Assembly: GCF_000732535.1 (NCBI RefSeq)
Contig: NZ_APNK01000011.1
Location: 1 to 64,000, forward strand
DNA: 64,000 bases
Origin: Salinisphaera hydrothermalis C41B8
GTDB taxonomy: Bacteria; Pseudomonadota; Gammaproteobacteria; Nevskiales; Salinisphaeraceae
Direction: 5' to 3'
Below, in pieces: positions 1 through 64,000 of this stretch. The translations under genes and the position numbers were made by a program. The notes beneath the pieces were generated by a model that searched no databases, was not told the origin of the DNA, and saw only the letters and a list, made by a program, of their open reading frames with translations. Within the stretch, counting starts at the first letter, position 1; each line of letters opens with the position of its first letter.

Positions 1-1802
1 ATCGAGGGTGTGCAGGACCGTACCGTGGCATGTTTCTGAGCTGCCTACGCGGCAGCGAACAAAGCACGCGCGCCCGCTCTTGTTCTCGAACATTTCTGAG
101 CTGCCTACGCGGCAGCGAACGATCGATACATTGCTGATGTGATACCGAAGAATTTCTGAGCTGCCTACGCGGCAGCGAACTTCATCCAGTGCGAATGCGG
201 CGCGTCGTATGCCTTTCTGAGCTGCCTACGCGGCAGCGAACGGGCTCGGCGAGCGATTTTGTCGTCTATGTCTTTTCTGAGCTGCCTACGCGGCAGCGAA
301 CGCTGAATTTGACAAAGGTTTTCAGCGCATCGATTTCTGAGCTGCCTACGCGGCAGCGAACTCCTCGGTCATCATCGGATAGTCGCGCGGATCTTTCTGA
401 GCTGCCTACGCGGCAGCGAACCGAAGACGGTGGCCCGCCACTTGTACTGGCAGTTTCTGAGCTGCCTACGCGGCAGCGAACGTTGTAGTGCCCGGACGCG
501 AATGAATTGTAAATTTCTGAGCTGCCTACGCGGCAGCGAACGGCTTGAATTGGCAACGACGTTGACCTGTACGCTTTCTGAGCTGCCTACGCGGCAGCGA
601 ACATCAAAGCCAGGGTCGCCGGCCGGCTGCTGCGTTTCTGAGCTGCCTACGCGGCAGCGAACGCTTTCCGACGCACCTCTATTTCGACATACTTTTTCTG
701 AGCTGCCTACGCGGCAGCGAACAATATATCCCAACTCGGCTTCTTCTTCTTCGGTTTCTGAGCTGCCTACGCGGCAGCGAACTCGATACGGTCAACGGCA
801 AGGTCATCACCCAATTTCTGAGCTGCCTACGCGGCAGCGAACGTCGCCTGCACCTCGCTGAGCTGCGAGACGGTTTTCTGAGCTGCCTACGCGGCAGCGA
901 ACAGTTCGGCGACTCGGGCGCGGAGTTGCATTATTTTCTGAGCTGCCTACGCGGCAGCGAACTATCGGGATCGGTACAGGCCGAAGTCGACAGCTTTCTG
1001 AGCTGCCTACGCGGCAGCGAACGTTGGCTGGTGAAGCGCGGCCAGCCGATGGCATTTCTGAGCTGCCTACGCGGCAGCGAACATTCCCCGATGGCCATCG
1101 ACCATTTCGGGGACTTTCTGAGCTGCCTACGCGGCAGCGAACACCACGCGCATCAGCCAGCGCGTTGCCAACCTTTTCTGAGCTGCCTACGCGGCAGCGA
1201 ACCTGTATCCGGCTCATCGATGAAGAACCCGACCTTTCTGAGCTGCCTACGCGGCAGCGAACTCTCCGACCCGAACCGCGCCAACGCGCGCATGTTTCTG
1301 AGCTGCCTACGCGGCAGCGAACGAGTACGAAGGCCGCCACGGCTGCTATCGGCTTTTCTGAGCTGCCTACGCGGCAGCGAACGTGGCGTGGCGTCGCACC
1401 AGATGCGCTTGATTTTTCTGAGCTGCCTACGCGGCAGCGAACCTCGATGAAGTGCTCGACTGGATGCACGAACATTTCTGAGCTGCCTACGCGGCAGCGA
1501 ACAGGAATGGCCATCAAGAAACAGCACGGCGGCTTTTCTGAGCTGCCTACGCGGCAGCGAACGCGTTCGAGAACGGCGCCACGATCCTCCGGGATTTCTG
1601 AGCTGCCTACGCGGCAGCGAACGAAGTGCGAGAGGGGCGCGTGTTCGTCGTCTCTTTCTGAGCTGCCTACGCGGCAGCGAACTCATCGAGGGCGGGGAAG
1701 GCTCGCCCGATTTTTTTCTGAGCTGCCTACGCGGCAGCGAACGTCCGGTTCGGCTGGTCGGGCATGCCGTCCAGTTTCTGAGCTGCCTACGCGGCAGCGA
1801 AC
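1..1802 (-). CRISPR. Type I-F CRISPR array 1 (30 repeats visible, continues off the left edge)
   Basis: A 28-bp repeat recurs every 60 bp, starting at 33, 93, 153, 214 and so on to 1775. Spacers are 32 nt, except 33 nt at 181-213 and 542-574. In transcribed (minus) orientation the repeat begins GTTCGCTGCC, holds the hairpin GCTGCC-GCGTA-GGCAGC and ends CTCAGAAA. This is the type I-F layout, in which Cas6f cuts after the stem and leaves an 8-nt 5' handle. The leader is on the right, so the newest spacers lie near 1743-1774. Bases 1-32 are exactly one spacer length, so the array continues beyond the window. All visible repeats look identical, which suggests an active array. Confidence 0.98.
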
Positions 1803-1935
1803 TAGAGTTTTTGCTAGTTAAATATCTGACTGTTAAAGAACATTAGGAAATATAGGCGGTAAACCCTTTTCCTGGGATGCCTTATAACTCGTTGATTGTA
1901 CGACTTGTAAGCTCGGTCGCGAAAAAAGGGTCAGA
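1803..1935 (-). promoter_or_regulatory. Leader of CRISPR array 1
   Basis: This AT-rich stretch lies between the leader-proximal repeat and the end of cas6f. It shares two blocks with the leader of array 2. The first is CTGACTGTTAAAGA at 1827-1840, against CTGATTGTTAAAGA in the other leader, about 25 bp from the repeat in both. The second is the run GCGAAAAAAGGGT at about 1919-1930, against GCAAAAAGGGT. The second block abuts the cas6f stop codon, so the leader begins at the end of the gene. Conservation at matching distances marks it as the transcription start and spacer-integration region; no individual promoter box was assigned. Confidence 0.8.
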
Positions 1936-2500
1936 ACCACGGAACAGTCGCGCTCGAGCTGAGGCCGTAGCTATTGAAACGACCTTGCTCTGGCGTGTCC
2001 TGCTTTGGTCCGTGCTCGATGAAAAGGCTGAAACGTTGTCCGGTACTGGAGCTGCGAACCTGGATGAACGGCAGCGTGACCCGTTTTTCGATGCTTTCGG
2101 GAATCGCTTCTATGACTTCGGTTTCCGACTCATTGTGGCGCCGCATGCGGCGCCGGCGGAGACGATCGGCATTGGTTTTGAATTGTCGTCGGCGCACGGT
2201 GCGATGCACAGCGTTATCGGGCACCGGAAACACTTCACCGACCTCGGCATGATCGCGCATGCCTTTGAGCCAGCCGGTGGCGAGGAGTGTTTCAATACGA
2301 TCCGCCGCCCCATGCACACGTAGTGTCTCGCCCGGGTGGCGTGCCTGAACGCCGGTGTTGTGTGCCGGCAGGCTGATACCAATATCGTCTGCAGCCAGCT
2401 CCACGAGTGCGCGATGCAGTTTGCTGTACAGGGCGCCCATGAGGATGGGCGCAGGGAAGTCCGGGTCGGGGCGCAGTCGGATGTCGATGTAGTGGTCCAT
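1931..2500 (-). CDS. cas6f: Cas6f (Csy4) CRISPR pre-crRNA endoribonuclease
   Basis: This 189-residue protein is the type I-F endonuclease that cuts pre-crRNA after each repeat hairpin and stays bound to the 3' stem-loop in the Csy complex. The catalytic histidine is His29 (KLHRAL), at the same position as in characterised Csy4. An arginine-rich helix (about 103-122, RRRQF to RRRRMRR) would enter the major groove of the hairpin. A Ser-rich segment near 148-152 (SSSTGQRFSLF) carries the active-site serine region. It is the last gene of the csy operon, 3 bp after csy3, and runs into the leader of array 1. Length is normal (about 185-190). Confidence 0.96.
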   Translation of the reverse strand: MDHYIDIRLRPDPDFPAPILMGALYSKLHRALVELAADDIGISLPAHNTGVQARHPGETLRVHGAADRIETLLATGWLKGMRDHAEVGEVFPVPDNAVHRTVRRRQFKTNADRLRRRRMRRHNESETEVIEAIPESIEKRVTLPFIQVRSSSTGQRFSLFIEHGPKQDTPEQGRFNSYGLSSSATVPWF

Positions 2501-2503
2501 TGT

Positions 2504-3538
2504 TCACCCCGCGTCGCCGAATACGCCACCACGGATCAGCGTAGCCATCACGAAATGCTGATTCTCGGTGCTTGGTACTTTGTCCTTGAGTAGCCAGTTG
2601 TCCAGCAGATTGTAGAAATCGGCTTTCTGCTTGGGCTGGCGATAGGCCGCGCCCTGGGTGGTCACGGATCCGTAGGGTTCGACCGCGATCGGTCCGAGAT
2701 CGATGCCGTCATCCGGGACGGGGTACCAGGTATCGATCGTGCGTAGGGCGTTGCCCAGCTTCTGCGAATGGATTGCGGCGTTGTCTTTTTCGCCGATGTA
2801 ATAGAGCGTCTTACTCTTGTCGCCGCGGGTACGCTCCAGAATGAGCTCTTGCGACGGAAAGACTTCCTGGCCGCCGCCGATACGCGCAAAGGCAACGACA
2901 TCGAGCAAGAGGTAATCGTCGCCTGCCAGGGCGGCAGCGATCACTTGGCCGAGTTCACGCGTTTCTTCATTGCCCTGAAAATCGCGCAGCGAATGCGCCA
3001 GGGCATTGAAGGTCCATTGTTTTTCGACTTGTCCCGCTTTGGTTTGCGAGACAACGATTTCGATCTCGTCGGCTTTGAGACGGTTGCGCCAGAGAAACCG
3101 CCCATTGGCGAGGTTGCAGGCATACCGGTGCGCCAGCTCGTCGAAACCGTGTTCGCTGACATAGCCGGCAACGGTTTGTTTGAGCTTAGCTTGATAGTCG
3201 GCGTTGTTGCAGGCCGAAGGGATGCCGGCACCGGCGAGTACGCGCAGGGTGAAGTGCACGGCCAGCGTGTCGGCGTCGTGGGGAAGGGCGGCGACGTCGA
3301 CGGTTTGCAGGTTCGGGTTTTCGATGGCGGCGTCGAGTTTGGCCGGGTCCTGATCCTTGGCTTTGAGGCGATTGGAAATGGTGCCGCGTACGGATTTCTC
3401 GCGTACCGGTACACCTGGCCATTGCGCATATTGATTGCGGTCGGCCCAATTGCCGGCACTGAAAAGCGCGTCGGAAGGGTCGAGCTTGCGTTCGAAGGCG
3501 AGTACGGAAGCGGTCTTGAGGGCGTCGTTTTTGGCCAT
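2504..3538 (-). CDS. csy3: Cas7f (Csy3), backbone subunit of the type I-F Cascade
   Basis: This 344-residue protein is the repeated backbone subunit that coats the spacer part of the crRNA; six copies form the filament in the usual 60-nt complex, each covering 6 nt of guide. The N-terminus ([19 protein letters not shown]) and the [17 protein letters not shown] block near residues 29-45 are typical of the family, and length matches it (about 340). The start is supported by a GGAGA ribosome-binding sequence about 9 bp upstream, in the 29-bp gap after csy2. Subunit periodicity matters here because the mini-CRISPR at 6210-6291 has a guide exactly one Cas7f step (6 nt) shorter than usual. Confidence 0.95.
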
Positions 3539-3567
3539 TGTTATATCTCCTTGAATACAGGCGGACG

Positions 3568-4554
3568 TCAGTCGAAGTCGTAGAGCGATTCGAACGGGTC
3601 GGCGACAGGTCGGTAGTCGTTGCAGCAGCGGTAAAGGCCGTCCTCGGGCCGCGTTCGGGGGTACCAGATCAGCTGTTCGGCCTGTTCCAGACGGTGGGGG
3701 CTAATCCATTCGCCCATCGAATACAGGCTTTCGACGAAACGGAACGGGGTGTCGGGATCGCGCGCGTTGGTTATGTCCCCGCCGGGGTGGATGTCACCGA
3801 GTGCTCCGTAGCCCACAGGGATGGGCACGGCCCACCCGAGGCCGTGACGATCGTGTTGCCATTCAGCGTTGTCGGCGTGGTAGCGCCAGTTGATCCGCGA
3901 CAGCGAAAGCCAGGCATCCAGGCGCGTGGCCTGTTTATCTTCAGCGGTCAGCGCTTCGTGGCGTTGTGCGATCAAATCGTCGCGGGATACCAAGGTGAAA
4001 CCGGGCACCAGACGCAGCCGAAGTTTGCGAAATGCATCGAGTCGATCCGTTTCGTTGCCGGTCAAGTCGACGACTTGTGGCTGATAGCGCGGTAATCGCG
4101 GATGGTCTGGGGGCACCACCGAGCCGCCCGCGATGCGCATGGCATCGACCATAGGCTTGATTGTGTGGATATCGTCTTGCTGTGCCTGTGGATCGCGCTG
4201 CCAACGGTCGCTTTCCAGCGCAAGAATCAGGCTGACTTCGATATGAATACGGCCTTCCTCGACGATCGCGGCGGTGCTTCCGTCCTTAGCGGCCGGGTTC
4301 CGCGTGAGGTGAAAGGCTTTGATGAAGCCGCCTTCGGTTGCCTGTTCTTGATGTTGGTGGCAGACCACGCCGATACCTTTGAAGGCGATATCGAGGTCTG
4401 CCGTTAGAGTTTTGCGTTCCAGTGCCCACATAAAGCCGGTAAACGCCGTCATCGACGGAAAACCATGGGTCAGCGGGCTGGAAATCGCATTGGCGTTTTG
4501 GATATGCAGCCGGGGCAGCACGAGCAGATGTGTGAAATTCGGTCCGTGGCTCAT
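3568..4554 (-). CDS. csy2: Cas5f (Csy2), 5'-handle-binding subunit of the type I-F Cascade
   Basis: This 328-residue protein caps the 5' handle of crRNA together with Csy1. The sequence begins [20 protein letters not shown], the Csy2 N-terminus that opens the RAMP fold, and continues with [14 protein letters not shown]. An in-frame extension upstream exists but lies wholly inside csy1 and is not conserved-looking. The chosen ATG overlaps the csy1 stop as ATGA, implying translational coupling. The family is normally about 320-330 residues. It belongs to the csy1-csy2-csy3-cas6f operon. Confidence 0.94.
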
Positions 4555-5918
4555 GAGCGGTCCTCCGCGGCGCGCCGTTGCATGGGAACCGGCCAGGCGG
4601 CTTCGACAATGGCCTGTCGTGCCCAATGGCGATATTCAATATCGCCGACCGACGTTATGCCGGCATGGCGCAGTCGGTCGTTGAGCCAATTGGCAAAAAT
4701 ACCCGCGACTTGATCCGGCCAATCGCCCCAGTGGTAGGCCTGTTCGAAGGCGCGATCATCCTCGCCGCCTTCGCCCAGCAGCCGCGCGTCCAAGGTGAGA
4801 CGGTCGGGATCAAGCCAGAGCTGTTCGCACAGCGGCAATTCGCAGGCGGGATCGCGCGTCCAGCCGGGTGACAGTTGATCGCGAATCGTGGCGGCAAACA
4901 GGGGCAGTTGCGCGCCCAACGCCTTTTCAAGCTCTTCGCGCTTCTGTCGGGTTTCCAGTGTCTTTTTCGGATCCGAGCGGAGTAGTCGGCCGAGGCTGCG
5001 AACCAGGCCTCGAACGCCTTCGAAGTAGAAGAATCGGCCGGTCGAAGATTCTCGTCCCAGCAGGGTTGTGGCGCGCATTAGCGACCATGTCGGGGGAAGG
5101 GAGGCGAGTAGATAATTGGTGCCACCGCGTTCGCTGGTCAGCTGCGAAATGTTCTGAGGCTTGGTGCCACCCATCTTGCGAACAGCCAGTTGGCGATAGT
5201 CTTGATAGATCCCGTCATGCGGTTTTTTAGACCGTTTGGCCTGTCGGCCCGCCTTATTTTCTTCCCCAAACCGGGCGGCCTGAATATCCGCATGCACCCG
5301 ATGGGCGAGGGCGCTGGAAAACAACGGCTGTAGCAGGTGGAAGTTGTGGTTATCGTCGGGACGGCCGTCGACGAGCCAATAGACCTGTTTGGCCAGGGCA
5401 TGCGAGCTGGGCGTGCCGCTGCGCACGAGATTGCCGAAGGCCTGCATTCGTCGATGCGCGATGTCTTCGTCTGTATGCAGCGCCTGCTTGAGATCCGTGT
5501 CGTCCTGTTTGACCCAGTCCAGCAGCGACCGGCCATCGACTTCGACTTTGAGGAACTTGAATACATCCAGGGCGGCCGCGTTGCCGACGACATCTTCGGT
5601 AAATTCGTTGCCCAGCGAATGGCTGCCGATTTCGTCACGCAGCGGCAAGTCGGTGGGCGGAATATAAAGACTGGAACCGCGTGCATCGGGGTGGCTGGCC
5701 TTGAGCACGTGGGTGACGGCCTGAATCTGGCTCACGCGGTGAGCCGCGCTGGCCAGCCAGGTTTCGTATTCGTATTTCGCGGCAGCCGCCGCATCATCCT
5801 CTCGACCCTTGAGCTTAGCCACACGGCGCGCGTTTATGAAGTCTGCAATCGCTTCGCGAAAGCGCTCGCTTCGAGCGGCCGTCCCGGTTTGATTATCGGT
5901 TGTATCGGGCATAGGCAT
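4551..5918 (-). CDS. csy1: Cas8f (Csy1), large subunit of the type I-F Cascade
   Basis: This 455-residue protein is the type I-F large subunit. With Csy2 it binds the crRNA 5' handle and, by family knowledge, reads the CC protospacer-adjacent motif. Position (first gene of the csy operon), size (family about 430-450) and segments such as FINARRVAKLKGREDD and LFSSALAHRVHADIQ support the call. A second ATG at 5912 has a GGA 6 bp before it and may be the real start. Upstream lies a roughly 210-nt leader holding a hairpin and a 9-codon ORF, then the predicted promoter at 6138-6166, which overlaps the site matched by the mini-CRISPR guide. Confidence 0.94.
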   Translation of the reverse strand: MPMPDTTDNQTGTAARSERFREAIADFINARRVAKLKGREDDAAAAAKYEYETWLASAAHRVSQIQAVTHVLKASHPDARGSSLYIPPTDLPLRDEIGSHSLGNEFTEDVVGNAAALDVFKFLKVEVDGRSLLDWVKQDDTDLKQALHTDEDIAHRRMQAFGNLVRSGTPSSHALAKQVYWLVDGRPDDNHNFHLLQPLFSSALAHRVHADIQAARFGEENKAGRQAKRSKKPHDGIYQDYRQLAVRKMGGTKPQNISQLTSERGGTNYLLASLPPTWSLMRATTLLGRESSTGRFFYFEGVRGLVRSLGRLLRSDPKKTLETRQKREELEKALGAQLPLFAATIRDQLSPGWTRDPACELPLCEQLWLDPDRLTLDARLLGEGGEDDRAFEQAYHWGDWPDQVAGIFANWLNDRLRHAGITSVGDIEYRHWARQAIVEAAWPVPMQRRAAEDRS

Positions 5919-5960
5919 TCCAAACCAATGGACCCTGACGGGCCCGGGTTATAGAATCCC

Positions 5961-5980
5961 CACGGCAACTCGCTGCCGTG
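5961..5980 (-). promoter_or_regulatory. Hairpin in the csy mRNA leader
   Basis: A perfect 7-bp inverted repeat, CACGGCA-(6 nt)-TGCCGTG, lies about 43 bp upstream of the csy1 start inside the predicted 5' untranslated region. No T-run follows it on the minus strand, so it is not an obvious terminator. It could affect translation or RNA stability. Function is unknown. Confidence 0.4.
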
Positions 5981-6014
5981 AGGCGTGATTGATGTCGAGT
6001 AGTTAAGTTCGGTA

Positions 6015-6044
6015 TTAGCCGGATCTTCTGCGACGGTCTTTCAC
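6015..6044 (-). CDS. Possible 9-codon leader ORF upstream of csy1
   Basis: On the minus strand a strong Shine-Dalgarno sequence (AGGAGGAC, complement of 6051-6058) is followed about 7 bp later by GTG and an ORF encoding MKDRRRRSG, ending in TAA at 6015. It lies in the predicted csy leader, about 100 bp before csy1. The RBS is better than that of csy1 itself, which is why it is listed. The Arg run could stall ribosomes if codons are limiting, but this is only inference. It could equally be chance. Confidence 0.25.
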   Translation of the reverse strand: MKDRRRRSG

Positions 6045-6137
6045 GTCTTTGTCCTCCTGCGATTTATCGTGCGGAGCCGGTGCTAATCGGCGGTTGTCAG
6101 GCCTCAGCCGCGCTGCAACGTGGCTGGGGCCGATTTG

Positions 6138-6166
6138 AGTATTTCCTAAAAACTTGTTCGAAGCAA
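6138..6166 (-). promoter_or_regulatory. Predicted sigma-70 promoter of the csy operon
   Basis: On the minus strand TTGCTT (6166-6161) and AATACT (6143-6138) are separated by 17 bp. They match 3/6 and 4/6 of the consensus -35 and -10 boxes. The -35 box lies 1 bp from the CC motif (6168-6169) that flanks the site matched by the mini-CRISPR guide. Cascade bound there would cover the region just upstream of the -35 box. The start point would be near 6131, giving a leader of about 210 nt. The boxes are assigned by eye. Confidence 0.5.
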
Positions 6167-6167
6167 G

Positions 6168-6205
6168 CCATTGCGCGAGCGTTTTGAGCTACCATTGATC
6201 GAGCT
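6168..6205 (+). promoter_or_regulatory. Two CC-flanked target sites of the mini-CRISPR guide
   Basis: Site 1: CC at 6168-6169 is followed by ATTGCGCGAGC from 6170. Compared with the guide from 6238, 18 of the first 23 positions match, and the mismatches are at 6, 12, 14, 18 and 22. Site 2: CC at 6192-6193 is followed by ATTGATCGAGC from 6194; 13 of the first 17 positions match, with mismatches at 5, 6, 12 and 14. CC is the PAM of characterised type I-F systems. The guide copy itself is preceded by AAA of the repeat, so it would not be self-targeted. Site 1 abuts the predicted csy -35 box. Site 2 lies just upstream of the mini-array and may control its own promoter. Confidence 0.8.
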
Positions 6206-6209
6206 TGTT

Positions 6210-6291
6210 GAACGCTGCCGCGCAGGCAGCTCAGAAAATTGCCCGAGCCTATTGGGCTGCTCTTTTTTCTGCCGTATAGGCAGCTTCGAAT
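6210..6291 (+). ncRNA. CreR/CreA-like mini-CRISPR RNA (degenerate repeat - guide - degenerate repeat)
   Basis: The first pseudo-repeat (6210-6237) differs from the array repeat at 3 of 28 positions and keeps the hairpin GCTGCC-GCGCA-GGCAGC and the handle CTCAGAAA. The guide is 26 nt (6238-6263). The second pseudo-repeat (6264-6291) matches at 20 of 28 positions and keeps CTGCC-GTATA-GGCAG, enough for Cas6f. Processing would give an RNA of about 54 nt (6230-6283). It is read on the plus strand, opposite to all cas genes. The guide matches PAM-flanked sites at the csy promoter. This is the architecture of CRISPR-derived regulatory RNAs (CreA of CreTA; CreR for cas autorepression), which bind promoters with limited pairing and do not trigger cleavage. 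Assignment rests on sequence logic only. Confidence 0.85.
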
Positions 6292-6320
6292 GCACGGGCC
6301 TCGCATAGAGGCTCGGTGCA
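6291..6320 (+). other. Hairpin after the mini-CRISPR
   Basis: GCAC-GGGCCTC, a GCATA loop and GAGGCTC-GGTGC form an imperfect stem of about 11 bp immediately after the second pseudo-repeat. It could end or protect the mini-CRISPR transcript, but only AACAAAAA-type sequence follows it, not a T-run, so intrinsic termination is uncertain. The toxin-antitoxin pair begins 69 bp further on. Confidence 0.35.
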
Positions 6321-6388
6321 CAAAAATGACTGGCCTGATGGGCCGATCTGTTTGGCGTAGACTGATGCACAGCAACAGGAGCGTCGCC

Positions 6389-6583
6389 ATGCCGAAATTT
6401 CTGGATCCCCGCGTTAGCGAGTTCGAGACCGAAGCCGAGGCGGAAAGCCACGACCGCTGGCTGCGCGAACAGGTTCGGCGCGGGCTAGCGGACGACAGGC
6501 CGCCGGTCCCGCACGACGAGGTGATGGCCCAGATCGAGGCCGTGATCGACCAAGCCGAGCAGCGACGTACCCAAAAAGACTGA
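6389..6583 (+). CDS. PaaA/stability-determinant-like antitoxin
   Basis: This 64-residue acidic protein (MPKFLDPRVSEFETEAEAES) has a helical Arg/Glu-rich core (DRWLREQVRRGLADDRP) and a VPHDEVMAQIEAVI segment. It resembles small antitoxins of the stability-determinant/PaaA type that pair with ParE/RelE toxins. The chosen ATG has AGGAG 7 bp upstream; longer in-frame extensions would run through the mini-CRISPR hairpins and were rejected. Its stop overlaps the toxin start by one base (TGATG). It is encoded opposite to the surrounding cas genes, just downstream of the mini-CRISPR, so it may share a promoter with it or be governed by Cascade. Confidence 0.8.
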   Translation: MPKFLDPRVSEFETEAEAESHDRWLREQVRRGLADDRPPVPHDEVMAQIEAVIDQAEQRRTQKD

Positions 6584-6858
6584 TGCTGCCGGTCGTCTGG
6601 CGTGAAACCGCCCGCAGGCAGCTCGCCGAGATTGTTGCCTTTATCGCTGAAGACAATCCCCCGGCTGCGCGCCGGCTCAAGGAACGCATCGAGGCGGTGG
6701 TCGTGCCGTTGGCACAGTACCCCTATCTTTACCCGCGCGGTCGCGTCGCCGGCACGCGCGAATTGGTCGCGCATCCCAATTATCTGATCGTCTACAAGGT
6801 GGCGGCAGAACGCGTGGAAATCGTCGCGGTGTTGCACGCCCGCCGGCAATACCCCTGA
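6583..6858 (+). CDS. RelE/ParE-family toxin
   Basis: This 91-residue protein begins LPVVWRETARRQLAEIVAFI and contains YPRGRVAGTRELVAHPNYLI followed by YKV...VEIVAVLHARRQYP. These are the conserved blocks of the ParE/RelE fold (N-terminal helical hairpin, then the strand core ending in H-A-R-R-Q). ParE members poison gyrase and RelE members cut mRNA; the sequence alone does not say which applies. It is translationally coupled to the antitoxin and converges on cas2-3, whose stop lies 41 bp away. A toxin inside a cas locus may punish loss of Cascade if its expression is Cascade-controlled, but the antitoxin gene argues for a conventional type II pair. Confidence 0.88.
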   Translation: MLPVVWRETARRQLAEIVAFIAEDNPPAARRLKERIEAVVVPLAQYPYLYPRGRVAGTRELVAHPNYLIVYKVAAERVEIVAVLHARRQYP

Positions 6859-6899
6859 CGAGATTGCACTGGTGGGCCAGGCCAGACCGGCCGTGGTGT

Positions 6900-9800
6900 T
6901 CACCCGCGCCATGCCGAAAATCCGAGCCAGGGATGATAACGCCAGCCCTGCGCGTTTTCCGGCGCTTCCAACTGGCCGAAACGGCATGCCGCTTCGTGTA
7001 GCGTCAAGTCTTGCTCCTCGGCCTGTGCCGCGAGCAGGGCATCGAGATCGAACTGGCCCCAGGGCGCAACGCGCGGGCCCAGTTCTAGCGCGACGTGATG
7101 GCGTTGGCTGTCTTCGACACGAACGTAAAGACTTTTTCCACGCCGGGACGGGTCGGCCTCGACACGGTGCAGACAGAGCGTGTCCGATTCGTCATCGTCG
7201 GGCAGTAGTACGAGTTGTGCCGTTCGCATCGTGTTCTCGCGAAATGGTTGTTGTTGTGCGAGCACTCCGGTCAGCAGAGATTGGGGGTATTGCCAGCCGC
7301 TGGCGGCATTCAATCGGCATGTGTGCTCAGCTAACACGGGCTGCATGGTATCGGCCATGCGCGCATGTTCGAGATCGACCAGGCGTGTCTTGGCTTGGCG
7401 TTCGGCGGCCGGTGGCGCTGCAATCCGCGGCAAGGCATCGATGGCTTGGTATTCGTCGGCGCGCATGAGCTTGCCGAGTCGGTGTGCCACCAATCGGAAC
7501 GGATGGCTCGCTGCAACGCGGGGTTGCTCGAAGCCCGGCCGGATAAAGATGGCCGCCGGTTTGCCGTCCGGGCCGCTGTGGCCATCGAAATGCCGAAGAT
7601 TAGTATCGAAGATCAATATGTTCGGGCGGCCGTTCGGCTGTCGCCGATGCCGTTGAACGCGGCCCGCGAGCTGAATCAATGCGCGCATCGAGGACGGCTC
7701 CGCGATCGCCCAATCGGCATCCCAATCACGCCCAACCTCGCAGACTGGCGAGGCGAGCACGATGAATAGATGATGTGTGGCCGGGCTCTGCTCGAGCGCG
7801 TTGCAAATATCCGGGGATTGGAAAACCGCGTTTTCATCGCGGCGGTTCAAGGCCGTGTCGAGCTTCTGTTCGATGGCCGCGCGCTGCACGAGCGGGAAAC
7901 GGGCGTGGTAGACACACAGATGCAACTGCGTGTCCTCGGGTGCACCGAGTTCGAACAGTGTTTTGGCTACATCGAAGAGTGGATCGATATTCGCCATACG
8001 CAACAGCCCGAAGCTGACGCGTTTGTGGCTGCCCGGCACTAGCTTTGCGTGATCGTGATGCAGCTGGAGCGCAGCTTGACGCACCTGCTGCGCAAATGCC
8101 GCTCGTGTCTGTTCGCGTTTTTGTGCGCGTGCAATGTCGAGCGGCCATAGCTTGCCGAGGCGTAAAGCTGGGCTTTGCTCGAGTTTGGCAACGCGGCGTT
8201 GAACGAAATCGGCATGCGCGGCGGCGAACTTGGCCGGCTGGCCGCAGTCCCGATGTTGCACGCCGAACTCATCGACCCACAGACACGGTATGTCGGCGAG
8301 CGCGGCATGGGGGCCATCCGCGCCGCGGTTGCGCTGGTATTCGCGCCGCCCGGCTTGATAGGCGAGAAACATGCCTTCGACCAGATCGGGCGGCAATGTC
8401 GCCGACGACAGCACCACGCGCGTGCCGAGCATGCCGGCCCACTGCACCAGCCGGGTGAGGGCGGGCAGGTCGTCGAGGTCATAATCGTCGAGTTCATCGA
8501 GCACGAGATCGCTGCTCATCAAGCGCAGCATGGGGGCGATCTGGCGCCCGCCACGCAGGGATTCCGTGGCCGGCACTAGATGATCCACGGTACAGACCAG
8601 CATCGGCGCGGCGAGCAGGCTTTTCGTTTTCGGATCGTGCCGAGTCCAGGCCAGCAGCGAGCGCTGGTCGTCGGTGCCTTCGAACAATACGTGATCGTCT
8701 TCAGCGATCAGATGTTGAACCGAAGCCGAGCCCGTTTCTTCGGCCAGTCGCTCGTAATAGGCAAATAGCGCACGGCTGGCGCTGCCGCCCACCCGTATCG
8801 CCAGTTCGTTGTCGCTTAGATGTAGATCTTTGCGATAGCTACGCCCGGTTTGTTGGGTCAGTGCACGCAACCCGAGCGCGAACGTGGCCCGCAAGCCCTG
8901 TTGCGGATCAGCCAAGGCATAAAGCAGCCGGGCGTTGGCCAATGTCTTGCCACAACCGGTCGAGGCCATGTTGACGATAAAAGCGCCGTGGCGCGCGGCG
9001 CGCTCTCGCAGCCCGACCGCCGTATCGAATGCCGTGTCCTGCCACTGAAACTTGCCTTTGCCGCTACGTTTACGCAGGCCGCGATGCCGACCGATGCGTG
9101 CGAGATCGCGCTCGAGTGTCGGCAGGACATGAGCGATTTGCCCGGCGTGATGCGTTACCCCGAGCAGGTGCTCATCGAGGCTTTGGTTGGCCACAATGCG
9201 CCCGGCGCGATTGCGTGTCGTATTTGCGGTCAACTTGCACGCGCGCTGCACGAAGGCGCGCCGCGCCGGTACCGGTCGGTCGCTATCGTCCAGGCCGAGG
9301 CTCGAATAATAGTGATCGGCCAGCATCAGGCTCAGCCGGGCCAGATGCAGCACGAACGGATTATCATGCCATTCGTCACGTCGCTTGCGCTTGAGTTCGA
9401 GCAGGCGACGGGCGAGCCGGGCAGCTTTCTTGCGCCACGCCTGGCTGGCTACCGGTAAACGGCCCGCCAGCTGCCAGTACGGTGCGATCTCCTTTTCCTC
9501 GCCGGGAGACAGGCGCTCATTCCACGTGTGAGCTAGGGCGTCGAGCGGCGCATCAAGCCAGTCGGGATTGAATGATTTCGCTCGTGCGCCCAAACGCACT
9601 TGTTGCCCATGGTCGTCCGTGACCGGCGCGACCGGCAGTCGGTGGTGGGATACGATCAGCCAGGCCAATGCCTTCGCCAGTGGCGGCAAGCCACGGAACG
9701 GGCAAGGATCGCTCGCATCCCAACCATCACGCTGAAACGCCGGCGTGCGTGTCCAGGCCGCCAGGTCGTGTGTTTCGGCGTCGAGCAGTCGCGTGAGCCA

Positions 9801-10301
9801 GGCCTCGTCGTCATCATCGCCGACGAATGCTAGAAACAGCCGTAGTGACACCCATTCATGACGAAAGCGATTTCGCTCGGTAAGGCGGCCGTCCAGACGT
9901 TGCTTGAACGCAATAGTGGCCTTGCCCAGGTCATGCAGCAGGCCGGCCATCATCGCGAGCAGGGTGATGTCTTCGCCGCTGTGCCAGTTGTTTTCGTCCT
10001 CGGCGCGTAGCACATCGCGCTGCGTGGTATGCGTTGGCGTGGCCCCGCGATCGTTAAACCGTGCCGCGTTCCCGACCACCCAGAGCAATTCGCTGTGATT
10101 GGCGCCGCGTATCCAGTGACACGCGACGGCCGTATTCTTGCGCGCGCTCTTGCGCAGCATCTTGCGCAGGGTGTCGAGCCCGGCCTTGGTGATCGGCGTT
10201 TGCCAGGTCCGGTCGCCACGGCGTTCGGCGAACTGATCCAGGATGCGACGCGTCTCCTTGAGTGCATTCTTGTTGCACTGTGAGACGAACAGGACATTCA
10301 T
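6900..10301 (-). CDS. cas3: Cas2-3 fusion: adaptation subunit plus helicase-nuclease
   Basis: This 1133-residue protein is the type I-F Cas2-Cas3 fusion. Residues 1-90 (MNVLFVSQCNKNALKETRRI) are the Cas2 domain, which joins Cas1 for spacer integration. The HD nuclease motif is His123-Asp124 (GLLHDLGKA). The SF2 helicase shows Walker A at about 447-453 (STGCGKT), the DELD box at 602-605 and SSAT at 632-635. It cuts and unwinds DNA bound by the Csy complex. The start overlaps the cas1 stop as ATGA; longer upstream extensions lie inside cas1. All visible catalytic motifs are intact, so the locus should be interference-competent. Confidence 0.96.
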   Translation of the reverse strand: MNVLFVSQCNKNALKETRRILDQFAERRGDRTWQTPITKAGLDTLRKMLRKSARKNTAVACHWIRGANHSELLWVVGNAARFNDRGATPTHTTQRDVLRAEDENNWHSGEDITLLAMMAGLLHDLGKATIAFKQRLDGRLTERNRFRHEWVSLRLFLAFVGDDDDEAWLTRLLDAETHDLAAWTRTPAFQRDGWDASDPCPFRGLPPLAKALAWLIVSHHRLPVAPVTDDHGQQVRLGARAKSFNPDWLDAPLDALAHTWNERLSPGEEKEIAPYWQLAGRLPVASQAWRKKAARLARRLLELKRKRRDEWHDNPFVLHLARLSLMLADHYYSSLGLDDSDRPVPARRAFVQRACKLTANTTRNRAGRIVANQSLDEHLLGVTHHAGQIAHVLPTLERDLARIGRHRGLRKRSGKGKFQWQDTAFDTAVGLRERAARHGAFIVNMASTGCGKTLANARLLYALADPQQGLRATFALGLRALTQQTGRSYRKDLHLSDNELAIRVGGSASRALFAYYERLAEETGSASVQHLIAEDDHVLFEGTDDQRSLLAWTRHDPKTKSLLAAPMLVCTVDHLVPATESLRGGRQIAPMLRLMSSDLVLDELDDYDLDDLPALTRLVQWAGMLGTRVVLSSATLPPDLVEGMFLAYQAGRREYQRNRGADGPHAALADIPCLWVDEFGVQHRDCGQPAKFAAAHADFVQRRVAKLEQSPALRLGKLWPLDIARAQKREQTRAAFAQQVRQAALQLHHDHAKLVPGSHKRVSFGLLRMANIDPLFDVAKTLFELGAPEDTQLHLCVYHARFPLVQRAAIEQKLDTALNRRDENAVFQSPDICNALEQSPATHHLFIVLASPVCEVGRDWDADWAIAEPSSMRALIQLAGRVQRHRRQPNGRPNILIFDTNLRHFDGHSGPDGKPAAIFIRPGFEQPRVAASHPFRLVAHRLGKLMRADEYQAIDALPRIAAPPAAERQAKTRLVDLEHARMADTMQPVLAEHTCRLNAASGWQYPQSLLTGVLAQQQPFRENTMRTAQLVLLPDDDESDTLCLHRVEADPSRRGKSLYVRVEDSQRHHVALELGPRVAPWGQFDLDALLAAQAEEQDLTLHEAACRFGQLEAPENAQGWRYHPWLGFSAWRG

Positions 10302-11281
10302 GCGGAAGCGGCGCGTCGTGCCAGATTGTCCGCCACGCGTTTGACGGTATCGATCATGCCGTCCAGCGCTTCGACCTGCGCGAGGCGTTCGATGCAGGCC
10401 TGACGAAACTCCTGTTCTTCGTCCCCACGTACCGCCGAAATGAACGCCTGCGGCAGAATGACGCCGTCCTTGATCAAATCCGCGACATCGAACACCAGAC
10501 CGCCGCGGCGTGTTTTGCCGTGCAAAACAGCCAGACCATGCGGCAGGCCCAGTACCCAGCAACAGGTGGCGCCCAGCCCGTAAGCGAGATAGTTGCCATG
10601 GTCGAGGAACCGATTCGCGGGATCGGTGCCGCTGCCGCGTTTGGCGCGGGTGAACTCGCCGTAGTCAGTGGCGTCGACCGCGAGCTTGAACAGTGTTTTC
10701 GTCAGCCGCGCTTCGAGCGTGAGCAGTTCGTTGGTGTTCTGCGCCGCATCAATGGCGACATCATTACGGGCGACGGCATCCTGCAGCCGCTTTAAATCGC
10801 AGCGAAACCCCGCGTCGCGTAGGCTGCGTTCATCGGCCCAGAGGGTCGAGATCGTCTGCAGGCGTTGTTTTTGGAAGGCTTGCGCCGCGGCAAGACGCAA
10901 ATCGTCTTCGAACCAGAATCGAACCCACTGTTGCAGGTATTCGGTGGGCCGATATTCGCTTTGCGGGGCGAGCCAGGCCACTTCGACATCGACCTCGGTT
11001 GCAGCAAACAGCGGTGTACCGCCCCCGCCGCAGAACCCGACAAGCACGCCGGCCTTGGCCAGCTCACGCATTGCGGCCTGCGTGATGGATGTGCCGGTGC
11101 CGAGCAGAATCGAGGTGGTATTGGCGATCGGGATATTCCAATACTTGGACTCGCGCCCTTCGTCCGTGACATAGGACACGCGGCCGCCTTTAACCAACAC
11201 GCGACAGTACTGAAGGTAATACAGGTTCGCGCGCTTGGAATGCAGGATCGTCTTGAGATCGCTCGGCGCGAGATCTTCCAT
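10298..11281 (-). CDS. cas1: Cas1 integrase (type I-F)
   Basis: This 327-residue protein integrates new spacers as a complex with Cas2-3. Metal-binding residues are all present: Glu190 (LLTLEARL), His254 (LHGKTRRGG), Asp265 and Asp268 (FDVADL), at the numbering of the P. aeruginosa enzyme. The N-terminal beta domain (LYYLQYCRVLVKGG) and the glycine-rich FCGGGG turn near 83-88 are conserved. It is the first gene of a cas1-cas2-3 unit with a predicted promoter about 30 bp upstream of its start, separate from the csy promoter. The mini-CRISPR target motif was not found near this promoter, so adaptation genes may escape its control. Confidence 0.96.
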   Translation of the reverse strand: MEDLAPSDLKTILHSKRANLYYLQYCRVLVKGGRVSYVTDEGRESKYWNIPIANTTSILLGTGTSITQAAMRELAKAGVLVGFCGGGGTPLFAATEVDVEVAWLAPQSEYRPTEYLQQWVRFWFEDDLRLAAAQAFQKQRLQTISTLWADERSLRDAGFRCDLKRLQDAVARNDVAIDAAQNTNELLTLEARLTKTLFKLAVDATDYGEFTRAKRGSGTDPANRFLDHGNYLAYGLGATCCWVLGLPHGLAVLHGKTRRGGLVFDVADLIKDGVILPQAFISAVRGDEEQEFRQACIERLAQVEALDGMIDTVKRVADNLARRAASA

Positions 11282-11310
11282 TACTTCTGCTGGCTTGTCC
11301 CCCTAACGAA

Positions 11311-11339
11311 ATTTATCGAACGATGCTGCGAATTGGCAA
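11311..11339 (-). promoter_or_regulatory. Predicted promoter of cas1-cas2-3
   Basis: On the minus strand TTGCCA (11339-11334) and ATAAAT (11316-11311) are spaced 17 bp apart, 30 bp upstream of the cas1 ATG. Both boxes are better than those of the csy promoter. The boxes were assigned by eye. Confidence 0.5.
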
Positions 11340-11520
11340 ATAGATAGGGAGGTTGATCGCGGCAAGCGGTTTAAAGCTTCGTGATTGACTAGATTTTATG
11401 ATTTACATTGGAAAATATATTTTCCACGCATAGCCCGCCGATGACTTACAACAGCGTCGTACATCCGAAGTCGCGCAGACGGAGGCCGAAGTGAGCCGAA
11501 GACTTCGGGGATAACGGGCC
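11340..11520. other. Gene-free gap between cas1 and array 2
   Basis: About 180 bp with no coding region. It holds an inverted repeat CCGAAGTC...GACTTCGG (about 11465-11507) just beyond the degenerate end of array 2. Because array 2 is read leftwards, this could act as a transcript end between the array and cas1. No T-run is visible, so the role is uncertain. Confidence 0.4.
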
Positions 11521-13408
11521 TCTGTGAGCTGTCTAGGTGGCAGCGAACAATCAATTTGCTCGTGAACGCTTTCAGGATGATTTCTGAGCTGCCTATGCGG
11601 CAGCGAACGCAGCGGCGAAGCCGCGAGCACTTGGAGCACTTTTCTGAGCTGCCTATGCGGCAGCGAACCCCAACGCCCCGCCGCAGCCGAGCCGGGATTG
11701 TTTCTGAGCTGCCTATGCGGCAGCGAACTCGCGATCCCTCCATGAACGAAACGCCGTCCATTTCTGAGCTGCCTACGCGGCAGCGAACGTTGCGGAGCGC
11801 CGAGAACAAGAACAAAACAATTTCTGAGCTGCCTACGCGGCAGCGAACGCGTCGAGTACTTCCGGGGCATATGGCTCGGCTTTCTGAGCTGCCTACGCGG
11901 CAGCGAACGCCGATAGGAAAATTTTGTTTTTACCCGTCTCTTTCTGAGCTGCCTACGCGGCAGCGAACTGGCTAGCGGCCTGTGCCTCGGGGCTATGCGG
12001 TTTCTGAGCTGCCTACGCGGCAGCGAACGCGTAATTCCGGGGTTGTTTCGCGGCATGCGTTTTCTGAGCTGCCTACGCGGCAGCGAACTCGGGTATTCCG
12101 CGAACGCAGCCGCCTTGTTCGTTTCTGAGCTGCCTACGCGGCAGCGAACCCCCCGGCCCAAACCGCGCGATTTTTCCATCGTTTCTGAGCTGCCTACGCG
12201 GCAGCGAACTTGAACTGTTTCACGCAGGTTTTCGGATCGAATTTTTGAGCTGCCTACGCGGCAGCGAACCCGGCAATGAACGCGACTTCATAGAGTCGTT
12301 CTTTCTGAGCTGCCTACGCGGCAGCGAACGTGCTGGTATTGCTGGCTGTGTTTTTTGCGGTTTTCTGAGCTGCCTACGCGGCAGCGAACGGGTACCAGTG
12401 GCCCTGGCTGCAGCGGCACAGTTTCTGAGCTGCCTACGCGGCAGCGAACCGAGTTCAGGCGTGCGAGATTTCAGTTTCATGTTTCTGAGCTGCCTACGCG
12501 GCAGCGAACAATGAGTTCCGGCAGGGTGAGATCGACGCGCTTTTCTGAGCTGCCTACGCGGCAGCGAACAGGATTGGAGATAAACGGACAACTCGGAGTC
12601 ATTTCTGAGCTGCCTACGCGGCAGCGAACTCGCTGGCCATGGCTACGCCACCCCGCCAGCTTTCTGAGCTGCCTACGCGGCAGCGAACGTCGTCGGTTCC
12701 CGCTTTCGCGCGGATATCGTTTTCTGAGCTGCCTACGCGGCAGCGAACAAACGAAATACGCCGGACGGCTTGCCCAGCCGTTTCTGAGCTGCCTACGCGG
12801 CAGCGAACTGGGGTTTGAACTGTTGCCGTGCCCGTTCTGTTTTCTGAGCTGCCTACGCGGCAGCGAACACAAACGCACCGTCTCAGGCTCGGTCCCGCCC
12901 TTTCTGAGCTGCCTACGCGGCAGCGAACCGCATCGATCGCTTCGGAACGTAACCCGCATATTTCTGAGCTGCCTACGCGGCAGCGAACGCACCAGAGCGC
13001 CCAGCGGGCCAGGCATTTACTTTCTGAGCTGCCTACGCGGCAGCGAACGTTGCGTTGTATTTGGCGCCGCCGCTGAATTTTTTCTGAGCTGCCTACGCGG
13101 CAGCGAACATGTTGAACCCAGTCGCGTGCGCCGCATTCGGTTTCTGAGCTGCCTACGCGGCAGCGAACGCCAGCGCTACGCGGCCAATGAGGCGCACGTT
13201 TTTCTGAGCTGCCTACGCGGCAGCGAACATCGGGATTTCAAGCGTCGTGCCGGCCGTGATTTTCTGAGCTGCCTACGCGGCAGCGAACATGCGTGACGTT
13301 GAAGCGCCGCGTCTTTTCACTTTCTGAGCTGCCTACGCGGCAGCGAACCCAGCGCCGCGCCCATGATGGCCGCGTTCATCTTTCTGAGCTGCCTACGCGG
13401 CAGCGAAC
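11521..13408 (-). CRISPR. Type I-F CRISPR array 2 (32 repeats, 31 spacers)
   Basis: Repeats start at 11521 and recur about every 60 bp to 13381, with the same 28-bp consensus as array 1. The leftmost copy (11521-11548) has five substitutions and the next three carry TATGCGG instead of TACGCGG, marking the old trailer end. A single substitution is present at 12242 (TTTTTGAG). Spacers are 32 nt except one of 33 nt (12089-12121) and one of 31 nt (12630-12660). The leader is on the right, so transcription is leftward, towards cas1. The two arrays flank the cas genes, as in P. aeruginosa type I-F loci. Confidence 0.98.
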
Positions 13409-13545
13409 AAGAGACATTTTATCCTAAGCGACTGATTGTTAAAGATCTAACATGCTTTCTAAAGCACAACCCAATTTTTAGGTCGGCTTCTAAGTCGCTG
13501 ATTTTACGAGGGCGAATTTGGCCGTCGCAAAAAGGGTTCGAGCCG
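13409..13545 (-). promoter_or_regulatory. Leader of CRISPR array 2
   Basis: AT-rich sequence following the leader-proximal repeat. CTGATTGTTAAAGA (13430-13443) and the block GTCGCAAAAAGGGTTCGAG (about 13523-13541) correspond to similar blocks at the same distances in leader 1, so both arrays use homologous leaders. Between them lies an imperfect dyad, GCTTTCTAAAGC (about 13452-13463). Confidence 0.78.
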
Positions 13546-13634
13546 CGCCCGATAGTCGCTCCAGTTTAGCTTGAGCATTTCCGGGGTTGGCAATGTCGGC
13601 TCGCCGGGTCACTTCGACAGCTCGATGTGTCGTG

Positions 13635-15461
13635 CTAAGCGCCGATGAATCCTCCCGATTGCATGGCCCAAAGCCGGGCGTAGAGTCCGTCGGCTGCTAT
13701 CAGTGCCTCGTGTGTCCCCGTTTCCACGATCCGGCCCTGGTCGATCACGACCAGTCGGTCCAGCTCGGCGATGGTGGACAGGCGATGGGCGACGGCGATG
13801 ACGGTTTTGCCTTCCATGACGGCGTGGAGGTTTTCGGTGATGGCGGCTTCGATTTCCGAGTCGAGCGCGGCGGTGGCTTCGTCGAGCAGGAGGATGGGGG
13901 CGTTCTTGAGCATGACGCGGGCGAGGGCCACGCGCTGGCGCTGGCCGCCGGAGAGTTTGACGCCGCGTTCACCGACATGCGCTTCCAGCCCGCGCCGGCC
14001 GCGGTTGTCGACGAGGTCGCGGATGAAGCCGGCGTGGGCGGCGTCGATGGCGGCCCAGAGCTGGTCGTCGGTGGCGTTGGGATGGCCGTAGCGGATGTTG
14101 TCGGCGATCGAGCGATGGAGCAGGGCGGTGTCCTGCGTGACCATGCCGATGGCTTCGCGCAGCGAGGCCTGGGTGACGTTGGTGATGTCCTGGCCGTCGA
14201 TGGTGATGCGCCCGCCTTCGAGTTCGTGGAAGCGCAGCAATAGCGACAGCAGGGTGGATTTGCCGGCACCGGAACGCCCGACCAGCCCGATTTTTTCGCC
14301 GGGCGCGATCGACAGCGAGAAATGCGAGATGACGCCGGCGTCGTCGCGCCCGTAATGGAAGGAGATGTCGTCGAACTCGATGGCGCCGGCCGTGACCTGC
14401 AGCGGTCGGGCGTTCGGCGCGTCGACGATGGCGCGGTTGCTCGTGAAGCTGCCCATGCCGTCGCGGATGGTGCCGATATGCTCGAACAGGTTGGACACTT
14501 CCCACATGATCCACTGGCTCATGCCGTTGATCTGCAGCACCAGGCCGACGGCGGTGGCGACCGCACCGGCGGTGATCGCGCGTTCGGTCCAGAACAGGAT
14601 GCCGAGCCCGGTGACGGAGAACAGCAGCGCCGCGTTGAGCAGATACAGGCTGGCGTACAGGCCGTTGATGCGCCGCATCTGGGTGTACACGGTCGAGAGG
14701 AACGACGACATGCTGGCGCGGGCGTAGTCGGACTCGCGCTCGGTATGGGCGAACAGCTTGACGGTGCCGATGTTGGTATAGGCATCGACCACGCGCCCGG
14801 TCATTTCCGCGCGGGCGTTGGCCTGGGCTTCGGCGATGGATTGCAGGCGCGGCAGGAAGTATTTCAGCAGCGCGATGTAGATTGCCATCCAGGCCGCGAA
14901 CGGCAGGGCGAGGCGCCAGTCCGCGCCGGCGACCATGACCACCACGCCGCCGAAATAGACGACGACATACAGCAGCACGTCCACGAACTTCATCATCACT
15001 TCGCGGATGGCCAGGGCGGTCTGCATCATCTTGGAGGCGATGCGGCCGGCGAAGTCGTCCTGGAAGTACGACAGCGACTGGTCGAGCAGCCAGCGGTGGA
15101 CCTGCCAGCGAAAGCGCATGGGCACGTTGGGCGCCATGGCCTGGAAGGTGGTCAGGCCCTGGGCAAAGATCAGGGAGGGCAGCAGTACCAGCACGACCAG
15201 CGCCATGCCGATGAGCTGCCAGGCGTTGTTGGCGATGAAGTGCTCGCGATCGCCGGTGGCGAACCAGTCGACGATATGGCCGAGAAAGCCGTACAGCGAG
15301 ACTTCAATGATCGAGAACGCGGCGGTGAGTACCGCGGTGGCGATCAACAGCTTCCAGACCGGGCGGGCATAGAAAGCGATGAAGCGGACGATGCCGGTAT
15401 CCGGCGGGGTGCGGTCGTCCTCCGGGAACGGATCGACCAGCCGTTCGAAGAATTGGAACAT
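13635..15461 (-). CDS. ABC exporter, fused membrane and ATPase domains
   Basis: This 608-residue half-transporter has an N-terminal six-helix type 1 exporter domain (about 30-330) and a C-terminal nucleotide-binding domain. Walker A is GRSGAGKS, the signature LSGGQRQR, Walker B ILLLDEATAALD and the H-loop AHRLST, so the ATPase should be active. It would work as a homodimer in the inner membrane and resembles MsbA/multidrug-type exporters; the substrate cannot be inferred. It is transcribed alone. Its upstream region contains a 29-G homopolymer 64-92 bp before the start codon, which could make expression variable. Confidence 0.88.
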   Translation of the reverse strand: MFQFFERLVDPFPEDDRTPPDTGIVRFIAFYARPVWKLLIATAVLTAAFSIIEVSLYGFLGHIVDWFATGDREHFIANNAWQLIGMALVVLVLLPSLIFAQGLTTFQAMAPNVPMRFRWQVHRWLLDQSLSYFQDDFAGRIASKMMQTALAIREVMMKFVDVLLYVVVYFGGVVVMVAGADWRLALPFAAWMAIYIALLKYFLPRLQSIAEAQANARAEMTGRVVDAYTNIGTVKLFAHTERESDYARASMSSFLSTVYTQMRRINGLYASLYLLNAALLFSVTGLGILFWTERAITAGAVATAVGLVLQINGMSQWIMWEVSNLFEHIGTIRDGMGSFTSNRAIVDAPNARPLQVTAGAIEFDDISFHYGRDDAGVISHFSLSIAPGEKIGLVGRSGAGKSTLLSLLLRFHELEGGRITIDGQDITNVTQASLREAIGMVTQDTALLHRSIADNIRYGHPNATDDQLWAAIDAAHAGFIRDLVDNRGRRGLEAHVGERGVKLSGGQRQRVALARVMLKNAPILLLDEATAALDSEIEAAITENLHAVMEGKTVIAVAHRLSTIAELDRLVVIDQGRIVETGTHEALIAADGLYARLWAMQSGGFIGA

Positions 15462-15524
15462 GACGAGATGGCCACGGCGGGCCGCGGCGTCGGCAAAGAC
15501 GGGCAGTCTACTCCCGGCGGGGGC

Positions 15525-15553
15525 GGGGGGGGGGGGGGGGGGGGGGGGGGGGG
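15525..15553. repeat. 29-G homopolymer tract
   Basis: Twenty-nine consecutive G residues on the plus strand, preceded by GGCGGGGGC. The tract lies between the ABC exporter start (15461) and the oxidoreductase stop (15584), and on the minus strand (C-run) in the exporter's promoter region. Such tracts slip during replication. Its exact length may also be a sequencing artefact. Confidence 0.95.
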
Positions 15554-15583
15554 AGCCGTATCAGGCAGCCGTCGCCGGCGGGC

Positions 15584-16384
15584 TCAGATGCCGGCCCACC
15601 AGTCGTAGCCGCGATCTTCCCAGTAGCCGCCATGCCCGCCCTGGATATGGGCGAAGTTCTCGACCAGCTCGATGTGCATGACGTATTTGGCCATTTTGTA
15701 ACCGAGCTGGCGTTCGGCGCGCAGGCGCAGCGGCGCGCCGTTGGCCACCGGCAGATCGCCGCCGTTCAGGCCATAGGCGAGGATCGTCTGCGGGTGCCGG
15801 GCCTCGATCATGTCGAGACTTTCATAGTACGGCTGCGGCGAGCCGTAGAGATGATCGGCACAGTGGAAGACCACGTAGCGGGCGTTGGCCTTTGGCTGGA
15901 CGCGATCCAGCAGATGCCCCAGCACGACGCCGGTCCATTGGCCGATGCACGACCAGCCCTCGACGCAGTCGTGCCGGGTAATTTGCGTGCGCGACGGCAT
16001 GGCCTTGAGTTCGGCCAGCGAGAACGACATCGGGTTATCGACCAAGCCATGGAAATCGAGTCGATAATCGGCGAAGTTCGAATCGACGAGCTGCTGGTAG
16101 GCCGGGGTCTGCGGATTGATGCTGCCGTTGGGGCGGAACGTCGGCGCGATCTGGCTCTTGTCGTATTCCGGCGCCAGGGCTTCGCGCGAAGCCACCAGGC
16201 GCTGGGCGGCCTGGGTGAGCTTTTCGGTGTGGCCGAGAAAATTCTGTACCGCCTGGCTCTGGGTCCAGTCGCAGCCGGACAGCAGCGATGTGGCGCCGAG
16301 CGCGCCCAGGCCGCCAAGCACGCGACGGCGACGCGCGTCCGGCCGGTCGCCGGGTCGACGCTTGCGGTCGTTGTCATTCGCCAT
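15584..16384 (-). CDS. Periplasmic molybdopterin oxidoreductase, sulfite oxidase/MsrP-like
   Basis: This 266-residue protein has a twin-arginine signal (RRRRVLGGLGALG) ending in a lipobox-like LLSGC, so it is probably exported folded and may be lipid-anchored. The sulfite-oxidase fold is indicated by HDCVEGWSCIGQWTGV, where the first Cys is the expected molybdenum ligand, and by APLRLRAERQLGYKMAKYVMHIEL near the C-terminus. MsrP reduces methionine sulfoxide in periplasmic proteins, but this sequence is divergent and its substrate is uncertain. Its start overlaps the upstream cytochrome b gene by 11 bp, implying an electron-transfer pair. Molybdate transport and Moco synthesis genes lie 2-6 kb away. 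Confidence 0.85.
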   Translation of the reverse strand: MANDNDRKRRPGDRPDARRRRVLGGLGALGATSLLSGCDWTQSQAVQNFLGHTEKLTQAAQRLVASREALAPEYDKSQIAPTFRPNGSINPQTPAYQQLVDSNFADYRLDFHGLVDNPMSFSLAELKAMPSRTQITRHDCVEGWSCIGQWTGVVLGHLLDRVQPKANARYVVFHCADHLYGSPQPYYESLDMIEARHPQTILAYGLNGGDLPVANGAPLRLRAERQLGYKMAKYVMHIELVENFAHIQGGHGGYWEDRGYDWWAGI

Positions 16385-17258
16385 GGCGGTTCTCCTGCGG
16401 CGCTGCGGCCGCCTCAGCCTCGGCATCCCGCGGCGGCGCGACGGGCTCGTCCACGCGATAGCCGCCGGTGATCATGGCGCGCATGTTGTTGAACACCCCG
16501 GAGACGAGCACCAGCACGAGGTGCACGATGAAAAAACCGACCAGCGTGAACGCACAGAGAAAGTGAATCGTGCGGGCACTCTGGTGGCCGCCGAACACCA
16601 CTGGGAGCCAGGGCCAGCCGGCGTCCATGGTGGGCGACATGGTCAGCCCGGTCAGCACCATCAGCGGCAGGAGCCCGAACAGCACCAGCAGATAGGTGAG
16701 CTTCTGGATGATGTTGTAGTCGCGCACCCGTGGGAAACGGAACTTCGCGTGCTCCACCACGGCATGGCCGAAGGTACCCATCTCGCCATGATGCACGCCG
16801 ATCAACCGTCGGCGACGCCGGCTGATGATCGAATAAATCAGATAAACAGCGAGCATTACGCCGAATACCCAGGCCGCCGTGAAATGCCATTGTCGGCCGA
16901 GCGACAACCATTGCGGGCCGGGCAATGTGGCCCATACGGGAAACGCGCGCGGCTGCATCTGGTTGCCGACCCTGGACCAGCCGAGCACGCCGGTGGTGGG
17001 GATTTCCATCCCTTCGATGTTCACATAGCCCATCGGGTCGCCGGCGGCATCGCGGCGGGCGCCGATCGACAGGAACGGCGCATTGAAGGTGGACGCATGG
17101 CCCCAGTACAGCGCCGGATGGGCGTTGAATATCTGCAGCCCGCTCATCAGCAACACAAGCAGGCAAAGCGCGTTGATCCAATGCCATAGCCGGGTGAACC
17201 AGCTATGACGCCGGATGACGGTCGACGACCGCGGCGTCGAATCGGCGTCCTTCGCCAT
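16374..17258 (-). CDS. Cytochrome b561-type membrane subunit, partner of the Moco oxidoreductase
   Basis: This 294-residue integral membrane protein has histidines in the expected helices: RLWHWINALCL near the N-terminus, GRQWHFTAAWVFG, and RTIHFLCAFTLVGFFIVHL near the C-terminus. It matches the diheme cytochrome b family that passes quinol electrons to periplasmic oxidoreductases. A longer TTG-initiated form from 17279 is possible, but the ATG at 17258 (MAKDADSTP) is preferred. The C-terminal tail is Ala/Glu-rich. It is translationally coupled to the oxidoreductase downstream. It differs from MsrQ in having a long periplasmic loop between helices 1 and 2. Confidence 0.85.
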   Translation of the reverse strand: MAKDADSTPRSSTVIRRHSWFTRLWHWINALCLLVLLMSGLQIFNAHPALYWGHASTFNAPFLSIGARRDAAGDPMGYVNIEGMEIPTTGVLGWSRVGNQMQPRAFPVWATLPGPQWLSLGRQWHFTAAWVFGVMLAVYLIYSIISRRRRRLIGVHHGEMGTFGHAVVEHAKFRFPRVRDYNIIQKLTYLLVLFGLLPLMVLTGLTMSPTMDAGWPWLPVVFGGHQSARTIHFLCAFTLVGFFIVHLVLVLVSGVFNNMRAMITGGYRVDEPVAPPRDAEAEAAAAPQENRHGE

Positions 17259-17360
17259 GGCGCATACGGTGGGTGCCAAGGCTTCAGTATACGGCGCGCC
17301 GCGCGCCTGCGATGCAGGCGTCGACGAAAGATTGCGCGCGGCGGCGCCGGGCGTAACGGG

Positions 17361-17921
17361 CTACGGGTGGTCGTTGTCGTCGCTGCTGCCGTCGTCCGAG
17401 GTCGCGCTGTCCGACGTGGTTGACGTTGCGGCGGCGTCATTCGATGGCGTGCCACTGGTCGGGGCGTTCGCCTGCCCCGAAGCCGATGGGCCGGCGTCGT
17501 TTGCGCTGTTCATTGCATTGCCGTTGTTGCTGTCGGCGTTCGGCCCATTGGCGTCGTCGGCGCCGTTGTTGTTCTGCGCGGGCGGCTGATGCGTCGCGGC
17601 GAATTCGGCCAATTCGGTGTCGCTGGGGGCGTGGAAGTTGGACGCGCCGTAATCGCTGGGCTTGGGCTCCGGCAGCTGCTGCGGCGCCGGCGTGTTGTCG
17701 TTCGAAGCATTGGCGCTGCTGTCGCCGTGGTCGTTTTGTGCGGACGGCGTCGCGCTTTGCATGGGTTGCGATGATTGCCCGGCCGGTAACGAGCCGGTAT
17801 TGCCGGTGCTCGAATCGGCGTTCTGCGGCTGCGCGAACGCAGGAACGGCCAGGGCAAGCGCGGCGGTCGAGGCCAAAGTCGCGAGCAGGGTCCGGCCGCC
17901 AGTATGAAAGCGCGTGAGCAT
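17361..17921 (-). CDS. Low-complexity secreted protein of unknown function
   Basis: This 186-residue product starts with a clear signal peptide (MLTRFHTGGRTLLATLASTA, cleavage after AFA near residue 29). The mature part is rich in Asn, Ser, Asp, Pro and Ala, with runs such as NNNGADDANGPN and STTSDSATSDDGSSDDNDHP. No domain was recognised; it looks intrinsically disordered and acidic. In-frame sequence before residue 1 lacks coding character, so the ATG preceding the signal was chosen. It lies upstream of the cytochrome b gene on the same strand with about a 100-bp gap, so co-transcription is possible. Confidence 0.65.
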   Translation of the reverse strand: MLTRFHTGGRTLLATLASTAALALAVPAFAQPQNADSSTGNTGSLPAGQSSQPMQSATPSAQNDHGDSSANASNDNTPAPQQLPEPKPSDYGASNFHAPSDTELAEFAATHQPPAQNNNGADDANGPNADSNNGNAMNSANDAGPSASGQANAPTSGTPSNDAAATSTTSDSATSDDGSSDDNDHP

Positions 17922-18167
17922 GAACAACTCTCTAGTTTTGTGATCTAGCGTATCCGACACGCTTCGGCGCGCGAAGTTTCCCGCGATGTTGCAGCGCCGC
18001 GGGTGTCCGACGTCGCGAGCCGGCTCGATAAGCGTTATGTAGTATGCTTTATTCCGAATCGTTTCAGACGACCGCCCCCGGTTCATTTCAGCGTGCCACG
18101 CCTTTCTGGCGAGGCGATCGCTGTGTGTTGCTACCGGGGTCGGCGCAATTGTTATCCGGAGACCGGG

Positions 18168-19073
18168 ATGAATCGCGAGAATCCCCGCCCAAAGCTGCAT
18201 TGCGCCACGTTACGCGCTGCATTGGCGGCCTGCCTGGGCGTGCTCGCCGTAACCGCGGCGAGCGCGAGTGCCGCCACCGACGGCGGGCATACGGTCAAGG
18301 TGCTGTACGCCGGCTCGCTGGCGCATGTCATGGAAGACAAGGTGCGCCCGGCCTTCGAGAAAGCCACCGGCGATCATTTTCAGGGCTATGCCGCTGGCTC
18401 GACCAAGCTCGCCAACGAGATCAAGGGCAAGGTTCGCCAGGGCGATGTTTATGTCAGCGCCCATGCCGGGATCAACAAACGCCTAATGGGGTCGTCCAAT
18501 GGCGACTGGGTGAGCTGGTACGCCACTTTCATGCGTTCGCCGCTGGTGATTGGCTATAACCCGAAAAGCCGTTTCGCCGATGCGTTGCGGCACAAGCCCT
18601 GGTATCAGGTCGTCACACAACCCGGCTTCACCTTCGGGCGGACCGATCCCAAGCTGGACCCGAAGGGCAAGCTGATCGTGAAGGCCGTCCACCGGATCGC
18701 CGACGACGAAAACGAGCCCAAACTGCGCGGCCGGATCATGGCGCACGGTCAGGTTTTTCCGGAGGAAGGGCTGGTGGGCCGGCTGCAGGCCGGACAGCTC
18801 GATGCCGGTTTCTTCTACAAGGGCGAGGCCGCGGCGGCCGATATTCCGACTGTGTCGATCGATCCGGTCAAGCTCGGGGCGGTGTATACCGTGACGCAGC
18901 TGAACCGGGCGCCCGACAGCGCCGGCGCGCGTGATTTCATTCGCTTTATCCTCGGTCCCAAGGGGCGAAAGATTCTCAAGGATAACGGCTTTAACGTGAT
19001 GTCGCCGGTCAAGGTCTCGGGTGCTCGCAGCGCTGTTCCCGAGGCGTTGCAACACGCCATTGAACACGATTGA
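18168..19073 (+). CDS. Periplasmic molybdate/tungstate-binding protein (WtpA/ModA type)
   Basis: This 301-residue protein has a signal peptide (about residues 1-35, ending SASA) and a class II solute-binding core: VKVLYAGSLAHVMEDKVRPA at the start, then YAAGSTKLANEIKGKVRQGDV. The AGSL and ASHA/GST-type turns that bind the oxyanion are present. The match is closer to the WtpA/tungstate-type group than to E. coli ModA. The ATG at 18168 has GGAGA 6 bp upstream; the longer open frame was rejected because it precedes the signal peptide. It lies 30 bp upstream of the fused permease-ATPase gene. Confidence 0.85.
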   Translation: MNRENPRPKLHCATLRAALAACLGVLAVTAASASAATDGGHTVKVLYAGSLAHVMEDKVRPAFEKATGDHFQGYAAGSTKLANEIKGKVRQGDVYVSAHAGINKRLMGSSNGDWVSWYATFMRSPLVIGYNPKSRFADALRHKPWYQVVTQPGFTFGRTDPKLDPKGKLIVKAVHRIADDENEPKLRGRIMAHGQVFPEEGLVGRLQAGQLDAGFFYKGEAAAADIPTVSIDPVKLGAVYTVTQLNRAPDSAGARDFIRFILGPKGRKILKDNGFNVMSPVKVSGARSAVPEALQHAIEHD

Positions 19074-19103
19074 TCGGCCGCGTGGTCGTCTGATGGGGGC
19101 GTC

Positions 19104-20912
19104 TTGACGCGGCTCGGCAGTCCGCTGGCCTGGCTCGGCGGGCTGCTGGCACTCTATCTGCTGGCCCCGATTGCGGCGTTTTTTCTGCGCCTGCCGGGCG
19201 CCGGCGCGAATTTCGGCGATCCGCGCCTGTGGTCGGCGCTGGAGGTTTCGGCCGCAGCGGCCACGGTATCGGCGACGATCATCGCCGTGCTCGGCGTACC
19301 GCTGGCATATGGGCTGGCCCGGGCGCGCGGCCGGCTGGCCGGTTTTATCGGCGTGGCGATCCAGCTGCCGCTGGCGCTGCCGCCGCTGGTCAGCGGCATT
19401 CTGCTGGTGTCGCTGGTCGGGCCCTACACGCTCGTCGGGCGCTGGTTCGGCGGCGCGCTGACCGATTCCTTCGCCGGCATTGTGCTGGCCCAGACGTTCG
19501 TTGCTGCGCCGTTTCTGGTCATCGCGGCACGCTCGGCCTTCGCGGCCATCGATCCGGCGTTGCCGGCCGTGGCCGCCACGCTGGGGCACGGGCCGTTGTC
19601 GCGCTTCTTTCGCGTAAGCCTGCCGATCGCGTTGCCCGGCATTGCCGCCGGTCTGCTGCTGGCGTGGCTACGGGCGTTCGGCGAGTTCGGGGCCACGGTG
19701 ATTCTGTCCTATCACCCGTACTCGTTGCCGGTGTTCACCTACGTGCAGTTCAGCAGCACCGGCCTGCCAGCCACCCAGGCGCCGGTGGTGGCCTCGTTGT
19801 TCGCGGCGTTCGTTGTGTTGATGCTGGCCAATCTGCGCGTGTTGCGTCGTCGACATCGACGGGTGGCGCGCCCGCCGGCAACGCCGCCGGTGGTCCAGGC
19901 CGCGCCCCGGCTGGATTTCGATCTCGCAGCGCGGCTCGATGCGTTTGGTTTGCAAATCGCCCATGCCGCGGCCACGCGTCATCTGGCGTTACTCGGCCCG
20001 TCCGGTGCGGGCAAGTCGTTCACGCTGCGTCTGCTGGCCGGGCTGGAAGCGACCGATGCCGGGCATGTGCGAGCGGGCGACGAGGAGCTGGCCGGGCTTC
20101 GCCCCGAGCATCGGCGCATCGGCTATCTGCCCCAGCATTCGAGTCTGTTGCCCGGGCGCAACGTCTGGCAGCAGATCAATTTCGGCGTGGGTGCCGATCC
20201 CGGCGTGGCCTCGTACTGGCTGGAGCGGCTGCATCTCGACGGGCTGGAAGCGCGTTATCCGGACGAGCTCTCGGGTGGCCAGCAACGCCGGGTCGCGCTG
20301 GCCCGCGCGCTCACCCACGCGCCACGGATTCTATTGCTGGACGAGCCGTTCTCGGCACTGGATGCGCCGGTGCGCGACAGCCTGCGCCGCGAGCTGCGGC
20401 GGCTGCAGCAGGAAGTAGGGCTCACGACCGTGCTCGTCACCCACGACCCGGAAGAGGCGGCGCTTTTGGCCGACGAGGTGCTGGTGCTCGATCGCGGTAC
20501 GGTGCTCCAGGCCGGGCGGCGCGCCGACGTGTTCGCGCGCCCGAGTTCGCCGCAGGTCGCGCGCCTGCTCGGCATCCGCAACATGGGTCATGGCCGCATG
20601 GCGGCCGCCGATACGCTCGAAACCGCCGGCGTGCGGCTTGTCGTTCACGACGACGACCTTGCGCCGGGAACGCGCGTGGCGTGGTGTTTGCGCTCCGAGC
20701 GCGTTCGGCTGGATGCGAACGGGCCCTACGACGCTGCAGTGGTGGATGTGGTGGATCTCGGCGCGAGCCGTGAAATCGTGGTGCGGATCGACGACGCACT
20801 GGAGCTGACCCTGCGCACCGTCGATGCCGACGGGCTGGTGGCCGGCGGGCGGTGTCGTATCGACCTGCCGCCCGAGGCGATCCGGCTCTGGCCGGAGAAC
20901 GGCGCCGGTTGA
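19104..20912 (+). CDS. Molybdate/tungstate ABC transporter, permease-ATPase fusion (ModB-ModC)
   Basis: This 602-residue protein fuses an inner-membrane permease and its ATPase. Residues 1-245 hold several membrane helices with the permease EAA-like loop (LGHGPLSRFFRVSLPIALPG). After a basic/proline linker come Walker A (GPSGAGKS), signature LSGGQQRR, Walker B ILLLDEPFSALD and the HDPEEAALLADEV block. The last 120 residues resemble a TOBE regulatory domain. Translation starts at TTG (19104), because the nearby ATG at 19093 hits a stop after three codons. These subunits are usually separate genes. It meets the moaC-moaB fusion tail to tail with a 21-bp gap. Confidence 0.88.
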   Translation: MTRLGSPLAWLGGLLALYLLAPIAAFFLRLPGAGANFGDPRLWSALEVSAAAATVSATIIAVLGVPLAYGLARARGRLAGFIGVAIQLPLALPPLVSGILLVSLVGPYTLVGRWFGGALTDSFAGIVLAQTFVAAPFLVIAARSAFAAIDPALPAVAATLGHGPLSRFFRVSLPIALPGIAAGLLLAWLRAFGEFGATVILSYHPYSLPVFTYVQFSSTGLPATQAPVVASLFAAFVVLMLANLRVLRRRHRRVARPPATPPVVQAAPRLDFDLAARLDAFGLQIAHAAATRHLALLGPSGAGKSFTLRLLAGLEATDAGHVRAGDEELAGLRPEHRRIGYLPQHSSLLPGRNVWQQINFGVGADPGVASYWLERLHLDGLEARYPDELSGGQQRRVALARALTHAPRILLLDEPFSALDAPVRDSLRRELRRLQQEVGLTTVLVTHDPEEAALLADEVLVLDRGTVLQAGRRADVFARPSSPQVARLLGIRNMGHGRMAAADTLETAGVRLVVHDDDLAPGTRVAWCLRSERVRLDANGPYDAAVVDVVDLGASREIVVRIDDALELTLRTVDADGLVAGGRCRIDLPPEAIRLWPENGAG

Positions 20913-20933
20913 GCCGGCCGGCGCGGCGGCGTT

Positions 20934-21851
20934 CTACGCGCCGCGCGCGAACCGCTGGTGGATCTCGACGATATGCACCAGGCTCGGTAGCAGCGCGGCC
21001 ATGGTTTCCTCGGCACCGCCACGACTGCCGGGGAAGGTGACCGCCAGACTCGAGCCGATGAAGCCAGATACGCCGCGCGACATCACGGCATACGGCGTGC
21101 GCTTCGTGCCGAAGGCCCGCGCCGCCTCCATCAGCCCGGGCATCGGCGTGGTGATCCGCGGTTCAACGGTTTCCACCACCTTGTCCTTGGGCCCGATGCC
21201 GGTGCCGCCGACCGTGACGATCAGCGGGGCGCCGGTCGAGACGGCTTCATCAACGGCATCGCCGACCTGCTCGATATCGTCGGGCAGCACGCGATAATCG
21301 ATCGGCTCGAAGCCGGCCTTGCCAAGCGCGTCGACCACACTCTGTCCGGCGGCGTCCGGCTTGTGGCCGTTGGCCACTGGGGTCGACACCATGAGGACGG
21401 TGGCTGCCAACGGGCTTTTTAAATGCCGCGGGTAGTGGCTCTTGCCGCCCTGTTTTTCCAGCAGATGGGTATCGCCGATGCGCAGTTCCTCGGGCTCGGC
21501 ATAAGGCTTGAGCATGTCATAGAGCGTGAGCGCGGCCATGCTGGCGGCGGTGAGCGCTTCCATTTCCACGCCGGTGGGGCCGATGGTGTGGACTTCGGCT
21601 TCGATCGCGACATGATCGGCCTCGATCGCAAAGTGCACTTCGGCGGCATGGATCGGCAGCGGATGACACAGCGGCAACAGTTCGTCCGTGCGCTTGGCCG
21701 CCAGGATGCCAGCGATGCGCGCCGAGGCCTGCGGGTCGCCTTTTTCGGTATCGCGCGAGGCGATGCGTTGCAGACAATGCGGCGGGGCATAGAAGCGTGC
21801 GGCGGCCACGGCCGAGCGCAGGCTGTCCGGTTTCATACCGACGTTCTTCAC
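20934..21851 (-). CDS. MoaC-MoaB fusion, molybdenum cofactor biosynthesis
   Basis: This 305-residue protein joins two cofactor enzymes. The N-terminal 150 residues are MoaC, cyclic pyranopterin monophosphate synthase (KGDPQASARIAGILAAKRTD, LCHPLPIH, GVEMEALTAASMAALTLYDM). The C-terminal half is a MoaB/MogA-type molybdopterin adenylyltransferase domain (VTVGGTGIGPKDKVVETVEP, SRGVSGFIGSSLAVTFPGS). MoaA acts before MoaC but is not in the window. Translation starts at GTG overlapping the moaDE stop (GTGA); an ATG five codons later is an alternative. Bifunctional MoaCB proteins are known in some bacteria. Confidence 0.92.
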   Translation of the reverse strand: MKNVGMKPDSLRSAVAAARFYAPPHCLQRIASRDTEKGDPQASARIAGILAAKRTDELLPLCHPLPIHAAEVHFAIEADHVAIEAEVHTIGPTGVEMEALTAASMAALTLYDMLKPYAEPEELRIGDTHLLEKQGGKSHYPRHLKSPLAATVLMVSTPVANGHKPDAAGQSVVDALGKAGFEPIDYRVLPDDIEQVGDAVDEAVSTGAPLIVTVGGTGIGPKDKVVETVEPRITTPMPGLMEAARAFGTKRTPYAVMSRGVSGFIGSSLAVTFPGSRGGAEETMAALLPSLVHIVEIHQRFARGA

Positions 21852-22582
21852 GATTGATCTCCCGGGGAGTGACGCGGGCGCTCCGGGGTGGGGACCTCGG
21901 TGCCTTCCAGATAAGCGCGGGTGCCGTCGCTGTAATATTCGTTCTTCCAGACGGCGACGCGGGCCTTGAGCTCTTCCAGCGCGTGCTCGGCGGCTTCGAA
22001 CGCGGGCCTGCGATGCACTGCGCGCACCACGACGTAGACGCTCATCTCACCCAGCCCGAGACGACCGGTGCGGTGCTGTAGGCGACAGGCATGGATATCG
22101 AAGGCCTCGAGCGTCTCGCGCTCGATATCGGCCATGGTGCGGGCGGCCAGCGGGCCGTAGGCGGAATAATCCATGGACTCGACCGTGCGGCCGGCGTTGG
22201 TGAGGCGGACCGTGCCGCCAAATATCACCAGTGCGCCGCAGCGCTCGTCCTCGGTTTCGGCCATCAGCGCGTCCAGATCGAGCGGCGCGGCGGTGAGATG
22301 CTTGTCGTCGTCCGCCACCCCGGGCACGCCGCCGGAGACCGGTGGGATCAGGGCGATCCGGTCGTCGTCGCCGAGCGGGCTGCCGGGCGGCAGCAGCGCG
22401 TCGCCGCGGGCACAGGCGGTGCGCGCCAGCAGGCCGGCGGCTTCGGGCCAGCGTTCGCTCAGACTGTCGATCAGATGATCGACGGTGTGCGGTGCATCGA
22501 GCGCGAGCTGGACGGTATCACCACCGAGTAGGTCGGTGAGGGCGCCGTGGCATTCGAGCGTGATGTCAAAAACGTCGGGCAT
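21848..22582 (-). CDS. MoaD-MoaE fusion, molybdopterin synthase in one chain
   Basis: This 244-residue protein carries the small MoaD domain (1-85) and the MoaE domain (about 90-230). MoaD normally ends in a free Gly-Gly that becomes a thiocarboxylate; here that Gly-Gly is internal (IPPVSGG, residues 84-85) and followed directly by VPGVADDD. MoaE features are clear: GALVIFGGTVRLTNAGR, the HRTGRLGLGEMSVYV block, VRAVHRRPAF and the lysine-rich ARVAVWKNEYY. A comparable fusion, MoaX of Mycobacterium tuberculosis, is cleaved after the Gly-Gly to become active, so processing is probably needed here too. It precedes and overlaps moaCB. Confidence 0.92.
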   Translation of the reverse strand: MPDVFDITLECHGALTDLLGGDTVQLALDAPHTVDHLIDSLSERWPEAAGLLARTACARGDALLPPGSPLGDDDRIALIPPVSGGVPGVADDDKHLTAAPLDLDALMAETEDERCGALVIFGGTVRLTNAGRTVESMDYSAYGPLAARTMADIERETLEAFDIHACRLQHRTGRLGLGEMSVYVVVRAVHRRPAFEAAEHALEELKARVAVWKNEYYSDGTRAYLEGTEVPTPERPRHSPGDQS

Positions 22583-22673
22583 GATCGGGGTGCGGCAGAG
22601 CGATGGATCGACAGGCTAGGGCTTGATTCGATGGCGCGCAATCGGTGTTACGAATGCCCTGGAAAGTTATGGA

Positions 22674-23855
22674 CTAGCGTTCGGTCGCCCAGAACGCGAG
22701 CGCCGCGGCTTCCAGCAGCCCGGCCACGGCCATGGTGCCGGGCCAGCCGGCCAGTTCGAAGCTTACGCCCGCCAGCGCCGAGCCGATGGCGCCCGCGATG
22801 AAGAAGCAACCGATATAGGCGGTGGTGATCCGGCTGCGCGCTTCCGGGCGCAGTGCGTAGATCGTGCTCTGGTTGAGGATCTGGACGCCCTGAACGCCGA
22901 GATCCATGAAGAACAGCCCCAGTACGATTGCAACGACGTGCGTGCTGAACAGCCCCATGCCCGCGAACGAGGCAATCGCTGCGAGCATGAAACCCGCTAC
23001 CGCGCGCCGCCCGTAGCCGGCGTCGTGTAGCCGGCCGGCAGCATTGGCGCCCAGCGCGCCAGCCGCGCCCAGCAGGCTGAACAGACCGATGGCGGTTTCG
23101 CCGTAATGATACGGGGCGCGTGCGAGCAGAAACGGGAGGGCGGTCCAGACGATGGTGAAACCGGCGAAGCCGCAGCCGCCGTAAACGATGCGTCGACGCA
23201 GCGTAGGCTCGTCGCGTAGCAGGGCAGCCACCGAGCGCAGAGTCTGCGGGTACGACATTCTCGCGGCGGCGCTGGCCTCTTCGGGCAGCGCGCGATAGAG
23301 CACGGCGGCGAGCACGAACATCGTAAGCGCGCCGATGCCGAACACCGCGCGCCAGCCGGCGATATCGGCCACGATGCCGGAGAAGGCGCGCGCCAGCAGG
23401 ATGCCAATCAGCAGGCCGCTCATCACGCGCCCGACCACCGCGCCGCGCTGGCCGTCCTCGGCCAGGTGGGCGGCCATCGGCACCATGATCTGGGCACAGG
23501 TGGCGGTGACGCCGATGAAGAAACTCGCGGCGACGAACCAGCCAAAGCCGGGACTGATCATGGCCGCGGCCAGCGCGGCCCCGGTCCCGGCGGCGGTCCA
23601 GGTGATCAGGCGGCGTCGATTGACCTGATCGCCCAGCGGTACCAGAAAGACCAGCCCGGCGGCATAGCCGATCTGGGTCACGGTGACGATCAGGGAAGCG
23701 GTACCGCTGCCGATGCCGAATTGACGCGTGAGCAGATCGAGCAGTGGTTGCGCGTAGTAGATGTTGGCCACCGCCAGCCCGCAGGCCACCGCCATCACGG
23801 TGACGAGCGGCATGCTGGGGGTCAGGGCCGGAGCCTGTTGCTGGGGTTGGGTCAC
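22674..23855 (-). CDS. MFS transporter (YnfM/AraJ-like)
   Basis: This 393-residue protein has about 12 predicted membrane helices. The loop 2-3 region GDQVNRRRLITWTAAGTG is the major facilitator signature, and AVANIYYAQPLLDLL near residue 30 is characteristic of YnfM-like drug/arabinose-type exporters. The substrate cannot be inferred. It lies 91 bp upstream of moaDE on the same strand but shows no functional link to it. Confidence 0.85.
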   Translation of the reverse strand: MTQPQQQAPALTPSMPLVTVMAVACGLAVANIYYAQPLLDLLTRQFGIGSGTASLIVTVTQIGYAAGLVFLVPLGDQVNRRRLITWTAAGTGAALAAAMISPGFGWFVAASFFIGVTATCAQIMVPMAAHLAEDGQRGAVVGRVMSGLLIGILLARAFSGIVADIAGWRAVFGIGALTMFVLAAVLYRALPEEASAAARMSYPQTLRSVAALLRDEPTLRRRIVYGGCGFAGFTIVWTALPFLLARAPYHYGETAIGLFSLLGAAGALGANAAGRLHDAGYGRRAVAGFMLAAIASFAGMGLFSTHVVAIVLGLFFMDLGVQGVQILNQSTIYALRPEARSRITTAYIGCFFIAGAIGSALAGVSFELAGWPGTMAVAGLLEAAALAFWATER

Positions 23856-24142
23856 GGGCGATAAGCGTTGGGGGCGAAGCGCGGGCGCGCTGGCCGGATG
23901 GGTGAACGACAGGACGAAACCCTTATTCCGCCTACCGAATTTAAAAACAATGTCTTGGGGTGGGCCGGGTTAGCGCGCCGCGCGTAATTCGACGCTCAAT
24001 CGGCGAGTTCCGAGGCCTGGCTGTCGGATTACGCTGCAAGCACCTGAGCCGACCGACGCAACTATCGGATCTTGCATTTATCCCGATCAGTCCGTGTGTT
24101 TACACCCTCAAGGCGACCGATCGAAACCGGCCGCCCTGTGCT
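23856..24142. other. Gene-free intergenic region before the MFS gene and after rpiA
   Basis: About 290 bp lie between the start of the MFS gene and the stop of rpiA. It has an AT-rich patch (CGAATTTAAAAACAATG near 23936-23953) that could carry the MFS promoter. No convincing ORF, RNA gene or terminator was seen. Confidence 0.5.
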
Positions 24143-24811
24143 CTACGGTTTGCGCGTGAGCGTTTGCACGCCGTGGTCGCTGCCTACGATCAGAACATCG
24201 GCGGGGCGGCGCGCGAACAGGCCGACCGTCACCACGCCTGGAATCGCGTTGATCTTGTCTTCCATCGCGATGGCGTTGGACAGATCGAGGTTATAGACAT
24301 CGAGAATCGGGTTGCCGTTGTCGCTGCGCACATTGGGACGCAGTTCCGGCGAGCCGCCGAGTTTGACGAGCTGGCGGGCCACCGCGCTGCGGCCCATTTC
24401 GATGACTTCCACCGGCAAGGGGAAGTTGCCCAGAATATCCACGCGCTTGGATTCGTCGACCATGCAGACGAAGCGCCGCGACACACTGGCGATGATCTTC
24501 TCGCGGGTGAGTGCACCGCCGCCGCCCTTGATCATCTCGAAGTGCGTGTTGATTTCATCGGCGCCGTCGAAATACACGGGCAGGTTGCCGGTGTAATTGA
24601 GTTCCTCGATCTCGAAGCCGGCCTTCTTGAGCTTCGCGCTGGTGGCTTCGGAGCTGGATACACAGGCCCGGATCGAGGGTTTGCGCTCGGCCATCACGTC
24701 GATGAAATGATTGACCGTGGAGCCGGTGCCGATGCCGATGTAGTCGTCCTCGATGAGAAACTCGTAGGCGGCCTCGGCCGCGGCGCGCTTGGCTTGATCG
24801 TTGGAACTCAT
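24143..24811 (-). CDS. rpiA: Ribose-5-phosphate isomerase A
   Basis: This 222-residue enzyme interconverts ribose 5-phosphate and ribulose 5-phosphate in the pentose phosphate pathway. Conserved blocks are IGIGTGSTVNHFIDVM (phosphate loop), DGADEINTHFEMIKGGGGAL (the catalytic Asp and the DGADE/KGGGGAL signature) and VDESKRVDILGNFPLPVEV. The length is typical (about 220). It stands next to yggS on the same strand with an 80-bp gap. Confidence 0.96.
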   Translation of the reverse strand: MSSNDQAKRAAAEAAYEFLIEDDYIGIGTGSTVNHFIDVMAERKPSIRACVSSSEATSAKLKKAGFEIEELNYTGNLPVYFDGADEINTHFEMIKGGGGALTREKIIASVSRRFVCMVDESKRVDILGNFPLPVEVIEMGRSAVARQLVKLGGSPELRPNVRSDNGNPILDVYNLDLSNAIAMEDKINAIPGVVTVGLFARRPADVLIVGSDHGVQTLTRKP

Positions 24812-24890
24812 GTCGATGCCCGGCTTGCGTGTCGCCGCGCAGTGTAGCCCGCAACGGCGTTGGTATAAATCGTCCGTACGATGGAGCGTA

Positions 24891-25622
24891 TCAGCGGTCG
24901 CGCGGACCGAAGATGGCGGTGCCGATACGGACGTGCGTCGCGCCTTCGGCGATGGCGGCTTCCATGTCGGCGCTCATGCCCATCGACAACACATCCAGCG
25001 TGTGGCCGTTCGCGTTCAGATCGTCGCGCAGGGCGCGCAGCGCGGCGAACGGGCGGCGCTGGGCCTCAAAATCGTCGCGGACGGCCGGAATCGCCATCAG
25101 ACCGCGCAGGCGAATGCCGGGCAACTCGGCCATCTGGTCGGCCAGCTCGGCGACATCCCCCGGCGCGAGGCCGGACTTGCTGGCTTCGGCGTCGATATTC
25201 ACCTGGATGCAGACATTGAGCGGGGCCATGCCCTCGGGCCGCTGGTCGGACAGACGACGCGCGATCTTGAAGCGATCGACCGCATGCGCCCAGTCAAAGT
25301 GGGCGGCGATATCGCGCGTCTTGTTCGACTGGATATCGCCGACGAAATGCCACGCGATATCGCGCTCGGCCAGAGCCTGGATCTTGTCGAGCGCGTCCTG
25401 CAGATAGTTTTCGCCGAAGTCGTGTTGCCCCGCATCCAGCGCGGCCGCGACCATGGCGGCTGGTTTGGTCTTGCTGATCGCAACCAGATGCACGTCGTCC
25501 GGATCACGGTCGTATTGCGCGGCGGCCGCGTCGATGCGGCGCCGGATATCGGCGAGCCGGGCGGCAACGTCCACGGTGTCTGCGCGGCCGGAATCAGCGG
25601 GGCGAGGCATTTGATTCTCCAT
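24891..25622 (-). CDS. yggS: YggS/PLPBP family pyridoxal-phosphate homeostasis protein
   Basis: This 243-residue protein has a fold-type III PLP barrel. The PLP lysine lies in HLVAISKTKP (residue about 52). FGENYLQDALDK, WHFVGDIQSNKTRDIA, IQVNIDAEASKSGL and LSMGMSADMEAAIAEGATHV are all family blocks. It buffers free PLP and influences amino-acid metabolism; no enzyme activity is known. A second ATG (MPRPADS) four codons in is possible. It is divergent from pilT with an 89-bp gap, an arrangement widely conserved in gammaproteobacteria. Confidence 0.95.
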   Translation of the reverse strand: MENQMPRPADSGRADTVDVAARLADIRRRIDAAAAQYDRDPDDVHLVAISKTKPAAMVAAALDAGQHDFGENYLQDALDKIQALAERDIAWHFVGDIQSNKTRDIAAHFDWAHAVDRFKIARRLSDQRPEGMAPLNVCIQVNIDAEASKSGLAPGDVAELADQMAELPGIRLRGLMAIPAVRDDFEAQRRPFAALRALRDDLNANGHTLDVLSMGMSADMEAAIAEGATHVRIGTAIFGPRDR

Positions 25623-25711
25623 TACAGCAGGTGTCTGCCGATAGGGTTAGGATAACGTGTTCGTATCGTGTGGGCGGGGGTGACGCGCGCACGATTCCCG
25701 GGGAGTAATGC

Positions 25712-26746
25712 ATGGATATTTCGCAGCTGCTGGCGTTCTCGGTAAAACAGGGCGCCTCCGATCTGCATCTGTCGGCGGGGCTGCCGCCGATGATTCGCGT
25801 CGACGGGGATATTCGCCGTATCAACCTGCCGGCGATGGAAGACAAGGAAGTCTTCGACCTGATCTACGACATCATGACCGATCGCCAGCGGCGCGATTTC
25901 GACGAGCATCTGGAAACAGATTTCTCGTTCGAGATCGGCGGTCTGGCGCGTTTTCGCGTCAATGCCTACAACCAGAACCGGGGCGCGGCGGCGGTGTTCC
26001 GCACCATTCCCTCGGAAGTGCTCTCGCTGGAGGATCTGGAAGCGCCGCCGATCTTTCGCGAGATCGCCTCGCTGCCGCGCGGGCTGGTGCTGGTGACCGG
26101 GCCGACCGGCTCCGGCAAGTCGACCACGCTGGCGGCGATGGTCAACCACAAGAACGAAACCGAGCTCGGCCATATCCTCACCATCGAGGACCCGATCGAA
26201 TTCGTCCACAGCTCACGCAAGTGTCTGGTCAATCAGCGCGAAGTTTCGCGCGATACGCATTCCTTCAGCGCCGCCCTGCGCAGCGCGCTGCGCGAGGACC
26301 CGGACACGATTCTGGTCGGCGAGCTGCGCGATCTGGAAACCATCCGGCTGGCGTTGACCGCGGCCGAAACCGGGCATCTGGTGTTTGGCACGCTGCATAC
26401 CTCGTCGGCCGCCAAGACCATCGACCGCATCATCGATGTGTTTCCCGGTGAGGAAAAAGAAATGGTTCGCGCCATGCTGTCGGAATCGCTGCGCGCGGTG
26501 ATCTCGCAGACCTTGCTGAAGAAGAAGCCGGGCGGCCGGCTGGCGGCGCACGAGATCATGATGGGTACCCCGGCGATCCGGAATCTGATCCGCGAAGGCA
26601 AGATCGCCCAAATGTACTCGGCGATCCAGACCGGTCAGCAGAGCGGCATGCAGACGCTCGACCAGTGCCTGCAGCGACTGGTGCAGCGCGGTATGGTCGA
26701 TCGCGAGGAAGCCGCGCGCAAAGCGGCCAATAAGGATTCCGTCTGA
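25712..26746 (+). CDS. pilT: Type IV pilus retraction ATPase PilT
   Basis: This 344-residue hexameric ATPase powers pilus depolymerisation, twitching and DNA uptake. It starts MDISQLLAFSVKQGASDLHL, the PilT N-terminus. Walker A is GPTGSGKST, followed by the Asp box (LTIEDPIEFVH), Walker B (ILVGELRDLETI) and the His box (HLVFGTLHTSSAAKTIDR). The C-terminal AIRNLIRE motif, needed for retraction in characterised PilT, is present (TPAIRNLIREGK). GGGGAGTA lies 5 bp before the ATG. It is the first of three consecutive PilT-family genes. Confidence 0.96.
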   Translation: MDISQLLAFSVKQGASDLHLSAGLPPMIRVDGDIRRINLPAMEDKEVFDLIYDIMTDRQRRDFDEHLETDFSFEIGGLARFRVNAYNQNRGAAAVFRTIPSEVLSLEDLEAPPIFREIASLPRGLVLVTGPTGSGKSTTLAAMVNHKNETELGHILTIEDPIEFVHSSRKCLVNQREVSRDTHSFSAALRSALREDPDTILVGELRDLETIRLALTAAETGHLVFGTLHTSSAAKTIDRIIDVFPGEEKEMVRAMLSESLRAVISQTLLKKKPGGRLAAHEIMMGTPAIRNLIREGKIAQMYSAIQTGQQSGMQTLDQCLQRLVQRGMVDREEAARKAANKDSV

Positions 26747-26775
26747 TTTTCGTCCATTACTCGCCGTAATCGCCT

Positions 26776-27951
26776 ATGGATCGTGCCCAGGCCACCAAAC
26801 TCGTGACCGTACTGCTGGAACGGCTGATCGCCGACGGCGGCTCGGATCTGTTCATCACGGCTGGCTTCGCGCCCGCCATCAAGAAAGATGGCCAGCTCAC
26901 GCCGCTTATGGAGCGGCCTCTCACCGACGAACAGTCGGCCCTGATGGTGCGCTCGATCATGAACGATCGTCAGGCGCGCGAGTTCGACGAGTTCAAGGAA
27001 GCGCAGTTCGCCATTTCGCCGTCGTCGGGGCGTTTTCGTGTCTCGGCGTTCGTGCAGCAGGGGCGCGTTGGCGCGGTGCTGCGCGTTATCAATACCGAGA
27101 TTCCGGAATTCGACGATCTCGGGCTGCCGCCGATCCTCAAGGATGTGGTGATGGCCGAGCGCGGGCTGGTGATTTTTGTCGGCGCGACCGGGTCGGGCAA
27201 GTCGACCTCGCTGGCGGCCATGCTCGGCCATCGCAACGCGAATCAGGCCGGCCATATCATCACGATCGAGGACCCGATCGAGTTCGTGCATCCGCATCGC
27301 AAGTCGATCGTCACCCAGCGCGAGGTCGGCGTCGATACGCAGTCCTGGGACAACGCGCTCAAGAATACGCTGCGCCAGGCACCGAACGTGATTCTGGTGG
27401 GCGAAGTGCGCTCGCGCGAAACCATGGAATACGCGCTCAATTTTGCCGAGACCGGTCATCTGGTGTTGTGTACGCTGCATGCGAACAACGCCAACCAGGC
27501 GCTGGATCGGGTGATCAATTTCTTCGATGAAGCCAAGCGCGAACAGGTGCTGATGGATCTGTCGCTGAACATGCGGGCGATCATCTCGCAGCGGCTGGTA
27601 CGCCGGGTCGGCGGCGGGCGTGCGGCCGCGGTGGAGATCCTGCTGAATACGCCGCTGGTGACCGACCTGGTGTTCAAGGGCAAGGTGGCCGAGCTGCGCG
27701 ATGTCATGGCGCGCGGCACGGAACAGGGCATGCAGACCTTCGATCAGCATCTGTTCCAGCTGTTCGAGGACGGGGTGATCGATTTCGCCGAAGCGCTGCG
27801 CAACGCCGACTCGCAGAACGAGCTGCGGCTGAACATCAAGCTCAACAGCGAGCGCGCGCGTCAGAATCTTTCGATGGATCCGGAGGTGCGCTCGCTGACC
27901 ATGGCCGACCACGAGGATGACCGGGACGATCAGGACGATGGCCATGGATGA
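26776..27951 (+). CDS. pilU: PilT-dependent retraction ATPase PilU
   Basis: This 391-residue paralogue follows pilT by 29 bp. It has Walker A (GATGSGKST), the Asp box (ITIEDPIEFVHPHRKSIVTQR), Walker B (VILVGEVRSRETM) and the His box (HLVLCTLHANNANQALDR). The PilT AIRNLIRE motif is replaced by TPLVTDLVFKGKV, as in PilU. The longer C-terminus (about 45 residues, charged, ending DRDDQDDGHG) is also typical. PilU normally supports PilT in force generation. Its end overlaps the start of a third paralogue. Confidence 0.93.
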   Translation: MDRAQATKLVTVLLERLIADGGSDLFITAGFAPAIKKDGQLTPLMERPLTDEQSALMVRSIMNDRQAREFDEFKEAQFAISPSSGRFRVSAFVQQGRVGAVLRVINTEIPEFDDLGLPPILKDVVMAERGLVIFVGATGSGKSTSLAAMLGHRNANQAGHIITIEDPIEFVHPHRKSIVTQREVGVDTQSWDNALKNTLRQAPNVILVGEVRSRETMEYALNFAETGHLVLCTLHANNANQALDRVINFFDEAKREQVLMDLSLNMRAIISQRLVRRVGGGRAAAVEILLNTPLVTDLVFKGKVAELRDVMARGTEQGMQTFDQHLFQLFEDGVIDFAEALRNADSQNELRLNIKLNSERARQNLSMDPEVRSLTMADHEDDRDDQDDGHG

Positions 27952-29026
27952 CGGTCCGCGTATCGAGGCCTATTTGCAGCTGGCCATGGACAAGGGCGCG
28001 TCGGATATCTATTTCACCACGCACGCGCCGGTGACGCTGCGCATTGAAGGCCGTATTTATCCGATCCGTGCCACGTCGGACCAGGCACTGACGCCGGCCG
28101 TGATCGAACAGCTTGCCAACAGTTTGATGAGCGACGAGCAGCAGGCCGAGTTCGCCGTCGAGCGCGAACTGGATTTCGCGTTTCGCTTCGGCAATACCGG
28201 CCGGTTTCGCGTCAACGTGTTCCGTCAGCGCGGCTCGGTGGCGATGGTGCTGCGCAATATCGGCAACGTGCCGAGCATGGCCGATTTCGATATGCCGGAC
28301 GTGCTCAAGCGCCTGGCCATGTATAAGCGCGGCTTGGTGTTGGTGGTCGGTGCGACCGGTTCCGGCAAGTCGACCACGCTCGGGGCGATGGTCAACCACC
28401 GCAACGAGAACGCCCCGGGGCATATCCTGACCATCGAGGACCCGATCGAGTTCATGCACCGCCACAAGCGTTCGATCGTCAACCAGCGTGAACTCGGCGC
28501 GGATACGCGCAGTTTCGCCCGGGCGCTGCGTTCGGCCATGCGCGAGGCGCCGGACGTGGTCCAGGTCGGCGAGATCCGCGACATGGCAACGGCCGATGCC
28601 TGTGTACAGCTGGCCGGTACCGGGCATCTGGCCATGGCGACCCTGCATGCCTCCAACGCCTATCAATGTCTGCAGCGGCTGGTGGCGCTGTTTCCCGAAT
28701 CCCAGCGCGAGTCGTTGTATATGGATCTGTCGATGAACCTGCGGGCGATCGTATCGCAGCGGCTGGTGGCCGGGCGTGAGGGCGGCCGGGTCGCGGTGTA
28801 CGAGATCCTGCTCAACACGGCCTATATCGCCGACCTGATTCTCAAGGGGCGCCTCGACAAAGTGGGCGAGGCACTGGCCGAGGCGGACCCGGCCAGCGGC
28901 GCGATGACTTTCGACGATTCGCTGTTGGCCCACGTCAATGCTGGCCGGATTACGGTAGACGAAGCACTGGACCAGGCCGACTCACGAGACAATCTCCAGA
29001 GTCGACTGGCCTTCTCAAATCATTGA
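27938..29026 (+). CDS. Third PilT/PilU-family ATPase
   Basis: This 362-residue protein is a second PilU-like ATPase: Walker A GATGSGKST, LTIEDPIEFMHRHKRSIVNQR, Walker B VVQVGEIRDMATA, His box HLAMATLHASNAYQCLQR, then TAYIADLILKGRL in place of AIRNLIRE. It diverges from PilU in its N-terminus (YLQLAMDKGASDIYFTTHAP) and is not a recent duplicate. Starts at 27938 and 27944 (both ATG, after AGGA) overlap pilU by 14 or 8 bp; the exact start is uncertain. It probably forms an operon with pilT and pilU. Its function could be accessory retraction in another condition or for another filament. Confidence 0.88.
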   Translation: MAMDDGPRIEAYLQLAMDKGASDIYFTTHAPVTLRIEGRIYPIRATSDQALTPAVIEQLANSLMSDEQQAEFAVERELDFAFRFGNTGRFRVNVFRQRGSVAMVLRNIGNVPSMADFDMPDVLKRLAMYKRGLVLVVGATGSGKSTTLGAMVNHRNENAPGHILTIEDPIEFMHRHKRSIVNQRELGADTRSFARALRSAMREAPDVVQVGEIRDMATADACVQLAGTGHLAMATLHASNAYQCLQRLVALFPESQRESLYMDLSMNLRAIVSQRLVAGREGGRVAVYEILLNTAYIADLILKGRLDKVGEALAEADPASGAMTFDDSLLAHVNAGRITVDEALDQADSRDNLQSRLAFSNH

Positions 29027-29062
29027 TTCGACAGAGTGGCCAGAGCCGACGAGCGATTCGAC

Positions 29063-29521
29063 ATGCAACAAACCGACAACGCGGACCCGGCGAAAACCTT
29101 CGTCGGCTGGCGAGAATGGGTGAGTCTGCCCGATCTGGGCATTGACTGGATCAAGGCCAAGATCGACACTGGGGCTCGAACGTCGGCGCTGCATACGTTC
29201 TCGTTGGACGCCGGCCGGGAGCACGGCCAGCGTGTTGCGCGATTCGGCGTTCATCCATATCAGGGCAATACCGAACACATCGTCTGGTGCCAGGCGCCGA
29301 TCGTCGACGAGCGCAATGTGCGCGACTCCGGCGGTCATCGCGAGTGGCGCCTCGTCATCGCGACCGATCTGATGATGTCCGACCGGCGATGGCCGGTGGA
29401 AATCACGCTGACCGCGCGCGACACGATGTTGTTCCGTATGCTCGTCGGACGCACGGCGATGTCGGCGCTGTGTGTGGACCCGACCCTCTCGTTTGTTACC
29501 GGCCGACCGCCCTGGGCGTAG
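29063..29521 (+). CDS. RimB-like retropepsin-fold protein (PF05618 family)
   Basis: This 152-residue protein contains KIDTGARTSALHTF, the D-T-G-A motif of the family formerly called ATP-dependent zinc protease and now seen as retropepsin-like. FVGWREWVSLPDLGIDWIKA precedes it and ITLTARDTMLFRMLVGRTAM follows, both family blocks. In Pseudomonas the RimB homologue is encoded with RimK and limits glutamate-tail addition to ribosomal protein S6. It is followed by rimK (105-bp gap) and an AspA/AstE-like gene, so a role in the same modification is likely. The start is an ATG at 29063. Confidence 0.82.
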   Translation: MQQTDNADPAKTFVGWREWVSLPDLGIDWIKAKIDTGARTSALHTFSLDAGREHGQRVARFGVHPYQGNTEHIVWCQAPIVDERNVRDSGGHREWRLVIATDLMMSDRRWPVEITLTARDTMLFRMLVGRTAMSALCVDPTLSFVTGRPPWA

Positions 29522-29626
29522 CGTTCGGCCATGCTGGCGATCGTCACGGCAGGGCGATCGAACGCCCGATCCACATCCCCGGTGCGCCGGGCCCGCGCAC
29601 GAGTCTTTCGACGCCGAGGTTGAGCC

Positions 29627-30532
29627 ATGCAGATCGCCATCATGTCCCGCAACAGGAATCTTTACTCCACCTCGCGGCTGATCGAGGCCGCCAAGGGGCG
29701 GGGTCACGACGTCATGGTGGTCGATCCATTGCGCTGTTATATGAACATCGTGCCGCACGCGCCCGAGATTCATTACAAGGGCAAGAAGCTCGAGGGCATT
29801 GACGCGATCATTCCGCGTATCGGCGCATCGATCACGTTCTACGCAACGGCAGTGCTGCGCCAGTTCGAGATGATCGGCGTCTACCCGCTCAACGAGTCGG
29901 TCGCGATCTCGCGTTCCAGAGACAAGCTGCGCTCCATGCAGCTGCTGTCGCGCAAGGGCATTGGCCTGCCGGTGACCGGCTTCGCCCACTCGCCGGACGA
30001 TACCGACGATCTGCTTGATCTGGTCGGTGGCGATTCCTACGTGATCAAGCTCACCGAAGGCACCCAGGGCAAGGGCGTGGTGCTGACCGAAACCCGCGGC
30101 GCGGCCGAATCGGTGATCGACGCCTTCCGCGGCCTGGACGCGCATTTCCTGGTGCAGGAATACGTCAAGGAAGCCAAGGGCGCGGATATCCGCTGTTTCG
30201 TGATCGGCGAAAAGGTCGTGGCCTCCATGAAGCGCCAGGGCAAGGAAGGCGATTTCCGCTCCAACCTGCATCGCGGCGGCTCGGCCAGCGTGGTCAAGAT
30301 CACGCCGGAAGAACGCTCGACCGCGGTCCGAGCCGCCAAGATCATGGGCTTGAACGTGGCCGGCGTCGATCTGCTGCGCTCGAACCACGGCCCGGTGGTG
30401 ATGGAAGTCAATTCCTCGCCCGGGCTTGAGGGTATCGAGGGCGCGACCGGCAAGGATATCGCCGGCCAGATCATCGCCTTTATCGAGGGCCACTCCAAGC
30501 GAGGCAAGACCCGCACCCGCGGCGCCGGTTAG
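29627..30532 (+). CDS. rimK: RimK, alpha-L-glutamate ligase acting on ribosomal protein S6
   Basis: This 301-residue ATP-grasp ligase adds glutamate residues to the C-terminus of S6 in E. coli and Pseudomonas. The N-terminus ([20 protein letters not shown]) and [21 protein letters not shown] are highly characteristic. ATP-grasp features include [15 protein letters not shown], the [15 protein letters not shown] metal/ATP segment and [14 protein letters not shown] with the magnesium-binding Asn. The C-terminus is basic. It sits in a rimB-rimK-AspA-like cluster. Confidence 0.96.
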
Positions 30533-30612
30533 CCGCCGCTGGTGTGTCCTGACCGTAGACGGGCGCGGATGGCCCGGCCCGTCCTTTGATGTAACGCCGA
30601 TCCCGGTATGCG

Positions 30613-31698
30613 ATGACGGACAAGTCGAAACACAAGAACAACGGCCAGGCAGCGCCGCTGGAAATCGCCGGCCAGACCGTCCACCCGGGCGAGAACGTGA
30701 GTATCGAGGTGCCGGTCGCCGACCTGTACACGCACGCAAAGCTCACCATGCCGGTGAACGTGATTCGCGGCCGCAAGGCCGGGCCGACGCTGTTTATTTC
30801 GGCGGCGGTACACGGCGACGAACTCAACGGGGTCGAGATCATCCGCCGCGTGCTGCGGCTGCGCGAACTCAAGCAGTTGCGCGGGACGTTGATCGTGGTG
30901 CCGATCGTCAACGTGCACGGTTTTCTGCGCAACTCGCGTTACCTGCCGGACCGGCGTGATCTCAACCGCTCGTTCCCCGGCAGCGCCAACGGCTCGGTGG
31001 CGGGGCGTTTGGCCAAGGTGTTCATCGACGAGATCGTGTTGCATTCGGATTACGGCATCGACCTGCATACGGGCGCGATCCATCGCGCCAATCTGCCGCA
31101 GATCCGCGCCGATCTGTCGCAGCCGACGGTACGCGCGATGGCCGATGCCTTCGGTTGCCCGCTGCTCATCGATGCCGATCTGCGCGAAGGGTCGTTGCGT
31201 GAATACGCCGATCGCAAGGGCGTGCCGTTGTTGCTCTATGAAGCCGGCGAGGCCCTGCGCTTCGACGAGTTCTCGATTCGGGCCGGGGTGCGGGGGGTTC
31301 GCAATGTGATGCGGCATCTCGGCATGCTGCCGCGCCGCAAGGTTTCGAAGCGTCCGCCGAAGCCGGTAGTGGCCGAGGATTCCTCATGGCAGCGGGCGCC
31401 GGAGTCCGGCATTCTCCGTTCCTTGGTGGAGCTGGGCGAATACGTCGAACGCGACCAGGTGCTGGCGTATGTCGCCGATCCCTTCGGGACCACCGAAGTG
31501 GCCGTGACCGCCGAAGATGCCGGCATCGTGATCGGCCGGTCTTATCTACCGCTGGTGCACGCCGGCGATGCGATCTATCACGTCGCGCGCGTCAAGGGCG
31601 CGCAGGAAGTCGCCAGCCGGGTCGAGGCCTATCAGGAAGCCAACGAACCCGACGATCACGACGACTACGGCGCGTCGGGCGAGCCGCCCCTGGTCTGA
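30613..31698 (+). CDS. Succinylglutamate desuccinylase/aspartoacylase (AspA/AstE) family protein
   Basis: This 361-residue zinc-dependent hydrolase has the M14-like core: [16 protein letters not shown] (metal-binding His-x-x-Glu), RDLNRSFPG (substrate Arg/Asn) and YGIDLHTG (third metal His). A C-terminal beta-barrel domain (from about 265) and a low-complexity acidic tail follow. Family members remove acyl groups from amino acids. Next to rimB and rimK it may act on polyglutamate or an acyl-glutamate, but this is inference; the three-gene neighbourhood recurs in gammaproteobacteria. It converges with pyrB, overlapping by 34 bp at the 3' ends. Confidence 0.85.
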
Positions 31699-32642
31699 CC
31701 CGCGATCATCGCCATGACCGCCATACGGATGCCGATACCGTTACGTACCTGCTCGAGAATGAGCGACTGGTCGGAATAGGCGACCTCGGCCGTGATTTCC
31801 ACACCGCGGTTGATCGGCCCGGGATGCATGATGAGGGCGGTTTTCGACGCGTGCGCCAGATTGGCAGGCGTGAGGCCGAAATCGTGGTGGTAGTCGGCCA
31901 CGCCGGCCAGGGCGTCGCCTTCGATGCGCTCGCGCTGGATGCGCAACCCCATGACGATATCGGCGTCGGCCAGGCCGGCGCGGATGTCGGTGGTCGCGGT
32001 CACGCCCAGAGCGCCCGGGGCCGGCGGCAGGAAGCGTTCCGGGCCGATCACGCGGATGTCGGTGGTGCCGAGTGTGCGCAGGGCGTGAATGGTGGAGTGC
32101 GCGACGCGCGAGTGGGCGACGTCGCCGACGATGGCGATTTTGAGGTTCTCGAAATCCGGCCGGTGACGACGAATGGTGAACACGTCGAGCAGGCCCTGTG
32201 TCGGGTGCGCATGGCTGCCGTCGCCGGCATTGATAATGGCGACATGCGGCGCCGCGTGGGCGGCGAAGTGCGCAGCCGCCCCGTTTTCGGGATGTCGGAC
32301 AACGAAGATATCCGCGCCCATGGCCTGTAGCGTGAACAGGGTGTCGAGATCGTCCTCGCCCTTGGCGCGCGAGGAAGTCGCGACGTCCATGTTGATCACA
32401 TCGGCCGACAGCCGCTTGGCCGCCAGCTCGAAGGTGGTCCGCGTGCGCGTCGAGTTCTCGAAGAACAGATTGAACACCGTCTTGCCGCGCAGGAGGGGGA
32501 CTTTCTTCGGCGGCGCGCCAACCTCCGGCACCAGCGATTCCGCGGTATCCAATATCCGCTCGAGTAAGGACTTCGGCAGCCCTTCGGTGGTCAGCAGGTG
32601 ACGAAGCTGGCCGTGGGCGTCGAGCTGGATATCGGTGTTCAT
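31665..32642 (-). CDS. pyrB: Aspartate carbamoyltransferase catalytic subunit
   Basis: This 325-residue enzyme makes carbamoyl-aspartate, the committed step of pyrimidine synthesis. The carbamoyl-phosphate motif STRTRTTFE, the [16 protein letters not shown] loop, [12 protein letters not shown] and [11 protein letters not shown] are all intact. No regulatory PyrI is adjacent; control is more likely through pyrR, which lies 51 bp upstream on the same strand. The gene order yqgE-ruvX-pyrR-pyrB is that of pseudomonads. Confidence 0.96.
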
Positions 32643-32693
32643 GCGCGTTTCTGGAAAGTCGGGGCAGGGCGGGCGAAAAGGCGTCGGACGCCG

Positions 32694-33194
32694 CTAGCGC
32701 ATGGTCAGGCGCAGCGGCTCCGGGCCGGTCAGCTTGATCCGGCGATCTTTTTCGAGGTCGAGCTTGAGGCCGGCGGCGTCCGGCGCGAACGGCAGCTCGC
32801 GTGCGCCGCGGTCGACCAGAACCGCCAGCTTGACCGCGGACGGGCGGCCATAGTCGAACAGCTCGTTCAGCGCGGCCCGAACCGTGCGGCCGGTGTAGAG
32901 CACGTCGTCCACCAGAATGACGGTCTTGCCGTCGATTTCCGCCGGGATATTAGACGGCCCGACGCTCGGGTGCAGGCCGACCATCGAGAAATCGTCGCGG
33001 TAGAAGCTGATGTTGATCGTGCACATCGGGCTGGCCAGCTCGAAATGAGCATGCAGCCGCTCGCCGATCCAGGCGCCGCCGGTTTCCACGCCGACGATTA
33101 CCGCATCGGGATGTTCGGCAATCAACGGCTCGACTTGGGCAGTCAGCGCCGCGAGCGCGGCGTCGACGTCGAAACTTTCGGTCGAATCGGTCAT
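32694..33194 (-). CDS. pyrR: PyrR, uracil phosphoribosyltransferase/regulatory protein
   Basis: This 166-residue protein belongs to the PRTase fold. The PRPP loop is VILVDDVLYTGRTVRAALNEL and the flexible hood region NISFYRDDFSM. In Bacillus PyrR is an RNA-binding attenuator; in Gram-negatives it mainly has enzymatic or transcriptional roles. Its stop lies 51 bp before pyrB and its start overlaps the ruvX stop as ATGA, so the genes form an operon. No attenuator hairpin was clear in the pyrR-pyrB gap. Confidence 0.94.
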   Translation of the reverse strand: MTDSTESFDVDAALAALTAQVEPLIAEHPDAVIVGVETGGAWIGERLHAHFELASPMCTINISFYRDDFSMVGLHPSVGPSNIPAEIDGKTVILVDDVLYTGRTVRAALNELFDYGRPSAVKLAVLVDRGARELPFAPDAAGLKLDLEKDRRIKLTGPEPLRLTMR

Positions 33195-33652
33195 CTGTGG
33201 TCCCCCGCTGGCGCCGAGTCCAGTTGCCCGGTCAGCCAGCTTTCCAGAATGGTTTGGGCGGCCATCGCGTCGATATCGCCCTTGGCGATCCGTTTACCGC
33301 GGCTGCCCGTGGCACGTGCCGTGCGCAGGCGCTCGCCGGCCTCGATGGTGGTATAGCGTTCGTCGACGGTGTGTACGGTCACGCGGTAGCGGCCCCAGAT
33401 TTCCTCGGAAAAATTACGCGCGCGATTGGTCATTTTCTGTGTCTCTCCTGCCGCGTTTAACGGCAGACCGACGACGAGCGCGGTCGGCTGCCATTCGGCC
33501 ATCAGAGCATCGAGCGCTGCCCAGTCGGGCATGCCGGCGCGATGCTCCAAGGTGGTCAGAGGCCGGGCGCTGCCGGTCACATGGCTACCCACGGCAATAC
33601 CGACGCGTCGCTTGCCGTAATCGAAGCCGAGTGCGACGCCGTCGTCAGGCAT
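33191..33652 (-). CDS. ruvX: RuvX/YqgF, Holliday-junction resolvase-like and 16S pre-rRNA processing nuclease
   Basis: This 153-residue RNase H-fold protein shows GFDYGKRRVGIAVG (first catalytic Asp), LVVGLPLNAAGE, VHTVDERYTTIEAGERL (second acidic residue) and DAMAAQTILESWL (last Asp). Length is normal (about 140-155). The ATG at 33652 overlaps yqgE by 8 bp; a longer form would only translate yqgE sequence. It is essential for 16S 5'-end maturation in E. coli. Confidence 0.95.
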   Translation of the reverse strand: MPDDGVALGFDYGKRRVGIAVGSHVTGSARPLTTLEHRAGMPDWAALDALMAEWQPTALVVGLPLNAAGETQKMTNRARNFSEEIWGRYRVTVHTVDERYTTIEAGERLRTARATGSRGKRIAKGDIDAMAAQTILESWLTGQLDSAPAGDHR

Positions 33653-34199
33653 GGCCCGCCAAACCGGACAGCTGATGGGCGGAAACGCCCAGCAATCCGG
33701 CCGCATCGGCCCAGCGGCGCTCGACCGGCGATTCGAAAATGATGCTTTGATCGGCTGGTGTACTGAGCCAGCTGTTGGCCAGCATTTCTTGTTCGAGCTG
33801 TCCTTCGCCCCAGCCGGCGTAGCCGAGCGTGATCAAAAACGCGCTGGGCCCGAAGCCGTTGCCGATGGCCTCGAGAATATCGCGCGACGTCGTGATGGCC
33901 AGGCCACCATCGATATGCAGGCTGGATTCCCAGTCGCCCTCGTCGCGATGCAGGACGAACCCGCGCTCGGTCTGAATCGGCCCGCCCCAGTAGACCGGCA
34001 TATCGCGCGCCACGTGGGCCTCGATATCCAGCTGGGACAGCATGTCGGCGACCGCTAGATCGCTTGGTTTGTTGATTACCAGGCCCATGGCGCCATCGGC
34101 GTTATGCTCGGCGACGAAGGTCACGCTATCGGCGAACTCGCCTTCCACGCGGCCCGGCATGGCAAGCAGAAACTGGTTCTTGAATTGCGTTGCGTCCAT
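33645..34199 (-). CDS. yqgE: YqgE/AlgH family protein
   Basis: This 184-residue protein begins MDATQFKNQFLLAMPG and has the family blocks FVAEHNADGAMGLVINKPSD, PVYWGGPIQTERGFVLH, and ITLGYAGWGEGQLEQEM. Its biochemical role is unresolved; in Pseudomonas the homologue AlgH was linked to alginate regulation. It is the first gene of the yqgE-ruvX-pyrR-pyrB unit. The open frame extends further upstream, but the ATG at 34199 gives the normal family N-terminus. Confidence 0.95.
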   Translation of the reverse strand: MDATQFKNQFLLAMPGRVEGEFADSVTFVAEHNADGAMGLVINKPSDLAVADMLSQLDIEAHVARDMPVYWGGPIQTERGFVLHRDEGDWESSLHIDGGLAITTSRDILEAIGNGFGPSAFLITLGYAGWGEGQLEQEMLANSWLSTPADQSIIFESPVERRWADAAGLLGVSAHQLSGLAGHA

Positions 34200-34322
34200 G
34201 CCCCAATTATCGACCCAGGCCGGGGCCCGCGGCAAATGAATGACGCCGATCGAGCGAGCGGCGGCCCCGGGCGAGCCGGTGGCTGCCGCCGGCACTGTTT
34301 GGCTTCGATTCGAGCTGCGATC

Positions 34323-36803
34323 TCAGCCGCCATGGGCGGGTGCCGATTTCGGCAGCGCCCAGGCGATGGTGTAGTCGCCGCGCTTGGTGCCGAGCGGCGA
34401 ATGTCCGCCAACCGTCAGTACGATGTACTCGCGCCCGTCCTTGCCGCGGTATACCGCCGGCGTCGCCTGGCCGCCGGCCGGCAGCTCCGTCGACCAGACC
34501 ACTTGGCCGGTTTGGGTGTTGTAGGCGCGCAGCATGTCGTCCGCGGTACCGGCGATGAAAGTAAGGCCGCCGGCCGTCTGGACGCCCGAGCCGAGCGACG
34601 GCGCGCTGGAGGGCAGCGGCAGATTGTGTTTGAAGCCGAACGGCGCGGTGTGGCGCGCGTCGCCCAGTAACGTCGACCACTCGATCTTGTGCTGCGCCAG
34701 ATTGACCTGATTCAGCGTCGCCCAGGGCGGCGCGTTACACGGCACGCTGATCGGACTCATGAACGGATGCAGATCGATCGCATAGGGCAGGCCGTACTGC
34801 GGTTTCCACGAACCGGTGCCCTTGAATAGCGGCGGTATACCCTGGCCGTTCCATTCCTTGATCAGGCCCTTGCCGATCGATTCCTTGCGCGGCACGAGCT
34901 TGCCGATGAACGGCAGGTAGTTAGCGACGATGTTGAGCTGGCCGTTCGGCGAAAACGAGGCGCCGTACCAGTCCGTCACGCCGTCGAAGGTCGGGTACAT
35001 GAGCGTGCCCTGACGGGTCGGCGGAGCGCTGTTGCCCGGATAATAGGCCTCCTGATATTTCGCCCGGCACCACATCTGGTCGAAGGGCGAGACACCCCAC
35101 ATGTCCGTGGCCTTGAGCTTGGCCGGTGTGAACTGCGGCATGCCGGGCGAAAACGGCTGGGTCGCGGACATCCAGTCCGTGAGTACGCCATTCTTCGGCC
35201 CCGTGGGCACGGGTTGCTCCTTGACCGGCACGATGGGCTTGCCGGTGATCCGGTTAAGCACGAACAGCTGGCCGCGCTTGTTGGTAGACACCAGCGCCGG
35301 TGTATGGCCGCCGTGCCCGTTCGGCCACTGGACCAGCGATGGGCCGATCGGCATGTCGTAGTCCCAGACGTCGGTATGGGCTTCCTGGAAATGCCAGAGC
35401 TCGTGGCCGTTATCCACGTTCAGCGCGACGATCGAGCCCGAATACTTCATATCGAACGGGCGCCGGTTCTTGCCGTAATAATCGGGCGTGGCGTTGCCGA
35501 GCGGCAGGTAGATGATGCCGTTTTTCGGATCACCCGTGACCGTGCCCCAGACGTTCGGCGTATAGCGCGTGTAGTGCTGGCCCGGCCCCAGCTTGGCGTT
35601 CGGATTGGCACGCCCGAGATCCCACGACCAGTCGAGCTTGCCGGTCACGGCGTCCCAGCCGCGCACGACGCCCGAGGGCTCGCCGAGATACCAGTTGTCC
35701 ATGACGTTGCCGCCGGTGATGATCACGCCGTGCATGACCAGCGGCGCGGACGACTGCACCAGCGTGCCGGGTGCGACGCCGCCCATGCCCTGAGTGAGAT
35801 CGATCATGCCGTTCTTCTGGCCGAAGCCGGGGCATGTCTTGCCGGTACGCGCATCGAGGGCGACCACGTACGGGCCCATGGTGGGCGCGATGATGCGTGT
35901 CTTGCAGGCTTGGCTGCCATCGGGGGCCGTGTAGTTCGGGCCGGCCTTGTAGTACGACACGCCGCGGCAGTTGACGAAGTTGTTGTCCGAATCGTCGACG
36001 TCCGGCTTGAACTTCCACTTCCGCTTGCCGGTATCGGCGTCAAGCGCCACGACCCAGGCGTTCGGCGTGCAGGTATAGACGGTGTCGCCGATCTTGAGTG
36101 GGGTGGATTCGGCCCCGAAATGCGGCGCGTCGGAGCCGTGTAGCTCGGCGTCTTTATTTTTGTCGCCGGCGCCGCCATACGCATATTTCATGTCGCCGCT
36201 TTGATAGGACCAAGCTTTCTGCAATCGGCCGACGTTATCGGGCGTGATCTGATCCAGCGGCGAATAGCGGCTGCCACCCGGCGTACGGCCATAGAACTGC
36301 CAGTCGCCGGCCGGCTGGTTCGTCGGCGGCAGCGTGACGTGCGGTCCGTTGTCGGCGACCTTGCCGTTGGGATGCTGGACCCATGGCATCGAAAACATGA
36401 CGCCGCCGGCGATTACGATCAGCGCGATCGCGGCGGTGCCGGAGATCAAAGCGGGCGCGGCCGCCGAGCCCAGACCGCGCCAGACCCAAGGGATCATGAG
36501 GATGATCGCAATAAGCATCGGCACGTCGAGCCGGGGCAGAGCGGTGAGCGTGGTCAGCTGGGAGAAGCCGGTTTCCCAGAACGCCCAAATGACCGCCGCG
36601 GCAAAGACGACGAGGTTTAGCCAGAAGCCGGCCGGCCGGCGCGCGACCAAGAGCATCCCGACCGCGAGATAGCCGATCCCGCCGATGAGATAGGCCGGGG
36701 TGCCGCCCACCCAGGTCAGCCAACCGCCTTCGAGTGCCAGCAGCAGGCCGAACACGGCCGTGACCACGCCGGCCGTTACGGCCAGACGATGAGTACGTTG
36801 CAT
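34323..36803 (-). CDS. gcd: Membrane-bound PQQ-dependent glucose dehydrogenase
   Basis: This 826-residue enzyme oxidises glucose to gluconolactone in the periplasm, passing electrons to ubiquinone. The N-terminal 150 residues form five membrane helices (LAVTAGVVTAVFGLLLALEG and onward). The rest is the eight-bladed PQQ propeller: GDWQFYGRTPGGSRYSPLDQ, the CTPNAWVVALDADTGKRKW blade, GGVAPGTLVQSSAPLVMHGV, and GTADDMLRAYNTQTGQVVW near the end. Length is typical (about 800). PQQ synthesis genes are not in the window. It is transcribed alone. Confidence 0.94.
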   Translation of the reverse strand: MQRTHRLAVTAGVVTAVFGLLLALEGGWLTWVGGTPAYLIGGIGYLAVGMLLVARRPAGFWLNLVVFAAAVIWAFWETGFSQLTTLTALPRLDVPMLIAIILMIPWVWRGLGSAAAPALISGTAAIALIVIAGGVMFSMPWVQHPNGKVADNGPHVTLPPTNQPAGDWQFYGRTPGGSRYSPLDQITPDNVGRLQKAWSYQSGDMKYAYGGAGDKNKDAELHGSDAPHFGAESTPLKIGDTVYTCTPNAWVVALDADTGKRKWKFKPDVDDSDNNFVNCRGVSYYKAGPNYTAPDGSQACKTRIIAPTMGPYVVALDARTGKTCPGFGQKNGMIDLTQGMGGVAPGTLVQSSAPLVMHGVIITGGNVMDNWYLGEPSGVVRGWDAVTGKLDWSWDLGRANPNAKLGPGQHYTRYTPNVWGTVTGDPKNGIIYLPLGNATPDYYGKNRRPFDMKYSGSIVALNVDNGHELWHFQEAHTDVWDYDMPIGPSLVQWPNGHGGHTPALVSTNKRGQLFVLNRITGKPIVPVKEQPVPTGPKNGVLTDWMSATQPFSPGMPQFTPAKLKATDMWGVSPFDQMWCRAKYQEAYYPGNSAPPTRQGTLMYPTFDGVTDWYGASFSPNGQLNIVANYLPFIGKLVPRKESIGKGLIKEWNGQGIPPLFKGTGSWKPQYGLPYAIDLHPFMSPISVPCNAPPWATLNQVNLAQHKIEWSTLLGDARHTAPFGFKHNLPLPSSAPSLGSGVQTAGGLTFIAGTADDMLRAYNTQTGQVVWSTELPAGGQATPAVYRGKDGREYIVLTVGGHSPLGTKRGDYTIAWALPKSAPAHGG

Positions 36804-36915
36804 GAAGGCATCCCCCGTGCCGAAGTTTATGCAATGTGCATCTACTTAAGCACGGGATGGACGCGTTCACACTACGCAGTTCTACCCAGTGAACGGGTTG
36901 CCAACCCTTGAATCG

Positions 36916-37869
36916 TCAGGCGTCCAGCCGTTTTTCGATGGCGTCGAACAGCTTGGCGCAGATGTTGATGCCGAACTGGGCCTCGAGCTCGCGCACACAG
37001 GTCGGGCTGGTCACGTTGATTTCGGTGAGCTTGTCGCCGATCACATCAAGGCCAACGAACAACAGGCCCTTGTCGCGAACATAGGGGCCGACCTCGCGGG
37101 CGATCTTCAGATCGGCCTCGGTGAGTTCGCGCCCGACGCCGCGCCCGCCCGCGGCCAGGTTACCGCGCAGCTCGCCCTTGGCCGGCACACGCGCCAGGGC
37201 ATACCCGACCGGCTCGCCGTCGACCAGCAGCACGCGTTTATCCCCGTCGGTGATGGCGGGCAGATACGCCTGCGCCATGGCATAGCGCGTGCCGTGCTCG
37301 GTCAGCACTTCGAGAATCACGCTGGTGTTGTCGTTGCCTTCGGTGACGCGAAAGATGCGGGAGCCGCCCATGCCGTCGAGCGGTTTGAGCACGACATCGC
37401 GATGCTCTCTGATGAAGCGGCGGAAAGCATCGGCACGCCGGGCGACCAGCGTCGGACCGCAGAGATGCGCGAAGCGATTGATCGCCATTTTCTCGTTCAC
37501 GTCGCGCAGCGCGTCGCAGCGATTGACCACGAGTGTGCCTTCGTTCTCGGCCAGCTCGAGAATATAGGTCGCGTAGATGTACTCGGTGTCGAAGGGCGGG
37601 TCCTTGCGCATCAGGATCACGTCGAGATCCGCCAGGGCGATCGTTTCCGAGTCCCCGGTGAAGGCGAACCAGTCGTGATTGTCATCCGCCACTCGGATGG
37701 TACGGCCGGTGCCATAACCCACGCCGTCGGCCACGAACAGATCGCTCATGGTGAAGTAGTGGATCGTGTAGCCGCGACGCTGCGCCTCCAGCAACAGGGC
37801 CAACGTCGTGTCCTTATACGGTGTGATGTCCTCGATCGGGTCCATCACCACGCCGAGCGAATACGCCAT
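36916..37869 (-). CDS. gshB: Glutathione synthetase
   Basis: This 317-residue ATP-grasp enzyme adds glycine to gamma-glutamylcysteine. The N-terminus (SLGVVMDPIEDITPYKDTTL) and the blocks LMRKDPPFDTEYIYATYILE, DVVLKPLDGMGGSRIFRV, AGGRGVGRELTEADLKIA and DKLTEINVTSPTCVRELE are diagnostic. Length matches the E. coli enzyme (316). Downstream lies a GGGTTGGCAACCC dyad (36895-36907) that may help end transcription, though without a T-run. Confidence 0.95.
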   Translation of the reverse strand: MAYSLGVVMDPIEDITPYKDTTLALLLEAQRRGYTIHYFTMSDLFVADGVGYGTGRTIRVADDNHDWFAFTGDSETIALADLDVILMRKDPPFDTEYIYATYILELAENEGTLVVNRCDALRDVNEKMAINRFAHLCGPTLVARRADAFRRFIREHRDVVLKPLDGMGGSRIFRVTEGNDNTSVILEVLTEHGTRYAMAQAYLPAITDGDKRVLLVDGEPVGYALARVPAKGELRGNLAAGGRGVGRELTEADLKIAREVGPYVRDKGLLFVGLDVIGDKLTEINVTSPTCVRELEAQFGINICAKLFDAIEKRLDA

Positions 37870-37968
37870 TGCAGGTTCCTTGGGCGGATCGGGCCGCCGG
37901 ACAGTGTGCTATGCGGCGCATGGTAGCGCAGCCCGAGCCTTTTTTACCTGCAGATTCGCGAGACCGCG

Positions 37969-38147
37969 CTCGGCTCGCTTCGCTTTGCCGATCTGTGTTT
38001 ATCCGCAGATGTACGCCGATTCACGCAGATTAGGAATGAGTCGAATTGAAACGCCGAGCTCGGTGCGGACATGAAGGACTGCTCAATTTCGGTAAAGCGA
38101 AGCGAGCCGAGTCTATCTGCGTGAATCGGCGTCGATTTGCGGACAGA
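37969..38147. repeat. Dispersed repeat element, copy A
   Basis: About 180 bp with two pairs of inverted modules in the order X-Y...X'-Y'. X (37969-37990, CTCGGCTCGCTTCGCTTTGC) pairs with X' (AAAGCGAAGCGAGCCGAG) at 21 of 22 bases including flanks. Y (CCGCAGATGTACGCCGATTC) pairs with Y' at 38116-38143 (TCTGCGTGAATCGGCGTCGA and on). The layout is not a simple hairpin, since the modules are interleaved. Two further copies lie downstream of the toxin-antitoxin pair. Confidence 0.75.
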
Positions 38148-38207
38148 TTGCTTCAAGCAACGAAGCCCCGAAAACCGGTCGTTAGCTGTCGCTTGCTGAA
38201 TTCAGGT

Positions 38208-38247
38208 CCTGTACGTTATTTTGATCATGTTCAAAATTATGTACAGG
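38208..38247. promoter_or_regulatory. Palindromic operator of the yefM-yoeB pair
   Basis: A 40-bp near-perfect palindrome: CCTGTAC-GTTATTTTGA, a 6-bp centre, then TCAAAATTAT-GTACAGG, with 14 of 17 arm positions complementary. It ends 8 bp before the antitoxin ATG. Known YefM-YoeB operators contain TGTACA-type palindromes, so autoregulation by the antitoxin-toxin complex is likely. Confidence 0.75.
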
Positions 38248-38255
38248 TTATTGCC

Positions 38256-38507
38256 ATGGATGCCATCAGCTACACGGCCGCGAGAAGCCACCTGGCAAAA
38301 ACAATGGAACAGGTCTGTGACGACCACGCGCCCGTCATCATAACCAGAAGCAAGGCAGCTTCGGTGGTCATGATTTCTTTGGAAGACTATGAGGCGCTCC
38401 AGGAAACGGCCTACCTGTTGCGTGCGCCAAAGAACGCGCGCCGCCTGCTCGAATCGGTTGCCGAGCTGGAGCAAGACGGGGGGCAGGAGAGGGAACTCGT
38501 TGAATGA
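38256..38507 (+). CDS. yefM: Phd/YefM-family antitoxin
   Basis: This 83-residue protein begins MDAISYTAARSHLAKTMEQV and contains PVIITRSKAASVVMISLEDYEAL, the YefM/Phd DNA-binding fold. The C-terminal part (YLLRAPKNARRLLESVAELE) is the toxin-wrapping tail. It neutralises the downstream RNase toxin and represses its own promoter, whose palindrome is described at 38208-38247. It overlaps the toxin start by 4 bp (ATGA). Confidence 0.94.
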   Translation: MDAISYTAARSHLAKTMEQVCDDHAPVIITRSKAASVVMISLEDYEALQETAYLLRAPKNARRLLESVAELEQDGGQERELVE

Positions 38508-38758
38508 AGATCATCTTTTCCGAGCACGCCTGGGAGGATTACCTCTACTGGCAGAAGACGGAAAAAAAGATCCTGCGCCGTATCAACCAGCTCGTTAAAG
38601 AGATCCAGCAAACGCCGTTCGAGGGTATCGGCAAGCCGGAACCGCTCAAGCACGGGCTTTCCGGGTATTGGTCCCGGCGGATCAACGACGAACATCGGAT
38701 CGTTTATAAAGTGACCGAGGACGCGCTTCTAATCGCGCAATTGCGATATCACTACTAA
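38504..38758 (+). CDS. yoeB: YoeB-family mRNA interferase toxin
   Basis: This 84-residue toxin shows FSEHAWEDYLYWQKTEKKIL, INQLVKEIQQTPFEGIGKPE, PLKHGLSGYWSRRINDEHRI and VYKVTEDALLIAQLRYHY, matching YoeB throughout. Catalytic Glu (near 46), Arg (about 65), His (about 83) and Tyr (84) are all present. YoeB cleaves mRNA at the ribosomal A site. The pair is bracketed by copies of a dispersed repeat and differs in style from the core genes around it, which suggests acquisition. Confidence 0.95.
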   Translation: MKIIFSEHAWEDYLYWQKTEKKILRRINQLVKEIQQTPFEGIGKPEPLKHGLSGYWSRRINDEHRIVYKVTEDALLIAQLRYHY

Positions 38759-38849
38759 CGCCGGGCTCATCGGCAGGCCGCTTGTGCGGCGGCGATCTGG
38801 CTCGAGCTTCTCGACCCGTAGATGTGCATCGATTTGGGACTCGAAAGAT

Positions 38850-38998
38850 CAGTTTTATCCGTAGATCAACGCTGAGCGGCACAGATCGAAAAAACGACTG
38901 CTCGGAGCAGGGCGGCTCGCGTTATTTGACGGTCCGCCATTCCGGCAAAGCGAACAAGAGCCGAGTTCATCTGCGTAAATCGGCGTCGATCTGCGGAT
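38850..38998. repeat. Dispersed repeat element, copy C (degenerate)
   Basis: It has a weakened left part (ATCCGTAGATCAACGCTGAG) and a clear right part: GGCAAAGCGAACAAGAGCCGAG followed by the Y' module at 38970-38997 (TCTGCGTAAATCGGCGTCGA and on). It differs from copy A at about 3-4 positions in that module. No gene lies between it and copy B. Confidence 0.65.
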
Positions 38999-39102
38999 GA
39001 ATTCAGGAACGAAGCTCTTGAGTCGAAGTAGCGCTCAAGCTGGATGGCTGAGTCGCCGTCCCTATTCGTTTGTAGGCCGTGTGCAGGAACATGAGTGACG
39101 AT

Positions 39103-39286
39103 TCGGCTCGGTTCGCTTTGCCGCTCTGTTGTTTGTCCGCAGATGCACGCCCATGTACGCAGATTGGGAATGAGGCGAATTGGAGCGTCGAGTTCGGCCG
39201 AGGTTGTTGCGGACTTTTCGATTTCGGCGAGGTGAGGCGAAGCGAGCGCAGTCTATCTGCGTGAATCGGTGTCGATCTATGGACAG
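39103..39286. repeat. Dispersed repeat element, copy B
   Basis: It keeps the full layout of copy A: TCGGCTCGGTTCGCTTTGCC (X), GTCCGCAGATGCACGCCCAT (Y), GGCGAAGCGAGCGCAG (X') and TCTGCGTGAATCGGTGTCGA at 39256 (Y'). It ends 23 bp before the rsmE stop. The whole 38759-39308 stretch has no gene. Confidence 0.7.
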
Positions 39287-39308
39287 CTTGTCTTAACGAA
39301 CGATGCCG

Positions 39309-40055
39309 TCACCCGGCGAGGTCGCCCCAGGCCGTTTGGAGTGCCGCCAGGGCCGCCATGCCGGCGGTTTCGGTGCGTAGTATGCGCGGTCCGAGAGCCA
39401 GTGTCTGCCAGCCGGCGGCGGTCGCACGATCGATTTCGTCGTTCGACAAGCCGGATTCGGGGCCGATGAGCAGGGCGATGCGGGTCGCGGGCGTTTGAGC
39501 TCGGAGACCGGTGGCCGCTTCCGGGGCCAGCATCAGCCGGCGCTCGGCGTCAGCCGGGGCCTGCAAGCAATCCGATAGATCGACGGCGTCCAATAGTGGC
39601 GGACATATCAGACGGCCGCTCTGTTCGGCCGCCGATTCGACGATGCGCTGCCAGTGGCCTTGTTTCTTGGTCAGACGCGCGCCGTCGAGCTTGACCTGGC
39701 CGCGTGCGGTGAACACGGGCTGGATGGCGCTCACGCCCAGCTCCACGGCCTTGGACAGCGCGAAATCCATACGGTCGCCGCGGGCCACGGCTTGCAGCAA
39801 GGTGATCTCGAGCGGGGATTCGCGCGCGGGTGTGGTGCGCTGGTCGATGCGGGCTTCGGCGCGCTTGCGATCGGCCGTGGTCAAGGTGGCGGCATACTCG
39901 GCGCCGTCGCCGTTGAACAGCACCAGCGCATCGCCGGCCGACAGCCGCAGCACGGTCGCCAGATGATGGCGTTTGTCGTCCGGCAGCTCGATCGTGGCGC
40001 CTTCGGCGAGCGCCTGAGTCACGAAAACCCGCGGGATATGCTTCGCGCGTGCCAT
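39309..40055 (-). CDS. rsmE: 16S rRNA m3U1498 methyltransferase RsmE
   Basis: This 248-residue SPOUT methyltransferase modifies U1498 in 16S rRNA. The knot region is intact: IALLIGPESGLSNDEIDRAT and LGPRILRTETAGMAALAAL. The N-terminal PUA-like part (HIPRVFVTQALAEGATIELP) is also present. Length is typical (about 245). It is followed by nothing on the same strand for 550 bp and preceded by argA, 10 bp away, so argA-rsmE may be co-transcribed. Confidence 0.95.
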   Translation of the reverse strand: MARAKHIPRVFVTQALAEGATIELPDDKRHHLATVLRLSAGDALVLFNGDGAEYAATLTTADRKRAEARIDQRTTPARESPLEITLLQAVARGDRMDFALSKAVELGVSAIQPVFTARGQVKLDGARLTKKQGHWQRIVESAAEQSGRLICPPLLDAVDLSDCLQAPADAERRLMLAPEAATGLRAQTPATRIALLIGPESGLSNDEIDRATAAGWQTLALGPRILRTETAGMAALAALQTAWGDLAG

Positions 40056-40065
40056 GGCGGCGTGC

Positions 40066-41421
40066 TCAGGCGGCGATCAACGGCTTGATCAATACCGCCG
40101 AATTACGCTGATAGTTATACATCGCCCGCTTGGCCAGCGGCAGGGCATCGATGCTCGACGGGGCGAAGCCGTGTTCGACGAACCAGTGCGGCGCGCGCGT
40201 GGTCAGCACGAACAGCTGGGTGAGCCCGGCCGCGCGGGCGCGTTTTTCCACCTCGGCCAGCAGGATGGCAGCCCGGTTGCCGCCCCGATACGCGGGGTGC
40301 ACCGCCACGCAGGCCAGTTCGCCCACCGCTTCCTCGCTGTAGGGCATGAGCGCGCAGCAGGCGGTAATCAGGCCGTCGCGGGCCATCACGATATAGCGCT
40401 CGATATCGAGCTCGATGGCTTCGCGCGAGCGCGGCACCAGCAGACCAGCCTCGGCCAGGGGCTCGATCAGCGCGAGTACGCCGCCCAGATCTTCCGGTGT
40501 GGCGGTGCGCACGGCGTCGTAGGTGTCGGCAGCGACCATGGTGCCGAGACCATCGCGCGAATAGAGCTCCCGCAACAGGGCACCGTCGGTTTCGAAACTC
40601 ACCAGATGACTGCGTTCGACGCCGGACTTGCAGGCACGGATCGCCGCCTCCAATCGCGCTCGGTCCGCGGCGGCGAGATCGCCGTTCTCGGTGTCCAGCA
40701 TGGCCTGCGCGGCGTCCACCGTGAGGCCGGGTGAGGATTCCGCGAAGCGTGCATGCATGGCGTCGCCCGGATGCATGAGTACGAACTTATCGGCCGCCAG
40801 CGCGGCCGCGGTGGCGCCGGCGACGTCTTCGGTGACCAGGTTGAATATCTCGCCCGAGGGCGAGTAGCCGATGCACGACAGCAGCACGATATGCCCGCGT
40901 GCCAGATGCGCATTGATGCTGGCCGCGTCGATACGCCGGACTTCGCCGGTATGGCCATGATCAACGCCGTTGACGACACCCATGGGCCGGGCCGTGACCA
41001 GGTTGCCGCTGGCGGTCGAGATGCGCGCGCCGCCCATCGGTGTGCTCGCCAGGCTGGTCGACAGGTGCGCCTCGTAGGCCATCTGCAGGCTGCCCACGGC
41101 CTGACGCACACAGGCGAGCGCCGCAGCATCCGTAATGCGGACGCCGTTCGCGAAACGGGGCATGAGGCCGGCAGCCGACAGAGCGCCGTCGATTTGTGGG
41201 CGGGCGCCGAACACGATCACCAGCCGGACACCTAGGCTGGCCAGCAGCGCGATGTCGTAGATCAGGTCGACAAAGCGCGGCGAGGCCGCCGCCTCGCCCG
41301 GCAGATGCAGGACGAACGTACGGCCGCGATGCGCGTGCACATAGGGCGCGGACGCGCGCAACGCGGCGACCATGGCGTTCTGGTCGACGGCTAACGGATT
41401 GTGATCGCGGCTGGCGTGCAT
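40066..41421 (-). CDS. argA: N-acetylglutamate synthase ArgA (kinase-like plus GNAT)
   Basis: This 451-residue enzyme starts arginine synthesis by acetylating glutamate. It has an amino-acid-kinase-like N-terminal domain (FVLHLPGEAAASPRFVDLIY, LGVRLVIVFGARPQID), which binds arginine in homologues, and a C-terminal GNAT domain (CVAVHPAYRGGNRAAILLAE). Length matches ArgA (about 440). argE lies 69 bp upstream on the same strand, so both may form an arginine unit. Feedback inhibition by arginine is expected. Confidence 0.95.
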   Translation of the reverse strand: MHASRDHNPLAVDQNAMVAALRASAPYVHAHRGRTFVLHLPGEAAASPRFVDLIYDIALLASLGVRLVIVFGARPQIDGALSAAGLMPRFANGVRITDAAALACVRQAVGSLQMAYEAHLSTSLASTPMGGARISTASGNLVTARPMGVVNGVDHGHTGEVRRIDAASINAHLARGHIVLLSCIGYSPSGEIFNLVTEDVAGATAAALAADKFVLMHPGDAMHARFAESSPGLTVDAAQAMLDTENGDLAAADRARLEAAIRACKSGVERSHLVSFETDGALLRELYSRDGLGTMVAADTYDAVRTATPEDLGGVLALIEPLAEAGLLVPRSREAIELDIERYIVMARDGLITACCALMPYSEEAVGELACVAVHPAYRGGNRAAILLAEVEKRARAAGLTQLFVLTTRAPHWFVEHGFAPSSIDALPLAKRAMYNYQRNSAVLIKPLIAA

Positions 41422-41490
41422 CGCGGCATTAGACCAAAAAAAACGGGTTTTCGGCGACTGGGCGGGTTAGAGGCGCCTATACGCTTGGCA

Positions 41491-42654
41491 TCAACCCGGC
41501 CGGCAGAAGCGCTCCACCAGCGATCGCAGAATCGATTGCATCGGTGCTACGCGCGACAGAGCCAGATATTCGTTCGGCTGATGGGCCAGCGCGATGTCGC
41601 CGGGTCCTAGAATCACGGTTTCCATGCCGATGGCGTTGTAGAACGCGCCTTCGGTGCCGAAATCCACAGCGGCGGCCTCGTGCCCGGTCAATTCCTCGCA
41701 GGCGGTCACGATCGGCGAGTCGGGCGGTGTTTCCAAGGCCGGCGTGCCCGCGAACAAGGCCGAGAAACGGACGTCGCAGTCGCTTTGGGCGAGCGCAGCG
41801 CGGACCCGATTGCGCAGCGACTCGCGCAGGTCGTCGATCGAATCGCCCGGGAGGAAACGCAGGTCGATGTCGAGGCGGCAGCGCGCGGGAATCCGATTGG
41901 CGGCATCGCCACCGCGGACCGTGCCGAGATTAAGCGTGGCGTGTGGCACGGGAAAACCGTCGGCCGCGTCGCGCCCGGCGAGTTCGTCGCGCAGCGCACG
42001 GATGGCGCCGATCGCCAGATGCATGGCCTCGATCGCGTTGGCGCCGTGCGCCGGATTGCTGGAATGACCGGAGGCGCCGATGGTCTCGATCGTCTCCATG
42101 AAAATGCCCTTGTGCTGACGGATCGGCACCAGCGAGGTCGGCTCGCCAATCACGCAGTAACGCCCGGCGGCGATACCGTTATCGGCCAGCGCGCGAGCGC
42201 CGTCCATGCCGCATTCCTCGTCGGCGGTGAGGACCAGCGACAGCGGCGCCTCAAGCTGCTGATCGGCGTATTCGGCGGCCACACCGGCCGCGAGCGCCAC
42301 GAAGCCTTTCATGTCCGTCGTGCCGAGGCCGTAGAGGCGGTTGTCCCGTTCGGTGAGCGCGAACGGATCCGAATTCCAGCCGGTATCGTCATAGGGCACG
42401 GTATCCAGATGTCCGGCAAACACCAGGCCCGATTCCGAGCGTCGCTCTGCGGGCCCGAGACGCGCGATCAGGTTGACCTTGTCCTCGCGCTCCCCGATCG
42501 GGCGGATATCGCAGTCGAAGCCGAAGTCCTCGAGCCGAGCGGCGAGCAGCTCCGCGGCACGGCGATTGCCGCGATCGAGGGTCGGGTCGTCGCTGCTGAT
42601 GGTCGGTTCGGCGACGAGCTCGGCGAGCACGTCGCGCCAGTTCAATGCAGGCAT
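41491..42654 (-). CDS. argE: Acetylornithine deacetylase ArgE
   Basis: This 387-residue M20 metallohydrolase removes the acetyl group from N-acetylornithine. Metal-binding and catalytic blocks are FAGHLDTVPYDDTGW, LYGLGTTDMKGFVALAAG, LTADEECGMDGARALAD and, near the end, VILGPGDIALAHQPNEYL. The dimerisation domain (about 180-290) is complete. It pairs with argA next door. Confidence 0.94.
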   Translation of the reverse strand: MPALNWRDVLAELVAEPTISSDDPTLDRGNRRAAELLAARLEDFGFDCDIRPIGEREDKVNLIARLGPAERRSESGLVFAGHLDTVPYDDTGWNSDPFALTERDNRLYGLGTTDMKGFVALAAGVAAEYADQQLEAPLSLVLTADEECGMDGARALADNGIAAGRYCVIGEPTSLVPIRQHKGIFMETIETIGASGHSSNPAHGANAIEAMHLAIGAIRALRDELAGRDAADGFPVPHATLNLGTVRGGDAANRIPARCRLDIDLRFLPGDSIDDLRESLRNRVRAALAQSDCDVRFSALFAGTPALETPPDSPIVTACEELTGHEAAAVDFGTEGAFYNAIGMETVILGPGDIALAHQPNEYLALSRVAPMQSILRSLVERFCRPG

Positions 42655-42790
42655 GGGCAGGGCGCCGGACGCAACTAAATGAGAGTGCGATCATACCGTG
42701 TACAAATCGTGCCCGTATGCGCCAGTCGCGTGTTATAAAGGCGCCCAGCCGGCGGGATGCCGGTTGTCCCACCCGAAATACGAGCCTGTC

Positions 42791-43198
42791 ATGTCGATCA
42801 AGCATTTGTGCAGCCTCGGCGCGATCGCTGTGGCCTTGTCCATAGCCAGCGGCTGCGCAACGGCCGCCGATTCCGGTCAGACCATCTATCTCGATCCGCA
42901 GACCGGCGAGGTGATCCAGCATCCGGCACCCAAGCCGCCGAGTGCGCAGTCGAGCCAAAACGCGGCGACGGGCGAGGGGAGCCAGGCGTCCGAAAGCGGC
43001 GCGGGCAAGGGCGGCGGTTACAAACGCTGGAAGACCCCGGACGGGACGCAGATGCTGTCGGTCGATCCCAGCCATGCGCCCAAGGAGCGCGTGGTGCGCT
43101 GCCCGGACGGCAGTCTGCATATGGGCACGGTGGGCCACGGCGATACACCACAGGATAACGAGAATCCGGAGGCGCTCTGCGGTCAATCGGCCCAGTGA
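42791..43198 (+). CDS. Small secreted or lipid-anchored protein of unknown function
   Basis: This 135-residue product has an N-terminal signal (MSIKHLCSLGAIAVALSIAS) followed by GCATAAD; the SGC could be a lipobox, or signal peptidase I could cut after ATA. The mature part is Gly/Ser/Pro-rich with two short conserved-looking pieces, TIYLDPQTGEVIQHPAP and RVVRCPDGSLHMGTVGHGD. The first resembles motifs seen in post-PEP-CTERM and similar small surface proteins. It lies 48 bp before the tagged metalloprotease on the same strand. Function unknown. Confidence 0.65.
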   Translation: MSIKHLCSLGAIAVALSIASGCATAADSGQTIYLDPQTGEVIQHPAPKPPSAQSSQNAATGEGSQASESGAGKGGGYKRWKTPDGTQMLSVDPSHAPKERVVRCPDGSLHMGTVGHGDTPQDNENPEALCGQSAQ

Positions 43199-43245
43199 CG
43201 CCGCATCCGGCATGATGGCGCCGCAGGGCGCAGGGGTTTTGGGGG

Positions 43246-44505
43246 ATGAAACGAGCATGGAGTGCGCTCATCGGAGCGCTGCTCAGTCTGGCGGCGCATG
43301 CGGCGCCGTTCACGATTTACAACCAGGATGCCGGCACCGGTAGCGGATTCGACGATCCCACCGTCGTGGCCCCGGTGCCGGGCAACGATGCCACCACGCT
43401 TGGCGCGCAGCGGTTGCTGGCCATGCGTTATGCCGCAGCGATCGTCACCAGCCGCGTAGCCAGCAGCGTGCCGATTCGCATCGCGGTGAGCTTCGATGCC
43501 AACAACGGCGGCTCCGCGCTGGCCTGCAGCACCAATTCGGCGACACTCGGCCAGGGTGGGGCGACTCAGTACACCATCAATTTCCCGGGCGCCCCGCGCG
43601 CCGATACCGGCTATCCGTTGGCGCTGGCCAATGCCCTGGCGGGCAAACGGCTCGCCGATACGGCCGATATCGCGTTGACGTTCAACGGCACGCTCGATAC
43701 CGGCAGCGCGGGCTGTCTGCAGGGTTATCACTGGTACTACGGGCTCGACGGCAAGCCGGGCAACCATGAATTGGATTTCATCGCCACGGCGGTGCACGAA
43801 CTGATTCACGGGCTGGGCTTTCAGTCGCTGGTCGCGCTCCAGGACAGTAGCAGCGCGTCGGTTGGCCAGTTTCCGCAATATTCGACCGCGGCCGATTCGC
43901 GCTACCCGGATATCTACAGCAGTTTCATCCAAGACCTGTCGATGGCGGGCCAGCCCCTGTGGCCGGATATGACCGCAGCCGAGCGCGCGGCGTCGATCAC
44001 TGATGGCCCCGATCTGGTCTGGGACGATGCCAACACCGACAATGCCGCGGCCGGTTATTTGACGGCCGGCATCAATCAGGGCCGAGTGGAGCTCTACGCG
44101 CCCGCGACGATCGAACCTGGCAGCTCGATTTCGCACTGGGCGATCGCCTTGTCGCCAAGCCAGATCATGGAGCCGCGCGAAAATCCGGACGTAGGCGTAT
44201 TGAGCGGTATCGGCATGTCGGCCTGTGCGTTGGAGAACATGGGGTGGCAGTTGGCCAACGACACCCGCTGCCCGGACGTCGGCAGCGCAACCATTGCCGG
44301 CCAGAGCAGTAGCAATACGGACGGTAGCGGAACGCAGCCGACGGGCACTACGGGCGGTAGCACAAGTGGTGGCAGTAGCCACAGCGGCGGGGGCGGTGGC
44401 TGCACCATCGACCGGAACGCGGCCTTCGATCCGCTCTGGGCGGCGATGATCGCCATGGCGCTCGGCGTGCTGGGCTGGCGGCGTCGGCAACGCGACACGG
44501 TGTAA
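43246..44505 (+). CDS. Secreted metalloprotease-like protein with a Cys-type C-terminal sorting tag
   Basis: This 419-residue protein has a signal peptide (MKRAWSALIGALLSLAAHAA). The zinc motif HELIHGLGF spans residues 184-192; a further His in SISHWAIALSPSQIMEP may be the third ligand. After a Ser/Thr/Gly linker comes GGGGGC (Cys386), then TIDRNAAFDPLWAAM, a hydrophobic helix and a basic tail (WRRRQRDTV). This tripartite tail (Cys, transmembrane, Arg) is that of Cys-dependent C-terminal sorting signals, closest to the JDVT-CTERM type. The next gene is a CPBP intramembrane protease, the enzyme class proposed to process such tags. Substrate is unknown. Confidence 0.82.
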   Translation: MKRAWSALIGALLSLAAHAAPFTIYNQDAGTGSGFDDPTVVAPVPGNDATTLGAQRLLAMRYAAAIVTSRVASSVPIRIAVSFDANNGGSALACSTNSATLGQGGATQYTINFPGAPRADTGYPLALANALAGKRLADTADIALTFNGTLDTGSAGCLQGYHWYYGLDGKPGNHELDFIATAVHELIHGLGFQSLVALQDSSSASVGQFPQYSTAADSRYPDIYSSFIQDLSMAGQPLWPDMTAAERAASITDGPDLVWDDANTDNAAAGYLTAGINQGRVELYAPATIEPGSSISHWAIALSPSQIMEPRENPDVGVLSGIGMSACALENMGWQLANDTRCPDVGSATIAGQSSSNTDGSGTQPTGTTGGSTSGGSSHSGGGGGCTIDRNAAFDPLWAAMIAMALGVLGWRRRQRDTV

Positions 44506-44520
44506 GCGCAAAGGGCGCGA

Positions 44521-44982
44521 ATGCCTTTCGCCATGCGCCCGATGCTGGCCGACGGGCTGTTATGGGTCGCCGCAGTTGCCGCCGCGGTGCCGGCCGTGGG
44601 GGTTCTGGCCTGGGTTACACCGCTCGTGTGGCGCCCGCACTGGCCCCCGATCGGCGCGCTGTTCTGGTTTGTGTTGGTCGCCCCCACAGTCGAGGAAATC
44701 GTGTTCCGCGGCGGTCTTCAGGAGTGGCTGCTGCGCCGCGACGCGGCCCGCATCGGCCCGATCAGCCGCGCCAATGGGCTCGCGAGCGTCGTGTTTGCCG
44801 CCTGTCATCTGATCGGCCATCCGCCGGCCTGGGCGGCCGCCATGGTGCTGCCGTCATTGCTGTTCGGGCTGTTCTATGAACGGGGGCGTCGATTGGGCGG
44901 CCCGATCGTGCTTCATGCCGTATACAACGCGGCGTACCTTGCGCTGCTCGGCGCCATCGGCGGGCCGGCTTTGCTACCATGA
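44521..44982 (+). CDS. CPBP intramembrane protease, probable JDVT-CTERM sorting enzyme (MrtJ-like)
   Basis: This 153-residue, largely hydrophobic protein has the CPBP/Abi motifs: Glu58-Glu59 with Arg63 (TVEEIVFRGG), FAACHLIGH with His96, and LHAVYNA with His132 and Asn136. The family cleaves inside membranes. It is short for CPBP and starts 15 bp after the tagged metalloprotease, so the two are almost certainly co-expressed. By analogy with MrtJ/myxosortase-type enzymes it would cut at the tag Cys of its neighbour and allow lipid anchoring or release. The start could also be the ATG four codons later. Confidence 0.78.
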   Translation: MPFAMRPMLADGLLWVAAVAAAVPAVGVLAWVTPLVWRPHWPPIGALFWFVLVAPTVEEIVFRGGLQEWLLRRDAARIGPISRANGLASVVFAACHLIGHPPAWAAAMVLPSLLFGLFYERGRRLGGPIVLHAVYNAAYLALLGAIGGPALLP

Positions 44983-45007
44983 GGCCGCTTTACCGCAAAG
45001 GTCCGAC

Positions 45008-45553
45008 ATGAGTCAGTCCGATATTTTCAGCGCCCTGGAACAAGGGCTCAAACAGGCCGGTTCGGTGCAGACGCCGGGCGAGACCCACGGCACGCTCACC
45101 GGCATGCTTTGCATCGATCATGAGCAGCCGCCGGCGGCGGCCGTCGATGATGTCGAAGCCGAGAATCTCACCACCGCGCTGGATGCGCTGCGCGAGATCA
45201 CGCTGGAAGGCTTGTTCGACCCCGATCTGAGTTTCACGCCGCTACTGCCCGACGACGAAAGCTCGCTGGACCGTCGGGTGAACGCGCTCGCGCGCTGGTG
45301 TGCCGGTTTTCTGTTTGGTTTGAGTTATCGTGGCAACTTCGAGCCGGACCAGTTGTCCGATGAAGTACGGGAGATCGTGGCCGATCTCACTGAGCTGTCG
45401 AAGGCCGAACTCACCGCCGACGAAGCCGACGCGGATAGCGCCGAAGCCGATTATGCGGAGTTGGTGGAATACGTCCGCGTCGGCGTGCAGATGATCTTTC
45501 TCGAACTTCAGCCCAAGCGCGAAGGCCCGCAGACGAGGGAGACGCTGCATTGA
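45008..45553 (+). CDS. ygfB: YgfB/UPF0149 family protein
   Basis: This 181-residue acidic protein resembles YgfB: GETHGTLTGMLCIDHEQP near residue 25, ALARWCAGFLFGLSY around 94-108, and YAELVEYVRVGVQMIFLELQ near the C-terminus. In Pseudomonas, YgfB affects ampDh3 expression and beta-lactam resistance. It is the first gene of ygfB-pepP-ubiH-ubiI, the same order as in E. coli. The true start (MSQSDIFSALEQ) is the ATG at 45008; longer frames cross the upstream gene. Confidence 0.9.
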   Translation: MSQSDIFSALEQGLKQAGSVQTPGETHGTLTGMLCIDHEQPPAAAVDDVEAENLTTALDALREITLEGLFDPDLSFTPLLPDDESSLDRRVNALARWCAGFLFGLSYRGNFEPDQLSDEVREIVADLTELSKAELTADEADADSAEADYAELVEYVRVGVQMIFLELQPKREGPQTRETLH

Positions 45554-46890
45554 TTCCCGATCAGTCCCATCTGGATCATGCCGACAAGCCGTCCGATCAT
45601 GCCGAGCGCCGTGATGCACTGTCGCGCACGATCGGCCCGACCGGCATCGCTGTTATCGCGGCCACGCCCGAGCGCAATCGCAATAACGACGTCGACTATC
45701 CGTATCGCCCGAACAGCGATTTCCGCTATTTGACGGGCTTCGGCGAGCCGCTGTCGATCGCGGTGCTGGCCCCGGGGCGCGAAGAGGGCGAGTACGTCCT
45801 GTTTTGTCGCGAGCGCGATCCGGCGGCCGAAACCTGGATCGGTCATCGGGCGGGCACCGAGGGCGCCATGGCACGGTTCGGTGCCGATCAGGCGTTTCCG
45901 ATCGAAGAGTTCGACGCCCGCATCGGCGACATGCTTTCGAACCGCGAATGCCTGTACATGACGCAGGGTATTCATCCGGAATTCGAGCAGCGACTGTTGA
46001 CGTGTCTGAACGATCTGCGGTCGCGCGGGCGACATGCAGCCCCGCCGGAGCAGATCATCTCGATCAACAGCGTCGTACACGAAATGCGGCTGCGTAAATC
46101 GAACAACGAACTGGCGCTGATGCGCCAGGCGGCGGCGACGTCGGCGGCCGGTCACCGCGCCGCGATGAAAGCGGCAGCGCCCGGCGTTTACGAATATCAG
46201 CTGGAAGCGACGCTGCACTATGTGTACGGCCTCGACGGCATGTCGTGGGCGTATCCGACCATTGTGGGCGCGGGCGCCAATGCCTGCGTGCTGCACTACG
46301 TCGAGAACGCCGCGCCGCTGGCCGATGGCGATCTGGTGTTGATCGATTCCGGCGCCGAATACCGCGGCTATGCCGGTGACATCACGCGCACCTTCCCGGC
46401 CAACGGCCGTTTTACCGACACCCAGCGTGAAATCTACGACATCGTATTGGCGGCCAACGAGGCCGCCATCGCGGTTTGCCGCGCGGGCGAAAAAGCCAAC
46501 GCACCGCACCAGACCGCGCTGAATACGCTGGTCGACGGCTTGCTCGAGCTGGGCTTCGTCTCCGGTGATCGCGACTCGGTGATCGAAGACGAAAGCTACA
46601 AGACGTTTTTCATGCACGGGACCAGCCATTGGCTCGGCATGGATGTACACGACGTCGGTCTCTACAAGAAGCACGGCGAATGGCGTGATCTCGAGCCCGG
46701 CATGGTGCTGACCATCGAACCCGGGCTGTATATCCCGCCGGGCACCGAGGGCGTGGATAGTCGCTACTGGGGCATCGGCATTCGCGTGGAGGACGATGTG
46801 GTGATCACCGACGGCGAACCCGAGGTGCTGACCGCCGGCGTCCCCAAGGCGCCGGTCGATATCGAAACCTTGATGGACGAACGCGCGTGA
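45550..46890 (+). CDS. pepP: Xaa-Pro aminopeptidase PepP
   Basis: This 446-residue M24 enzyme removes N-terminal residues next to proline. It begins with TTG (45550), overlapping the ygfB stop (TTGA); no in-frame ATG fits. The N-terminal domain holds NNDVDYPYRPNSDFRYLTGF. Metal ligands are in LIDSGAEYRGYAGDITRTFP (two Asp), FMHGTSHWLGMDVHDVG (His), MVLTIEPGLYI (Glu) and GIGIRVEDDVVI (Glu). Length equals family norms (about 440). Confidence 0.95.
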   Translation: MIPDQSHLDHADKPSDHAERRDALSRTIGPTGIAVIAATPERNRNNDVDYPYRPNSDFRYLTGFGEPLSIAVLAPGREEGEYVLFCRERDPAAETWIGHRAGTEGAMARFGADQAFPIEEFDARIGDMLSNRECLYMTQGIHPEFEQRLLTCLNDLRSRGRHAAPPEQIISINSVVHEMRLRKSNNELALMRQAAATSAAGHRAAMKAAAPGVYEYQLEATLHYVYGLDGMSWAYPTIVGAGANACVLHYVENAAPLADGDLVLIDSGAEYRGYAGDITRTFPANGRFTDTQREIYDIVLAANEAAIAVCRAGEKANAPHQTALNTLVDGLLELGFVSGDRDSVIEDESYKTFFMHGTSHWLGMDVHDVGLYKKHGEWRDLEPGMVLTIEPGLYIPPGTEGVDSRYWGIGIRVEDDVVITDGEPEVLTAGVPKAPVDIETLMDERA

Positions 46891-48131
46891 GTACCGATTA
46901 CGATATCGCCGTCGTTGGCGGCGGGCTGGCCGGCGCCAGCCTGGCCTGTGCGCTATCGGATAGCGGACTGCGCATCGCGCTGATCGAAACCGTGGCCTTC
47001 GATGCGCCGGCCGACGAGAACATGAAGGCGCGGACGACCGCTCTGGCCTGGGGCACGCGCGCGATGTTCGACGAACTCGGCCTGTGGTCGGCGATGGCAG
47101 AGGATGCGGCCGCCATCGAGCGCCTGCACGTATCCCAGGCCGGGCACTTCGGCCGGGTGACGGTAGCGGCCGCCGAGTACGGTCTGCCGGCGCTCGGCTA
47201 TGTCGTGCCCAACCTCACCATGATCGCGGCGCTGCGTGATCGCGTGGCGACCATCGACGGCGTCGATACGATTGCTCCGGCGACCTTCGAATCGCTGGCC
47301 TATCACGGCGAGGACGCGGTCGAACTCACCCTGGCCGAGGGCGAGGGGAAGCGAACCCTGACGACCCGGCTGGTGATCGGCGCCGACGGCACCCACTCGC
47401 GCGTGCGCTCGGCGCTGGGCATCGGTGCCACGGTCGACGACTACGGCCAGTCGGCGATTATCACCAAGGCACGCAGCGAGCGGCCGCTGGCCGGCTGTGC
47501 CTACGAACGATTCACGCCGGACGGTCCGGTCGCCATCTTGCCATTCCTGCACGATACCGCAGCCGTGGTATGGACCGTGCCGACCGACGAAGCCCGTCGC
47601 CTGCTCGAATTGGACGACGACGCGTTCACGGCCGAATTGCAGGCGCGCTTCGGCGATCGCCTGGGGCAGCTGGAACTCGCCGGCCCGCGCGGCGCTTATC
47701 CGTTGGCGCGGGTTCTGTGCGACCGGGCCTGGTCGCACCGGGCCGCGCTGATCGGCAACGCCGGCCATGCGCTGCATCCAGCCGCCGCTCAAGGGTTCAA
47801 CCTGGCGATTCGCGATGCGCTGGGGCTGGCCGACAATCTGCGCGAGCACCAGCGGCTGGCCGGCGATGCCTTCGATCCGGGCGATGCCGACCGCCTGGCC
47901 GCCTGGGCCGAGAGCCGGCGTCCGGACCAGCACCGGGTTGCCAATTTCACCGACCGTATCGTGCGGTTGTTCTCCAATCGCGTGCCGGGACTCGGCCATG
48001 CCCGCGGCGCGGGCCTGTTCGGTCTGTCGCTCGCCCCCGGCGTACGCGGTGGCATGGCGCGCCGAAGCATGGGCCTGGCGCTGCTCGACGATGTCGCCCT
48101 GCGTGCCCCCGAAAGAGTGTCGAATTCATGA
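46887..48131 (+). CDS. ubiH: UbiH, FAD-dependent 2-octaprenyl-6-methoxyphenol hydroxylase
   Basis: This 414-residue flavoprotein mono-oxygenase acts in ubiquinone synthesis. The FAD dinucleotide motif is VVGGGLAGASLACAL, the second motif is VIGADGTHSRVRSALG, and LIGNAGHALHPAAAQGFNLA is the UbiH version of the third (GNAxxxLHP). The GTG start overlaps the pepP stop as GTGA. Its last codon overlaps the next hydroxylase gene by 4 bp. Fused translation of these genes fits a single operon. Confidence 0.93.
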   Translation: MSTDYDIAVVGGGLAGASLACALSDSGLRIALIETVAFDAPADENMKARTTALAWGTRAMFDELGLWSAMAEDAAAIERLHVSQAGHFGRVTVAAAEYGLPALGYVVPNLTMIAALRDRVATIDGVDTIAPATFESLAYHGEDAVELTLAEGEGKRTLTTRLVIGADGTHSRVRSALGIGATVDDYGQSAIITKARSERPLAGCAYERFTPDGPVAILPFLHDTAAVVWTVPTDEARRLLELDDDAFTAELQARFGDRLGQLELAGPRGAYPLARVLCDRAWSHRAALIGNAGHALHPAAAQGFNLAIRDALGLADNLREHQRLAGDAFDPGDADRLAAWAESRRPDQHRVANFTDRIVRLFSNRVPGLGHARGAGLFGLSLAPGVRGGMARRSMGLALLDDVALRAPERVSNS

Positions 48132-49330
48132 CTACACGTCCGCGTTACGACGTCGCCATCGTGGGCGGCGGGATGGTCGGGGCGGTACTGGCCGTGGCCT
48201 TGTCGGAGGCGGATTTTCACGTCGCGCTGGTCGAGGCTAAACAGCCGAAATCGCTCGATCCGGAAGCCGGATACGATCTTCGCCAGTCCGCGATCGCGCC
48301 GGGCCCGCGCCGCCTGCTGGAGAACCTCGGTCTTTGGGATCGGTTGCCGGACAACCGGATCTGTCCGTTCACCGGGATGAAGGTATGGCAGGCGGATCAG
48401 GACGACGAACTGTTTCTGGAACATACGGCGGTCGGCCTGCCCGAACTCGGCCATATCGTCGAGAATGCGCTGGTCGTGGATGCGGCCTGGCAGGCGTTCG
48501 AGCGGGTAGACGTCTATTGCCCTGCCAAAATGGCGGCGCTCAACGTCGAAGCGCAAGCCGCGCGGCTCACGCTCGATGACGAGCAGGAGATTACCGCGGC
48601 GCTGGTCGTCGGGGCCGAAGGCGCCAATTCGCCGGTGCGCGAGGCGGCCGGTATTACGACCACGGGTTGGGGGTACGGCCAGCGTTGTACCGTCGGCACG
48701 GTGACGCCCGAGCGGCATCATCGTCATATCGCCTGGCAGCGGTTCACCGAAACTGGGCCGGTGGCATTCCTGCCCTTGGCCGACGGGCGGTGCTCGCTGG
48801 CCTGGCATGCTGACGATGCGCTGGCCGACGAACTGGCCGAACTCGACGATGATGAATTCTGTCGCCGCCTGACCGAAGCCAGTGGCGGTGTGCTCGGCCG
48901 TATTCAACACATGGGTACGCGGGCGGCGTTTCCGCTCAAGCTGATGCATGCGCGCGAGTACGTGCAGCCGCGCGTGGCGATCGCTGGTGATGCGGCTCAT
49001 GTGGTGCATCCGATGGCCGGGCAGGGCGTCAATCTCGGGCTGCTCGACGTGGCGGAACTCGTGGCCGCGCTCGAAGCCGGTCGCGCGGCCGGCGCGGACG
49101 CCGGCGAGATCACCTACCTCAAGCGTTATCAGCGTGCGCGCATGGCCGATAACATGATGATGCTGGCGGCGACCGACGGGCTGAAACGTCTCTACGGCAG
49201 CCACAACCCGTTGCTGCGCTCGCTGCGCGGCTTGGCCATCAGTGGCGCGTCGCGCCTGGCGCCGATTCGCCAGATCATGATCAGCCAGGCGGTGGGGCTA
49301 TCGAACGACGGGCCGCGGCTGTTGCGTTAG
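48128..49330 (+). CDS. ubiI: UbiI/VisC, FAD-dependent ubiquinone hydroxylase
   Basis: This 400-residue paralogue of UbiH follows it with an ATGA overlap. FAD motifs are VAIVGGGMVGAVLAVAL, VVGAEGANSPVREAAG and AIAGDAAHVVHPMAGQGVNL. In E. coli, UbiI hydroxylates C5 of the ubiquinone ring. The active family member could also be UbiF-like, but synteny with pepP-ubiH and gcvT supports UbiI. The glycine riboswitch starts 68 bp after its stop. Confidence 0.93.
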   Translation: MTTRPRYDVAIVGGGMVGAVLAVALSEADFHVALVEAKQPKSLDPEAGYDLRQSAIAPGPRRLLENLGLWDRLPDNRICPFTGMKVWQADQDDELFLEHTAVGLPELGHIVENALVVDAAWQAFERVDVYCPAKMAALNVEAQAARLTLDDEQEITAALVVGAEGANSPVREAAGITTTGWGYGQRCTVGTVTPERHHRHIAWQRFTETGPVAFLPLADGRCSLAWHADDALADELAELDDDEFCRRLTEASGGVLGRIQHMGTRAAFPLKLMHAREYVQPRVAIAGDAAHVVHPMAGQGVNLGLLDVAELVAALEAGRAAGADAGEITYLKRYQRARMADNMMMLAATDGLKRLYGSHNPLLRSLRGLAISGASRLAPIRQIMISQAVGLSNDGPRLLR

Positions 49331-49397
49331 CGATTCCGCGATCGGTCATTTGGCTTGGCGGGGCCGGCCCGGTATAGTCCGATACACGATCGCAAAA

Positions 49398-49567
49398 CGC
49401 GTGGGAGAGAGCGGGGAACCCCCGCCGCCGAAGGCGCAATTCCGCCCGGAAACGCTCAGGCCACAGGACCACGCACGGGCCGCTCGCCGGCCACGATCGA
49501 CTCTGGAGAGCAACCGCGAGCGCGGTTCACCGACGGGGCGAATCTCTCAGGTGCCAGGACAGAGGGG
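49398..49567 (+). ncRNA. Tandem glycine riboswitch
   Basis: Two aptamers stand in series before gcvT. Aptamer 1 (49398-49474): closing stem GCGTGG/CCACGC, then GGGAGAG, GCCGAAGGCGCAA and CTCAGG...CAGGACCACGCA. Aptamer 2 (about 49499-49567): closing stem CTCTG/CAGAG, GGAGAGC, CACCGACGGGGCGAA and CTCTCAGGTGCCAGGACAGAGG. These are the conserved cores of the glycine aptamer. Glycine binding should turn on gcv expression. No T-run terminator is clear in the 60 nt before gcvT, so the platform may act on translation. Confidence 0.95.
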
Positions 49568-49626
49568 CGGCGGAACGAGACTTACGGTCTTTCAACTGCT
49601 GCATTTCGTCAACAAGAGTCGATCGC

Positions 49627-50739
49627 ATGGCTAATCAGACCCCGCTCTACGACGAGCACGTCGCCGCCGGCGCCAAGCTGGTGGATTTTGCCGGCTGGGA
49701 CATGCCGATCAACTACGGCTCGCAGATCGCCGAGCACAACACGGTGCGTGAATCGGCCGGGATGTTCGATGTCTCGCATATGCGCCCGGTGGATATCGAA
49801 GGCGCCGAGGCGCGCGATCTGCTGCGCCATGTGCTGGCCAACGATGTCGCCAAGATCGACGAAGTCGGCCGGGCGTTCTATACCTGCATGCTTAATACCC
49901 GGGGCGGCGTGATCGACGACCTGATCGTTTATCACCTCGGCGAGAACTGGTATCGCATCGTGGTCAATGCGGCCACAGCGACCAAGGACATGGCCTGGAT
50001 TACCAGCCAGGCCGAGGAATTCGACGCGAGCGTGACCTCGCGCGACGATCTGGCGATCATCGCGGTCCAGGGGCCCAAGGCACGCGAGCTCACCAAGGAC
50101 ATACTCGACGACGACCTCGCCGCCGAGGCCATGGAGCTCAAGCCGTTCCGCGCGGCCGCGGCCGGCAAATGGTCGGTCGGCCGGACGGGTTACACCGGCG
50201 AGGACGGCTTCGAGATCGTGTTGCCGGATGACTCGGCGGTCGAGATCTGGCGCGCGTTACAGGACGTCGGCGTCGCCCCGATCGGGCTCGGCGCGCGCGA
50301 TACGCTGCGCCTGGAAGCCGGGTTGAATCTTTACGGCCAGGATATGGACGAAGACACGTCGCCGCTCGAGTCGGGGCTCGGCTGGACGGTGGCGTTTGAA
50401 CCCGCCGATCGCGAATTCATCGGCCGTAACTCGCTGGAGCACATCCGCGAGCACGGCGAGGCGAAGAAGATGGTCGGCCTGCTGCTGGAAGGCCGGGGTG
50501 TGATGCGCCACGGTGCGGCCGTACGCGCGGCCGGCGACGAGGCCACCGAGGCCGAGGATGCGGCCGGTGAAGTCACCAGCGGCAGCTTCGCCCCGACTCT
50601 GGGGCGCTCGATCGCCCTGGCGCGCGTACCGGCGGACTGGTCGGACACCGTCGAAGTGTTGCTACGTGGCAAATGGGTCAGCGCGCGCATCGTGAAGTAT
50701 CCCTTCGTGCGTAACGGCAAGATCCGCGTCGACATCTAG
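49627..50739 (+). CDS. gcvT: Glycine cleavage system T protein (aminomethyltransferase)
   Basis: This 370-residue enzyme transfers the aminomethyl group from GcvH to tetrahydrofolate, releasing ammonia. Family blocks include [56 protein letters not shown] (with the catalytic region), [19 protein letters not shown] and the C-terminal [19 protein letters not shown]. The serine/threonine sites that bind folate look intact. It is the first gene after the glycine riboswitch. Confidence 0.96.
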
Positions 50740-50836
50740 CGGTTCGTCGAGCTATCCGTTATTGGCGGGCGGCCCGTTGGCGGGGCCGCATCGCTTATCA
50801 TTTCGACTCGTCAAGGGGTCAATCCAGGATAAGAAC

Positions 50837-51232
50837 ATGAGCGACATTCCGAACGAACTCTCCTATACCAAGAGCCACGAGTGGGTGGCCAACGACGGCG
50901 ACGGCACCGTGACCGTCGGCATCACCGAATATGCCCAGGGCTCGCTGGGCGATCTGGTGTTCGTCGAGCTGCCGGAGACCGGCACCAAGTTCGCCGTGGG
51001 CGATCCGGTGGCTGTGGTCGAGTCGGTCAAGGCGGCCTCGGATATCTATGCGCCGGTCGACGGTGAAATCGTCGAAGTCAACGAAGAACTCGCCGATTCG
51101 CCCGAGCGCGTGAACGAAGATCCGTTCGGTGAAGGCTGGCTGTTCAAGATGACGGTCGACAACACCGAGCAACTGTCCGATCTGCTCGACGCCGAGGCCT
51201 ACGGCGACATCGTCGAGGCCGAAGAGGACTGA
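50837..51232 (+). CDS. gcvH: Glycine cleavage system H protein (lipoyl carrier)
   Basis: This 131-residue carrier shuttles the aminomethyl group on a lipoyl arm. Lys65 in [20 protein letters not shown] is the lipoylation site. It starts [17 protein letters not shown] with AGGAT 6-10 bp upstream of the ATG. Other blocks ([20 protein letters not shown]) are canonical. Length is normal (about 129). Confidence 0.96.
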
Positions 51233-51306
51233 TCGATCCATTGCGGCGTCGGCGCTGGGCGTCGACGCCATCCCGGTTCCAGATTCGGTTTCAACCCGTA
51301 AACGCT

Positions 51307-52686
51307 ATGCCTTTCATTCCCCATACCGACAAGGACATCACGGACATGCTGGGCGCCATCGGCGCGGACAGCGTCGATGCCCTGTTTTCCGAAATCGATC
51401 CGAAGCTGCGCGACGTCGATATCTCGGCGATTCCGGAGCGCGCCAGCGAACAGGCGATCACGCGCCTGATGCAAGAACGCGCCGCTCGCGATGCGGGCGG
51501 GCTGTGCTTCATCGGCGCCGGTGCCTACGAGCACCACGTGCCGGCAGCGGTATGGGAACTCACCACGCGCGGCGAGTTTTACAGCGCGTACACGCCCTAC
51601 CAGCCGGAGGCCAGCCAGGGCACGCTTCAGGTCGTCTACGAATACCAGACGATGATGTGCGGGCTGACCGGCATGGATGTGGCCAACGCTTCGCTTTACG
51701 ACGGCGCCTCCGCGCTGGCCGAAGCGGTGCTCATGGCCGTACGGGCGAATCGCAAGTCCAAGTCGAAGCGGGTACTGATGCCGGCGAGCGTACACCCGTA
51801 CTATCGCGAGGTCGCGCACAACATCTGCACGAACCAGGACATCGTGTTCGAAACCATCGGCTTCGACCACGTGACCGGCAAGATCGACATGGCCGCTCTC
51901 GAGGCCTGGGCCGGCGAGGACATCACCGCGCTCGTTATCCCGCAGCCGAATTTCTTCGGCGTGCTCGAGGATGTCGATGCGCTGACCGATTGGGCGCGAA
52001 ACAACGGCGCGTTGGCGATCGGCGTGGTCAACCCCGTGTCGCTGGCGCTGCTCACGCCGCCGGGCGAGTGGGGCGATGGCGCCGGTGCCGACATCGTGGT
52101 CGGCGAAGGTCAGCCGTTGGGGGCGCCGCTGGCCGGCGGCGGGCCGTACTTCGGCATTCTGTGTTGCCGCAAGACCCACGTTCGGCAGATGCCCGGGCGC
52201 GTAGTCGGACGTACGCACGACATGGACGGCCGCCCGGGGTATGTGTTGACGCTGCAGCCGCGCGAGCAACACATCCGTCGGTCCAAGGCGACCTCGAATA
52301 TCTGTACCAATCAGGGTTTGCTGGTCACCGCGGCAACGATTCACATGAGCCTGCTTGGCCCGGAAGGGCTGACCAACGTGGCCGCGACCTGTGCCGCGAC
52401 CACGCGTCGTCTCGTGTCGCGCCTCGCCGCACTGGACGGCATCGAGCGCGTGTTCTCGGCGCCGTTCTTCCACGAAGCCGCGCTGCGGCTGCCGATACTC
52501 GCCCAGCCGGTGCTCGACGCGCTGGCCGAGCGCGGCGTGCTCGGCGGTGTCGCGCTGGGCGAATTCTTCGACGGCATGGACGACGTCATTCTCGTCTGTG
52601 CCACCGAAACCAAGACCGAGGACGATCTGGCGGTTTACGTCGACGCGCTCTCGGACGTACTGGCTGAAATGGTGGAGGTTGCTTGA
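51307..52686 (+). CDS. gcvPA: Glycine dehydrogenase, subunit 1 (split P protein)
   Basis: This 459-residue protein is the N-terminal half of the PLP-dependent P protein ([60 protein letters not shown]). The P protein is split into two genes, as in many bacteria, unlike the single-chain E. coli form. Only the second subunit carries the PLP lysine. The ATG at 51307 was chosen by the family N-terminus. tpx follows one base after the stop, so translation is coupled. Confidence 0.95.
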
Positions 52687-52687
52687 G

Positions 52688-53197
52688 ATGAGTCAAACCA
52701 TCACGCGCCGCGGCGCACCCATGAACGTGGCCGGCAAGCTGCCGCAGCCGGGCGACAAGCTACCGCCGATGCGGTTGACCGGCAGTGATCTGGCAGATGT
52801 CGGGCTCGACGCATTCGTGGGCAAAGCCAAGATCTTCAATATCTTTCCGAGCCTGGATACGCCGACCTGTGCGCTGTCGGTAAAGCAATTCAACGCCCGT
52901 GTCGAGACTATGAACGACGTCGTGTTGTTGCAGGTCTCGGCCGATCTGCCGTTCGCCCACAAGCGGTTCTGTGCCGCCGAGGGGTTGGAGAACGGCGTGA
53001 CCCTGTCGATGATGCGCGACAAGACCTTCGCTGCCGACTACGGCGTGCTGATCGAGGACGGCGGCATGGCGGGGCTGTGCGCCCGCGCCGTGATCGTGGC
53101 CGACGCCGACGACACGGTCGTCTATAGCCAGCTCGTCTCCGAGATTGCCGAAGAGCCCGATTACGACGCCGCCATCGCCGCGCTCGAAAACCGCTGA
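52688..53197 (+). CDS. tpx: Thiol peroxidase Tpx
   Basis: This 169-residue peroxiredoxin reduces lipid and alkyl hydroperoxides. The peroxidatic Cys is in [17 protein letters not shown] and the resolving Cys in [14 protein letters not shown]. Fold blocks [20 protein letters not shown] and [20 protein letters not shown] are conserved, and length equals E. coli Tpx (168). It sits between gcvPA (1-bp gap) and gcvPB (5-bp gap), inside the glycine cleavage operon, an unusual placement. Confidence 0.95.
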
Positions 53198-53202
53198 TTG
53201 CC

Positions 53203-54693
53203 ATGACTGAACGACTGATCTTCGAACACAGCCGTCCCGGCCGTCGGGCCTTCGCCCAGGCGCCGGCCTCCGCGCCGGCGGTGGACGATCTGCCGGCGAA
53301 TCTCAAACGCGAGAGCGCCCTCGGCCTGCCGGAAGTTTCCGAGCTGGACGTGGTGCGGCATTACACGCGTCTGTCGCAGCTCAACTTCTCCATCGATACG
53401 CACTTCTACCCGCTAGGTTCGTGCACGATGAAGTACAACCCGCGGGCCTGTAACACGCTGGCCTCGTTGCCCGGGTTTCTGAATCGGCATCCGCTGGCGC
53501 CGGCCTCGCACAGCCAGGGCATGCTGGCCTGCTTCCACGATCTGCAGGAAATACTCAAGACCGTGACCGGCATGTCTGCCGTGTCGCTTACGCCGATGGC
53601 CGGCGCGCAGGGTGAGTTCACCGGCGTGGCCATGATCAAGGCCTACCACGAAGCCCGCGGCGACACCGAGCGCAACGAGATTCTGGTGCCGGATGCCGCC
53701 CACGGCACCAATCCGGCCACGGCCGTGATGTGCGGTTGCAAGGTGGTCGAGATCCCGACCGACGCGGACGGCGACGTCGATATCGAGGCCCTGCGCGCCA
53801 AGGTCGGCCCGAAGACGGCTGGCATCATGCTGACCAACCCGTCCACTCTGGGCGTGTTCGAGCAGGACATCCTCGAGATCTCGAAGATGATCCACGAGGC
53901 CGGCGGCCTGTTGTATTACGACGGCGCCAACCTTAATGCCATTCTGGGCAAGGTGCGCCCGGGCGACATGGGCTTCGACGTCATCCACATGAACCTGCAC
54001 AAGACCTTCTCGACGCCGCACGGCGGCGGCGGGCCGGGTTCCGGTGCGGTCGGCGTGTCCAAGCGCCTGCGCGATTTCATGCCGATCCCGGTGGTGGGTC
54101 GTGAAGGAGAGGGCAAGAGCGCCCGTTACCGGTGGCTGACCGAGAAGGACGTGCCGAATACCATCGGTCGCGTGTCGACCTTCATGGGCAATGCCGGCGT
54201 GTTGCTGCGGGCGTACGTCTACGCGCGCCTGCTGGGCCGCGAGGGCATGACGCGGGTCTCCGAGTTCGCCACGCTGAACTCCAACTACTTGATGGCCCGA
54301 CTCAAGCAGGCCGGCTTCGAGGTCGCCTTCCCGGACCGACGCGCCAGCCACGAGTTCATCGTCACGCTCAAGAAACAGAAACAGCAGCTCGACGTCACGG
54401 CGACCGATTTCGCCAAGCGGCTACTGGACTACGGCTACCACGCGCCGACCATCTACTTCCCGCTGCTGGTGCCGGAATGCTTCCTGATCGAGCCGACCGA
54501 AACCGAATCGCGCGAAACGCTCGACGGCTTCGTCGACGCGATGGTCGCGATCTGGAACGAGGCCAAGGCCGATGCGGCGACGCTCAAGAATGCCCCGGTC
54601 AGTCTGCCGGTGCGTCGCCTGGACGAAGTCGCGGCGGCTAAGTCGCTCGATCTGAAATACGAACCGGCCGACGACGCGCGCTCGGCGGCCTGA
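53203..54693 (+). CDS. gcvPB: Glycine dehydrogenase, subunit 2 (PLP-bearing half of P protein)
   Basis: This 496-residue protein carries the PLP lysine in [20 protein letters not shown]. Other blocks are [31 protein letters not shown] and [20 protein letters not shown]. With gcvPA it forms the (alpha-beta)2 decarboxylase that charges GcvH. No aminomethyltransferase regulator such as gcvA is in the window. It ends the gcv operon; an adk-like kinase starts 94 bp on. Confidence 0.96.
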
Positions 54694-54786
54694 TTAAATC
54701 CGATAAGATGCGCCGCGAGCCCGAGGCCCGCGGTGCTTCGGCGGGCCGTGGCGCCTGCTTCCGATCATTTGATGAAAGGACGATCT

Positions 54787-55722
54787 ATGTCTGCGCTGAT
54801 CTGCGGTTCCTTTGCCTTCGATACCATCATGGTCTACTCGGGGCAGTTCAAGAACGAGATCCTGCCCGATCAGGTTCATATGCTGAACGTGTCGTTCCTC
54901 GTGCCCGACATGCGCCGTGAATTCGGTGGCTGTGCCGGCAACATTGCCTACTCGCTGGCGCTGTTGGGCGGTGACGGTCAGGCCATGGGCACTGTCGGCA
55001 AGGATTTCGACGACTACGCTGACTGGATGGACCAGCACGGCATCAGCCGCGACTACATCAAGCGCATTGATGACGCCTACACCGCGCAGGCGTATATCAC
55101 CACCGACATGGACGATAACCAGATCACGGCGTTCCACCCGGGTGCCATGAATCATGCGCACGAGCAGGCCGTGCCGACCGACGCCGGGATCACGCTCGGC
55201 ATCGTCTCGCCAGACGGCAAGGACGGCATGGTGTCGCATGCCCAGCAGTTCGCGGACGCCGGCATCGATTTCATTTTCGATCCGGGGCAGGGGCTGCCGA
55301 TGTTCAACGGCGCCGAGTTGAAGACGATTATCGATCAGGCCACTTATTTGACGGTCAACGATTACGAAGCCAAGCTGGTATGTGATCGGACCGGTTTAAG
55401 CGAGGCTGACATCGCCGCCAAGCTCGATGCCTTGGTGGTGACCAAGGGCGCCAAGGGGTCGGTGATCTATGCCGATGGCAAGACCTACGAGATTCCGACC
55501 GGCAATCCGTCGGCGCTGTCCGATCCCACCGGTTGCGGCGATGCCTTCCGCGCTGGCCTGATCTACGGTCTGCAGCAGGGTTACGACTGGGAAATCACCG
55601 GTCGCATCGCCTCGCTGATGGGCACGATCAAGATCGAGCGGCCGGGTACGCAAAATCATCGGTTCACGATGGACGAATTCAAGACGCGTTTTGCCAAGGA
55701 ATTCGGCCGCGAGCTGGGCTGA
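54787..55722 (+). CDS. PfkB-family carbohydrate/nucleoside kinase (adenosine kinase-like)
   Basis: This 311-residue ribokinase-fold enzyme has a glycine pair near the start (FGGCAGNIAYSLALLGG), YLTVNDYEAKLVCD and, with the catalytic Asp, SDPTGCGDAFRAGLIYGL. FGGCAGNIA and the C-terminal layout are closest to bacterial adenosine kinases. It would act on purine nucleosides or sugars; the exact substrate cannot be fixed by sequence. The ATG at 54787 follows GAAAGGACG. It is likely a separate unit from gcv. Confidence 0.82.
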   Translation: MSALICGSFAFDTIMVYSGQFKNEILPDQVHMLNVSFLVPDMRREFGGCAGNIAYSLALLGGDGQAMGTVGKDFDDYADWMDQHGISRDYIKRIDDAYTAQAYITTDMDDNQITAFHPGAMNHAHEQAVPTDAGITLGIVSPDGKDGMVSHAQQFADAGIDFIFDPGQGLPMFNGAELKTIIDQATYLTVNDYEAKLVCDRTGLSEADIAAKLDALVVTKGAKGSVIYADGKTYEIPTGNPSALSDPTGCGDAFRAGLIYGLQQGYDWEITGRIASLMGTIKIERPGTQNHRFTMDEFKTRFAKEFGRELG

Positions 55723-55759
55723 GGAGCGACGGTACGGCGCATGACTTGAGCTCGTTGCC

Positions 55760-56302
55760 ATGATGACCGTTATGCCCGACACGCTCGATACGGAGCGGCT
55801 GCATCTGCGTCGGCCTGAGGCGACGGATGCAGCCGCTATCTTTGCCTATGCCAGCGATCCGGTGGCCACGCGCTACATGATCTGGCCGACCGCCCAGGAT
55901 ATCGACGATACGCACGATTTTCTCGATGACGTCGCCGCGGGCTGGGCTGATGGTGACGATTTCTGCTATGCGATCGTCGAACGCAGCAACGGCGATCTGT
56001 GCGGTGCCGTGTCCTGTCAGTTCAATCAGCACGGCGCGGAGATCGGATACATCCTGGCGCCCGAGGTCTGGGGGCGTGGTCTGGCCACCGAGGCGGCAGC
56101 CGTCGTGGTCGAAGCCGCCTGGGCCAACGACGATCTCTACCGGGTATGGGCGACCTGTGATATCGACAATGCCGCTTCGGCGCGCGTGCTGGAAAAACTC
56201 GGTATGCAATGCGAAGGGCGGTTGGCACGCTGGTCGCCGAGCCCGAATCTCGCGCACGACCCCACGCCGCGCGATGCGCTGTGCTTCGCGCTGACGCGTT
56301 GA
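55760..56302 (+). CDS. GNAT acetyltransferase (RimJ/RimL-like)
   Basis: This 180-residue protein has RLHLRRPEATDAAAIFAYAS, the DLCGAVSCQFNQHGAEIGYIL strand, PEVWGRGLATEAAAVVVEAA (acetyl-CoA loop) and VWATCDIDNAASARVLEKLG, the RimJ/RimL/ElaA-like pattern. Substrates in this group are protein N-termini or small amines. The second in-frame ATG at 55772 (MPDTLDTERL) may be the true start. It lies 38 bp after the kinase and may share its operon. Confidence 0.85.
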   Translation: MMTVMPDTLDTERLHLRRPEATDAAAIFAYASDPVATRYMIWPTAQDIDDTHDFLDDVAAGWADGDDFCYAIVERSNGDLCGAVSCQFNQHGAEIGYILAPEVWGRGLATEAAAVVVEAAWANDDLYRVWATCDIDNAASARVLEKLGMQCEGRLARWSPSPNLAHDPTPRDALCFALTR

Positions 56303-56411
56303 TCGCTCCGAGGTCGTGCGGGCCGCGGGGCCGCCGTGTGCCGGCGCATTCAATAAATCGTCATCGATTTGATCGCCATTCCCGCCCTGGGTGCTGCTAA
56401 ACTTCGCCGCC

Positions 56412-57215
56412 ATGTTCGTACGTCCCGATTTCGATCCGATCGCGTTCTCGATCGGCCCGTTGGCCGTTCATTGGTACGGCCTGATGTATCTGCTGTCTTT
56501 CCTCATTGGTTGGGGAATGGGCGTGGTTCGCACGCGACAGCCACACGTGCACTGGCACAAGGAGGAAGTCGGCGATTTCCTCTTCTATGTCGTGCTCGGC
56601 GTGGTGTTCGGCGGGCGCCTCGGCTATGTGCTGCTGTACCAGCCCGATCTGTTCTATCACCACCCGCTGCAGATCTTCGCGGTGTGGGATGGCGGCATGT
56701 CGTTCCATGGCGGCATGATCGGCGTGTTCATTGCCTCGGCGTTGTTCGCGCGCAAGACGAATCGCAGTTTCTTTCAGATCACCGACTTTGTCGCGCCGAT
56801 CGTACCGATCGGGCTGTTCTTCGGCCGCATCGCGAACTTCATCAACGGCGAGCTGGTTGGCCGGGTGACCGACGTGCCGTGGGCGATGATCTATCCGCAT
56901 GTCGGCCCGCAGCCGCGGCACCCGTCGGAACTCTACGAAGCTTCGCTGGAAGGGCTCGCGCTGTTCGCGATTCTGTGGATCTACGCGGCCAAGCCGCGTC
57001 CACGGGCCGCGGTGTCGGGGTTGTTCCTGGTGGGCTACGGCTGTTTTCGGTTCTTCTGTGAGTTCTTCCGCCAGCCCGATCCGTTCGCCGGCTTCGTGGC
57101 TTTCGGCTGGATGACCCTCGGCCAGGTCTATTCGGCGCCGATGATCGTGGGCGGCATCGGTATCCTGATCTGGGCGTATACGCGACGCGACCCGAATCAG
57201 GCAGGGGCCAAATGA
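56412..57215 (+). CDS. lgt: Prolipoprotein diacylglyceryl transferase Lgt
   Basis: This 267-residue inner-membrane enzyme adds the diacylglyceryl group to lipobox cysteines. The signature [37 protein letters not shown] and [20 protein letters not shown] are all present. Seven membrane segments can be drawn. The ATG at 56412 (MFVRPDFDP) was preferred over an upstream GTG. thyA starts inside its last codons (4-bp overlap), an order shared with E. coli. It would process the Moco oxidoreductase and other lipoproteins. Confidence 0.95.
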
Positions 57216-58021
57216 CTGCTGCGATCGAGCAGCCTTATCTGGATCTCATGCGCGAGGTGCGCGATCACGGCGTGACCAAGGCCGATCGCACCGGCGTGGG
57301 GACAAAGTCGGTATTCGGCCGTCAGATGCGGTTCGACTTGGCCCGAGGGTTCCCGGCGCTGACCACCAAGAAACTGCATCTGCGTTCGATCATCCATGAG
57401 CTGCTGTGGTTCATTGCCGGCGATACCAATATCGCGTATCTACGCGATAACAAGGTGCGGATCTGGGATGAATGGGCCGATGAGAACGGAGATCTCGGCC
57501 CGGTCTATGGCTATCAGTGGCGCAGCTGGCCGGCGCCCAGTGGCGAAGCGATCGATCAGCTATCGCGGGTGATCGAGGCCATTCGGCGTAACCCGGACTC
57601 GCGTCGGCATATCGTGACCGCCTGGAACCCGGCCCAGGTCGACGATATGGCGCTCCCGCCGTGCCATGCCTTGTTTCAGTTCTACGTCGCCGACGGCCGC
57701 CTGTCGTGTCAGCTTTATCAGCGCAGCGCGGATATCTTTCTTGGCGTGCCGTTCAACATTGCGTCCTACGCCATCCTCACGCATATGATCGCGCAGGTGT
57801 GCGATCTCGCCGTGGGGGATTTCGTGCATACGCTGGGAGATGCGCATCTGTACCTGAATCATCTGGATCAGGTCGAGACCCAACTGGCGCGTGAGCCGCT
57901 TTCGCCGCCGCGGCTTTGGCTGAACCCGGAAATCGATGATGTTTTCGATTTTCGTTTTGCCGACATCGAGTTGCTTGATTACAAAAGCCATCCCACGATC
58001 AAAGCGCCGATCGCTGTCTGA
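57212..58021 (+). CDS. thyA: Thymidylate synthase ThyA
   Basis: This 269-residue enzyme makes dTMP from dUMP using methylene-tetrahydrofolate. The catalytic Cys is in [13 protein letters not shown], followed by [56 protein letters not shown] and [15 protein letters not shown] are also canonical. The product dihydrofolate is recycled by folA, 3.4 kb downstream. Length is typical (264-280). Confidence 0.97.
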
Positions 58022-58119
58022 ACGCCGGCTGGCGGGGTGCGCCGCGGAGATATTTTAAGCGCACGGTCGGTTACTTGCCGTAAACTCGCGCCATGAGGTT
58101 TCAATAAGAACTAGTCACA

Positions 58120-59835
58120 TTGAACCAGGGAAAGGGCCCGGTTCGTGTTCTCGTCGTTGAAGACAGCGACGAAGATCGCGAACGTCTGGCCAGCCTATTG
58201 GCAGCGGTAAGCGGCGTGGACTATACCGTCACGTTTGCGACGGATCATGCTCAGGCGGAGTATGAGCTGTCGCGTGCTGCCCACGATATCTGCCTGCTCG
58301 ATTACCAGCTCGGCACGCGGACCGGTCTCGAAGTGCTGCGCAGCGCCGCGGCGCGTCGTTTTGCCGGGCCGGTCGTGGTGCTGACGGGCAATGCCAGCTA
58401 CGAGATCGATCTCGCGGTGATGAAGGCGGGTGCGGTCGACTTTCTGGCCAAGGAGTCGCTGACGCCGATTCTGCTCGAACGCGTCATACGCTACGCGGTA
58501 CAGCAATACGCCGATCAGGCGCAGTTCACCTATCTGGCCGAGCACGATCAGATCACCGGCCTGTTCAACCGGCGCGTGGTCCAGGAGCGCATCGCCGAAA
58601 AGTTCGCTGAGCCGCTCGGGCAACGCGATCCGTTTGTCGTGATCTACTTCGATCTGGATGGCTTCAAGAGCATCAACGATTCGCTGGGACACAGCGTGGG
58701 GGACAAGGCGTTGGCTCTTGCCGCCGAACGCCTCCAGACGTGCTGCGGTCTCGATGTGCTGCTTGGCCGCATGGGCGGCGATGAATTCGTTGCGGTGGCC
58801 GACACTGCCGAAGTCGCGCATATCGACAGCATGCTGGGCGCCGTACTCGATCGGTTCCGGCAACCCTTGATCGTCGGAGAACACGAGTTAAGTGTCACGA
58901 TTTCGATCGGCGCGGCCCGCTATCCGGAAGACGGGGCGGATGGCATGGCGCTGCTCTCCCATGCGGATGCGGCCATGTACGCCGCCAAGCGCGCCGGACG
59001 AGATCGATTCCAGTGGTATGAACAGACCCGTGAAAAGACCGAAAACGAGCCGATCGAGTTGGCGAACGAACTGCGGGTTGCGCTCGAACGCGACGAGCTG
59101 TATCTCGTCTATCAGCCGCAATTCGAGCTCGACACCGGCCGCATCGTGGGGCTGGAAGCGCTATCGCGCTGGCATCATCCGCGACTCGGCCCGATTTCGC
59201 CGACACGGTTCGTCGCGCTGGCCGAGTCGCAGGGGTTCATTAATGAGTTGAGCGACTGGGTGCTCACTTCGGCATGCCGGCAATATCTGGCCTGGCGCGA
59301 TTACGGTCTGATCGACGCCGATACGGTCCTGGCGGTGAATGTATCCGCGCATCTCGTCAGCAGCGCGGGCCTGCTGGCGAGCGTACGCCGGTTACTCGAT
59401 GAGCGGGGGATGCCGCCGGCGTGCCTCGAACTCGAATTCAGCGAAGCCGCGGTCATCCTCGACGACCGTGTATTCGACGATTTGCTTGCGGCGCTAAAGA
59501 ACCTGGGGGTTCGTGTCGTTATAGATGATGTCGGGCGGGGACGCTCTACGCTCCAGTCGCTGACCCGGCGTCCGGTGGATGTGCTCAAGATCGACCAGAA
59601 TTGCCTGCGCGGTGTCGTGGACAATCCGAACGATCAGGCGATGGCCCGCGCCATCATCGCGTTGGGTGCGAGCCTGGGTATGCGAGTGGTGGCCGAAGGA
59701 GTGGAGAACGATGGACAGCGACGTTTCCTGGCCGACAATCACTGTGGTTTCGCCCAGGGCTTCTACTACGCGCCCGGACTGGCGACACCGGATGTGACCG
59801 AGCTTCTGGCGGGCGCGACGGCCCCGATGCATTGA
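58120..59835 (+). CDS. Response regulator with GGDEF and EAL domains
   Basis: This 571-residue protein has a receiver domain (1-125; phosphoacceptor Asp61 in CLLDYQLG, Lys111 in FLAKESL), a GGDEF domain (about 140-300; RMGGDEFVAV intact) and an EAL domain (about 320-565; GLEALSRW intact). The c-di-GMP inhibitory RxxD site five residues before GGDEF is replaced by GLD/CGLD. In the EAL part loop 6 reads DDVGRGRSTL instead of DDFGTGYSSL, so phosphodiesterase activity could be weak. It starts with TTG. The adjacent histidine kinase (23 bp on) may phosphorylate it. Confidence 0.9.
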   Translation: MNQGKGPVRVLVVEDSDEDRERLASLLAAVSGVDYTVTFATDHAQAEYELSRAAHDICLLDYQLGTRTGLEVLRSAAARRFAGPVVVLTGNASYEIDLAVMKAGAVDFLAKESLTPILLERVIRYAVQQYADQAQFTYLAEHDQITGLFNRRVVQERIAEKFAEPLGQRDPFVVIYFDLDGFKSINDSLGHSVGDKALALAAERLQTCCGLDVLLGRMGGDEFVAVADTAEVAHIDSMLGAVLDRFRQPLIVGEHELSVTISIGAARYPEDGADGMALLSHADAAMYAAKRAGRDRFQWYEQTREKTENEPIELANELRVALERDELYLVYQPQFELDTGRIVGLEALSRWHHPRLGPISPTRFVALAESQGFINELSDWVLTSACRQYLAWRDYGLIDADTVLAVNVSAHLVSSAGLLASVRRLLDERGMPPACLELEFSEAAVILDDRVFDDLLAALKNLGVRVVIDDVGRGRSTLQSLTRRPVDVLKIDQNCLRGVVDNPNDQAMARAIIALGASLGMRVVAEGVENDGQRRFLADNHCGFAQGFYYAPGLATPDVTELLAGATAPMH

Positions 59836-59858
59836 TCGGGATCGGCGTGACCGCGCTC

Positions 59859-61421
59859 ATGCCCCTAGATCACCGGATCGCCATGACCAACTCATACGCT
59901 GACGGTTCGAGCTTGCCCGTAGCCGGCGACGACCCCGGGTTCGCCGAGCGCGCGCTTGATCTATTGCTTTCGCGCGATACGTCGCTGGCCCTGTGCGGCC
60001 TGACGCTCGATGGGCGAATTCGCCGCTGGCACGATAGCGCAGAGCGATTGCTGGGTCATTTCGCGTCCGATGTCATCGGTCGTCGCCTGGATTATCTGGC
60101 GCCGGCCGAATATCGGCATCAGGGCGTGGTAACGCGGACCTTGTTTGGTGCCTCGGCCGCGGGCCATACGCAGCTCGACCTACCGCTGATCGCGCGCGCG
60201 GGCGCGCGCAAGACTTGTCGCCTGGATATCCGGCCACAGGCCGAAGCGGAACCCGGCTTCGCGGTACTGGTGCAGGAGATCGGTGCCGGATGCGATGCGC
60301 CCAGCCGCGCCCGCGGGCCACGCAATACCCGGGCCGCGCACCGTGCCAACCTGGCGTTGATCGGGGGCGAGCCCGGCTGGATCGGACTGGGTCTGGAAGC
60401 CGAGGTCCGGCATGTCAGTCCGCAGGCGGCGCAATGCCTGGGGATTGGCGACCGGGACTGGGTGGGGCGCCCGCTGTCCGATTTACTGCGGCCGACCGAG
60501 GACGAGGACTGGTATCGATTGCTGCATCGCGCGGTCGAGACCGACCGGCCGCAACAATCGCTCGTGATCCCCGCGACGCGGCAGGCGAGCGATATCTGTT
60601 GGCCGGCGACACTCGTCGCGCTTTACGATGAGGCCGGAGACGCCCTGATGGGCTTCACCCTGGCGCTGGGCGATGCCGAAAAAAGCGCCGACCGGCGTAC
60701 GGCGCCGATGACCGACGTGGCTCAGTCGCCCGAGCGAGCCTGGTTCAACGCCGTCGTGCACGATTTGCGCGAGCCCCTGCGCCGGGTGCGCGGGTACGTC
60801 GAGGTCCTGCGGCGCGATGAAGCGCCTACGCTCGGCGCGCAGGCCAATGATTATTTGGCCCGCATCGATACGGCGATTGCGCGCCTACAGGACAATGTCG
60901 GGGGCGTCCTGCGGCTGGCCCGTCTCGATCAGACCCCGTTCGTGCCCGAGCGCGTCGAGCTCGAGGCGGTGATCGACGCCGTGCTCGACGATCTCGAAAC
61001 GCTTGTCCGCGACCACGGCGCCCGGATTGATATCTCCGCTCTGGGAGCGGTCTCTGGAGACCCGGTGCAACTGCGCTTGTTGTTCCAGAACCTCATTGAT
61101 AACAGCATTCGCTATCGCCGACCGGACGTGCCACCGCGTATCGCGATCATGCGGCTGGACGGGGATTCGGACGACGGCATGCTGCGATTGCGCTATACCG
61201 ACAACGCCCGCGGGTTCGAACGCGGCGATGCGGAGCTCGTCCGATCGCAGCCGGACAAAGTCGAAGGCACGGGCATCGGGCTCGATCTGTGCCGGCGCAT
61301 CGCGCGGCGTCACCGAGGGGATCTCGAGATCGCGGAAACGCACGGGCAGGGCACGACGTTTATCATTAAGCTTGCTCGAGACACCGATTCGGGCGCGACC
61401 CAGAGCCTGGAGACCGAATGA
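59859..61421 (+). CDS. PAS-domain sensor histidine kinase
   Basis: This 520-residue protein has two PAS-like regions (about 30-140, RIRRWHDSAERLLGHFASDV; and 165-275, LLRPTEDEDWYRLLHRAVET), no clear membrane segment, and a kinase core. The phosphoacceptor is His301 (NAVVHDLREPLRRVRGYVEV). ATP-binding motifs are FQNLIDNSIRYR (N box), TDNARGFE (G1) and GTGIGLDLCRRIARRHRGDL (G2). It resembles soluble bacteriophytochrome-type kinases without the chromophore domains. It probably partners the REC-GGDEF-EAL protein. Starts at 59859 or 59883 are both possible. Its stop overlaps folA (ATGA). Confidence 0.88.
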   Translation: MPLDHRIAMTNSYADGSSLPVAGDDPGFAERALDLLLSRDTSLALCGLTLDGRIRRWHDSAERLLGHFASDVIGRRLDYLAPAEYRHQGVVTRTLFGASAAGHTQLDLPLIARAGARKTCRLDIRPQAEAEPGFAVLVQEIGAGCDAPSRARGPRNTRAAHRANLALIGGEPGWIGLGLEAEVRHVSPQAAQCLGIGDRDWVGRPLSDLLRPTEDEDWYRLLHRAVETDRPQQSLVIPATRQASDICWPATLVALYDEAGDALMGFTLALGDAEKSADRRTAPMTDVAQSPERAWFNAVVHDLREPLRRVRGYVEVLRRDEAPTLGAQANDYLARIDTAIARLQDNVGGVLRLARLDQTPFVPERVELEAVIDAVLDDLETLVRDHGARIDISALGAVSGDPVQLRLLFQNLIDNSIRYRRPDVPPRIAIMRLDGDSDDGMLRLRYTDNARGFERGDAELVRSQPDKVEGTGIGLDLCRRIARRHRGDLEIAETHGQGTTFIIKLARDTDSGATQSLETE

Positions 61422-61915
61422 ATCAACCGCGCATCAGCCTGATCGCGGCCATGGATGCCAACGGCGTCATCGGCGCCAGCGGCGGCATGCCGTGGCATCT
61501 GCCGGACGATTTGCGCTGGTTCAAACAGAATACGCGGGACAAGCCCATCCTCATGGGCCGTCGTACCTTCGAGTCGATCGGGCGCGCGCTACCGCATCGT
61601 CGCAATATGGTGTTGACGCGCCGCGCCGATATCGAGGCCGCGGACATCGAAACGGTGGATGCCTTCGACGCCGCGCTGGCGCGGGTGGCGGGCGCGGCCG
61701 AGCTCATGGTCATCGGTGGAGCTCAGGTCTATACGCTGGCGTTACCGTACGCCGACCGGCTGTTGATTACTCGGATCGATGCCGAATATACCGGCGATAC
61801 CTGGTTTCCGGCCGTCGATTGGCGCCACTGGCGGTTGATTGCGGACGATCCGCGGCCGCCGGTCGGGGAAACGCCGGGGTATCGGTTCATGACGTACGAG
61901 CGTATAGCTGGTTAG
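61418..61915 (+). CDS. folA: Dihydrofolate reductase
   Basis: This 165-residue enzyme regenerates tetrahydrofolate. It begins with ISLIAAMDANGVIGASGGMP, followed by WHLPDDLRWFKQNT (catalytic Asp), PILMGRRTFESIG, and GGAQVYTLALPYADRLLITR. Length is typical (about 160). It meets the kinase gene with a 4-bp overlap, an unusual pairing that puts folate recycling in the same transcript as signalling genes. Confidence 0.96.
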   Translation: MNQPRISLIAAMDANGVIGASGGMPWHLPDDLRWFKQNTRDKPILMGRRTFESIGRALPHRRNMVLTRRADIEAADIETVDAFDAALARVAGAAELMVIGGAQVYTLALPYADRLLITRIDAEYTGDTWFPAVDWRHWRLIADDPRPPVGETPGYRFMTYERIAG

Positions 61916-61966
61916 ACTGCAGTCGTGATTTCCCACGAAAGCCGCACGCGGCCGCAAGGAGCCTTC

Positions 61967-62239
61967 ATGGCAGATACGCAAGCCGAATTCGAACAGGCAC
62001 AGAAGGACGTCGAGACGCTGTCGCGGCGTCCGAGCAACGACGATCTGCTCGCCCTTTATGCCCACTACAAGCAGGCGACGGCGGGGGATGTGTCCGGCAA
62101 GCGCCCGGGCATGACTGATTTCAAGGGCCGTGCCAAGTACGATGCCTGGGCCAGCCTGAAGGGCATGGACGCCGAAAAAGCCATGCAGGGCTATATCACC
62201 AAGGTCGGCGCTTTGTTCGATGCCGAACGCGATCGTTAA
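61967..62239 (+). CDS. Acyl-CoA-binding protein
   Basis: This 90-residue protein matches eukaryotic-type ACBP: FEQAQKDVETLSRRPSNDDL, LLALYAHYKQATAGDVSGKR, PGMTDFKGRAKYDAWASLKG, and MQGYITKVGALF. The acyl-CoA-binding Tyr and Lys residues of the YxxYKQAT and KxxYDAW blocks are present. It carries long-chain acyl-CoA in the cytosol. The ATG at 61967 gives the family N-terminus. Bacterial ACBPs are scattered, so horizontal origin is possible, but codon use looks native. Confidence 0.95.
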   Translation: MADTQAEFEQAQKDVETLSRRPSNDDLLALYAHYKQATAGDVSGKRPGMTDFKGRAKYDAWASLKGMDAEKAMQGYITKVGALFDAERDR

Positions 62240-62288
62240 TTCCGCGCCCCTACGGCTGCCGATTGACTGTTTTCCGACGCCTGGCCCA

Positions 62289-62574
62289 AGGGCGTGTTGA
62301 GGTTTCGTACGAGTCCGCGCCAAGCGCTGTTTTGCGGCAAGACGAGGCGTAGCGAACGTGGCGTAGTTGTTCTACGCGAGAGAGCGACAACGCTGTATTG
62401 CCGCAAAACAGCGCTTGTCCCGAAGGGTTGGGCCGCCCATAAAAAAATTAACTAGGGGCGCCCGGCGGCGTTGCGAGTCTGGGTCGTGGCACGCCAAGAC
62501 GCGGCGCCCCGCGCCTTGCCGGACACGATTTGCGGACGCCAACGCGGCGCTCGCACGAAACCTCAACACGCCCT
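62289..62574. mobile_element. MITE-like element with nested perfect inverted repeats
   Basis: A 286-bp unit is bounded by 20-bp perfect inverted repeats (62289-62308 and 62555-62574; AGGGCGTGTTGAGGTTTCGT). Inside are a second 20-bp perfect pair (62321-62340 and 62398-62417; CAAGCGCTGTTTTGCGGCAA) and an A7 run at 62441-62447. It encodes no protein. This suggests a non-autonomous transposable element moved by an IS transposase elsewhere. No clear target duplication was seen. Confidence 0.75.
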
Positions 62575-63009
62575 AGCAGCCGATGGCCGCGGCAAGCACG
62601 CGGTCGCATACGGGCGCCCATCCCGGCATGGATGTTTTCATGCCGGGTTATTCGGGGGTGTCGACACGCCCGAATTCCGCACCCAAGCAGCTGACACTCC
62701 CCGCTGTTTCCAACGCCACTTAAAACGAACGTGGGGATAATCCGGCCGTCATTTTGGATCGGGTCGCGGCTTTCAGCTGGCGTGGTCATGCTCGCGCATA
62801 CTCACGTTATCGATCCTGAAATTCATTGATGGATGCCGGGTCGGTAGGACGTGCCGGCTGCATCGGAGCGCGTCGCTGGTATCGTAATTGACTCGACATG
62901 CAGTGCGGTCGGAGCGGCTTATTGCGCTGCCATGCGATGGCCGAGACGATAAGCGGTGTCACCGTTTGCGATATCCGGCCGATGACCCACCGCTCTATAC
63001 GGAGTAGCC
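62575..63009. other. Gene-free region upstream of the sirtuin gene
   Basis: About 435 bp without a supported gene. A short dyad GGCATG...CATGCC occurs near 62626-62645 (TCCCGGCATGGATGTTTTCATGCCGGG), a hairpin with an 8-bp stem; no T-run follows. The sirtuin promoter is presumably in the last 150 bp. Nothing else recognisable. Confidence 0.5.
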
Positions 63010-63867
63010 GTGACTGAAACCGATGCGTTGATGGCGCCACCGGATACCGCGAGCACGATGAACGCTGATCGGTTGCGCGAGTTCGTTTCAACTCATCGTC
63101 GTCTGTTTGTGTTGACGGGCGCGGGTATGAGTACCGATTCCGGTATTCCCGACTATCGGGATCGGGACGGCGGCTGGAAAGGGGCCAGCCCGATCCAGCA
63201 TCAGGCCTTCGTCACGCAATTGTCGAAACGGCGTCGCTACTGGGCGCGCAGCATGGCGGGCTGGCCTCCAGTCGCCCGGGCGCGCCCCAACTCGGGACAT
63301 CTCGCGCTGGCGCGGCTCGGGGCAGCGGGACAGCTGTCGCTGCTTGTGACGCAGAACGTGGACGGCCTGCACCAGGCGGCCGGCAGCCGCAACGTCGTGG
63401 ATCTGCATGGCCGGCTGGATCGCGTAATCTGCCTGGATTGCGGTACCCGCGTCTCGCGTCACCGAGTCCAGGAGATGTTGATTGCGGCTAACAGCGGCTG
63501 GCTGCACGACGCCGACGCGATGCGGCCGGACGGCGATATCGAGCTCGGCGATGTCGACTACGATGCCTTTAATGTGCCGGACTGTCCGGCCTGCGGCGGC
63601 ATACTCAAACCCGACGTGGTCTTCTTCGGCGGCGCCGTGCCCAAATCGCGGGTCGAGCGGGCCTGGGCCGGGCTCGCCCGTGCGGATGCGGTGCTGGTCT
63701 CCGGGTCTTCGTTGATGGTGTGGTCCGGTTTTCGCTTCGTTCGCGAAGCGGCGCGAAGCGGGCTCCCGATCATGGCAATCAACCACGGGCGTACCCGAGC
63801 CGACGACTTGCTCACGCATAAGATCGACGGCGATTGCGGCACGTTGCTCGATCAGGCGATTGATTAG
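63010..63867 (+). CDS. NAD-dependent protein deacylase of the Sir2 family
   Basis: This 285-residue protein contains LTGAGMSTDSGIPDYRDRDG (NAD loop), VTQNVDGLHQAAG, and the catalytic His in VVDLHGRLD. Four zinc cysteines are in ICLDCG and PDCPACGG. GSSLMVWSGFRFVREA and INHGRTRADDLLTHK close the NAD fold. It starts with GTG (63010). It removes acyl groups from lysines using NAD+. It resembles class II sirtuins (SIRT4-like). Confidence 0.94.
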   Translation: MTETDALMAPPDTASTMNADRLREFVSTHRRLFVLTGAGMSTDSGIPDYRDRDGGWKGASPIQHQAFVTQLSKRRRYWARSMAGWPPVARARPNSGHLALARLGAAGQLSLLVTQNVDGLHQAAGSRNVVDLHGRLDRVICLDCGTRVSRHRVQEMLIAANSGWLHDADAMRPDGDIELGDVDYDAFNVPDCPACGGILKPDVVFFGGAVPKSRVERAWAGLARADAVLVSGSSLMVWSGFRFVREAARSGLPIMAINHGRTRADDLLTHKIDGDCGTLLDQAID

Positions 63868-64000
63868 AGGTCGTCGGCTTTAGAGCCTACTGGAATGGGC
63901 TTTTAATACATCCCGCTGCGCCGTTTCGTGCTTTCTTGAGGTAATGCGGCCGTGTTTGCCCCAACCGATGAGCTAGGAATCGTTCGCTACCGCATTCGTT
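63868..64000. other. Window end, no complete gene
   Basis: After the sirtuin stop there is an imperfect stem, AGAGCCTA...TGGGCTTTT (63882-63904), which could be a weak terminator. No start of another gene could be supported before the edge. Confidence 0.4.

Follow-up and report, generated by a model that had tools for sequence, protein, structure and literature searches.

CRISPR-regulated RNA toxin-antitoxin (CreTA) modules are known from the cas3-csy1 gap of Acinetobacter type I-F loci, where a psiR1-psiS-psiR2 creA unit with a CC PAM is accompanied by a divergent, SD-led mini-ORF (PMC10097628). In the CreT of WCHA45, a hairpin stem (pairs 1-15 to 4-12, 7-nt loop) includes the start codon (PMC10097628). 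The Haloarcula CreT toxin needs a strong SD, an efficient start codon, tandem AGA, and a stem-loop (PMC8501985), and loss of the promoter in the Haloarcula creTA gap cut cas8 transcripts by 91% (PMC9458426). Two further kinds of system, CreR and CrePA, are described in PMC12737573. Statements on all of these systems follow excerpts of the papers cited. The locus analyzed here lies in the same cas3-csy1 gap as the Acinetobacter modules.

The window, which is the whole 64-kb stretch of DNA analyzed, holds a complete type I-F locus. All cas genes are on the minus strand and were assigned using Pfam: cas1 (10298-11281; Cas_Cas1), cas2-3 (6900-10301; Cas3_I-F_Cas2, Cas3-like_C_2, and others), csy1 (cas8f, 4551-5918; Cas_Csy1, E 7e-128), csy2 (cas5f, 3568-4557; Cas_Csy2), csy3 (cas7f, 2504-3538; Cas_Csy3), and csy4 (cas6f, 1931-2500; Cas_Csy4), the predicted processor of CreA. 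Two CRISPR arrays with 30 and 27 exact repeats are present; the window begins within the first, and the end repeat of the second (11521-11547) is degenerate and trailer-end-like. The plus strand of the cas2-3/csy1 gap carries a two-repeat mini-CRISPR (6210-6291) and, 3' of it and codirectional, a PaaA2-like antitoxin gene (6389-6583; PaaA2, E 2e-12) followed by a ParE toxin gene (6583-6858; ParE_toxin, E 1.4e-18).

The mini-CRISPR, which an earlier note on this DNA had described as degenerate and opposed to the cas genes, was recovered as such. psiR1 (6210-6237, plus strand) is identical to the array repeat at 25 of 28 positions and has an intact Csy4-type stem (CTGCC/GGCAG) and the 5' handle CTCAGAAA at 6230-6237. 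psiR2 (6264-6291, plus strand) is more degenerate (20/28), with its stem intact. Both match Rfam CRISPR-DR4 on the plus strand, at 26.5 bits for psiR1 (6215-6237) and 25.7 bits for psiR2, scores that do not reach the gathering score of 35. The guide (psiS, 6238-6263, plus strand) starts directly 3' of psiR1 and is 26 nt long, compared with 31-33 nt for the array spacers. Based on Csy4 cleavage, mature CreA is presumably about 54 nt (6230-6283). The guide itself contains a hairpin with a T-run that resembles a terminator (6241-6269, plus strand), where transcription could stop 5' of psiR2 and yield CreA without a 3' handle.

Guide-site scores were calculated with positions 6, 12, and 18 omitted, giving a maximum of 18 positions. 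The main CreA target site (6170-6192, plus strand; PAM CC at 6168-6169) scored 17/18 and ranked first among the window's 10,095 CC-flanked sites, counted on both strands, and in 2,000 shuffles of the intergenic region, none reached 17/18 and one reached 15. The CC plus seed of this site occurs a single time in the 4.28-Mb genome. The 18 matches among 23 bases given in the earlier note for a guide from 6238 were found again, as were the mismatches at positions 6, 12, and 18, to which positions 14 and 22 are added here, and the AAA, not CC, that precedes the guide copy in creA. A second, tandem site (CC at 6192-6193, site from 6194; 6192-6210, plus strand), overlooked in that note, scored 14/18, ranked second among the same 10,095 sites, and lies 24 nt beyond the first; the third-best site in the gap scored only 9/18. 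Since the spacing is presumably smaller than one Cascade footprint, the tandem sites may serve as alternatives, not jointly.

The PAM of the main site is positioned 1 nt upstream of the -35 box of a predicted leftward creT promoter (6166-6138, minus strand), which consists of TTGCTT (6166-6161), a 17-nt spacer, and AATACT (6143-6138). The earlier note had the site abut the -35 box of csy1. Its adjacency to a predicted leftward -35 holds, but csy1 is about 250 nt away, a distance that the note did not take into account, and the promoter is a weak match that the consensus promoter scan of the window did not report. Downstream of this promoter, creT is predicted as a structured RNA from its fold and covariation (6131-5952, minus strand), with a 5' stem-loop at 6131-6100 and a 3' stem-loop at 5980-5961 followed by GGGATTCTA. 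Folded from 6145 to 5952, the RNA had a z-score of -3.30, and 0 of 200 shuffles folded as well. In an alignment of 19 CreT stretches, including that of the window and taken from 30 prepared, 84.8% of cells were paired compared with 66.0% after shuffling (0/500), and 13 of the 18 pairs, in the 5' and 3' stem-loops, show changes on both sides. A canonical terminator 3' of CreT was considered and rejected, as the scan called none at 5980-5952 and no U-run follows the stem-loop; the conserved 3' stem-loop with ATTCTA is only terminator-like.

Within creT, the SD AGGAGG (6058-6053) stands 8 nt before a mini-ORF of nine codons at 6044-6015 (GTG AAA GAC CGT CGC AGA AGA TCC GGC TAA; SD and ORF together 6015-6058, minus strand), which was likewise missing from the earlier note. 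Of the 61 sense codons, AGA is used least (7 of 13,926 codons in 33 long ORFs of the window), and the genome has a single tRNA-Arg(UCU) gene (46 tRNA matches checked with ARAGORN, 45 confirmed). The start-codon hairpin pairs 1-15, 2-14, 3-13, and 4-12 can form in this ORF; the hairpin is absent from the minimum-free-energy fold of the window creT RNA.

The locus is, with good confidence from its sequence, a type I-F CreTA module. It has a crRNA-like creA unit with degenerate repeats in a cas locus, a psiS that partly matches a PAM-flanked site at a predicted promoter and covaries with that site in relatives (below), a putative small toxin gene with a strong SD, mini-ORF, rare-codon pair, and stem-loop, and a rare cognate tRNA. 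CreA would be transcribed rightwards from 6210-6291 and cut by Csy4 to a crRNA-like guide, which would be taken up by the Csy complex (Csy1-4). With its guide, this complex is predicted to bind at 6170-6192, next to the CC PAM, and perhaps also at the tandem site (6194), beside the leftward promoter, and thereby to block creT transcription by promoter occlusion. Pairing limited to positions 1-5, 7-11, and 13-17 would hold the complex in place without cutting by Cas2-3. If Cascade were lost or inhibited, CreT would be made, its strong ribosome-binding site would drive translation of the nine-codon ORF with two AGA codons, and translation would stall through trapped tRNA-Arg(UCU); the start-codon hairpin may contribute to toxicity. 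The cell would thus be addicted to its own Csy complex. The sequence shows the module parts, guide-site pairing, covariation, rare codons, and RNA fold, and transcription, processing, repression, toxicity, and tRNA trapping are the predicted steps. Given a CreTA module, trapping of tRNA-Arg(UCU) is somewhat favored, with a hairpin/ribosome mechanism as the main alternative. The tRNA step is the least certain because the CreT of WCHA45, the only homologous system studied, kills via the hairpin and start codon and not via rare codons (excerpts of PMC10097628).

For comparison, csy1 was detected in three overlapping genome sets: in 22 of the 194 related genomes, in 16 of the 85 from the order, and in 32 of the 369 from the class. 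Scanning named genomes contributed another 80 loci, the best of 372 relatives, and the locus set is biased. A total of 125 loci were examined; the gap was measurable in 118, and removal of four duplicates left 114 distinct loci. The cas3-csy1 gap was at least 150 nt in 69 of these (L076 and L077 are identical but under the 150-nt cut). The loci from named genomes include that of Salinisphaera japonica, which belongs to the genus of the window and has a csy1 83% identical to that of the window. A repeat-like element (at least 17/28) was present in 55 of the 69 long-gap loci, and in 41 of the 55, the guide scored at least 13/18 against its own site, compared with 37 of 3,740 pairings of guides with the sites of other loci, many of them between close relatives. 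The covariation of guide and site that the earlier note had proposed to look for is therefore present. Four loci at 12/18 (L010, L018, L033, and L067) were retained by inspection and L097, also at 12, was not, giving 45 modules in 36 guide groups; because several modules are close relatives, the module counts are not independent.

Across the 45 modules, guide and site matched in 43-45 at positions 1-5, in 39-44 at positions 7-11, and in 32-43 at positions 13-17, compared with 10 at position 6, 6 at position 12, 9 at position 18, and 12-21 beyond position 18. As positions 6, 12, and 18 were unscored, this pattern is independent support for Cascade-type pairing, and the mismatches noticed earlier in the window recur at the same positions. 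L008 and L009 have four guide differences (positions 11, 15, 16, and 20), mirrored identically in their sites. Pairing in the psiR1 stems is kept in 212 of 215 cells, and compensatory changes occur (L069 and L093 omitted because of an offset). Tandem sites were counted where another CC site lay no more than 70 nt away and agreed with the guide at 8 or more of the 10 seed positions. They were found in 9 of 45 modules, including that of the window, compared with 3 of 1,940 with foreign guides; the observed spacing was 18-24 nt. On the other strand of the gaps, no guide-site score exceeded 11/18, and the best matches were antisense to csy1. Of the 24 loci in which the strict rule detected no module, 8 (L047, L054, L081, L087, L092, L096, L097, and L117) yielded candidates in a loosened search; these were obtained without a shuffle control and are outside all counts.

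The site lies at least 190 nt from csy1 in 35 of the 45 modules, leaving room for CreT; the 190-nt cut was chosen after the distances were seen. TTGAC occurs within 0-4 nt of the PAM in 15 of the 35 (control rate, 0.006), the window not being among them. An SD-led mini-ORF was found using a blind rule in 29 of the 35 modules compared with 9.1 expected from shuffles, and one with an SD of at least 6 nt in 20 of the 35 compared with 0.6 expected. Two adjacent codons among the seven rarest were present in 17 of the 29 blind-chosen ORFs (2.2 expected), two of which (L053 and L069) are off the conserved place. In a hand-picked set of 32 mini-ORFs, a pair made up of AGA, AGG, TTA, TCA, or ATA codons occurs in 24, one such codon in 4, and none in 4; the pairs comprise nine AGA-AGA, two TTA-TTA, two TCA-TCA, and a mixed remainder, and in L038 and L050, AGG is not rare. 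The pairs of L045, L053, L060, and L064 use a GTG two bases downstream of the blind-chosen start. The CreT ORFs of these four loci carry TCA-TCA or TTA-TTA doublets, for which the trapped species would be predicted to be tRNA-Ser(UGA) or tRNA-Leu(UAA). For the start-codon hairpin, 76 of 100 pairs form at 25 distinct blind-chosen starts compared with 64.0 +/- 2.6 after shuffling, and all four pairs form at 12 of the 25 starts compared with 4.4. No CreT ORF was found in some distant modules (L114, L124, and L084). In all 28 loci where the motif of the CreT 3' stem-loop was found, csy1 starts 5-55 nt after it.

In the other 10 modules (L010, L027, L058, L063, L072, L095, L098, L101, L112, and L122), the distance from site to csy1 is -2 to 135 nt, and no CreT ORF emerged under the blind rule, for which three of these loci were too short. 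These ten are candidate CreR-type autorepressors, and both kinds of module may occur at the cas3-csy1 position. Six of the ten also carry a protein toxin-antitoxin gene. The csy1 of L025 (Modicisalibacter coralii) and L026 (Halomonas salinarum) is 72-74% identical to that of the window, with a nearly identical CreT ORF, and the csy1 of four genomes of the same genus as the window (G001, G009, G011, and G012) is just 45-46% identical. Because csy1 is closer in L025 and L026 than in these four genomes, the whole locus has likely been transferred horizontally among halophiles.

Protein toxin-antitoxin genes recur beside creA. Of the 34 distinct loci whose gap is 450 nt or longer, 26 have at least one Pfam toxin-antitoxin component on the creA strand, so that the combination with a protein toxin-antitoxin pair, regarded in the earlier note as new, is common at this position. 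At least eight kinds of component occur (PaaA2/ParE, FitA/PIN, Phd-YefM/PIN, nucleotidyltransferase/HepT, HigB and HTH_3, MqsRA, BrnTA, and DUF6088); L095 and L102 were counted on an HTH_3 match alone and L008, L089, and L093 on a nucleotidyltransferase domain alone. Ten sense-strand gap ORFs had no Pfam match in a scan covering part of the sense ORFs. The strict rule gave a module in 17 of the 26 loci. The genes lie on the cas3-creA side in L002, L008, L010, L027, L036, L037, L050, L058, L064, L081, L091, L098, and others. Their recurrence suggests that the cas3-csy1 gap is a stabilizing hotspot.

Several other explanations of the locus were weighed. A decaying mini-CRISPR whose match is due to chance or is a remnant of acquisition would account for the degenerate repeats and for a guide shorter than the array spacers, but it is contradicted by the guide-site covariation and position-specific conservation in 45 modules and by stems kept through compensatory changes, and it was rejected as scarcely credible. 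Pure autoregulation, in which a CreA-guided Csy complex represses csy1-4 behind a 250-nt leader without a toxin, corresponds to the complete autorepression circuit with csy1 as the regulated gene put forward in the earlier note. The site does face a leftward promoter in front of csy1, the short stretch between the CreT 3' stem-loop and csy1 leaves little space for another promoter, and the ten near-site modules have this form. The window, however, is among the other 35, and the features that lie between its site and csy1 (SD, AGA-AGA mini-ORF, stem-loops, and a covarying fold) would be unneeded in a plain leader; CreR is also generally not toxin-coupled according to the excerpts of PMC12737573. 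With a CreT-like gene in between, autoregulation alone was dropped as the primary reading and is considered very unlikely. CreA-Cascade might instead control the protein toxin-antitoxin pair through a shared creA-paaA2-parE transcript, in the manner of CrePA. The toxin-antitoxin genes in the 26 long gaps are 3' of creA in the same direction, and the site is located where a creA promoter would be. Against this, the gap has no further good CreA site, and none at the promoter of the pair; the guide contains the terminator-like hairpin and its T-run; nine of the 26 loci have no module by the strict rule; and the CrePA toxins are KilA-N proteins in the excerpts of PMC12737573, whereas Pfam names PaaA2 and ParE here. 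Such control is improbable, and CrePA was rejected as the class of this locus.

Two further alternatives were considered. One overlaps the CreTA reading: the creT promoter would also drive csy1-4 by read-through, and CreT would be the leader of the csy mRNA. The short gap to csy1 fits this, as do the lack of a U-run and of a called terminator after the window stem-loop and the orientation of the PaaA2-ParE genes, which oppose read-through from cas3 to csy1; a strong promoter for downstream cas genes is reported in the Haloarcula creTA gap (excerpts of PMC9458426). On the other hand, csy1 could be read through from cas1-cas2-3, and the conserved stem-loop with ATTCTA may be a genuine terminator. 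This dual role is a real possibility, although held with clearly less than even confidence. As 5-55 nt leaves little space for a separate csy1 promoter, autorepression of csy1 may be a by-product of CreTA through read-through. The other alternative concerns toxicity of the WCHA45 kind, in which the ribosome would be poisoned by a hairpin whose stem contains the start codon, and the rare codons would be incidental. The same pairs are possible in the window ORF and enriched across the 25 starts, and the toxicity of WCHA45 depends on exactly those pairs (excerpts of PMC10097628). However, the rare pairs recur far beyond chance and switch among AGA, TTA, TCA, and ATA, which is hard to explain by RNA contact, and the hairpin is not in the window fold; toxicity of the WCHA45 kind is considered less likely than not. 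Further points weigh against the CreTA reading itself: the window promoter is weak and escaped the consensus scan, although relatives have TTGAC, and the CreA site of WCHA45 is downstream of the creT start site, whereas that of the window is upstream of the -35 box (excerpts of PMC10097628).

Under the CreTA reading, a broader proposal is offered tentatively, as less likely than not. It holds that the modules form one widespread I-F CreTA class in which the toxin would be a structured leader RNA of the csy operon; that a single promoter, often with two tandem CreA sites, would make the toxin together with its silencer, the Csy complex; that the payload would be a codon pair exchangeable among the rarest codons of the host (AGA, AGG, UUA, UCA, and AUA), so that tRNA trapping would involve more than AGA and AUA, the codons already known for it; and that the site would recurrently recruit a protein toxin-antitoxin pair by creA. 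If this is true, the circuit combines addiction and autoregulation in one, and a merged toxin leader and cas operon, if real, would link two circuits now described separately. If the payload codons track the host's rarest codons, CreT would be a natural, programmable probe of limiting tRNAs. CreTA explains the persistence of costly CRISPR systems, and few modules are known because their RNAs share little sequence. The position rule used here (cas3-csy1 gap, CC site, 5-1-5-1-5 pairing, and SD with rare-codon pair) recovers dozens of I-F modules and makes the toxin prediction testable.

Searches of the main texts of open-licence papers found none on a rare-codon CreT in type I-F and none on protein toxin-antitoxin genes beside creA. 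As far as these searches go, the rare-codon pairs of I-F CreT, including TTA and TCA, the tandem CreA sites, and the recurrent protein toxin-antitoxin neighbors appear to be new. Of the described systems, CreR resembles the window in that a guide RNA directs a Cas effector to a promoter in the cas locus, but in the excerpts of PMC12737573, the cas promoter is targeted and there is no toxin gene, whereas the window has a CreT-like gene in between. CrePA shares a CreA-type antitoxin and differs in its KilA-N protein toxin, of which the window has none (excerpts of PMC12737573). Haloarcula CreTA has, like the window, a strong SD, an efficient start, tandem rare codons (AGA-AGA or AUA-AUA), a stem-loop, and a partial-match CreA guide at the creT promoter; it belongs to an archaeal I-B system with a TTC PAM near cas6 rather than to a bacterial I-F system, its AGA-AGA directly follows the start codon instead of occupying codons 6-7, and relatives of the window also use UUA and UCA pairs (excerpts of PMC8501985). 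The closest match is the CreTA of Acinetobacter (WCHA45, LoGeW2-3, and ANC3789), with the same gap, the psiR1-psiS-psiR2 unit, the CC PAM, an SD with a mini-ORF, mismatches that include spacer positions 6 and 18, and a start-codon hairpin geometry that is possible in the window. In the excerpts of PMC10097628, its toxicity is independent of rare codons, its ORF is 33 bp, and its target is downstream of the creT start, whereas the window has AGA-AGA, a target upstream of the -35 box, another site in tandem, and a ParE-type gene pair next to creA. CreTA, also at the cas3-csy1 position in type I-F, is already known, and the window adds a member with a putative toxin of the rare-codon kind.
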